37,078 bases of DNA. It comes from Thiotrichaceae bacterium. GTDB taxonomy: Bacteria; Pseudomonadota; Gammaproteobacteria; Beggiatoales; Beggiatoaceae. Below, in pieces: positions 1-37,078 of the stretch; positions within the stretch are counted from its first letter, which is position 1; each line of letters starts with the position of its first letter. Location: contig JALWSU010000446.1 of the NCBI GenBank assembly GCA_026993485.1, positions 1-37,078 on the forward strand. Reading direction: 5' to 3'. Position numbers and translations under genes: made by a program. Under the pieces are notes generated by a model that was given only the letters and a program-made list of their open reading frames with translations, did no database searches and was not told the origin of the DNA.

Positions 1-170
1 CCAAAGCAGCTAAACCTCCGAGGTTTTCAAAACCTCGGAGGTTTGACAAGGTAAGCTTAAACTCCAAAGCAGCTAAACCTCCGAGGTTTTCAAAACCTCG
101 GAGGTTTGACAAGGTAAGCTTAAACTCTAAAGCAGCTAAACCTCCGAGGTTTTCAAAACCTCGGAGGTTT
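1..170. repeat. 63-bp tandem array of double palindromes (2.7 copies)
   Basis: A 63-bp unit begins at 1, 64 and 127, and the third copy is cut after its palindrome. Each unit carries a 33-bp perfect inverted repeat (12-44, 75-107, 138-170) built from two sub-palindromes, AAACCT-CCG-AGGTTT and AAACCT-CGG-AGGTTT, joined by a single C. The 30-bp spacer between palindromes (GACAAGGTAAGCTTAAACT plus CCAAAGCAGCT) is nearly identical between copies. The array may continue upstream of the window. The same palindrome recurs at about a dozen other places in the window. Confidence 0.95.
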
Positions 171-783
171 AGACTTAAATTATTTTTCTGAAATACTATA
201 TTACTCCCCAAAAACCGCATCTTGCCCAATTTGGCAGGTTTTTCTTTTCAAAGTTCGCAAAATTTGTTTTGGTTCATGTAATTTCATTTTTACTCTGGAT
301 AGTAATCTATGTAATTGTTTTGTCGGTGATTGGCATAATATTACTACTAAATTTTCTCCGCCCGGCTATCATTGGCGGTAAATTGTAGGGAAATCTATCT
401 ACTTTTAAGGGATCGCCATATTCTTTGAGTGGGTATAAAAACTATAGCTGTTTATTAATTAGTATGATTACGATGATTAGCTTTGAAAGCTTCATTTTTC
501 AGCTTATCTTTGATAATTGAAATACAATCGGTTGGTTTGGATTTCAAGCTTCAATTAATTGTTTTAGCATTCTTTTCTTTAACCTCTTTTGTGAATATTT
601 GATCATTATAATAGGTTACACTTAACTTAATGGCATTGATTGAGCGACTACGGTTGGGACTTTCGATCGAAAGCGAGAAATCTTAACAGGACTCTAGTTG
701 CAATTCTTCTGAGTTATCAACAGAGAGCGAATTACCTGATAATATCCAGCTTTGTCTAACTTTTTAGGAGCAGCAGAAAGGCT
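171..783. other. Long non-coding stretch upstream of the cytochrome gene
   Basis: No intact gene is visible. The first 30 bases (AGACTTAAATT, then GAAATACTATA) also follow the palindrome at 30606, so they are part of that repeat. On the minus strand a 44-codon open stretch (about 435 down to 302) has no convincing start; I do not recognise its product, and it may be a gene remnant. A TATAAT hexamer at 607-612 could be a -10 box for the cytochrome gene, but no good -35 box is visible. Confidence 0.5.
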
Positions 784-2475
784 ATGACGACTAACCGCAG
801 TTTAGCAACTAAAACTCAAAAAATTACAATCTTCTTAATCATCTTATTGATTTTAAGCATCTTATTTTATAAGCTTCTTTATCCGTTGATTTTTGAATCT
901 TATACTGGTGTAGTCAATGTAGAACTTAGTTATGAGAATAGCGTCAAACTTAGTGATAGTGAATTTGAGGCTTTGGCAAACGAATTAACTTATCAAAGCT
1001 GTTGTGAAAAAGCGGCTGAAATCGTGGGAACTGAAGAGAATGATTTTAGCCGTCAGATCAAAATCAATTTGTTAATGAATACGCCTTCTTTTCGACAACT
1101 AACTGATTTCAAACATATTGAATACTTCCGTGATGCGGGGATTCGCCAATATGAGGGGCCCAAAACCTGTTTACAGTGCCATCCAACTATGAAGCTACAT
1201 CATGCTGATGGCACTACCACGAAGGTAAATACTTTAGATGATGTTGTTAATTCCGTGCATTTTAAGTTTCAAACTTCTGCTTCTGGATTTTCAACTTATG
1301 GTTATGACGGTCGTCAAGTGAATTTCGGCGATAGGCATTCGATTCCAGTAGGTAAAATTAACCGCGCTTGTGGTATTCCTGGTAGTTTTTCTTGGACTGG
1401 CTGGGCAGAGTTAATCAAATCAAAACCAGCTCATGGTAAGATTGAGATACGCAGCGAAGGTTGTGGACAATGTCATATTGGTGGTAACTATCATCCAGCA
1501 ACTGAGAAAATGATGCCAGTAGGTGATGTACCAGAAAAAACTAAGCAAGGTATTGATTGCCTGATTTGTCACGCCGCAAAATATGATATGAATCAACGTT
1601 ATGTCATTAAAGATGATTATGGGCGGCGTTGGAATCAAGATCGTAGTATGAAAGCCGCCATGAGTGTTGGAAAACCCACTAGCAAAAATTGTTTAAACTG
1701 CCATCAGCACAATATGGGAGGGGATACTTATAAATATAATGTCGCCGCTAAATCGCTGGGGTATAAAAATAGACGTTTATTACACTCTGGAGCTAAACGG
1801 GGTAATCCTTTTAGTGTTGAAGCTGATGTACATGCGGCTGCTGGATTGATTTGCACTGATTGCCATGTTCCTGAAGGGCATAAAATTCCGCGAGGGCGAT
1901 TAGGAGTTGATTTGGTTGCCAATGACTTACCAAGCAAAGCGGTATCCTGTCAAACCTGTCATACCGCAACACCGCACATTAGATCCAAAGATCAAGTTAT
2001 ATTAAATGGACATATAGCTAAACTGGCTTGTGAAACTTGCCATATTACTCATCTGCAAGCTAATAACGTCGTGTTAAGAGATTGGATACATCCAACTTGG
2101 AATGCAGAAGAAGGCATTTATATACCAACAGACATTTATTTATCTGGAGAAGTCGGCAAAGGTTTTAGCTTCTTATGGCTAAATGGCAATGGTACCTTTT
2201 TAGCTAACGCTTTGGGAAATAATCCAAATAAGTCAAATAGTTATAATCCATTAATGCAACAATTGGCTGTTATAGATAATCCCGAAGTAATTGCAGCTAT
2301 ACGCGCTAAGGCGATAGAACTCCAAAAAATTTATTCTGATATTGACGTAGAAAAATATGTCAAAGCGGCTACGAAACCCTTAACTCAGCTTACTCCAACC
2401 ATGCTGAAAAAACGCCGCCAAATGATTCGGGACAACTTGCGTCCAGTAATGAATCAAGGCAAAAGTAAAATCTAA
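784..2475 (+). CDS. Membrane-anchored seven-haem c-type cytochrome
   Basis: The 563-residue product has one hydrophobic N-terminal segment (about residues 14-38) that should anchor it to the inner membrane or export it to the periplasm. Seven canonical CXXCH haem sites follow: CLQCH 129, CGQCH 227, CLICH 259, CLNCH 303, CTDCH 357, CQTCH 389 and CETCH 416. The spacing and the GVDLVANDLP-to-CQTCH and NGH-to-CETCH blocks resemble multihaem periplasmic cytochromes of the octahaem tetrathionate/nitrite/hydroxylamine group, but I see no eighth haem site and no CXXCK. An unusual CC pair at 73-74 lies in the N-terminal domain. It likely carries electrons or reduces a nitrogen or sulfur compound; the substrate cannot be told from sequence. 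TAGGAG at 765-770 is a plausible ribosome site. The last ~35 codons are repeated, degraded, at 5161-5265. Confidence 0.85.
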   Translation: MTTNRSLATKTQKITIFLIILLILSILFYKLLYPLIFESYTGVVNVELSYENSVKLSDSEFEALANELTYQSCCEKAAEIVGTEENDFSRQIKINLLMNTPSFRQLTDFKHIEYFRDAGIRQYEGPKTCLQCHPTMKLHHADGTTTKVNTLDDVVNSVHFKFQTSASGFSTYGYDGRQVNFGDRHSIPVGKINRACGIPGSFSWTGWAELIKSKPAHGKIEIRSEGCGQCHIGGNYHPATEKMMPVGDVPEKTKQGIDCLICHAAKYDMNQRYVIKDDYGRRWNQDRSMKAAMSVGKPTSKNCLNCHQHNMGGDTYKYNVAAKSLGYKNRRLLHSGAKRGNPFSVEADVHAAAGLICTDCHVPEGHKIPRGRLGVDLVANDLPSKAVSCQTCHTATPHIRSKDQVILNGHIAKLACETCHITHLQANNVVLRDWIHPTWNAEEGIYIPTDIYLSGEVGKGFSFLWLNGNGTFLANALGNNPNKSNSYNPLMQQLAVIDNPEVIAAIRAKAIELQKIYSDIDVEKYVKAATKPLTQLTPTMLKKRRQMIRDNLRPVMNQGKSKI

Positions 2476-2497
2476 ATGTCATACAACCAATGGGATT

Positions 2498-2575
2498 ATG
2501 GATTTTAAATTGTTGGGTTATTCGGCAAAGCGGGTTGAGGAATTGGAACATTTGCCGGAGTTGTATAGCTATTGA
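2498..2575 (+). other. Possible 25-codon ORF or gene scrap
   Basis: An ATG-started frame of 25 residues (MDFKLLGYSAKRVEELEHLP...) ends in TGA just before the palindrome cluster. The frame is open backwards past the ATG into the end of the cytochrome gene. There is no ribosome site. The peptide is hydrophilic and looks like real protein (K/E-rich helix), so it could be a captured C-terminus rather than a gene. Not recognised. Confidence 0.25.
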
Positions 2576-2590
2576 TCAATAAGCGTAGCT

Positions 2591-2817
2591 AAACCTCCGA
2601 GGTTTTGAAAACCTTGGAGGTTTGATTTTAAGGCTTTATTTAAGCCAAACCTGCCAGGTTTTTAAAACCTGGCAGGTTTTCTAGGTGTATTTTAGGTGTA
2701 TTTTATGCAGTCGGTTAACGCTATATTTAAGCCAAACCTGACAGGTTTTTAAAACCTGTCAGGTTTTTTCAGTTGTATTTTCAAAGACCTCCGAGGTTTT
2801 GAAAACCTCGGAGGTCT
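2591..2817. repeat. Cluster of four double palindromes
   Basis: Four copies lie at 2591-2623 (triplets CCG and, with one mismatch, TGG), 2647-2679 (GCC/GGC), 2734-2766 (GAC/GTC) and 2785-2817 (CCG/CGG, with outer AGA/TCT instead of AAA/TTT). All have the plan AAACCT-NNN-AGGTTT, a short join, then AAACCT-N'N'N'-AGGTTT. Between copies are shared spacers (GATTTTAAGGCTT...TTTAAGCC; GTGTATTTTATGCAGTCGG then TTAACGCTATAT) that recur near 5327 and 19840. This cluster borders the truncated 5' end of the NERD/dynamin pseudogene. Confidence 0.93.
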
Positions 2818-2872
2818 GAGTTTAAGGGATTGGAGATCATAGTTGCTGGTCTTTGTCATAAAAATTTGTTAA

Positions 2873-5140
2873 TATACTTGCCATGTAATTAAACTGCCTA
2901 TAACTGACAGTAAAGGCTTTATAATCGAACCCGATTTTATTTTGTTTGGTCCCAATGTCTGCATTATTCTTGAAGTTAAAAATTGGACAAACTTTGGACC
3001 TGATGGACGTGGTGGACTGATATTATTTGATGTTTACGGGAATCCATACAAATCTGTTCTCAATCCGCTACGGCAGGCACGTAATTATCAATTTGTTTTG
3101 ATGAAACATTTACAAAGAAATTCACTTAGTCCACTGTTTCATCAAAATGGTTACTATAAAGGAAAACTCTATTTTCCAATAATCCATGCTTTAGCCTTTA
3201 TTCATAAATCATGGGCGGATTGTCAGGATGAAATTTATGCAATGTTGGGTGAGCCTCAAGCACCAATCCTAACTAGAGCTGATTTTCTACAAGCAAACAG
3301 ACTACATAATTGTTTGGAGTCATTGCCTAGACCTTTTGAAATTTTACCTGAGATGCGTCAAGAACACCTTTTGCGTGCTAATGTATTTGCAAAATCACTG
3401 TTTCCACCTCTTAATCTTGGGGATATTTCAGGAATATCAAAAATGCAACAAGAAAAATTAACCATTGGTAATGAACTAGAACTCTTTAGTTCTAATGTAT
3501 CTAAATTGATTTCTATATTAAAAAAAGCACAAGGAGACTTTAAAGAACTAGAAAAAGGATGTCCTAAAATTATTGATGATCTACCAAAAGTTATTCAACG
3601 CTTACATGATGAGCAAAGTTCTGGGCTGAAAATGGCTGTGTTTGGTGGCTTTTCTGCTGGTAAGTCGTCATTAATCAATGCACTAAAAATATATATGACA
3701 ATGAAGTCGAAAATCGTTTAAATGAGGTAACTGATGCACTCACACAAGCAGAAAATGATCTAAAGCTAAGCCAATCAGAACGGCGTGAAATAGAGCTATA
3801 TATGAATAAAGTAGATGTTCTACTAACAAAGCTTAGATCGCATTTGCATTCATTAATTCCTAAACCAACACCAGAAACAGCTTGATAGAACCAATGCCAT
3901 TAGCAGGATTGATGAGGTGCAGGAAGAAGATAAATTAGATGCTTGGAAACCTTATGCAAAAAAAGTTTTAGAACAATTGAACTGGCAAGGTCATTATTTT
4001 GGTATTTCTGCATTGTGTACACAGTACGCCAGACTTATGCAGAAAAAGAATTTAAGTTCTAGGGAACGCCGCAAATTTGAAAAAGTTGCTATGCAGCCAG
4101 AACCTCTTAACCCTGATGACAATCTTAGATTATCTGGCGTTGCTGCATTGGAAAATACATTTATAAAACCGCAAATTGCTACATATTTAGTAACGGATAT
4201 TCAGTTATATTGTGATGGTATTAGTAAGATACTTGATGATCTGGTTTTTAAAATTCATAAGCTCAAAGATAAAACTCTACAACAAAAAATCGAATCAATC
4301 CGTAGTTCCTATCATTCAACATTATCTACTGTTTTAAGATCAGAGCATGAGAAAGGAAAGCAAGTAATTAATCTGACTTATAAAAAATTACTAAGCGAGC
4401 ATCAACAATGGTTTAAAGATATTGAAAACAGCAGAAAGCGTGAAGAATCTCGTCTTATTGTACTCTTAAAACAATTCCAATTCGCTATCCAACGTGATTA
4501 TCTATTGGGTAAATTTGCTAATACGCTTGCACATAAAATGCTTACGCCATTTAAGATTATAGTACATAATAGTTACTCAGCAATTTTGAAGCTTTTTAGG
4601 AAAAAATATCACTTTCTACCACTTAAAGTAAATCTGGAACGCACTGAGGATTTATTTAATCAAATCAAAGAAAAAACGGGTATATCTCATAAGAATTATT
4701 TACACATAAATTTAAACTCCAAAAAAATTGCACCACAGCTTTTTCATAATTTAGGATATTATGGCGAAGTCCGAAAACAAGGAATAGGCTATATTGGTGA
4801 AGTTATGATACAAACAAGCAATAAAGAAATGCGCTGGCTAATGAGTTATTATCAAAAATATGGGCTTAAGAACGGCAATACGGCATTGCATCGTGATATA
4901 CAAAAATGGAGTCGGATAGATCGTATCAAAATCAAGAATTATCATTTGGAAACCTCAAGACTACTCAATGTTTCTTTTGATAATCTTCACAAAGAACTAG
5001 AGGATAAATTTCAGGAAATAGAAAGCTATATTCAGCAATATGAAAGCAAATATGATGAAATGTTATGTCATATATCTGTTATACGATCATCTATTGATAA
5101 CCTACTTCATCTAATAAAAAATAGTCATTTATGGACATGA
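2873..5140 (+). pseudogene. Broken NERD-domain / dynamin-like GTPase gene
   Basis: The reading frame opens at 2873 after a TAA, with no ATG before a NERD-like nuclease segment (PDFILF followed by ILEVKNW, the D...ExK pattern). A TTG at 2942 is the only start-like codon and lies inside the domain, so the 5' end seems lost. A P-loop follows (FGGFSAGKSSLINAL, codons ending near 3687), as in dynamin-like/BDLP GTPases. Directly after it the frame shifts: 3688-3884 reads in another frame as a coiled-coil stretch (NEVENRLNEVTDALTQAEND...) ending in TGA. From about 3880 a third frame resumes (TNAISRIDEVQEEDKLDAW...YFGISAL, like the G4/G5 end of the GTPase) and runs through a 400-residue helical tail to 5140. 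Most of the G2-G3 region is missing. I read this as one decayed gene. The family remodels membranes or acts in stress or phage defence; this copy is unlikely to work. Confidence 0.8.
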
Positions 5141-5160
5141 ATTGGCAATATCATCAAGGT

Positions 5161-5265
5161 ATAGAACAATTTATCCTGATATTGACGCAGAAAAATATGT
5201 CAAAGCGGCTCCCAACCCCTTAACCCTTAACCCAACTTACCCCTGCCATGCTGAAAAATTTTAAG
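5161..5265 (+). repeat. Degraded second copy of the cytochrome gene 3' end
   Basis: This stretch matches 2314-2411, inside the cytochrome gene: TTATCCTGATATTGACG against TTATTCTGATATTGACG, then GAAAAATATGTCAAAGCGGCT identical in both, and CCATGCTGAAAAA in both. The copy keeps the frame for DAEKYVKAAPNPLT and then shifts. It is followed, as at the first site, by AAGCGTAGCT and a double palindrome, so gene end and repeat were duplicated together. Confidence 0.85.
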
Positions 5266-5283
5266 TCTAAGTCTAAACGAATT

Positions 5284-5370
5284 AAGCGTAGCTAAACCTC
5301 CGAGGTTTTGAAAACCTCGGAGGTTTGATTTTAAGGCTTGATTTAAGCCAAACCTGACAGGTTTTTTTTC
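5284..5370. repeat. Double palindrome plus half palindrome
   Basis: A perfect CCG/CGG double palindrome (5294-5326) is followed by GATTTTAAGGCTTGATTTAAGCC and a half copy with GAC (5349-5367) whose right arm is missing. The order matches 2581-2766. The rest of the gap up to 5441 holds nothing I recognise. No clear ribosome site precedes the next gene. Confidence 0.85.
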
Positions 5371-5441
5371 CGATATAAATTTAGGCAAAAGCCGATATGT
5401 ATGTCATTTCCTTTAAATAACCTGAATTAAAAACAACAAAA

Positions 5442-6353
5442 ATGTCTAAACACAAACTAAATGAATGGTTTATAGCAACTAGACCCCAATTTTTTACGGT
5501 AATTATTTTACCAATTTTATTAGGAACTGCTGTTGCTTGGCATTTCGAGAATGTCTTTTTTCCCCTGTATTTTGGTTTATCCTTAATCGCTGGCGTTTTT
5601 CTTCATGCCAGCATTAATTTGCTGAATGATTATTTTGATTATTTGAATAAAAGTGATGAGTTTAACACCGCTCCATTGTCTCCATTTGCTGGCGGTAGTC
5701 GTATGATTCAAAAGGGGATTTTTAGTCATACTACGATTCACCATTATGGATTATTTTTATTGCTGATTGCAATTAGTATTGGCTTATTTTTAGTTTGGGC
5801 GCGAGGTTTGCCGTTATTATGGATAGGTTTAATCGGGGTATTATCTGGTTATCTGTATTCTGCACCACCGTTTTTTTTACAAAGTCGCGGATTAGGCGAA
5901 TTATTAGTTGGTTTAAATTTTGGCGTGTTGGCGGTATTAGGTGCATATTATGTACAAACCCAACAGATTAGTATAATCGCTGTGATTGCCGCTTTACCGC
6001 TGACTTTTTTAGTCGCGGCTATTGTTTATATTAATGAATTTCCTGATTATCATCCAGATAAACAAGCTGGTAAAAATACTTTAATAGTTCGGCTTGGGCA
6101 AAAACGCGCTCGCCCAATTTATGCGCTATTAATTGTTTTGAGTTTTTTCGCTATCGTTTTGGGAGTGGTTTTTGAAAGTTTACCTATTTATAGTCTTGTA
6201 GCTTTATTGACTTTGCCATTGGGCTATTTGGCGATTAAAACCCTTTATACTTGTTATAATAAAAAAACTGCTTTAATTCCAGCGATTAAAAATACGATTA
6301 TGTTACATACTTTGGTGAGTATTTTAGTGATTTTGACTTTTGTTATTAAATAG
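5442..6353 (+). CDS. UbiA/MenA-family polyprenyltransferase
   Basis: The 303-residue protein is an integral membrane enzyme with about eight or nine hydrophobic segments. It carries both Asp-rich motifs of the UbiA superfamily: NDYFDYLNKSDE at 62-73, followed by PFAGGSRMIQ, and DYHPD at 202-206 followed by KQAGKNTLIVRLG. These bind the Mg-prenyl diphosphate. The NLLNDYFD...GGSR pattern is closer to 1,4-dihydroxy-2-naphthoate prenyltransferase (MenA, menaquinone) than to UbiA, but no other quinone genes are nearby and the acceptor is uncertain. The length is normal. There is no strong ribosome site before the ATG. The TAG stop is the first three bases of a large hairpin, so the element at 6351 has probably fixed the 3' end of the gene. 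Single-gene unit. Confidence 0.85.
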   Translation: MSKHKLNEWFIATRPQFFTVIILPILLGTAVAWHFENVFFPLYFGLSLIAGVFLHASINLLNDYFDYLNKSDEFNTAPLSPFAGGSRMIQKGIFSHTTIHHYGLFLLLIAISIGLFLVWARGLPLLWIGLIGVLSGYLYSAPPFFLQSRGLGELLVGLNFGVLAVLGAYYVQTQQISIIAVIAALPLTFLVAAIVYINEFPDYHPDKQAGKNTLIVRLGQKRARPIYALLIVLSFFAIVLGVVFESLPIYSLVALLTLPLGYLAIKTLYTCYNKKTALIPAIKNTIMLHTLVSILVILTFVIK

Positions 6354-6503
6354 ACTTGTCCCTTAATAAACCTAGGGCGATGCCCTAGGCTAGTATATAT
6401 CACCCTTTCAGGGCTTGAACAAATTTTTCGTATAATACCAGCCCTGAAAGGGCGTGATATACCAGCCTAGGGCATCGCCCTAGGTTATTAAGGGACAAGT
6501 CTA
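6351..6503. repeat. 153-bp hairpin element overlapping the prenyltransferase stop codon
   Basis: The left arm (6351-6415) starts TAGACTTGTCCCTTAATAA and the right arm (6437-6503) ends TTATTAAGGGACAAGTCTA. Inside each arm is a small palindrome, CCTAGGGCGATGCCCTAGG, and another pair CACCCTTTCAGGGC / GCCCTGAAAGGGCGTG. The arms are almost fully complementary with a ~20-bp loop. It could act as a terminator for the upstream gene. A related TAGACTTGTCC end occurs at 18975. Confidence 0.9.
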
Positions 6504-6546
6504 ATAAGTATTGAAGCACAAAAAATTATCTGGGATTTTAAAAATT

Positions 6547-6607
6547 GGGCAACCACAAGGGATTGCCCCTACTACATAATGTAGGGGGCAATCCCTTGTG
6601 GTTGCCC
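6547..6607. repeat. GGGCAACC hairpin, copy 1
   Basis: The inverted repeat has arms GGGCAACCACAAGGGATTGC... (6547-6571) and the complement ending GGTTGCCC (6582-6607), around a 10-bp loop. Related copies lie at 26023, 27826, 31082 and 32395, and a decayed one at 10355. With the elements on each side it fills the 6354-6785 gap, which otherwise shows no gene. Confidence 0.9.
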
Positions 6608-6643
6608 GTATGGCAAAATCTCCAGAAAATCATGCTTCTTCAG

Positions 6644-6680
6644 ATAAAAAAAGCCCGTTTAAATGCACGGGCTTTTTTTT
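6644..6680. terminator. Bidirectional intrinsic terminator
   Basis: A run of A, then AAGCCCGT, a short loop TTAAAT, GCACGGGCTT and eight T. The stem is GC-rich with a U tract on either strand, so it can end transcription from the left (prenyltransferase) and stop read-through from the right. Confidence 0.8.
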
Positions 6681-6785
6681 GCCAAGTTTAGAATAAAAAA
6701 TATTTGAATTATTTCTTAAATATATTTAATATATATGAGAAATTAATTTAATTTACAGATATATTATCTTGATTTAACTCAAATT

Positions 6786-6938
6786 ATGTCTTATATACTT
6801 GATGCAATCAAAAAAACTGAACATGAGAATAACAGTTCTCAACTAATTGATTATGATATTGAAAATTCTAATAATAAATCTGTTTTGTTCTGGTTAAGTT
6901 TGATAATGTTGCTGCTCTTGCTTGTAGTGATATTTTAA
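6786..6938 (+). CDS. 50-residue GspB-N-like membrane microprotein
   Basis: The ORF encodes MSYILDAIKKTEHENNSSQL, a 10-residue acidic linker, then a hydrophobic segment (about residues 33-50, LFWLSLIMLLLLLVVIF) right up to the stop. The first 13 residues match the MSYILDALKKSE opening typical of GspB/ExeB accessory proteins of type II secretion. Those go on through a membrane segment to a long periplasmic domain, which is absent here. It may be a genuine cytoplasmic-peptide-plus-anchor microprotein or the stub of a truncated gspB. It ends 4 bp inside the convergent VKOR gene. There is no strong ribosome site, and no secretion genes are in the window. Confidence 0.6.
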   Translation: MSYILDAIKKTEHENNSSQLIDYDIENSNNKSVLFWLSLIMLLLLLVVIF

Positions 6939-7954
6939 TTTACAAGCCTGATTCGCCAAAATAATGTCGTCATAATAATTGCTGAGGCGAGACACCAAAT
7001 GCAACTCGCCCCAATGACAAAGGGTTCTAAAAAAGTCAGGTAAATGGAAAATAATATTCCGAATAGTGTGAGCATAAATAGGATTAATCGCCCAAGATTA
7101 GCAATTTTCTCGCTACTAAAATGAACTATGATCCATATTAATAGGATCGTCATATAAGCAATAACGCCAAATACTGAAAGATGTATCCCGAATAAATGGG
7201 AATATTCACTTTGTTGAACACTATTGCAGTCACTGACTGGCCCACAAATTGCGGTAACTTGAGCGGTTTCTATGTAGAGCATATAGCCCGATACTGCAAG
7301 CCCCATTAAGGCTAAAAACGCGATAATCCAGTCTCGTTGCAAACTGTTTGAGTGCTTGAAGTTTTGTTTGAAGTGGATGAGGCTATGTAACACAACAATA
7401 ATCATGGTTATAAGTACAATTATGGCTAAACTATTTCCAATAATATCATGTGTAAGTTTTTCATATAAGGTAGTAGCTTCTGCGTTTACATGATGAGTAT
7501 TGTCCGATGAGCTAGTGCCATTGTCTGTGGGATATGCTTCTACTTTTAAGCCTGGAATCTGTGGCCAATCTACTCCCCCTTGAGCTAAGAAACTTTCAAT
7601 CAATTTTGGAAATTGGCTAGGAATTTCATGTCCGCCTACTAAGACTTTATTACCAACAATTAATGCGGGTACGCCGAGACGATCCTTGGAGATATTGAAC
7701 TGCTTTACAGTTGCTTGATATAGCTGTTGTCCAGCCGCTAGGCGGACATTCACCGCCATAATATGTAATTGTTTGCCATACTTATCTATAAGTGGTGGTA
7801 AATCCTCAGAAATAACCTTTTGGCAATGGGGACAAGTTGGCGAATAAAATAATACCGCATGTATAACCGCAGCCTCAGCTCTGAGTGGTGCAAACTGTAA
7901 GAGGTTTACAATAACTATTATCCAAATTAAATTTAGCCAGCGTGGGTGACTCAT
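6935..7954 (-). CDS. Thioredoxin-VKOR fusion, disulfide-forming membrane protein
   Basis: The 339-residue protein begins with a signal/anchor segment (about 8-27), then a thioredoxin-like domain with CPHC at 41-44 and a conserved VPALIVGNKVLVGGHE strand. A membrane helix near 173-191 is followed by a vitamin K epoxide reductase domain with four helices: the loop pair C237/C243 (AICGPVSDCNSV) and the quinone-proximal CIWC at 318-321. VKOR passes electrons from the thioredoxin partner to quinone and so makes disulfides in the periplasm, replacing DsbB. Fusions best known from cyanobacteria have VKOR first; here thioredoxin comes first. A GGAG ribosome site lies 7 bp before the ATG. It stands alone, convergent with the microprotein. 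Confidence 0.9.
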   Translation of the reverse strand: MSHPRWLNLIWIIVIVNLLQFAPLRAEAAVIHAVLFYSPTCPHCQKVISEDLPPLIDKYGKQLHIMAVNVRLAAGQQLYQATVKQFNISKDRLGVPALIVGNKVLVGGHEIPSQFPKLIESFLAQGGVDWPQIPGLKVEAYPTDNGTSSSDNTHHVNAEATTLYEKLTHDIIGNSLAIIVLITMIIVVLHSLIHFKQNFKHSNSLQRDWIIAFLALMGLAVSGYMLYIETAQVTAICGPVSDCNSVQQSEYSHLFGIHLSVFGVIAYMTILLIWIIVHFSSEKIANLGRLILFMLTLFGILFSIYLTFLEPFVIGASCIWCLASAIIMTTLFWRIRLVN

Positions 7955-8089
7955 TTTTTACTCCGTTTCTTAATTATTAATTAAAGTTATAATGATACAT
8001 TATGTCATAAGGGATTAAAATACATCGCTAGTAGTATCTAAAAAAATGATTTTTTTATTTAAACTTTTACGCTATCATTGTTTTTAATT

Positions 8090-8269
8090 AGGAATTACGC
8101 ATTGACAAACGAATTGTTTTATTTTCTCCTTGGAATCCAAAGCTTTAGCTTTGGACCGTCCAAACGAAGTAAGCGTAGCTAAGGCTTTGGACTCCAAGTA
8201 TATAAATTTTAACAGTTTGTTTTTATTTAAAAAACCTAAAAAACTTCTGCTGTCAGTGCGTAAGTCCTA
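8090..8269. mobile_element. MITE family A copy (GGACTTACGCA ends)
   Basis: The left end is AGGAATTACGCATTGACAAA and the right end is TGTCAGTGCGTAAGTCCTA, an imperfect terminal inverted repeat. Inside is TTGGAATCCAAAGCTTTAGC facing its complement GCTTTGGACTCCAAG, with the GAAGTAAGCGTAGC word between them. There is no coding capacity. The family recurs whole at 33363, 35023 and 36571 and in part at 14793, 18998 and 19606. It occupies most of the 7955-8346 gap. Confidence 0.85.
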
Positions 8270-8346
8270 AGTCCTATTAATGTATTTTTTGGGGAAGTAC
8301 AGTCTATAATTAACAATTATAGTATATAAGGAGGATTTTCTAATCC

Positions 8347-10335
8347 ATGAAACTACAACTACGTAAACCCCGTATCCAATTAATTATTATGCTATTTTTT
8401 AGCATGATACTTGCTAGTATTAATAGCTATGCTGGTAATCTTACCCAACAGCGTTGGCAATTTGAGCAGGCAGTTGATGCCTTTAAAAATAAAGATTGGC
8501 TGGAGTTTCAAGAACTTTCTACAAGTTTACGAGATTACCCGCTGTATTATTATTTGCGTTACCTGTCTCTAAAACAGCACCTGAATGATGTCAACGGCTT
8601 TGAAATTAAAGCTTTTCTTAAAAGCTATGGTAATACCTATTTTGGGAATTTATTGCGTGGCAAATGGTTGCAACAATTAGCTAATCAAAATGATTGGCAA
8701 ACTTTTGTGAAATTTTACACGCCACAAAAATCGGTTAGTTTGCAATGCCAATATGCGTGGGCGCGTATTGTGACGAGACAAAATCGTTCTGCCGCTATTC
8801 AAGATGCGAAAAAACTCTGGTTGGTTGGTAAATCACAACCTGAAGCCTGTGAGCCAGTATTTGAATACTTATATAGAACTGGGCAAATTGATAAAGAATT
8901 AATTTGGAAACGCATTGGTTTAGCCATGAATAAAGGTAAGCTTGGATTAGCGCGTAAACTTGCTGAACGTCTTAATCCAAGTGATAGCATTTGGGAACTT
9001 CAATGGGAAACTATGCACAAAAAACCAGCTCAGACTTTGACTGATTTTCATAGCCCTGATTTGCCGATTGTACGTCAAATCATCATGCATGGGATTAAAC
9101 GCTTAGCGAGAAAAGATTTTAGTGCTGCTGAAATTTATTGGCAAGATTTTCAACGTCGTTATAGCTTTTCGGAGCAACAAATTGGAGAAATGCAGCGTGA
9201 TTTAGCCCTAGCCAGTGTTAAGCATGAACATCCGCTGGCTTTGAAATGGCTTGCGGCAGTTAATAAAAAATATCTAACTGATAAAGTTAGTAAAACTCGT
9301 ATTACGCTGGCTTTGAAACAACGCGATTGGTATGCAGTTGCTGATTTTATTCAGGAATTGCCAGAAAAAGATAAAAAATCTTTGAGATGGCGTTATTGGC
9401 TGGCACGCGCCCTTGAGCAAATTGGAAAAACTACTCAAGCACGGCGGTTATATAAAAGCCTTGCTAAAGAGCGTGACTATTACGGATTTTTAGCCGCTGA
9501 TCGAATTAAGGCTAAGTATCAAATGCAGCATCATCCAGTTAAGTTTACTGAAGCTGAAAAAGCACGCTTGATGAAAACCCCTAGCTTGGCTGCTGCTTAT
9601 GAATTTTATAAAATTAGTAAATTTAGCGATAATCGTGAATTAGTGCTAAATGCTCGGCGTGAATGGAAATATGCCATTAAACACTTGAAACATCGTCAAC
9701 AGAAAATTGCGACAGTACTTGCAAGTCGTTGGGGTTGGCATGATCAAGCTATTATAACTTCGGCTAAAATCGGCTATTATGATGATTTAGATGTCCGTTT
9801 TCCTTTGGCATTTTATCAACAATTAAAAAGAGGTGCTAAGAGACAATTTATTGATTTAGCATGGGTTTATGGTATCATTCGCCAAGAAAGTATTTTTCGG
9901 ACTGGTGCCAATTCTCGCGTTGGCGCACGAGGTTTAATGCAATTAATGCCTGCAACAGCTAGATTAGTGGCTAGAAAAATTGGGCTACAATTAAAAAGCT
10001 CTGCTCAACTAACTGATATTGATACTAATATCAGCTTAGGCACTGGCTATTTACAACAAATGCTTGAAAGATTCGACGGCAATCATATGTTAGCGACGGC
10101 AGCCTATAATGCTGGTCCTGGTCGAGCTGAAAGTTGGTTATCTGGAAAAAGTTGTATGCCAGCCGATCTCTGGGTTGAAATGATTCCTTTTGATGAAACT
10201 CGTAACTATGTGCGGCGTGTTCTTTTTTATACCCGCATTTATGAATATCGCTTGAATCGTCAACGCCCCCGTGCGATGCGCGTTACATTGGCACCGTATG
10301 AAGGACATTGTAAACTTCGCGTAGCAAAAAAATAA
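8347..10335 (+). CDS. slt: Soluble lytic murein transglycosylase
   Basis: The 662-residue product has a signal peptide (about 1-29, cut after SYA), a long helical superhelix with many TPR-like pairs, and a C-terminal SLT domain of the goose-lysozyme fold. The catalytic Glu is E514 in GIIRQES, followed by GARGLMQLMPATA and the AAYNAGPGR block. It cleaves the MurNAc-GlcNAc bond of peptidoglycan in the periplasm, forming 1,6-anhydro ends. The length is close to E. coli Slt70. A strong TAAGGAGG at 8327-8334 sets the start, and a TATAAT at 8305-8310 just upstream is a possible -10 box. Single-gene unit. Confidence 0.95.
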   Translation: MKLQLRKPRIQLIIMLFFSMILASINSYAGNLTQQRWQFEQAVDAFKNKDWLEFQELSTSLRDYPLYYYLRYLSLKQHLNDVNGFEIKAFLKSYGNTYFGNLLRGKWLQQLANQNDWQTFVKFYTPQKSVSLQCQYAWARIVTRQNRSAAIQDAKKLWLVGKSQPEACEPVFEYLYRTGQIDKELIWKRIGLAMNKGKLGLARKLAERLNPSDSIWELQWETMHKKPAQTLTDFHSPDLPIVRQIIMHGIKRLARKDFSAAEIYWQDFQRRYSFSEQQIGEMQRDLALASVKHEHPLALKWLAAVNKKYLTDKVSKTRITLALKQRDWYAVADFIQELPEKDKKSLRWRYWLARALEQIGKTTQARRLYKSLAKERDYYGFLAADRIKAKYQMQHHPVKFTEAEKARLMKTPSLAAAYEFYKISKFSDNRELVLNARREWKYAIKHLKHRQQKIATVLASRWGWHDQAIITSAKIGYYDDLDVRFPLAFYQQLKRGAKRQFIDLAWVYGIIRQESIFRTGANSRVGARGLMQLMPATARLVARKIGLQLKSSAQLTDIDTNISLGTGYLQQMLERFDGNHMLATAAYNAGPGRAESWLSGKSCMPADLWVEMIPFDETRNYVRRVLFYTRIYEYRLNRQRPRAMRVTLAPYEGHCKLRVAKK

Positions 10336-10354
10336 GGAAACTAACAAAAAGGGC

Positions 10355-10377
10355 AACCACAAGGGAATTGGTTGTCC
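10355..10377. repeat. Decayed GGGCAACC hairpin
   Basis: GGGCAACCACAAGGGAATTG then GTTGTCC: the left arm of the hairpin family is joined to a short altered right arm. It lies 20 bp after the slt stop. Confidence 0.6.
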
Positions 10378-10478
10378 TGAGTAATTACCAAAAAATAATC
10401 TATCCACACCCCTAACCTTTCTAACAAGCCACAGAGCATCTAAACAATCAGATTAGATAAATTATATTAAAATCAATG

Positions 10479-10507
10479 AGTTTAGAATTGTCATAATTAT
10501 CTAAACT
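10479..10507. promoter_or_regulatory. Operator-like inverted repeat before the PIN gene
   Basis: AGTTTAGA and TCTAAACT form an 8-bp perfect inverted repeat around 13 bp (ATTGTCATAATTA) that is itself partly symmetric. It ends 37 bp before the preferred ATG. Its place suits an autoregulatory site of a toxin-antitoxin-like pair, but this is inference. Confidence 0.35.
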
Positions 10508-10543
10508 GTGAGTTCTCTGATTAATTTGTTCTACACGAGAAGA

Positions 10544-11026
10544 ATGATGATTAAAAAATACTATATTGAAACAAGCATTCCAAGTTCTTATCATGAAACT
10601 CGTACCAATGTTCGGGTTCAAGCCATGCAAGAATGGACAAAACAGTGGTGGGAGTTACCAAAAGATGGGATTGTACAAACAGGTTTTCCAGTGATAGTTG
10701 AACTGTTAGAAGCACCTTCGCCCAAGCAAGAAAATTGTTTACAGTTAATAGAAAAAATACCTATATTGGAATATACCAAAGAAATTGATGAAATTGTTAA
10801 AGTTTACATCAAACATAAAATCATGCCCAATGAAGCAATGGGGGATGCAGCGCATCTTGCTTTAGCTTCATTTTACAAATGCGATTTTTTAGTGACATGG
10901 AATTGTAAACATATTGCTAATGCTAACAAATATGATCATATAGCCAGAATTAATAGTCTGTTAGGGTTATTTAACCCTAAATTAGTTACACCATTTCAAT
11001 TATTAAACCTAAATGGAGGAGAATAA
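10544..11026 (+). CDS. PIN-domain protein, VapC-like
   Basis: The protein, 160 residues from the ATG at 10544, starts MMIKKYYIETSIPSS, the first PIN strand with Glu where most have Asp. It has an acidic cluster EAMGDAAHLALA in the middle and LVTWNCKHIANANK near the end. This pattern is typical of a widespread VapC-related PIN family annotated as toxin ribonucleases. A GTG at 10508 gives a longer frame but has no ribosome site and abuts the operator-like palindrome, so I prefer the ATG. The next gene starts two bases after the stop. The E-for-D change at the first metal ligand also occurs in this subfamily and need not mean loss of activity. Confidence 0.75.
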   Translation: MMIKKYYIETSIPSSYHETRTNVRVQAMQEWTKQWWELPKDGIVQTGFPVIVELLEAPSPKQENCLQLIEKIPILEYTKEIDEIVKVYIKHKIMPNEAMGDAAHLALASFYKCDFLVTWNCKHIANANKYDHIARINSLLGLFNPKLVTPFQLLNLNGGE

Positions 11027-11028
11027 AA

Positions 11029-11193
11029 ATGATTAAAGATATTGATGGACTAGATTGGCTTCGAGAAATTAGAAAAAAAATTATTACCAAGTGTCATAAT
11101 GATCCTAATCTTATGGGGGATTATTATAGACATCTCCAAAAACAGTATGAAAGCCGATTAATCAAAAATTCACTAAATAAAAAAAACTCATAA
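11029..11193 (+). CDS. Small partner of the PIN protein, putative antitoxin
   Basis: 54 residues (MIKDIDGLDWLREIRKKIIT...), highly charged and helical, with the xxLxxIRxxI and YYRHLQKQY pattern seen in short proteins encoded next to this PIN family. GGAGGAG at 11015-11021 is a strong ribosome site, and the start lies 2 bp after the PIN stop, so the two are co-translated. The order is toxin first, unlike classic vapBC. The antitoxin role is inferred from context alone. Confidence 0.65.
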   Translation: MIKDIDGLDWLREIRKKIITKCHNDPNLMGDYYRHLQKQYESRLIKNSLNKKNS

Positions 11194-11249
11194 TTAGAGT
11201 TTCTCCGCCTAGCGGCTCAAGCCCAAGGCGGATTTCTCAGGAAAAACCT

Positions 11250-12116
11250 ATGATTAGTAGTATGACAGCCTTCGCACGGATTGATGTCCCAGAAAATTGG
11301 GGGCAAGTCTGTTGGGAGCTTCGTTCAGTAAACCATCGCTATTTGGATATTTCTGTCCGTTTACCTGAAAACTTTCGCCGTTTAGAAGTCACAATACGCG
11401 AACATATTCAGCAACAGCTTAAGCGTGGTAAAATTGATTGCAGTTTATATTTTCAAAAGAATGATAGTAATAACGCCCAATTGGAAATTAATCCCGAAAT
11501 TGTCCAAGAACTATGGCAAGCAATACAACAGATTAATTCGATTACTGGCAATACTAAGCCACCTAATTCTATGGAAATTTTACGCTGGCAAGATGTGTTA
11601 GCAACTAAGACGCTAGACATTGAAGAAATTGGGGAAACGGTAATCAAGCATTTTGATACTGCTTTAACCGAATTGCTGAGACAGCGGGAACGTGAAGGGG
11701 CGCAGCTTGCGACTTTGATCGAACAACGTTGCACTGCAATTTTTGCCGAAATTGAACAAATTCGTCAAGAATTACCAACTATTTTGCAAGAACAACGGCA
11801 ACGTTTGGAAAATCGATTAGCAGAACTGGTTGAACTCAATCCTGAGCGTGTAGAACAAGAAATCGTGATAATTGCCCAAAAGATGGATGTAGCTGAAGAA
11901 TTGGATCGTATGGAAACCCATTTGGCAGAGATAAAGAAAATCTTAAATAAGAAAAATCAAGCTATTGGCAGACGCTTAGATTTTTTAGTACAAGAACTCC
12001 ATCGTGAAGCTAATACTTTAGGTGCTAAATCCAATCATATCAATACTAGCCATCATAGTGTTGAATTAAAAGTCTTAATTGATCAAATACGTGAACAAAC
12101 CCAAAATATAGAATAA
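11250..12116 (+). CDS. yicC: YicC family endoribonuclease
   Basis: 288 residues with the family opening MISSMTAFAR, the WELRSVNHRYLDISVRLPE block, and the conserved C-terminal DUF1732 (EELDRMETHLAEI ... GRRLDFLVQELHREANTL). YicC/YloC proteins are endoribonucleases that act on small RNAs and structured RNAs in the cytoplasm. AGGA at 11239 lies 7 bp before the ATG. An imperfect hairpin (CCGCCT/AGGCGG, 11203-11230) between the PIN partner and yicC may attenuate read-through. gmk follows at 22 bp, a common yicC-gmk pairing in bacteria. Confidence 0.95.
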   Translation: MISSMTAFARIDVPENWGQVCWELRSVNHRYLDISVRLPENFRRLEVTIREHIQQQLKRGKIDCSLYFQKNDSNNAQLEINPEIVQELWQAIQQINSITGNTKPPNSMEILRWQDVLATKTLDIEEIGETVIKHFDTALTELLRQREREGAQLATLIEQRCTAIFAEIEQIRQELPTILQEQRQRLENRLAELVELNPERVEQEIVIIAQKMDVAEELDRMETHLAEIKKILNKKNQAIGRRLDFLVQELHREANTLGAKSNHINTSHHSVELKVLIDQIREQTQNIE

Positions 12117-12135
12117 AATTTCTAGGTATTAATAA

Positions 12136-12759
<624 letters not shown>

Positions 12760-12800
12760 TTTTTTTCTTGTTTCCAAGCGGGAGCTTCACTGCCGTTAAG

Positions 12801-13027
12801 AAAAACCTCCGAGGAAAACCATACCTCGGAGGTTATCAAACTATACTCAACACCTTCACAAATTTAGCTCACTCAATATAGATTTATCGAGCTTGGAGTG
12901 CAAGGTTACCTTGCACGACAAGCGGTAGCGTACAAGGTAACCTTGTACTCCTGTTCAAAAACCAATTGTTCAAATTGTGAAGGTGCAGAGTATAACGACC
13001 TCCGAGGTATGGTTTTCCTCGGAGGTC
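12801..13027. repeat. 227-bp nested inverted repeat between convergent genes
   Basis: The outer arms are CCTCCGAGGAAAACCATACC... (from 12806) and its complement (to about 13026). They are extended inward by TATACTCAACACCTTCACAA (12842-12861) against TTGTGAAGGTGCAGAGTATA (12975-12994). In the centre sits a different palindrome pair, GGAGTGCAAGGTTACCTTGC and TACAAGGTAACCTTGTACTCC (12895-12952). It fills the 12760-13069 gap and probably separates the gmk and gltD transcripts. Confidence 0.88.
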
Positions 13028-13069
13028 TGATTTTAAGGCTTAACTTAATGGCATTGGTATAAATCTACA

Positions 13070-14506
13070 TTATCTCGGCAATTCCGAACTACCCATCAAA
13101 TATTCATCCACTGCCCTAGCAGCTTGTCGCCCCTCACGAATCGCCCAAACTACTAAAGATTGCCCACGGCGCATGTCTCCCGCCGCAAAAACTTTGTCAA
13201 CCGAAGTCTTATAATTTTTATCATCGGCTTGAACATTACCACGCCCATCTACTGCTATACCGAGTTCTTCAAGCATACCTTCATAAACTGGGTGCATGAA
13301 TCCCATTGCTAATAAGACTAAATCGGCTTTTAATTCAAACTCGCTACCCGGAATTTCTGACATTTGCCAACGACCATTATCATCTTTTTGCCAATCTACG
13401 CGCACTAAATGAACCTTTGTTACTTGTCCATTTTCACCCTCAAGAAATTTAGTCGAAACCGACCAATATCGTTCACAACCTTCTTCTTGAGATGAAGAAG
13501 TTCGCAGTTTATGGGGCCAGTTTGGCCAAGTCAATTCCTTATTTTCCTTTTCAGGTGGCTTTGGTAAAATTTCTAACTGTGTAACGGAAGTCGCACCCTG
13601 ACGAATAGATGTACCAATGCAATCAGAACCAGTATCTCCTCCGCCAATCACAACTACATGCTTATTTGTTGCCGTAATCTGATTCTCAAGCTGATCACCT
13701 AATACAACTCGTGTTTGTTGCGATAAAAATTCCAATGCAAAATGCACGCCATTTAAATCACGTCCATCTACTGCTAAATCGCGTGGCTTTTCAGAGCCAC
13801 CTGTTAAGAGGACTGCATCGAATTGATTAAGTAAATCCTTAGCGGATTTTGTAACACCAATATGAGTATTTGGATAAAATTTGACCCCTTCGGCTTGCAT
13901 TTGTGCCATACGACGATCAATAACTTGCTTATCCATTTTAAAATTTGGAATGCCATAACGCATTAATCCGCCAATACGATCATTTTTCTCATAAACGACT
14001 ACTTCATGCCCTGCGCGTGCCAATTGCTGAGCACTAGCCAATCCTGCAGGCCCTGAACCAACTATGGCGACTTGCTTTCCAGTACGATGTTTCGGAATTT
14101 CTGGTTTAATCCAACCATTTTCCCAAGCTTTTTCTACAATCGTGTATTCAATCGTTTTAATAGTTACTGGTTCATCGGTTAAATTCAAGGTACAAGCAGC
14201 TTCACAAGGAGCTGGACAAATCCGCCCTGTGAATTCTGGAAAATTATTCGTGGAATGTAAAACTTCAAGAGCAGCCTTAAAGTCATTATGGTAAACAAGG
14301 TCATTCCAATCAGGAATAATATTATTGATTGGACAACCATTATGACAATAAGGGATACCGCAATCCATACAACGAGCAGCTTGTTGAATCACCTCATCCT
14401 CTGTAAGAGGAATTACAAATTCTTGATAACCCTGAATCCGATCAGCGACTGGCGCATATTGGCGATCATAGCGAGAAATTTCTAAAAATCCGGTTGTTTT
14501 ACCCAT
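13070..14506 (-). CDS. gltD: Glutamate synthase small (beta) subunit
   Basis: 478 residues. The N-terminal iron-sulfur region has C46-C49-C54-C58 ([13 protein letters not shown]) and C97-C101-C105, followed by an FAD site ([14 protein letters not shown]) and an NADPH site ([15 protein letters not shown]). It oxidises NADPH and passes electrons to the large GltB subunit, which makes glutamate from glutamine and 2-oxoglutarate. TAGGAAC about 11 bp before the ATG is the ribosome site. gltB is not in the window, so the usual gltBD operon is split, or this is a GltD-like oxidoreductase partner for another enzyme. Confidence 0.93.
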
Positions 14507-14792
14507 TGAATCTTTGTTCCTAAAATTGAGATAAAGTTAAATCTTATTAATTACTTACTTAATTGATATATAGTCCCAGCGTGGAAATGCGTACTATACT
14601 ATGATGCTTATCATAATAAATACTTAATATTAGAGCAAGGGGGCGTACTTTGATATAAATACTACCGTTTTAAAATATCGAACTGATTTTTAAATCCTAG
14701 GTTTTCCCATTTTCCATAAGCAATGTTGATTACTTTACTTGATTTTTATATATTGTTATTGTTTCACAATACCTATACTAATACAAAAAACA

Positions 14793-14857
14793 TTGGAGTC
14801 CAAAGCTTTAGCTTTTGCAAGTCACCCAAAGCGAAAAGCTAAAGCTTTGGACTCCAA
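14793..14857. repeat. MITE family A core without ends
   Basis: TTGGAGTCCAAAGCTTTAGC ... GCTAAAGCTTTGGACTCCAA, the inner palindrome of family A; the GGACTTACGCA ends are missing. It lies upstream of the kinase gene. A TTG inside it (14815) opens a longer false frame. The remainder of 14507-14949 shows no gene. Confidence 0.8.
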
Positions 14858-14949
14858 CTATGACAAACCTACTTTTTTTTATTTCCGGACAACATAAGCA
14901 TGATGAAAAAGTCCTCAGATTTAATTTAGCAAGCAGAAACGGGAGCAAA

Positions 14950-16386
14950 ATGAAACAGCCACTGTCAAAAAGCAAGATTTTGATTGTAGATGACACGCCC
15001 AACAATTTACAGCTATTAAGCAAAATACTGACTCAACGGGGTTATAAAGTACGTACTGCCGTGAATGGTGAATTAGCGTTAAAGTTGATTCAGTCAACTT
15101 TGCCAGATTTGATTTTACTAGACATTATGATGCCAGGAATGGATGGTTATCAAGTCTGTGAAAAGTTAAAAGCCGATGATATAACACGCAAGATCCCAGT
15201 TCTGTTTATCAGTTCTTTGAATGACGTATTTGACAAAGTTAAAGCCTTTTCTATGGGAGGTGTTGATTATATTACGAAACCTTTTCAGGTTGAAGAGGTG
15301 CTGGCACGAGTAAAAACCCATTTGCAACTGCGTCAATTGCAACAAAAATTGGAGGCACAAAACCAAGAATTACAAACAAGCTTAAAGCATCTCAAACTCA
15401 CCCAACAAGAGCTGATTCGATCCGAAAAACTGGCATCTTTAGGACAACTAATTGCTGGCATTGCTCATGAAATTAATAATCCTCATAGTGCAATTAAGTC
15501 ATCCTTACTGCCGATTAATGATTTCAAAAACTACTTCATAGCACAATTACCTGATTTTGTGCGTTTTCTGCCTGAAGAACAACAACAAGCTATTTTGGCA
15601 TTAGTACCAAGAATATTAGCCAAAAAAGCTCCCAGCTTGGGATTCAAAGAACGACGCCAATTAAAACGTCAACTCATACGCCAATTAGAACAAAATGAGA
15701 TTCAAAATGTTGCCATAATTGCGGATCGTTTGGTGGATATGGGGATTTATGACAATCTTGAACTGTTGTTATTCTTATTAAAAAGCCATGATAGTGAAAA
15801 ATTGTTAGAGATTCTGTCGAAATTATACGATTTTAAAACTGGTATAGAAACGATTGAGATTGCCAGCGAACGCGCTTCGAGAATCGTATTTGCTATGAAA
15901 AATTTTTGCCGTTTTGATCAGATTGGGACAAAAGTCAGGATTAATATTGTGGATAATATTGAAACCGTGTTAATCCTGTATCAAAATTATTTAAAACAAA
16001 ATGTTAATGTAATCAAGCAGTATGATTCATCACCTCTGATTATGTGTTATGCTGACGAAATTAATCAGATTTGGATGAATTTGATTTATAATGCATTACA
16101 AGCAATGCACTTTAAAGGTACTTTAAAAATTGCAGTAACTCAGCAGGATAATCAAGTTGTTGTCAGTATAACTGATAGTGGTGAGGGGATTGCAGAGGAG
16201 ATAAAGGATAAAATTTTTGAACCGTTTTTTACCAGCAAACCCCCTGGTGAAGGAACTGGTTTGGGATTAGATATTGTTAAACAAATTGTTGAAAAACATG
16301 ATGGTAAGATTGTTGTAGCCAGTAAACCTGGAGAAACGACATTTACAATCTGGCTTCCTATTGGTTCAACTCAGGAGATGTTGTAA
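14950..16386 (+). CDS. REC-histidine kinase (hybrid sensor without membrane segments)
   Basis: 478 residues from the ATG at 14950, which has GGGAG just before it. The REC domain (about 9-125) has the acidic pair D14/D15, acceptor D58 and K110. A coiled coil follows (about 127-160), then the dimer/His box with H173 (GIAHEINNP). An extra helical insertion of ~180 residues separates it from the ATPase domain, which has an N box (NLIYNALQAM), DSGEGI and GEGTGLGLDIV. A cytoplasmic kinase with N-terminal receiver is usually fed by another kinase. It overlaps the next gene by one base (TAATG), so kinase and regulator are translationally coupled. The frame is open back to 14815, but that part is repeat sequence. 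Confidence 0.92.
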   Translation: MKQPLSKSKILIVDDTPNNLQLLSKILTQRGYKVRTAVNGELALKLIQSTLPDLILLDIMMPGMDGYQVCEKLKADDITRKIPVLFISSLNDVFDKVKAFSMGGVDYITKPFQVEEVLARVKTHLQLRQLQQKLEAQNQELQTSLKHLKLTQQELIRSEKLASLGQLIAGIAHEINNPHSAIKSSLLPINDFKNYFIAQLPDFVRFLPEEQQQAILALVPRILAKKAPSLGFKERRQLKRQLIRQLEQNEIQNVAIIADRLVDMGIYDNLELLLFLLKSHDSEKLLEILSKLYDFKTGIETIEIASERASRIVFAMKNFCRFDQIGTKVRINIVDNIETVLILYQNYLKQNVNVIKQYDSSPLIMCYADEINQIWMNLIYNALQAMHFKGTLKIAVTQQDNQVVVSITDSGEGIAEEIKDKIFEPFFTSKPPGEGTGLGLDIVKQIVEKHDGKIVVASKPGETTFTIWLPIGSTQEML

Positions 16387-16802
16387 TGTCTAGCCCCATC
16401 ATTTTATGTGTTGATGACGAAACAACAATTTTAGAGGGCCTGAAATGGAATTTACGAAAACTCTTCGGTGAAAAATATAGTTACGAATTTGCAAAGGATG
16501 CTGAAGAGGCTATGGAAATAATTGAAGAACTAGAACAGGATGGTGAAGAAATTCAGCTAATTATTTGTGACTGGTTAATGCCAGGAAAAAAAGGCGATGA
16601 ATTTCTGATTGAACTTCATCAGCTTTATCCAAGAATAGTAAAAATTATACTAACAGGGCAAGCCGATCAGAATGCGATTAAGCGTGCTACAACGCAGGCT
16701 AATCTTCACTCCTGTATCTTAAAACCTTGGGATCAGACTGAATTTAAAAATGCCTTAACTTCTGGTTTGGAAAAATTTCATTTGAACGCAGATTCTCACT
16801 AG
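16386..16802 (+). CDS. Single-domain response regulator
   Basis: 138 residues, essentially one REC domain: acidic pair D10/D11, acceptor D62 (IICDWLMPG), T90 and K113 (ILKPWD). The LKPWD form is common in receivers paired with hybrid kinases or HD-GYP proteins. There is no output domain, so it probably relays phosphate or binds a partner. It begins on the last base of the kinase stop and should be its main target. Confidence 0.92.
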   Translation: MSSPIILCVDDETTILEGLKWNLRKLFGEKYSYEFAKDAEEAMEIIEELEQDGEEIQLIICDWLMPGKKGDEFLIELHQLYPRIVKIILTGQADQNAIKRATTQANLHSCILKPWDQTEFKNALTSGLEKFHLNADSH

Positions 16803-16843
16803 GTTAAAAAATTCAAGAAAGGATTATAAAAAGGATAAGAAAC

Positions 16844-17659
16844 ATGCAATTTGTTGATGTAAAAACCGATTTTGCTTTTAAAAAAATTTTTGGTAGCGAA
16901 GAATCCAAAAATATACTTATCAGCTTTTTGAATGCTCTGCTAGATTTTGGAGAAAATCCGATTGTTGAGTTAGTGATTGTGAATCCCTATCAGCTCAGAT
17001 TAATGAGAGAACGGAAAGACAGTCTTATAGGTATTAAAGCAACATTAGCTAATAACATTCAAGTTATTATTGAACTACAAATGATTAATCAACTTGGTTT
17101 GGGGAAAAAACCGATTTTCTCTAATATCACCCAATCAACTAAGCAGCAAAATCAAGCCGTAATTGCCTTAATCATTTCCGATTTGAGCTTGTTAAAATTT
17201 CCTGCTTTAGATGCTTTAGTGATTAATAAATTTAAAATATTACATGAGGAAACAACTGGTTATATGGAACTAGTGTTTGTAGAACTACCAAAGTTTCAGA
17301 AAACTGAACTGCAATTGAGTTCTATGGCAGATAAATGGATTTATTTTTTGAAAAACGCTGCTAATTTGAAATATATTCCACAAACCTTAAACGATGAAGA
17401 AGCTATACAACAGGCTTTTCAGATGGCTACTCATTTTAATCGTGAAGAATTAAAAATCCAGTCTAATTATGTCAAGTCCATAAATGAGCAGAGCAATAAG
17501 ATTCTTAAGGGAAAAAAGGGAGAAAGACAAGCTGTTGATGATGAAAAAGCTGCTAAGTTACGCTTGGCAAAAACAATGCTAGCAACCAATAGTAATGTCT
17601 CTTTTGTAATGCAAGTGACAGGTTTAGATTGGGCAGATATTCAATCATGTCGTCAGTAG
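16844..17659 (+). CDS. Rpn/PD-(D/E)XK family transposase-like protein
   Basis: 271 residues. The opening VKTDFAFKKIFGSEESKNIL and LISFLNALL, and the IIELQM block at 75-80, are marks of the PF12784/Rpn family (recombination-promoting nuclease, PD-(D/E)XK fold). The usual Asp of the ILDV strand appears as G63 (SLIGIKA), so one metal ligand may be lost, although E77-x-Q79 remains. The C-terminal part has the LAKTMLATNSNVSFVMQVTGL helix pair common in the family. AAGGATAAG before the ATG is the ribosome site. It lies 41 bp after the response regulator, possibly in the same transcript. Confidence 0.82.
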   Translation: MQFVDVKTDFAFKKIFGSEESKNILISFLNALLDFGENPIVELVIVNPYQLRLMRERKDSLIGIKATLANNIQVIIELQMINQLGLGKKPIFSNITQSTKQQNQAVIALIISDLSLLKFPALDALVINKFKILHEETTGYMELVFVELPKFQKTELQLSSMADKWIYFLKNAANLKYIPQTLNDEEAIQQAFQMATHFNREELKIQSNYVKSINEQSNKILKGKKGERQAVDDEKAAKLRLAKTMLATNSNVSFVMQVTGLDWADIQSCRQ

Positions 17660-17781
17660 CCACGTAGTATTTTAAGTTTCAATTTTTAGGTTATAATAAT
17701 AATTATAAAAAGGATAAGTACTAAATTTGTACTTTTTAGTTAGATGATTTTTTATTTTAAGAACTAACGTACTAATATCAA

Positions 17782-18744
17782 ATGACAATTACACCAAACA
17801 AGAAACCAAAAACACCAAACATACTGATAGTGTCTGAAAAATCAGATGAGATTCTGAGATTAAATGAGATACTCCAGAAACAATACAAAGTCTATTTTGC
17901 AAATACAGCAGAAAAGGCTCTTGATATTACGAATTCTAAGAATCTGGATTTAATCTTACTAAATACGATGCTGCAAGAACCACACGCTTATGAACTTTGT
18001 AAGCAGCTTCAAACGAATGAAAATTCTCAGAATATCCCAATTCTCTTTTTAATGCCCAAGGCAGAAACCAAAGCTGAAGACAAAATCTTCACAGTTGGTG
18101 CTAGTGATTACATAACATGGCCTTTCAATCCGGTGCTGGTTGAAGCGAGGATAAAAAATTACATAGAACTCAAACAGCAGCGAGAGTTTCTCAAAAATCT
18201 ATCTTCTTTAGATGGCTTAACTCACCTTGCTAATCGTCAGCGTTTTGAAGAAATCTTATATCAAGAATGGTGGCGTGCAGTACGAGACAATACTGAACTA
18301 TCACTGCTGATGATAGACATAGATTACTTTAGGCAATATAACGAGAATTATGGTTATCTAGCTGGAGATAATTGCTTAAAAACAATCGCTTCAAAGCTTG
18401 AAATAGAGTTAAATCGACCGAGTGATTTATTGGCGAGATATGAAGGCAGTCAATTTGTTAGTATCTTACCTGAGACTGATAAAGAAGGAGCTTTACATGT
18501 TGCCAACACACTGATTCAAAGCATTGCGAAATTAAAGATTCCCCATGAGTATTCAGCAACGGCTGATCATGTGACTATAAGTATTGGAGTTGCAAGCATA
18601 GTTCCTAGTGCCCTCTTTCATACTGAAGATTTAATCACTTTAGCTGAAAATAGTCTTTATGAAGCCAAATATGAAGGTAGAAATAAATGTAAAAGTGATG
18701 TTAATCAATTGATTAATATAGAAGATGGGCTATTTATGTCTTAA
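17782..18744 (+). CDS. Degenerate REC-GGDEF protein
   Basis: 320 residues. The REC-like domain (about 12-130) has lost every key residue: the acidic pair is S18/E19, the acceptor Asp is N61 (LILLNTML) and the Lys is W113 (ITWPF). The GGDEF domain (about 140-305) keeps DIDYFRQYNENYG and the VTISIGVAS end, but the signature is EGSQF (221-225) in place of GGDEF. It should neither take phosphate nor make c-di-GMP, and may work as a binding or scaffold protein. There is no good ribosome site. The gap from the Rpn gene (122 bp) is AT-rich and repeats the AAAAAGGATAAG word. Confidence 0.88.
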   Translation: MTITPNKKPKTPNILIVSEKSDEILRLNEILQKQYKVYFANTAEKALDITNSKNLDLILLNTMLQEPHAYELCKQLQTNENSQNIPILFLMPKAETKAEDKIFTVGASDYITWPFNPVLVEARIKNYIELKQQREFLKNLSSLDGLTHLANRQRFEEILYQEWWRAVRDNTELSLLMIDIDYFRQYNENYGYLAGDNCLKTIASKLEIELNRPSDLLARYEGSQFVSILPETDKEGALHVANTLIQSIAKLKIPHEYSATADHVTISIGVASIVPSALFHTEDLITLAENSLYEAKYEGRNKCKSDVNQLINIEDGLFMS

Positions 18745-18788
18745 TTGCACATCGGACAATCCCCTTTTGGTTGCCCTTTCGGTATTTC

Positions 18789-18809
18789 TCATGAAAAATT
18801 TTTTCATGA
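18789..18809. terminator. Possible weak terminator after the GGDEF gene
   Basis: TCATGAAAAA and TTTTTCATGA form a tight AT-rich hairpin, followed by TTTTAGTCTGTTTTT. It is weak for an intrinsic terminator because the stem has few G or C. Confidence 0.35.
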
Positions 18810-18863
18810 TTTTAGTCTGTTTTTAATACTTTCACTTTCCAAAAAACATTTAATCTATTCTAA

Positions 18864-18925
18864 CTTGGAGTGCAAGGTAACCTTGCACTCCAAGCCCATG
18901 AGTGCAAGGCAACCTTGTACTCCAA
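18864..18925. repeat. GCAAGGT-ACCTTGC palindromes
   Basis: A perfect 31-bp palindrome (18864-18894; arms CTTGGAGTGCAAGGT and its complement around one A) is followed by a second, partial unit (GAGTGCAAGGCAACCTTGTAC, then TCCAAACC). The same motif lies at 12895, 21513 and 21815. The frames that cross this area are repeat sequence, not genes. Confidence 0.88.
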
Positions 18926-18997
18926 ACCCATGCTTTACTACTCGTTCACAAGCTCCTGCTGATCCATTTATAATAGACTTGTCCGTAAATAACAAAA

Positions 18998-19104
18998 TGG
19001 AGTCCAAAGCTTTAGCTACGCTTACTTCGTGGTGGTCGCCCAAACGAAGTAAGCGAAACGAAGTAAGCGAAACGAAGTAAGCGAAGCTAAGCTAAAGCTT
19101 TTTT
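18998..19104. mobile_element. MITE family A fragment with 14-bp tandem repeat
   Basis: GGAGTCCAAAGCTTTAGCTA at the left and GCTAAGCTAAAGCTTTTTTT at the right are the family A inner arms. In the loop the 14-mer AAACGAAGTAAGCG is repeated three times in tandem (19042-19083). The right edge runs straight into the DUF488 remnant, so the insertion seems to have removed the front of that gene. Confidence 0.8.
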
Positions 19105-19349
19105 TAACAGCAAATAGTAAGAAAATTAAAGTTGCGGTAATGTGTAGTGAATCTAAACCAGAAGAATGTCATCGGTCAAAGCTGATAGGGCAAGAACTTT
19201 TGAAACATGATATTTCAATGAAGCACATAGTTTCAAATAAAATCATAAAATCTCAGGAAACAGTCATAGCAGAATTAACAACAGGATTTGGGGTTATAGA
19301 CTTGTTTGGAAACGAGACAAACTTTACCTCAATCCGTGTTCGCAACTGA
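19101..19349 (+). pseudogene. 3' remnant of a DUF488 gene
   Basis: The frame reads KIKVAVMCSESKPEECHRSK then LIGQELLKHDISMKHI and ELTTGFGVIDLFG. MCSE-KPEECHRSKLIG is the hallmark of the C-terminal half of DUF488 proteins. The N-terminal half (about 100 residues) is absent; upstream is a MITE. An ATG at 19140 allows a 69-residue product, but it lacks most of the fold, so I call it a broken gene. Its last ~100 bp overlap the 3' end of the convergent UPF0175 gene. Confidence 0.75.
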
Positions 19350-19591
19350 GACATTTGCTCCGCTAATTCTTCTTCATTCAAAGCATCAATAGGAATACCT
19401 TTACTCCAAAGCAATTCTAAGAATCCTCTATAACCAATATTTAAAATGTCTCCACATTCTTGAATAGATAGATTACCATTTAAATATTCCAAAATTACCC
19501 AGCCACTTTGTAGTACTTCTTTAATAGTTTCAATTTGTTGATGATGTACATCCAAGATAAATTCTGGAATTTTGACAGTAATTGTTGACAT
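19253..19591 (-). CDS. UPF0175 family protein
   Basis: 112 residues from the ATG at 19591 (MSTITVKIPEFILDV), with GGGGA just before it; a TTG at 19618 lies in a MITE and is rejected. The core LQSGWVILEYLNGNLSIQECGDILNIGYRGFLELL is a short helix-turn-helix-like fold typical of UPF0175, small proteins often considered antitoxin-like and usually next to a PIN or DUF3368 gene. The family usually ends soon after the EELAEQMSQL helix. Here about 25 extra residues (VKFVSFPNKS...) are read from the antisense of the DUF488 remnant, so the natural stop may have been lost. No toxin partner is adjacent. Confidence 0.7.
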   Translation of the reverse strand: MSTITVKIPEFILDVHHQQIETIKEVLQSGWVILEYLNGNLSIQECGDILNIGYRGFLELLWSKGIPIDALNEEELAEQMSQLRTRIEVKFVSFPNKSITPNPVVNSAMTVS

Positions 19592-19605
19592 TTTATCCCC
19601 ATATT

Positions 19606-19702
19606 GATTGGAATCCAAAGCTTCAGCTTTGGCTCGTCCAAAGCTAAAGCTTTGGACTCCAAGGAGAAAATAAAAAATTCGTTTGTCAATGCGTAAGTCC
19701 TA
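19606..19702. mobile_element. MITE family A, right part
   Basis: TTGGAATCCAAAGCTTCAGC ... AAAGCTTTGGACTCCAAGG, then AATTCGTTTGTCAATGCG and TAAGTCCTA at the end. The right end is intact and the left terminal repeat is missing. The ends of this copy mark two junctions: the UPF0175 promoter on the left and a scrap of metH on the right. Confidence 0.85.
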
Positions 19703-19769
19703 GTCTATTCCTATTCCTGCTGTTACTGCAAATGCGCCAAGATAGTCTGAATTTCCTGTTGGTGCTATA
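19703..19769. repeat. Duplicated 66-bp scrap of metH
   Basis: The stretch TCTATTCCTATTCCTGCTGT... to GGTGCTATA is nearly identical to metH at about 22336-22401 (same strand sense), with about four mismatches. It corresponds to roughly residues 1049-1070 of MetH ([13 protein letters not shown]). It begins exactly where the family A right end stops. It has no start and no function of its own. Confidence 0.88.
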
Positions 19770-19875
19770 GCATTGCCCGATTTAGTTAAGCACATTTACG
19801 CTCCAAACCTGCCAGGTTTTAAAAACCTGGCAGGTTTTCTAGGTGTATTTTATGCAATCGGTTAACGCTATATAA
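19770..19875. repeat. Double palindrome with conserved flanks
   Basis: A GCC/GGC double palindrome at 19805-19837 has TGCCCGATTTAGTTAAG on its left (the complement is at 25933-25949) and TAGGTGTATTTTATGCAATC then GGTTAACGCTATAT on its right (also at 2690-2726). The flanks show that the mobile unit is longer than the palindrome. Confidence 0.85.
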
Positions 19876-19898
19876 AATCAGCTAGTACAGTGTCAATT

Positions 19899-19971
19899 TA
19901 ATTTTGTCGGGTAATGAGTAGAGACAAGGCATGCCTTGTCTCTACGTTGAACTGCAACAACCCGACAAAAT
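19899..19971. repeat. Nested inverted repeat with perfect 28-bp core
   Basis: The outer arms ATTTTGTCGGGT and ACCCGACAAAAT enclose a perfect palindrome (19918-19945: GTAGAGACAAGGCA and its complement). A repeat of this shape is common in repeat-rich genomes such as filamentous bacteria. Downstream, near 19988, a piece of the TGAACCTTGATTTTCA repeat (full copy at 25592) follows. No gene is visible from 19703 to 20276. Confidence 0.85.
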
Positions 19972-20124
19972 CATCTTGATAAGGTACTGAACCTTGATTT
20001 TCATGATTTTTATTGACTTTAAATATTTTCTATTTGGTATAATTATACTGCTTGATAGTGTGCTACATTGGCGATAAAAAACTTATTTACAATTTTCATG
20101 GAAACAATAAACGATGCCATTATT

Positions 20125-20260
20125 GGTTTATCCGCTTTTATAACTCATCCCTGTAGTTACTTTTGGTAGAACTACAGGGATGTTATATAAGCAGGGATAA
20201 GGCAAAAACTACTAGATTTTTAGTTTTTTATCCTTGCTTATATAGCATCCTTGTAGTTAT
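20125..20260. mobile_element. Family B mini-element (ACTACAGGGATG ends), one and a half copies
   Basis: A right half (TTTATCCGCTTTTATAACTC then ATCCCTGTAGTTA, 20125-20159) is followed by a full element (20170-20260) with arms AACTACAGGGATGTTATATAAG... and the near complement ending ATCCTTGTAGTTA. Related copies are at 25743 (left half) and 36962 (whole). It ends 16 bp before the ATPase ATG. Confidence 0.82.
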
Positions 20261-20276
20261 TATCTGGAACAATGAT

Positions 20277-21482
20277 ATGCAAGTAAAAAAACTACAACTG
20301 AAAAAATTAACCACAAAAAATTATAAAAATTTAAACCAAACTCAGGGAATTGAACTCCAATCTTTGAATATTTTAATTGGTGCTAATGGCTCTGGGAAAA
20401 CTAATTTAATCAATGTACTTAATTTTTTAAAGGATTGTATGACACCTGTTGATAGTAGCAGAGGAATAACAGCTTATGAACAAGCTGTGATTAATCATTT
20501 AGGAGGTTCTAAATTCTTGGATGGTAGTCTGGATTATCCTGCAAATGCCACTTATCTATTTGAGTTCAATACTTCTCCAGCAACCACGCTTGAATTAACA
20601 CTTCAAGCCAAAGATGCTATCACTACCCCTTTTATTGTTGAAGAATCATTTCACCAAATTGAGCCTTTTTATAAATGTCATCATAAACAAAGCGGAACTG
20701 GCATTATTTCAGCTAAAACTGAAAATGCCACGAATTTTGAAGAAATAACGCAAGTACCAACCAATGAATTAACTTTGCTGGCGATACCAAAATTATTGGA
20801 AAATAGTCACATTGCCCCCGAAAAAGCCCCTATTTACAAAGCACGTCGCTGGCTACTAGAAACTGTCTCACAATGGCGTTTTTACAATGCCAATAATATG
20901 AGTTTAAAAGCGATTCGAGATACCTATCCAAAAATCGGAGCTAATGATATTTATCTCTCTGCCACTTGCGAAAATTTACCATTGGTATTAGATAATCTGA
21001 TGCAACACCCCAAATATGGTATTGATTTTGAAGAACAAATAAATAATGCCATGAAAAGTATTTTGCCTAATACACGCAAGATCAAAACCTATCGTTCTAA
21101 CCTATCTCTTGCAGTGCAATGGCATTTTGAAGACATGCGAGAACCATTTTATTTAAGTGAAATGTCTGATGGTTCAGTACGCATGTTATGTTGGGCAAGC
21201 ATTTTACATTCTCCCCAATTGCCGACATTATTAGTGATTGATGAACCAGAATTAGGTTTACATGTAGCTTGGATGCAAATACTAGCAGAATGGATTAAAA
21301 ATGCTGCTGACAAAACACAAGTAATTATAAGCACTCATAGCCCAGATTTACTAGATTATTTTACTGATTGTGTAACAAATGTTCTTAGTTTTGAACGTCA
21401 AGGCAAAAGCCATTTTTCCATAAAACCACTCTCACAAAGTCAATTGTCGGAAAAAATAGAAGAGGGATTAGAAAAAATCTAA
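20277..21482 (+). CDS. OLD/AAA_21-like ATPase
   Basis: 401 residues from the ATG at 20277 (MQVKKLQLKK); the longer frame from TTG at 20163 translates a repeat and is rejected. Walker A is GANGSGKT at 35-42, an ABC-like signature appears as LSEMSDGS, Walker B is LLVIDEPELGLH, and the H-switch is ISTHSPDLLDYF. These mark the RecF/OLD/SMC-like AAA_21 group. Such ATPases are usually paired with a nuclease or a DUF4276 protein in phage defence or repair units. Here no partner follows: the next 100 bp are repeats. The protein is cytoplasmic; its function is unknown. Confidence 0.85.
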   Translation: MQVKKLQLKKLTTKNYKNLNQTQGIELQSLNILIGANGSGKTNLINVLNFLKDCMTPVDSSRGITAYEQAVINHLGGSKFLDGSLDYPANATYLFEFNTSPATTLELTLQAKDAITTPFIVEESFHQIEPFYKCHHKQSGTGIISAKTENATNFEEITQVPTNELTLLAIPKLLENSHIAPEKAPIYKARRWLLETVSQWRFYNANNMSLKAIRDTYPKIGANDIYLSATCENLPLVLDNLMQHPKYGIDFEEQINNAMKSILPNTRKIKTYRSNLSLAVQWHFEDMREPFYLSEMSDGSVRMLCWASILHSPQLPTLLVIDEPELGLHVAWMQILAEWIKNAADKTQVIISTHSPDLLDYFTDCVTNVLSFERQGKSHFSIKPLSQSQLSEKIEEGLEKI

Positions 21483-21512
21483 CTTACAAAGCTAATTTGG
21501 ATTTATTCGTTA

Positions 21513-21566
21513 CAAGCTAACCTTGCACTCCAAAAACAATTCTCGGAGTACAAGGTAACCTTGCAC
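21513..21566. repeat. GCAAGGT repeat, left of small gene
   Basis: AGCTAACCTTGCACTCCAA ... TCTCGGAGTACAAGGTAACC then TTGCAC. It is a direct copy of 21815-21872, on the other side of the 69-residue gene. Confidence 0.8.
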
Positions 21567-21585
21567 AAATCTTTAATCTTTATTT

Positions 21586-21795
21586 TTAAGCTTTACTATA
21601 AGGAATCGCTGTCAAAATAGCTCGAAGTGCTTTATTAACCGCTTCTGAAGTGTTAAACACTTGTGTTATGTCGGGTTCAATAGTCACAGTTATAGCGCAC
21701 TCTTTTGTAAATCTGTTTGGTTTCGCTTTGCTATAGTCAAACTCATATTCAGGTAACATTTCCATACTGTCATCAGAGTTTTTCGCCATTTTCAT
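21586..21795 (-). CDS. Small antitoxin-like hypothetical protein
   Basis: 69 residues: MKMAKNSDDSMEMLPEYEFD, then KPNRFTKECAITVTIEPDI and VFNTSEAVNKALRAILTAIP. The LPEYEFDYSKAKPNRF opening and the NTSEAVNKALRALL-like end are shared by a widespread family of short proteins often encoded beside a PIN-like (DUF5615-type) nuclease, with likely antitoxin function. No such nuclease is next to it here. GAAGAG before the ATG serves as the ribosome site. Two direct copies of a ~55-bp palindromic repeat flank it. Confidence 0.6.
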   Translation of the reverse strand: MKMAKNSDDSMEMLPEYEFDYSKAKPNRFTKECAITVTIEPDITQVFNTSEAVNKALRAILTAIPYSKA

Positions 21796-21814
21796 AATCT
21801 CTTCATCAAAACCC

Positions 21815-21872
21815 GTGCAAGGTAACCTTGCACTCCAATGACACTCCTCGGAGTTGCAAGCTTACCTTGCAC
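21815..21872. repeat. GCAAGGT repeat, right of small gene
   Basis: GTGCAAGGTAACCTTGCACT, then CCTCGGAGTTGCAAGC and TTACCTTGCAC. It ends two bases before the metH stop codon. Confidence 0.8.
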
Positions 21873-21874
21873 GA

Positions 21875-24800
21875 TTACAAAATCGGCGCCAACCACCGTT
21901 CTGCTTCTTCCAAACTCATTCCTTTGCGCTTGGCATAGTCTTGAACTTGATCTTTATCAATTTTCCCAGTTCCAAAATATTGCGATTCTGGATGAGAAAA
22001 GTACCAGCCTGAGACTGCTGCTGTGGGTAGCATGGCATAGCTTTCGGTTAAGGTAATTCCAACTGTTTGTTCTGGTTGGAGTAATTCCCAAAGGCTGGCT
22101 TTTTCGGTATGTTCTGGGCAAGCTGGATAGCCCGGGGCTGGGCGTATGCCTTGGTATTTTTCTGTTATTAGTTCTTCATTTGTCCAATTTTCATTCGGTG
22201 CATAGCCCCAATATTCTTTCCTTACTCGCTGGTGCATTCTTTCGGCAAAGGCTTCTGCTAGGCGATCTGCTAGTGCTTTCAATAAAATGCTATTATAATC
22301 ATCATGATCTTTTTCAAAGCGGGCTATGTGTTCGTCTATTCCTATTCCTGCTGTTACTGCAAATGCGCCAATATAGTCTGATTTTCCTCTTGGTGCTATG
22401 AAGTCAGCTAGGCAGAGGTTGGCTTTGCCTTTGACTTTGGAGATTTGTTGGCGAATGTGGTGTAGTACGGTTTTTACTTCGCTACGATTGTCGTCGGTGT
22501 AGATTTCAATATCGTCGTCATTGACGCTGTTGGCTGGGAAGAAGCCGATTACGGCTCGCGCTTGTAGCCAGTTTTCGGTAATGATTTTATCTAGCATGGT
22601 TTGGGCATCTTGATAAAGTTTGCGTGCTTCTTCGCCTACGATTTCATCTTCTAAAATTTTGGGAAAACGCCCTGCCAGTTCCCACGATTTAAAAAATGGT
22701 GTCCAGTCTATATAGTTTCGCAGTTCTTCTAGTGGATAATTTGCAAATACTTTTATGCCTAAAAAAGTCGGTTTGGGTGGAGTGTATTCTTCCCAGTTGA
22801 TTGCAAATTTATTCGCTCGTGCTTGTTGTAAGGTGAATTTTTTACGTTCGCCTTTTTTGTTGGCGCGTTTTTCACGGATGTCTATATATTCTTCGCGGAT
22901 TTGTTGGGCAAAGTTTTGTTTTAAGTCGGGAGATAATAGGCTTTGTGCTACGCCTACTGCACGCGAGGCGTCTTTTACATAAACAACTGGATGTTCATAA
23001 TTCGGCTCAATTTTTGCGGCTGTATGCACTTTGGAAGTTGTTGCTCCGCCAATCATTAGTGGGATTTCAAAGCCTTGACGTTGCATTTCTTTGGCTACAT
23101 GTACCATTTCATCTAGGGATGGGGTAATTAATCCAGATAAGCCAATGATGTCGCAATTTTGTTCTCGCGCAGTTGTTAAAATGGTTTCTGCTGGTACCAT
23201 TACACCTAAATCGACAATTTCAAAATTATTACATTGCAACACGACACCAACAATATTTTTGCCAATATCATGAACATCGCCTTTGACGGTTGCCAGTAAA
23301 ATTTTGCCATTGCTTTGTAATTCTGAATTTTCGTCTTTTTCGGCTTCAATATAAGGCATTAAATAGGCAACCGCTTTTTTCATTACTCGCGCCGATTTAA
23401 CTACTTGAGGTAAAAACATTTTTCCTGCACCGAACAAGTCGCCAACTACATTCATGCCGTCCATTAAGGGCCCTTCAATTACATGTAATGGGCGTTCAGC
23501 TTCTAGTCGCGCTTCTTCGGTGTCAACTTCAATATAGTCTGTAATGCCTTTGACAAGTGCATGTTCTAGGCGTTTAGCTACGGGGGCATCGCGCCAAGCC
23601 TGATCTTGTTTATTATCTTGTACGCTGCCATCGCCTTTATATTTGTCGGCTATTTCTAATAATCTATCTGTTCCATCTGGTCGCCGATTTAAAATTACAT
23701 CTTCAACTCGTTCGCGGAGTTCTGCGGGTAAGTCTTCATAAATCGCCAATTGCCCAGCATTGACTATCCCCATATCCATACCAGCTTTTATTGCGTGATA
23801 GAGGAATACGGAGTGAATCGCTTCTCGCACGGGATTATTGCCGCGAAATGAAAAGGAGACGTTGGATACGCCACCTGAAACCATTGCATGTGGTAAAGTT
23901 TGTTTGATTTCTCTGGTAGCTTCAATAAAGTCAACAGCATAGTTATTGTGTTCTTCTATACCAGTGGCAACGGCGAAAATATTTGGATCAAAAATTATGT
24001 CTTCTGGTGCAAATCCTACTTGTTCAGTTAAAATTTTATAAGCGCGTTGACAAATCTCAATTTTACGCTCTTTAGTATCGGCTTGCCCTTGTTCGTCAAA
24101 CGCCATGACTATAGCAGCAGCACCATAACGTTTAATTAATTGGGCGTGTTCAATAAATATGTCTTCGCCTTCTTTGATACTTATGGAGTTGACTATGCCT
24201 TTGCCTTGAATACATTTTAGCCCGGCTTCTAAAATCTCCCATTTTGAGGAGTCAATCATAATAGGGACTTTGGCAATATTTGGTTCTGAGGCGATTAAAT
24301 TTAAGAAGTTAGTCATTTCTACCTTAGAATCCAGCAAGCCTTCATCCATATTGATGTCGATGATTTGGGCACCATTTTCGACTTGTTCTTCGGCTACTTT
24401 TAAAGCTTCCTCGTAGTTTCCTTCTTTAATCAATCGCTTGAATCGTGCTGATCCTGTAACATTTGCCCGTTCACCAATATTGACAAATAAAGAATCCTTT
24501 TCAATTGTGCAAGATTCTAAGCCTGATAATCTACAAGCTATTGGTATTTCTGGTAATTTACGCGGAGGATATTGTTCAACAGCAGCTTTAATTGCCCGAA
24601 TATGCTCAGGAGTTGTGCCACAACAGCCGCCAATTATATTTACAAAGCCACTTTGCGCCCATTCGGCAATTTCTGTAGCCATATCTTCAGGAGTTTCATC
24701 ATAACCCCCAAATTCGTTAGGCAAACCAGCATTGGGATGAGCAGATACATAAGTTTCTGAAATTCTGGAGAGTTCGGCTACATATTGGCGTAGTTCTTTC

Positions 24801-25546
24801 GGTCCTAACGCACAGTTTAAGCCAATACTCAGCGGTTTGGCATGACGTAGCGAGTTCCAAAAAGCTTCAGTAGTTTGCCCAGATAAAGTACGTCCAGAGG
24901 CATCGGTAATTGTCCCAGAAATCATAATTGGATAACGACAATTATGCTCATCAAAATACTTTTCTATGGCAAAAATCGCGGCTTTGGCATTTAAAGTATC
25001 AAAAATGGTTTCAATCAGTAGAAGATCCGCCCCACCTTCGAGTAAAGCTTGTGTGGCTTCATAATAGGCATCGACTAGTTCATCAAAGTTGATATTTCTA
25101 AAAGCGGGGTCATTGACATCGGGTGAAATGGAGCAAGTGCGATTGGTTGGTCCTAAAACTCCAGCTACAAAGCGTGGTTTATTAGGCGTTTTTACGGTCA
25201 TTTCATCAGCAGCCTCGCGTGCTAATTTGGCACCTGCGACATTCATTTCATAAACCAAATCTTCCATTTGGTAATCAGCCATAGCAATCCGAGTACCATT
25301 AAAGGTATTGGTTTCAATAATATCTGCCCCTGCTTCAAGATATTGCCTATGAATATCTTTGATAATCTGCGGCTGGGTTAAGGCTAAGAGATCATTATTA
25401 CCTTTTAAATCGCAAGACCAATCTTGAAAGCGTTCACCCCGATAATCGGCTTCTTCTAATTTGTGCCGCTGAATCATGGTACCCATTGCACCATCTAGGA
25501 TGAGGATTCGGTTTTTTAGTAGGGATTTTATGTCTATATTTGGCAT
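21875..25546 (-). CDS. metH: Cobalamin-dependent methionine synthase
   Basis: 1223 residues, close to E. coli MetH (1227). The homocysteine domain carries the Zn ligands C245 (GLNCALG) and C308/C309 (GGCCGTT). The methyltetrahydrofolate domain begins near 355 ([16 protein letters not shown]). The B12 module has the DxHxxG motif with D757 and H759 (GDVHDIGKN), then a [11 protein letters not shown] block. The C-terminal AdoMet reactivation domain has [12 protein letters not shown] and [15 protein letters not shown]. It moves a methyl group from methyl-folate to homocysteine. There is no strong ribosome site, and no B12 riboswitch pattern is seen in the ~45 bp before the repeat at 25592. A 66-bp piece of its 3' part is copied at 19703. 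Confidence 0.98.
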
Positions 25547-25591
25547 TATGAGTTTGTTTATGGTTTGGGTTTGTTGCTAAATAATTTGCAA

Positions 25592-25711
25592 CCATTGTCT
25601 GAACCTTGATTTTCAGGGATTAAAAGGATTTACAGGATGGTGGTTAGAACTAATTCATTAAACAATCCTTACAATCCTTATAATCCTTTGTAATCAAGGT
25701 TCAGACAATGG
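25592..25711. mobile_element. Inverted-repeat element with TGTCTGAACCTTGATT ends
   Basis: The left end CCATTGTCTGAACCTTGATT and right end AATCAAGGTTCAGACAATGG are perfect 20-bp inverted repeats. Inside is TTAAAAGGATTTACAGGATGG and ACAATCCTTACAATCC. It is 120 bp without coding capacity. A fragment (TGAACCTTGATTTTCATG) lies at 19988. Confidence 0.88.
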
Positions 25712-25742
25712 AAACTATTTTTTGATTTTGCAACATCTCTAA

Positions 25743-25927
25743 TAACTACAGGGATGTTATATAAGCAAGGATAAATCCAAATGATTTTATAGATGTTTGA
25801 TTTTATTAAGGCAGTAAGCAGACACTCGACTATCAAGTTTTTTGGTAACTGATTGATTCTAGCCCTGAAAGGGCTATAATCAAAAAACTTGATAGTCGAG
25901 CGACAGGTTTTTAAAACCTGTCAGGTT
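25743..25927. repeat. Mixed repeat island
   Basis: In order: a left half of family B (25743-25776); an inverted repeat with arms CTCGACTATCAAGTTTTTTG (25825) and CAAAAAACTTGATAGTCGAG (ending 25900) enclosing AGCCCTGAAAGGGCT; and a truncated GAC/GTC double palindrome (25902-25927) lacking its first AAACCT box and abutting that inverted repeat directly. Then TACTTAACTAAATCGGGCAA, the complement of a flank at 19770. No gene is present from 25547 to 26091. Confidence 0.85.
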
Positions 25928-25970
25928 TGTACTTAACTAAATCGGGCAACGCTATAGTTCTAATTATAAA

Positions 25971-26072
25971 CTGAGGTTACGCACCCTCGTTCCCAAGCTC
26001 GAAACACTCTATTATACACAAAGGCAACCGATTGCCCCTACAGTTTGTAGGGGCAATCCCTTGTGGTTGCCC
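25971..26072. repeat. GGGCAACC hairpin with GTTACGCAC outer arm, incomplete
   Basis: CTGAGGTTACGCACCCTCG, CACTCTATTATACACAA, then a GGCAACC...GGTTGCCC hairpin (26023-26072). The outer right arm present at 32457-32508 is missing. The order of the ATTATACACAA word shows this copy is inverted relative to that one. Confidence 0.82.
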
Positions 26073-26091
26073 ATTTTCTCACAACAAACAA

Positions 26092-27678
26092 TCAACTTGT
26101 AAACAAAGACGCATGTAATAAACTTTGTGTATAAGGATGTTGCGGCTGATTAAATATATCTTCAGTTTTACCTTCTTCAACAAATTGCCCGTGACGCATT
26201 ACAATGATACGGTGGGAGATTGCCCGAATCACTTTTAAATCATGGCTAATAAATAAATAACTGATTTTGTGTTTGCGTTGTAATCTCATTAATAGATCAA
26301 GTACTTGTTTTTGAACCGAAACATCTAATGCACTAGTGGGCTCATCCAGTAAAATTATTTCTGGTTCCAAAATCACAGCTCGTGCTATCGCAATTCGTTG
26401 ACGTTGCCCCCCCGAAAATTCGTGGGGATAGCGTGAGAGCATGTCTTCTTTTAAATCAACTTCTTTGAGGATTGCAACAATGCGCTCACGGCGTTGGCTA
26501 CGGCTTAACTCAGGATAATGGATAACTAAACCTTCGCCAATAATTTCCTCGATCCTCATTCTAGGTGATAAAGATGAATAAGGGTCTTGAAAAACTACTT
26601 GGAACTGGCGACGCAAGGGACGAATTTCGCCTGTGCTTAATTGATCTAAACGGTGATTCTGAAACAGAATTTTTCCTGTGCATTGTTGTAATCGCAATAA
26701 ACATAATCCTAAAGTAGTCTTACCTGAACCTGATTCTCCAACTATACCAAGGGTTTCACCTGGGTATAAATGTAGATTGACATTATCAACCGCTTTGAGT
26801 TGCTCCTCTGTGCGTTTAAAAAAACCATGTTTTTGGGAAAAATAGCAATGAATTTCTTGCCCTTCTAATAAGGGGGTTGGATGAGTAGAGTAGTCGTAAT
26901 CGGTTTGAATTCTTTGAGGTTGGCTATTCAGTAAATGTTGAGTATAAGGATGTTTTGGTTGCTTAAATAAGCTATCAACGTCAGCAATTTCAACTAATTG
27001 TCCTTTTTGCATTACGCAAATACGTTCCGCAAAGCGTTTAACTAAATTTAAATCATGGGAAATCAACAATACAGCCATACCAAAATCTTTTTGCATAGAT
27101 TCAAGTAGTTCGATAATCTGCAATTGTATAGTTACATCTAAGGCTGTTGTCGGCTCATCAGCAATCAACAATTTTGGCTTACAGGCTAAAGCCATTGCAA
27201 TCATAACCCGTTGACGCTGCCCACCAGATAAAGTATGTGGATAAGTATCAAAGCGTTTCTGCGGTTCAGGAATGCCAGTTTGATCTAATAGTTCAATCAT
27301 ACGGCGGCGAGCAGCAGATTTACTTAAATTTTCATGTATCAACAATGGTTCCATCAATTGACTACCAATGGTATAAACAGGATTTAAAGAAGTCATTGGC
27401 TCTTGAAAAATCATGGCAATATCTTTTCCGCGTACCTGACGCAAATCTGCCTCTTTCATTTGCAACAAATCTTGCCCTTGAAATTCAATTTTGCCACTGG
27501 GATAGCTGACTTGTTGACGATCATGCAATTGTAAAACTGATAAAGCTGTTACAGATTTACCAGAACCAGATTCACCAACTAAGGCTAGTTTTTCACCCGC
27601 GTTAATCTGAAAACTCACTTCATTTACAACTGTTTTTCCAAAGGCAACCGATAAGTTATTTATATTTAATAAAGTCAT
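26092..27678 (-). CDS. yejF: Peptide ABC transporter, duplicated ATPase
   Basis: 528 residues with two complete ABC domains. Domain 1 has Walker A GESGSGKS (near 35), signature LSGGQRQRVMIAMA and Walker B LLIADEPTTALD. Domain 2 has GESGSGKT (near 315), SGGQRQRIAIARA and IILLDEPTSALD. Each ends in the oligopeptide-type QPKHPYTQ tail. The size and two-domain plan match YejF, which powers the YejABEF importer of microcin C and oligopeptides. The yejA, yejB and yejE genes are not adjacent. No strong ribosome site precedes the ATG. Confidence 0.9.
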   Translation of the reverse strand: MTLLNINNLSVAFGKTVVNEVSFQINAGEKLALVGESGSGKSVTALSVLQLHDRQQVSYPSGKIEFQGQDLLQMKEADLRQVRGKDIAMIFQEPMTSLNPVYTIGSQLMEPLLIHENLSKSAARRRMIELLDQTGIPEPQKRFDTYPHTLSGGQRQRVMIAMALACKPKLLIADEPTTALDVTIQLQIIELLESMQKDFGMAVLLISHDLNLVKRFAERICVMQKGQLVEIADVDSLFKQPKHPYTQHLLNSQPQRIQTDYDYSTHPTPLLEGQEIHCYFSQKHGFFKRTEEQLKAVDNVNLHLYPGETLGIVGESGSGKTTLGLCLLRLQQCTGKILFQNHRLDQLSTGEIRPLRRQFQVVFQDPYSSLSPRMRIEEIIGEGLVIHYPELSRSQRRERIVAILKEVDLKEDMLSRYPHEFSGGQRQRIAIARAVILEPEIILLDEPTSALDVSVQKQVLDLLMRLQRKHKISYLFISHDLKVIRAISHRIIVMRHGQFVEEGKTEDIFNQPQHPYTQSLLHASLFTS

Positions 27679-27728
27679 TTTGTCAAATAGGTGTTAGGGA
27701 ATGTTACATTTAGATTAGATAATAGAGT

Positions 27729-27922
27729 TGTCCCTCTTCTCCCTCCCCTTAACCCCCGCTCACTCCTTTATACATAAATTTTTAAATAATTGATTTAATT
27801 GCGTTTCATACTGAAACGCCTCACAGGGCAACCACAAGGGATTGCCCCTACAAACAGTGGGGGCAATCCCTTGTGGTTGCCCTTGTGTATAAGAGAGTGA
27901 ACCCCGGGTTAGGGGGAGGAAG
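27729..27922. repeat. Three-layer nested hairpin
   Basis: The outer imperfect arms are CTCCCTCCCCTTAACCCCC (27740) and GGGTTAGGGGGAGGAAG (to 27921). The middle arms are CACTCCTTTATACATAA and TTGTGTATAAGAGAGTG. The inner GGGCAACC hairpin lies at 27826-27882. An extra small hairpin GCGTTTCATACTGAAACGC sits at 27801-27819. It fills the gap between yejF and the GGDEF-EAL gene, both on the minus strand. Confidence 0.82.
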
Positions 27923-27938
27923 TCTAATAGCGATGATT

Positions 27939-29636
27939 TTATAACGGTGTTATCTTATATTTTTTCGCATATTCTGCAATCCACTCTAAGGATTCCGCCT
28001 TATTCAAGGGAACAGTGTACAAATAACCCTGTGCAAAGTCGCAAGCTTGATCTCTTAAAAACTCAGCTTGCTCAGTTGTTTCTACACCTTCACCAACTAC
28101 TACTAAACCCAAGGCATGAGCCAGATCAATTGTTGCACTCGTAATCGCAGCATCTTGTGGCGTACTCCCTTCGATAAATGAATTTTCAATTTTCAGGCAA
28201 TCGGCTGGAAAACGCTTGAGGTAATTCAAAGGCGCATAACCAGTTCCAAAGTTATCAATCGCCACTCTAACCCCAATATCTCTTAAATGTTTCAAGGTTT
28301 TAATGGCAAAATCGACATCTTCTTCTAAGAGTAAACTTTCTGTGACTTCTAATTCTAAATTCTCTGGCTCTAAGCCTGCGCTTTCAATAGATTCTACAAT
28401 CGCCCGAATTAAATTTTTACTACGAAATTGATAAGATGACAAGTTGACACAAACACGGTTTATCATAAAACCAGCCAGCCACCAATCTTTTAACTGCTTA
28501 CAAGCAGTCCGAAAAATCCATTCTCCAACAGGAATAATGTCTCCAGTTTCTTCAAGTATTGGAATGAATTCATTCGGTAAAACTAAACTTTGTTGCGGAT
28601 GATAAAAGCGAATCAAAGCCTCCATTGCTACCAGCTCATTAGAAGCTAAATTAATTTGCGGATGATAAAATAAAGCAAATTGTTCGTTTTTAATTGCTTT
28701 ATGTAAATCTGTTTCCATCTTCAAACGTGAAACTACCTTGCTACGCATTCCACGATTAAAAACAGCATAACTTGAGTGTTGCATTGCTTTAACGCGATAC
28801 AGTGCAGCATCAGCATCACGTAATAAACTGGCACTTTCTTCTTGATCGCTATAATAAGCAATGCCGATTTTTGCAGAAGTTACTATATCATAACCCACTA
28901 ATGATAATGGACGTGCTAAGAGTTGATTAATATTAGCTGCTAACTGAGTAGCTTCGGCCAAATCTTGCATATTATCTAGTAAAATAATAAACTCATCGCC
29001 ACAAGCGCGTGCCAAAAAAGTTTTCATTTCCAATTCTGACAAATAATCTTGTAAACGACGAGTAATTTCCATCAATAACCAGTCACCCATATCATGCCCT
29101 AAAGTGGCATTAATCATCCGAAATTGATTCAAATCAACTAATAATACTGCAATATAATAATCATCATTCTGCTGTGCATTAGCTATTGCTTGATCTAAAT
29201 ATTTTAGAAACAAATGACGGGTGGGTAATTCTGTAAGTTGGTCATATAAATTGCAATTGGCTAACTGTTGTTCTAATGACAGGTAACGAATAGAACGCTC
29301 AATCAGCGTCCAGTTCAATCCCTCTTTAGAAAGCCAATCTATTTGATATTTTTTGGATAAGTCTTTATCAATCGAATCATTATTTTTAACCAATAAAATT
29401 ATTGGTATATTTAAATCCAATGGTAAAGATGCTAAAAATGCCAAATGTTGATTTTTGATTGGGTCACAGCTAACTAAACAAAAATTATAATCATTGGTTT
29501 TAATCTGTTTAGAAGCCTCCTTATAATCATGCACCCAATCCATGTTAAAATTAGGGGCTTGCACTTCCAACATTTGACGAATTTTCAAATAATCTAATGT
29601 GTTTTCTTCTATGAATAAAATTTTCATAGTTTCCAT
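27939..29636 (-). CDS. REC-like GGDEF-EAL protein
   Basis: 565 residues. The N-terminal REC-like domain (about 4-118) has E10/E11 and a possible acceptor D58 (LVSCDPIKN). In the GGDEF domain (about 130-290) the signature is CGDEF (212-216), with VDLNQFRMINATLG before it. The EAL domain (about 308-560) has E339 (MEALIRF), N398 (VCVNLS), E430 (LEVTES), D461 (then N462 where most have a second Asp), K482 (LKIENSF, Glu for the usual Asp) and E516/E519 (GEGVET). It probably binds or degrades c-di-GMP; the N462 and E484 changes may weaken the phosphodiesterase. AGGA six bases before the ATG supports the start. No membrane segment. Confidence 0.9.
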   Translation of the reverse strand: METMKILFIEENTLDYLKIRQMLEVQAPNFNMDWVHDYKEASKQIKTNDYNFCLVSCDPIKNQHLAFLASLPLDLNIPIILLVKNNDSIDKDLSKKYQIDWLSKEGLNWTLIERSIRYLSLEQQLANCNLYDQLTELPTRHLFLKYLDQAIANAQQNDDYYIAVLLVDLNQFRMINATLGHDMGDWLLMEITRRLQDYLSELEMKTFLARACGDEFIILLDNMQDLAEATQLAANINQLLARPLSLVGYDIVTSAKIGIAYYSDQEESASLLRDADAALYRVKAMQHSSYAVFNRGMRSKVVSRLKMETDLHKAIKNEQFALFYHPQINLASNELVAMEALIRFYHPQQSLVLPNEFIPILEETGDIIPVGEWIFRTACKQLKDWWLAGFMINRVCVNLSSYQFRSKNLIRAIVESIESAGLEPENLELEVTESLLLEEDVDFAIKTLKHLRDIGVRVAIDNFGTGYAPLNYLKRFPADCLKIENSFIEGSTPQDAAITSATIDLAHALGLVVVGEGVETTEQAEFLRDQACDFAQGYLYTVPLNKAESLEWIAEYAKKYKITPL

Positions 29637-29684
29637 CTGTTTTCCTGTCTACTTTATTTATCAACGATTGACGATTGATTATTT

Positions 29685-30584
29685 ATGAAGCTCATATTAT
29701 TAAAACCGCGTTACTGGCCCTTATGGGCTGGCATGGGAATATTCTGGTGTTTAGTCCATTTACCCCATAAGTGGAAACTGGGTTTGGGACGACAAATTGG
29801 ACGTATCGCCTATCGACTTGCGCCACGCCGTCGCAATATTGCTGATATTAACCTAAAATTATGCTTTCCAGAACTAAATGACAATCAACGAAACCAATTA
29901 TTACGCCAGCATTTTGAGTCTCTAGGCATGGGCTTATTAGAAATGTTCAGTGCCTGGTGGCTACCAGATGCCCGTTTAAAACTCTTAGGAAATATCCAAG
30001 GATTAGAACATTTAGATGCGGCTTTGAAACGGGGTAAAGGTGTTATTTTGCTCAGTGCCCATTTTACCTCACTTGAAATAGGTACGCGCTTTTTAACCAT
30101 GCATACTACAATTCATGCTATTTATCGCCCCCATGAAAATCCTTTGGTTGAACATTTTATGAAAAAAAGCCGCGAAAGTCGTGCTGAAAAAGCGATACCC
30201 CGTGATGCTATACGTGAAATGTTGCGTAGTCTCAAACAAAATAAAGCCTTATGGTTTGCAACAGACCAAAATTTTGGACATAAATATAGTGCTTTTGTTG
30301 ATTTTTTTGGAATACCAGCAGCAACTAACACCGCAACTTCACGCATTGCACAAATTAGCGGCGCTGCTGTTGTACCTTGTTTTACGCAACGATTAGAAAA
30401 TAATCAAGGTTATCAAGTGATCTTACAACCTGCTTTGGAAAATTTTCCCAGTGGTAATATCTTACAGGATACATTAAGAATGAATCAATTAATTGAAGCG
30501 CAAGTTAGAAAAGCACCTGAACAGTATTTATGGGTACATCGACGCTTTAAAGATAGACCAGAAGCAGAGGAGCGTATCTATTAA
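29685..30584 (+). CDS. lpxL: Lipid A biosynthesis lauroyl acyltransferase
   Basis: 299 residues of the LpxL/HtrB family: an N-terminal hydrophobic helix (about 10-25), the acyltransferase HX4E box H126-E131 (SAHFTSLE), RRRNIADINLKLCFPEL, the IYRPHENPLVEHFM block and GAAVVPCFTQR. It adds a secondary acyl chain to Kdo2-lipid IVA on the inner face of the inner membrane. It could be LpxL or its paralogue LpxM; the SAHFTSLE-type box and the length favour LpxL. It is divergent from the GGDEF-EAL gene, with starts 48 bp apart, so they share a promoter region. Confidence 0.92.
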   Translation: MKLILLKPRYWPLWAGMGIFWCLVHLPHKWKLGLGRQIGRIAYRLAPRRRNIADINLKLCFPELNDNQRNQLLRQHFESLGMGLLEMFSAWWLPDARLKLLGNIQGLEHLDAALKRGKGVILLSAHFTSLEIGTRFLTMHTTIHAIYRPHENPLVEHFMKKSRESRAEKAIPRDAIREMLRSLKQNKALWFATDQNFGHKYSAFVDFFGIPAATNTATSRIAQISGAAVVPCFTQRLENNQGYQVILQPALENFPSGNILQDTLRMNQLIEAQVRKAPEQYLWVHRRFKDRPEAEERIY

Positions 30585-30605
30585 TAAATTAAAGAGTTTG
30601 GCCAA

Positions 30606-30665
30606 AAACCTCCGAGGTTTTCAAAACCTCGGAGGTTTAGACTTAAATTGTTTTTTGAAATACTA
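30606..30665. repeat. Double palindrome with AGACTTAAATT tail
   Basis: A perfect CCG/CGG double palindrome (30606-30638) is followed by AGACTTAAATT, GAAATACTATA, as at 169-203. It lies 22 bp after the lpxL stop and may end its transcript. Confidence 0.9.
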
Positions 30666-30687
30666 TAGCATTTATCCTAGATTTAAT

Positions 30688-30924
30688 TTAAGGTTGCTGA
30701 CAATTTTGCTCTTGATTTTCATGTCCATGAACAACAAAACCTCTGGTTTTTCTACAATTTTGCGGATTAGTTCCAGATGCTCCATTATTTTCTGCCGCTG
30801 GTTGTTCTACAACATCATCGTCTTGCAGTAAGTACTGGTTGCAACCGCTAGCAAAAAGGGTAACTGAGATAATCACTACACCCAAAAGCAGCTTTATGTA
30901 TTGATAAGTTTTGTTTATATTCAT
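30688..30924 (-). CDS. Small putative lipoprotein
   Basis: 78 residues. The signal segment KLLLGVVIISVTLFASGC gives a lipobox (ASGC, C28), so the mature part is a 51-residue lipid-anchored peptide. It is rich in N, Q, G and acidic residues and has two further Cys (57 and 75). There is no homology I recognise. The ribosome site is weak. The gap to 31193 holds the GGGCAACC hairpin and nothing else. Confidence 0.6.
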   Translation of the reverse strand: MNINKTYQYIKLLLGVVIISVTLFASGCNQYLLQDDDVVEQPAAENNGASGTNPQNCRKTRGFVVHGHENQEQNCQQP

Positions 30925-31081
30925 AATAAATTTTCTATCTATTTTGTTAGTGATTACAAATGTATTATAATGACAAAAAAAATTTTGGTATTATTTTTAT
31001 AAAACCTCAATAAAATTGGGGTTGAATTGAAATGCCGAAGAATTGTCAAAAGTTGTCATTAACGACAACAAACGCCTTAAA

Positions 31082-31137
31082 GGGCAACCACAAGGGATTG
31101 CCCCTACAAACAATGATGTAGGGGCAATCGGTTGCCC
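31082..31137. repeat. GGGCAACC hairpin, copy with shortened right arm
   Basis: GGGCAACCACAAGGGATTGC, CCCTAC, a short loop, GTAGGGGCAATCGGTTGCCC. The right arm lacks the CCTTGTG block that the left arm would pair with, so the stem has a bulge; the copy at 26023 has the mirror-image deletion. Confidence 0.88.
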
Positions 31138-31193
31138 TATACCTCCTAACTAACATTAGTAACTAAATAAACAAAGAAGATAAATAATTTTTT

Positions 31194-31757
31194 ATGGCTG
31201 CAACTCCATCTACCATGATGCCATTAGGCACAATTGCCCCTGATTTTACTTTACTCAATACCGTTACAGGTGAAATGGTGAGTCTTCAGGATTTAAAATC
31301 TGATGTAGCGACACTGATTATGTTTATTTGCAATCATTGTCCTTATGTCAAACATATTAATGCTCAGCTAGTCAAGCTCGCCAATGATTATCAATCCAAA
31401 GGCGTTTCTTTCATTGCCATTAGTTCTAATGATGTTGAAAACTATCCTGATGATTCTCCAGAAAAAATGAAACAAGTGGCGCAACAACTCGGCTACCCTT
31501 TTCCTTATTTGTATGACGAAACTCAAGAGGTTGCAAAAGCTTATCAAGCTGCATGTACACCAGACTTCTTTTTATTTGATAAGGACTTAAAGTGCGTTTA
31601 TCGTGGGCAATTAGATGGTTCAAGACCAAAAAATGATGTCCCCGTCACAGGTAAAGATATGCGTGCGGCTTTAGACGCAGTATTAGCAGGAAAACCCGTT
31701 AATCCTGAGCAAATTCCAAGCATTGGTTGCAATATAAAATGGAAAGTAAGTGCATGA
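31194..31757 (+). CDS. Thioredoxin-fold redoxin protein
   Basis: 187 residues of the AhpC/TSA-redoxin type: APDFTLLNTVTGEMVSLQDL, then the active-site C46-x-x-C49 (CNHCPYVKH), PFPYLYDETQEVAKAYQA, TPDFFLFD and a C-terminal GCNIKW. There is no signal peptide, so it is cytoplasmic. Many bacteria carry this single-domain family and its partner is not known; a peroxide or disulfide reductase role is likely. It overlaps lolA by four bases (ATGA), so the two are coupled. Confidence 0.85.
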   Translation: MAATPSTMMPLGTIAPDFTLLNTVTGEMVSLQDLKSDVATLIMFICNHCPYVKHINAQLVKLANDYQSKGVSFIAISSNDVENYPDDSPEKMKQVAQQLGYPFPYLYDETQEVAKAYQAACTPDFFLFDKDLKCVYRGQLDGSRPKNDVPVTGKDMRAALDAVLAGKPVNPEQIPSIGCNIKWKVSA

Positions 31758-32371
31758 AATTTCTAAAACAATACAGCTGGGTACTTTTGCTGTTATGCTT
31801 TCCTAACTGGCTTTCTGCCAATCAAGCTTTGGATAAATTTTTAGACGGTTTGCAGACTTTATCTGGTAAATTTGAACAAAGTATTTATGATGAAAATGGC
31901 TACTTATTAGAAAAATCCAGAGGTAGGTTGTATATCCAACGTCCAAATAAATTTCGTTGGATTTATCAAAAACCCTATTATCAATTGATTGTCGCTGATG
32001 GCAAAAAAGTGTGGATATATGATAGGGATTTAGAGCAAGTCACAGTTAAAACCTTAAACAATACACTAGGTAAAACCCCAGCATTTTTACTGAGTCGTAA
32101 CCGCCAGGTAGAAAAAGATTTTATTGTAAATCAATTGCCATCTCCAGAAAGAGGTATAACCAGCTTAGAACTAATTCCCAAAAAAGCAACAAAAACGCAG
32201 TTTGAAAAACTACGTATTAACTTGCGGGATAATAGCTTAGTCAGTTTTGAATTTCTGGACAATTTAGGGCAAACAACACAAATTCATTTTACTAAACTCA
32301 GACGAAATCGCAAGCTGCGTGACAAAGTGTTTAGATTCACGCCACCAACGGGCGTGGATATTATTAACTGA
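31754..32371 (+). CDS. lolA: Outer-membrane lipoprotein carrier LolA
   Basis: 205 residues from the ATG at 31754, which overlaps the TGA of the gene before; a TTG at 31727 is not needed. It has a signal peptide (about 1-21, ending LSA), then QALDKFLDGLQTLSGKFEQ, GRLYIQRPNKFRWIYQKPY and DGKKVWIYDRDLEQVTVK, all LolA hallmarks. LolA ferries lipoproteins from LolCDE through the periplasm to LolB. Its TGA stop lies inside the left arm of the inverted repeat at 32368. Confidence 0.95.
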   Translation: MKFLKQYSWVLLLLCFPNWLSANQALDKFLDGLQTLSGKFEQSIYDENGYLLEKSRGRLYIQRPNKFRWIYQKPYYQLIVADGKKVWIYDRDLEQVTVKTLNNTLGKTPAFLLSRNRQVEKDFIVNQLPSPERGITSLELIPKKATKTQFEKLRINLRDNSLVSFEFLDNLGQTTQIHFTKLRRNRKLRDKVFRFTPPTGVDIIN

Positions 32372-32508
32372 TGTTACGCACTCTCGTTCCCACTGGGCAA
32401 CCACAAGGGATTGCCCCTACATCGTTGTTTGTAGGGGCAATCCCTTGTGGTTGCCCTTGTGTATAATAGAGTGCACTCCAGCGTGGGAACGATAGTGCGT
32501 AACATCAG
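32368..32508. repeat. GGGCAACC hairpin nested in a GTTACGCAC inverted repeat
   Basis: The outer arms CTGATGTTACGCACT and AGTGCGTAACATCAG are perfect 15-bp complements, continued by CTCGTTCCCA against TGGGAACGA. Inside, off centre, lies the GGGCAACC hairpin (32395-32456) with its TTGTGTATAATAGAGTG tail. It is the best-preserved composite copy and separates convergent lolA and the phosphatase gene. Confidence 0.9.
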
Positions 32509-32515
32509 CTATTAA

Positions 32516-33337
32516 TTAAAAAAAATTTAATTGTTTTGGTAGCAAGGCTTGAATCGCTGAAACAAAGCCTTGCAACCAACTGGTTTTCGGCGACAAAAAA
32601 AGCGGACGTACCAATATCAAAGAAATATTATCTTTACCCCCGTTTTCATTTGCAGCATTAATTAATGAATGCGCCGCCCGCTCAAGCGAACTATTATTTT
32701 TAATAATATTATACATATCAGTTTCTTTAAGCATATCGCTTAAACCATCAGAACACAGCATATAAATATCTTGCTCAAGGATTTTATATTCCTGTGTTTC
32801 AATATTCACCAACTGCTCCAGCCCAAGTGCCTGCGTTACAATATGCTTATTAGGTGAATTTTGAGCCTCTTCAGCTGTATAAAAACCACAATCAATCAGT
32901 TCCTGTAATAGAGAATGATCTTTAGTCAATTGACAAAATTCGTTACCACGAAGTCGATAAAGACGCGAATCTCCAACATGGGCAACACTGAGAAAATCAT
33001 TATGAAACCACACGGCAACTACCGTTGTACCCATTCCTTGATAATTATTTTCCTGTTTCGCTTTCTGATGAATCGCTTGATTAGCTTTCAATACTGCTTG
33101 TTCAAGTAGCACAGTATGAGAATGCCTAGCCGCATAACGGGAAATAGTTTTTAGAGCACTAGACAATTTTTCCCTAATTGTGTCAATCGCCATTTTGCTT
33201 GCAACTTCACCAGCTTGACATCCTCCCATGCCATCAGCAAGCACAGCCAAACCAATAGACTCATCGCCACTAATAGAATCCTCATTATGTGTCCGAACTC
33301 TACCAGTATCAGTACGGGCTACAATTTCTATATGCAT
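32516..33337 (-). CDS. PP2C-family serine/threonine phosphatase
   Basis: 273 residues from the ATG at 33337, which has AGGAAA six bases before it. The frame extends to 33412, but that adds 25 residues encoded by a MITE (MFLLQNLQKLCCQ...), so I reject that start. The metal-binding motifs are R14-HNED (NED 18-20), D35-GMGG, VGDSRLYR, CSDGLSDML and GGKDNISLILV. It is a stand-alone cytoplasmic Stp1/PrpC-type phosphatase that reverses Ser/Thr phosphorylation; no Hanks-type kinase is in the window. Confidence 0.92.
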   Translation of the reverse strand: MHIEIVARTDTGRVRTHNEDSISGDESIGLAVLADGMGGCQAGEVASKMAIDTIREKLSSALKTISRYAARHSHTVLLEQAVLKANQAIHQKAKQENNYQGMGTTVVAVWFHNDFLSVAHVGDSRLYRLRGNEFCQLTKDHSLLQELIDCGFYTAEEAQNSPNKHIVTQALGLEQLVNIETQEYKILEQDIYMLCSDGLSDMLKETDMYNIIKNNSSLERAAHSLINAANENGGKDNISLILVRPLFLSPKTSWLQGFVSAIQALLPKQLNFF

Positions 33338-33362
33338 AAAAAATTTCCTAATTAAATCCATA

Positions 33363-33535
33363 AAACTCACGCACTGACAGCACAATTTTTGTAGGTTTTG
33401 TAGTAAAAACAAATTCTTACAATTTATAAATTACTTGGAGCACCAAAGCTTTAGCCTTATACGGCACCAAAGCTAAAGCTTTGAACTCCAAAAAATAAAA
33501 AAATTAGTTTATCAATGCGTAAGTAAATCCCAATC
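33363..33535. mobile_element. MITE family A, inserted upstream of the phosphatase
   Basis: The left end is ACTCACGCACTGACAGCAC, the inner arms TTGGAGCACCAAAGCTTTAG and AAAGCTAAAGCTTTGAACTC, and the right end ATCAATGCGTAAGTA. It begins 25 bp before the phosphatase ATG. It must separate or supply the promoter of that gene. The rest of the gap to 33657 has no gene. Confidence 0.82.
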
Positions 33536-33657
33536 CATTAGATTCCATATAAAGAGCAAGCGAATCTTGCACCCCAACTCCTCTGGAAAAATTGGGAACT
33601 TTTATTGCATAATATCTGCCAATATCAAATAACAACATAACAATCTCCAAAAATAAC

Positions 33658-34119
33658 ATGTTCCATTGTATTCTTTACCAACCAGAAATACCCCCAAATA
33701 CCGGCAACATCATTCGTATTAGCGCTAATACAGGGGTAAAACTTCATTTAATTCATCCACTTGGCTTTAAATTAGACAACAAAAGACTTAAACGCGCTGG
33801 ACTTGACTATCATGAATGGACAAAACTTATCGAACATGATTCTCTAGAATCATTTTTAGAAACCGTACAACCACCACGCTTATTTGCATGTTCAACTAAA
33901 GGCAAAAGTTGTTATGCAGAACACAATTATCAGATAGGAGATGCGTTTTTATTCGGCCCCGAAACGCGAGGCCTGCCACAAACCGTGCTGGATAAATTTC
34001 CACCTGAACAAATAATACGGATTCCGATGTTACCCAAACGTCGCAGCATGAATTTATCTAATGCAGTCGCAGTGATTATTTATGAAGCGTGGAAACAAAT
34101 AGGCTTTAAAATGAAATAA
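33658..34119 (+). CDS. trmL: tRNA (cytidine(34)-2'-O)-methyltransferase
   Basis: 153 residues with the three SPOUT motifs: PPNTGNIIRISANTG, FLFGPETRGLP and IPMLPKRRSMNLSNAVAVII. The KLDNKRLKRAGLDYHEW block identifies TrmL. The enzyme methylates the wobble base of tRNA-Leu with S-adenosylmethionine. The length matches E. coli (157). The PfkB kinase starts four bases after its stop, so the two form an operon. Confidence 0.96.
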   Translation: MFHCILYQPEIPPNTGNIIRISANTGVKLHLIHPLGFKLDNKRLKRAGLDYHEWTKLIEHDSLESFLETVQPPRLFACSTKGKSCYAEHNYQIGDAFLFGPETRGLPQTVLDKFPPEQIIRIPMLPKRRSMNLSNAVAVIIYEAWKQIGFKMK

Positions 34120-34123
34120 CACT

Positions 34124-35011
34124 ATGGCTACAATATTAGCGATTGGCATCGCCACACTGGATATCATCAACACCGTAAACCAATACCCACAAGAAGACAC
34201 AGAAATACGCGCATTAAGTCAGCGCATCTGTCGCGGTGGTAATGCAACTAATACTTTAGTCATCTTAAGCCAACTAGGACATCATTGCACTTGGGGCGGA
34301 GTCTATGTAAATGATCCTGATGGACAGCTAATTTTGGAAGACTTAGCGCAACATCACATTGACACCAGTAACTGTAGAATCGAATCTCAAGGCAAAGTTC
34401 CTACATCCTATATTATATTAAATCAGCGCAACGGCTCTCGAACAATTGTCCACTACCGCCTTTTGCCAGAATTCGACTTCAAAGATTTCCAATCTATTCA
34501 ACTAAATCCTTTTGACTGGTTACATTTTGAAGGGCGTAATATTATCGAAACCGCCCGTATGTTAGAGCGAGTTCAACAAATAGCCCCCACCTTACCAATT
34601 TCATTAGAAATAGAAAAACCCCGTCCTCAAATTGAACAATTATTCAACAAAGTAAATGTGTTATTATTTTCTAAAGCATTTGCACAAGCAAATGCCCAAA
34701 AATTTGCTTATAATAAAAACGACGCCGCCACATTTTTACGCACAATGCAGCAACTAGCACCAAAAGCTCGCCTATTCTGTACATGGGGAGCCAAAGGAGC
34801 TTATGCTTTAGACACAGACGGCACATTATTTCACTGCCCCGCTTACCCGCCATCGCAAATAGTCGATACACTAGGCGCAGGAGATACATTCAACGCAGGC
34901 ATTATTGACAATCTCTGTCGTCAGCAAAATTTGGCGACAGCACTCAATCATGCTTGTCGGCTGGCGGGAAAAAAATGTGGACAACTAGGTTTATCGATTT
35001 CAACAACTTAA
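34124..35011 (+). CDS. PfkB-family sugar kinase, ketohexokinase-like
   Basis: 295 residues. ILAIGIATLDIINTV opens the fold, RGGNATNTLVILSQLG is the sugar-binding PfkB signature, and DTLGAGDTFNAG carries the catalytic base D254. The DWLHFEGRN, EIEKPR and FSKAFAQ order resembles ketohexokinase/fructokinase-like members. It phosphorylates a small sugar with ATP in the cytoplasm; the substrate is not certain. It sits four bases after trmL and probably depends on its promoter. Confidence 0.85.
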   Translation: MATILAIGIATLDIINTVNQYPQEDTEIRALSQRICRGGNATNTLVILSQLGHHCTWGGVYVNDPDGQLILEDLAQHHIDTSNCRIESQGKVPTSYIILNQRNGSRTIVHYRLLPEFDFKDFQSIQLNPFDWLHFEGRNIIETARMLERVQQIAPTLPISLEIEKPRPQIEQLFNKVNVLLFSKAFAQANAQKFAYNKNDAATFLRTMQQLAPKARLFCTWGAKGAYALDTDGTLFHCPAYPPSQIVDTLGAGDTFNAGIIDNLCRQQNLATALNHACRLAGKKCGQLGLSISTT

Positions 35012-35022
35012 TCATTTTTAAC

Positions 35023-35267
35023 AGGACTCACGCAGTGACAGCAGAAGTTTTTTAGTTTTTTTAAGAAAAACAAACTGTTAAAATTTATAACTTACTTGGA
35101 GCCCAAACGAAGTAAGCCTAGCTAAAGCTTTAGCTTTAGCTAGGCTTACTTAGCTACGCTTACTTCGTTTCGTTTGGACCTTCCAAAGCTAAAGCTTTAG
35201 CTACGCTTACTTCGTTTGGACTCCAAGGAGAAAATAAAAAAATTCATTTGTCAATGCGTAAGTCCTA
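35023..35267. mobile_element. MITE family A, long copy with internal palindromes
   Basis: The left end AGGACTCACGCAGTGACAGC and right end TTTGTCAATGCGTAAGTCC form the terminal repeat. The middle is enlarged by several copies of GCTAAAGCTTTAGC and GCTACGCTTACTTCGTTTGG in both directions (35100-35225). It is in the opposite sense to the copy at 36571, so the two bracket the serpin gene. Confidence 0.88.
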
Positions 35268-35287
35268 TTTAATTACAGGAGCTAACA

Positions 35288-36565
35288 ATGCAATTCAAAC
35301 CATATTATCATAATAGCTTGATTATTATGATATTTTTAACGTTATTCAGCCAAAGTGCATTCTCTGAAAAGATGACATCCTATCAGATGATCCCAAAAAT
35401 AGTAGCGGCCAACACCGCATTTGCGCTAGAACTCTATGCAGAAATGGGCAACCATAAAAAAGGCAACAACCTCTTTTTCTCCCCCTACAGCATCTCAACA
35501 GCCCTAGCTATGACTAATGCAGGAGCTAGAGGTAATACAGCAAGACAAATCTCCAAAGTGTTACATTTTCCTGAGAATCAAGATTATCTTCACCCAGCTT
35601 TTGGGATTTTGCAACAAGAAATGTCTGAGGCTCACAAAAAAAGTAGTGTTGAACTACGAATTGCTAATGCGCTTTGGGTAAAAAAAGACTCTTCCATTAA
35701 AGCTGACTTCAAAAACATCTTAAAGCAATATTATGGTGCTCAACCAAGAAATGTTGACTTTCAAACAACTGATTCTGAAAAAGTCCGCCTCAGAATCAAT
35801 AAATGGGTAGAAAATCATACTCAAAAAAAAATCAAAAACCTTTTACAAAAAGGCACTCTCAATCGGATGACTCGCCTAGTCCTAGTCAATGCCATTTATT
35901 TTAAAGGGCAATGGGCAAATCCCTTTAAAACCAGCAACACCAAAAATAGGCCCTTTTTTATTACAAAAACGCAGTCTATTTCGGTGCCAATGATGAAACA
36001 GAAAAATTATTTCAACTACATGGAAAATAACCAGCTGCAAGTAATTGAACTACCTTACGCAATTCGCGGCAAGCAACACCAACTCACATCCACTCATCTT
36101 AGCGACAGTATTTCAATGGTAATCCTACTACCAAAACAGCGTAATGGCATAGCAAAATTAGAAAAATCACTAAATCCAAACACACTTGAAGAATGGTTAA
36201 CTTACACCCGCCCCAAGAAAGTGGAAATCTCTCTACCGAAATTTAAGATCAACGCAGGAATTGAGCTATCCAAAATCCTATCTAAAATGGGAATGTCAGA
36301 AGCCTTTACAGACAAAGCTGATTTTTCCGGCATCAATGGCAAAAAAGACCTATCTTTAACATCAGTAATCCACCAAGCATTTGTCAATGTTGATGAACAA
36401 GGGACCGAAGCAGCAGCAGCAACAGCAGCCGTCCTTGGCGTTAGAAGCATAAATCCACCTCCTCCCGTATTCACTGCGGATCACCCTTTCATATTCTTAA
36501 TTCGTCATAAATCCACTGGCAGTATCCTATTTATGGGACGACTTATGAATCCGATTAAAAATTAG
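35288..36565 (+). CDS. Secreted serpin (serine protease inhibitor)
   Basis: 425 residues: a signal peptide (about 1-26, ending SAFS) and a complete serpin fold (NLFFSPYSISTALAMTNAG, VLVNAIYFKGQWANPF, SISMVILLP, KVEISLPKFKI). The reactive loop runs from E370 (P17): Q-G-T-E-A-A-A-A-T-A-A-V-L-G-V, then R386 (P1) and S387 (P1'). The G-T-x-A-A-A-A hinge fits inhibitory serpins, and Arg-Ser predicts trypsin-like targets. The end FTADHPFIFLIRHKSTGSIL and FMGRLMNP is standard. AGGAG at 35277-35281 is the ribosome site, right after a MITE end. It should act in the periplasm or outside the cell. Confidence 0.94.
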   Translation: MQFKPYYHNSLIIMIFLTLFSQSAFSEKMTSYQMIPKIVAANTAFALELYAEMGNHKKGNNLFFSPYSISTALAMTNAGARGNTARQISKVLHFPENQDYLHPAFGILQQEMSEAHKKSSVELRIANALWVKKDSSIKADFKNILKQYYGAQPRNVDFQTTDSEKVRLRINKWVENHTQKKIKNLLQKGTLNRMTRLVLVNAIYFKGQWANPFKTSNTKNRPFFITKTQSISVPMMKQKNYFNYMENNQLQVIELPYAIRGKQHQLTSTHLSDSISMVILLPKQRNGIAKLEKSLNPNTLEEWLTYTRPKKVEISLPKFKINAGIELSKILSKMGMSEAFTDKADFSGINGKKDLSLTSVIHQAFVNVDEQGTEAAAATAAVLGVRSINPPPPVFTADHPFIFLIRHKSTGSILFMGRLMNPIKN

Positions 36566-36570
36566 AAAAG

Positions 36571-36779
36571 TAGGACTTACGCATTGACAAACTAATTTTT
36601 TTATTTTCTCCTTGGAGTCCAAAGCTTTAGCTTAGGTACCGCCCAAACGAAGCAAGCGTAGCCAAAGCTAAAGCTTTAGCTACGCTTACTTCGTTTGGAC
36701 TCCAAATAAGTTATCAAATGTAACAATTTGTTTCTACCAAAAAACCTACAAAAATTCTGCTATCAATGCGTAAGTCCTA
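36571..36779. mobile_element. MITE family A, complete copy
   Basis: TAGGACTTACGCATTGACA at the left and ATCAATGCGTAAGTCCTA at the right: perfect ends apart from one base. The inner arms are CCTTGGAGTCCAAAGCTTTA and GCTAAAGCTTTAGCTACGCT, TTGGACTCCAA. It is 209 bp, the best copy for defining the family. It starts six bases after the serpin stop. Confidence 0.92.
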
Positions 36780-36845
36780 TTGATGAACAAACACTTTTCA
36801 AGCTGAAAAACGTGCAAAACGTACATTTGAGAAAAACTGTCTGAA

Positions 36846-36868
36846 ACTCGACTATCAAGTTTTTTTTG
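36846..36868. repeat. Fragment of the CTCGACTATCAAG inverted repeat
   Basis: CTCGACTATCAAGTTTTTTT: one arm only of the repeat seen whole at 25825-25900. The rest of 36780-36961 is AT-rich and shows nothing recognisable. Confidence 0.65.
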
Positions 36869-36961
36869 CTTGACAAAATTTACTCAAGATTCATTTAAAT
36901 AAATTAATGATTTATTATCTAAAAAAGCTACTCAAGTAGTGAATCGCGTTAGTATTTTTTT

Positions 36962-37044
36962 TAACTACAGGGATGAACTATAAGAAAGGATAAGGCAAAA
37001 ATCTAAGTGTTTTTATCCGCTTTTATAACTCATCCCTGTAGTTA
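36962..37044. mobile_element. Family B mini-element, complete copy
   Basis: 83 bp with arms TAACTACAGGGATGAACTAT... and ...TAACTCATCCCTGTAGTTA around an 8-bp loop (TCTAAGTG). The whole can fold as one hairpin. Its terminal 14 bases are perfectly complementary. Confidence 0.9.
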
Positions 37045-37078
37045 TTGAAAAACTTTTAATAATATAAATACTTTATAC

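Follow-up and report, generated by a model that had tools for sequence, protein, structure and literature searches.

Characterised serpins related to the locus

Chloropin, the serpin of Chlorobium limicola (PDB 8gxv), covalently traps trypsin, thrombin and KLK7 at an Arg-Ser bond (PMC10090351). Beggiatoa was named by Spence et al. in 2021 among the carriers of hub-type prokaryotic serpins, which are described as environmental and chordate-like with an inhibitory hinge (PMC8233489). Serpins of plants and algae inhibit metacaspases (PMC10609998; PMC10896300); in the AtSerpin1-metacaspase pairs of plants and with CrSERPIN of green algae, the trapped proteases are caspase-fold enzymes specific for Arg/Lys (PMC10609998). 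In those caspase-fold (C14) proteases other than caspases that have been characterised, cleavage follows an Arg or Lys residue (PMC5756287). The genome of Ca. Thiomargarita nelsonii, which is rich in metacaspases, is described as also holding numerous short non-coding elements that form hairpins (MITEs; PMC4853749).

The stretch of DNA analysed here (the window, 37,078 nucleotides) comes from a 3.2 Mb Thiotrichaceae genome, 94% complete in 508 contigs. Its one serpin gene is that for which an earlier note had proposed an Arg-Ser reactive bond and acquisition (Table 1). The encoded protein resembles chloropin in being bacterial, in having a (predicted) signal peptide and an ExGTEAAAA hinge and in presenting Arg-Ser at P1-P1' at the same count, whereas chloropin belongs to another phylum and another branch of the serpin tree, and biochemistry exists for chloropin alone. 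It shares with antithrombin (SERPINC1) the serpin fold and the Arg-Ser reactive bond, but the two are 34-36% identical over the fold alignment, and antithrombin, a protein of eukaryotic plasma, has a heparin site of its own. By description it is like the hub-type prokaryotic serpins, while the plant and algal inhibitors differ from it in being eukaryotic; the repeats of the source genome are similar to those of Ca. T. nelsonii in general features. As the Arg-Ser bond of chloropin and its covalent protease trapping are already published, a bacterial Arg-Ser serpin is of a known kind.

Table 1. Positions of the features discussed, in the window unless a locus (L) is named
Feature	Position	Strand	Remarks
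SpoU-family (trmL-like) RNA methylase	33658..34119	+	PF00588, E 1.7e-33; 4 bp upstream of pfkB
pfkB-family sugar kinase	34124..35011	+	PF00294, E 9.6e-33; upstream neighbour of serpin
MITE copy between pfkB and serpin	35020..35270	.	17 nt before serpin ATG; left end degenerate
Serpin gene, 425 aa	35288..36565	+	PF00079; AGGAG ribosome site
Predicted Sec-type signal peptide, ~residues 1-27	35288..35368	+	sequence; script heuristic
Reactive centre loop P17-P1, EQGTEAAAATAAVLGVR	36395..36445	+	residue count; ungapped against chloropin and SERPINB1
P1 Arg386 - P1' Ser387, codons AGA AGC	36443..36448	+	residue count; Arg386 codon 36443-36445
MITE copy 3' of serpin	36568..36783	.	inverted relative to first copy; ~5 nt past serpin stop; TA at both ends
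AAACCTCCGAGGTTTTCAAAACCTCGGAGGTTT repeat	1-190, 2591-2837, 5294-5366, 12801-13048, 30606-30658		
GGGCAACCACAAGGGATTGCCCCTAC repeat	6535-6630, 26025-26095, 27814-27905, 31070-31134, 32383-32479		
Operon-like serpin-C14 runs (PF00656)	L184:2708-12177; L159:484-6489; L161:4303-10634; L185:7148-15566; L158:4535-10548		lipoprotein or exported serpins

Serpin identity, reactive centre loop and export

PF00079 (Serpin) was the sole Pfam family detected in the reading frame (E 8.4e-129, model positions 2-370 of 370), with a score of 430 bits against a curated cut-off of 27. The closest solved structure by sequence was that of chloropin (E 3e-87), and further matches were found to SERPINB1, conserpin and, lower down, antithrombin. 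AlphaFold2, which was given six sequences from the window and the compared loci, returned a serpin fold (pLDDT 78, pTM 0.80); when this model was used in a Foldseek search, antithrombin structures ranked first (E 2.5e-44, TM 0.84). Full-length family membership and fold thus bear out the assignment of the gene as a serpin.

Starting at P17, which is Glu370, a count of 17 residues leads to Arg386 as P1 and Ser387 as P1'. No gaps were needed to align the segment P17-P1 with chloropin and SERPINB1. The same count gives Cys-Met in SERPINB1, in agreement with its P1, which we take to be Cys, and Arg-Ser in chloropin, in agreement with the published P1 Arg (PMC10090351). The P1-P1' pair proposed earlier is therefore upheld by an ungapped register that recovers the known P1 of both references, and so is the inhibitory type of the hinge: P17-P9 (residues 370-378) reads EQGTEAAAA and matches ExGTEAAAA, with Gln at position x instead of E/K/R as a slight deviation from the published motif. 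Structure prediction, suggested earlier as a means of confirming the loop register, confirmed the fold. The model has a strand at residues 372-384, as in loop-inserted serpins, and because residues 387-399 have a pLDDT below 50 it does not fix the position of the exposed loop. By these sequence features the protein is an ordinary, typical-looking bacterial serpin of inhibitory type.

Signal peptides were called with a crude script, which gave no call for those window genes that served as clearly cytosolic controls. The serpin scored positive, and export, at the least into the periplasm, is probable. The description of the protein as secreted thus survives in part, as an export signal predicted by the crude script. 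From the computed family, register and hinge we infer an inhibitory course in which the serpin would be exported to the cell envelope and a protease with Arg specificity would attack the Arg386-Ser387 bond; the cleaved loop would then be taken up by the main sheet, with the protease held as a covalent complex.

Distribution and gene order in the bacterial family

Of 37 genomes sampled from the bacterial family of the window, 22 carry serpins; among the 21 other genomes of the class in the same sample, none was found to. A wider sample of the class outside the family yielded serpins in about 9 of 365 genomes, several of them weak matches. In a maximum-likelihood tree, in which deep branches are weakly supported and other phyla thinly sampled, the window serpin fell in a clade of 15 family serpins (support 91/92), adjoining those of G031, G033 and G018 and separate from SERPINB1, chloropin and the serpins of other phyla. 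Both by tree and by identity, its nearest kin are members of the family. No serpin was found in G001, the only other genome of the genus, an absence that carries no weight since pfkB lies at a contig edge there and the genome is 59% complete.

Among 30 aligned family serpins, 21 show Arg or Lys at the strictly counted P1, and in six more it stands one residue earlier (27/30). In the clade of the window serpin, 15 of 15 carry Arg either at P1 itself or at the preceding residue. Within the family alignment, the exact Arg-Ser pair recurs in G031 and in one serpin of G024. As computed from this alignment, a basic P1 is a trait of the family. Broken serpin genes, spread over several frames, were seen in two large-genome relatives (L164, G019:C103, 7560-8793; L165, G018:C183, 6946-8452).

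The order pfkB then serpin on the same strand was found in six other genomes of the family (G033, G034, G003, G027, G035 and G021; loci L170, L171, L175, L177, L181 and L156). In G033 (L171) the pfkB stop and the serpin ATG are separated by 23 nt free of MITEs, and the window spacer minus its MITE has a similar length. The serpin probably lay ancestrally just 3' of pfkB, probably co-transcribed with it. A scan of the window for promoters and terminators gave nothing that clearly exceeds shuffled sequences, and no promoter stands out. A foreign base composition was considered and rejected, the GC content of the gene being 38.3% against 36.9% for the window; its third-position GC (36% against 27-34% in neighbours) is slightly raised and not decisive. 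A pfkB homologue also occurs at G008:C61 (43932-46094), divergent beside a full-length trypsin-like gene, on a contig with no serpin among the matches listed.

Repeat elements and the origin of the locus

As noted earlier, inverted MITE-like elements lie on both sides of the serpin gene. Both are bounded by AGGACTTACGCATTGACA-type ends, of which the window holds 7 against 0.05 expected, with TA at three of the four ends, a boundary that we take to resemble IS630-type insertion. The source genome contains 135 instances of the 12-base end (reversed control, 0), and at least 42 element copies were counted there, 14 of the 42 with another copy within 2 kb. The same ends are present in 29 of 41 family genomes. 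Given these numbers the pair at the serpin is unremarkable and close pairs are common; at 74% mutual identity, the two copies are not a recent pair. As RNA, the left copy is predicted to form a very stable hairpin (-106 kcal/mol), which may reduce read-through from pfkB; the upstream element may weaken serpin expression.

Further copies or pieces of this MITE family lie at 8086-8269, 19608-19702 and 33356-33528; the third of these overlaps a PP2C phosphatase reading frame (32516-33412) in its start region. The window also holds a second dispersed palindromic repeat, AAACCTCCGAGGTTTTCAAAACCTCGGAGGTTT, with many copies in or near intergenic gaps, a third family, GGGCAACCACAAGGGATTGCCCCTAC, frequently in inverted pairs, and a fourth, palindromic repeat (AACTACAGGGATGA...TCATCCCTGTAGTT) at 20127-20259 and at 36955-37051, the latter at the contig end just 3' of the serpin, which stops 513 bases short of that end.

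The earlier note had read the flanking MITEs as a sign that the serpin was acquired for defence. Under that reading two inverted elements moved the gene as a composite element; they bracket the reading frame tightly (17 nt upstream, 5 nt downstream), and MITE pairs flanking a moved resistance integron have been described (PMC3934969). Against it, six family genomes keep the pfkB-serpin order without these MITEs, so that the gene does not occur only together with them as a moving unit, and other serpin loci of the family lack the MITE ends save for one in L011. The frequency of close pairs, the divergence of the two copies and the placement of the nearest serpin kin within the family, with the MITE a genome-wide repeat, speak against it as well, and we regard recent acquisition as very improbable. 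The same elements could disturb expression, and with broken serpins in two relatives (L164, L165) one might picture a non-inhibitory or decaying gene that has another role or is being lost. The intact reading frame and ribosome site, the near-perfect hinge and the retention of the P1 Arg across the clade make this most unlikely. Judged by the conserved gene order and the MITE-free spacer of G033, the serpin has long been resident in the family and the MITEs were inserted later. Two copies of a common element would have entered, one in the short spacer before the gene and one just after it. Taken as a whole, a canonical inhibitory, envelope-exported serpin resident of old 3' of pfkB, beside which two common MITEs inserted later, is the reading that we hold with good, though not full, confidence. 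The case illustrates how little flanking MITEs by themselves say about gene acquisition.

Candidate target proteases

The source genome carries 13 caspase-fold (C14) genes (L154 and L186-L197), 12 of them with signal-like starts by the crude script; several carry long extra regions. In a sister clade of family serpins, mostly lipoproteins, C14 genes occurred in 6 of 12 regions against 0.5 expected (P ~3e-6), and over all 31 serpin regions in 6 against 1.74 expected (P ~0.006), statistics that are post hoc, with regions of the same genome not independent and C14 genes possibly clustered. A kinase/FGE-sulfatase protein in L166 was excluded from the count after a Pfam check. At L184, L159, L161, L185 and L158, genes for serpins and for caspase-fold proteins share a strand and are for the most part closely packed, with OmpA, DUF4384 or DsbD_N genes among them at some of the loci; the C14 genes include those at 9205-10287 in L184 and at 7057-8076 in L161. 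These operon-like runs occur in four genera of the family and may represent a bacterial serpin-metacaspase system. In the full-text literature, with most subscription papers outside coverage, work on serpins with metacaspases concerned plants and algae, and no bacterial pair was found.

Near serpins of the window's own clade no C14 gene was found (0 of 17 regions), and the 37-kb contig has none, so the operon arrangement of the sister clade is not seen at this locus and the link to a target is borrowed from that clade. The most likely candidate that we infer, tentatively, is the cell's own set of exported, putatively Arg/Lys-specific caspase-fold proteases. The idea that the serpin instead protects proteins of the envelope or the surface against trypsin-like enzymes of predators, grazers or neighbours ranks second and is likewise possible without being probable. 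It draws on the predicted export signal, on an Arg-Ser loop resembling that of chloropin, which inhibits trypsin, and on the suggestion of Spence et al. that environmental serpins of this kind guard against proteases, be they endogenous or exogenous (PMC8233489); however, recognisable defence genes were absent near the serpin within the window, and for release from the cell the predicted export signal is the one pointer. Self-protection against the cell's own caspase-fold proteases would be no less likely than defence against proteases from outside. Housekeeping control of another endogenous envelope protease, HtrA/DegP or a trypsin-like S1 enzyme, we consider unlikely. PF00089 matches occur in 40 of 41 family genomes, most relatives having a full-length trypsin-like domain, but the source genome has two matches, of which the listed one is partial and HtrA-like, and among the matches listed no full-length trypsin-like gene was found there. 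To our knowledge, HtrA has no preference for Arg at P1, which counts against HtrA as the target.

Serpins and caspase-fold proteases in the family

The lead of greater interest lies outside the window, in the family serpins that stand in operon-like runs with caspase-fold proteases. As a rather speculative general scheme, the serpins of the family would act as brakes on the cell's own exported caspase-fold proteases, the mostly lipoprotein branch being co-operonic with them and the soluble branch, to which the window serpin would belong, being periplasmic and directed at proteases whose genes lie elsewhere. The family pairs P1-Arg/Lys serpins with many apparently exported C14 proteases, which bears on the role of serpins in free-living bacteria.
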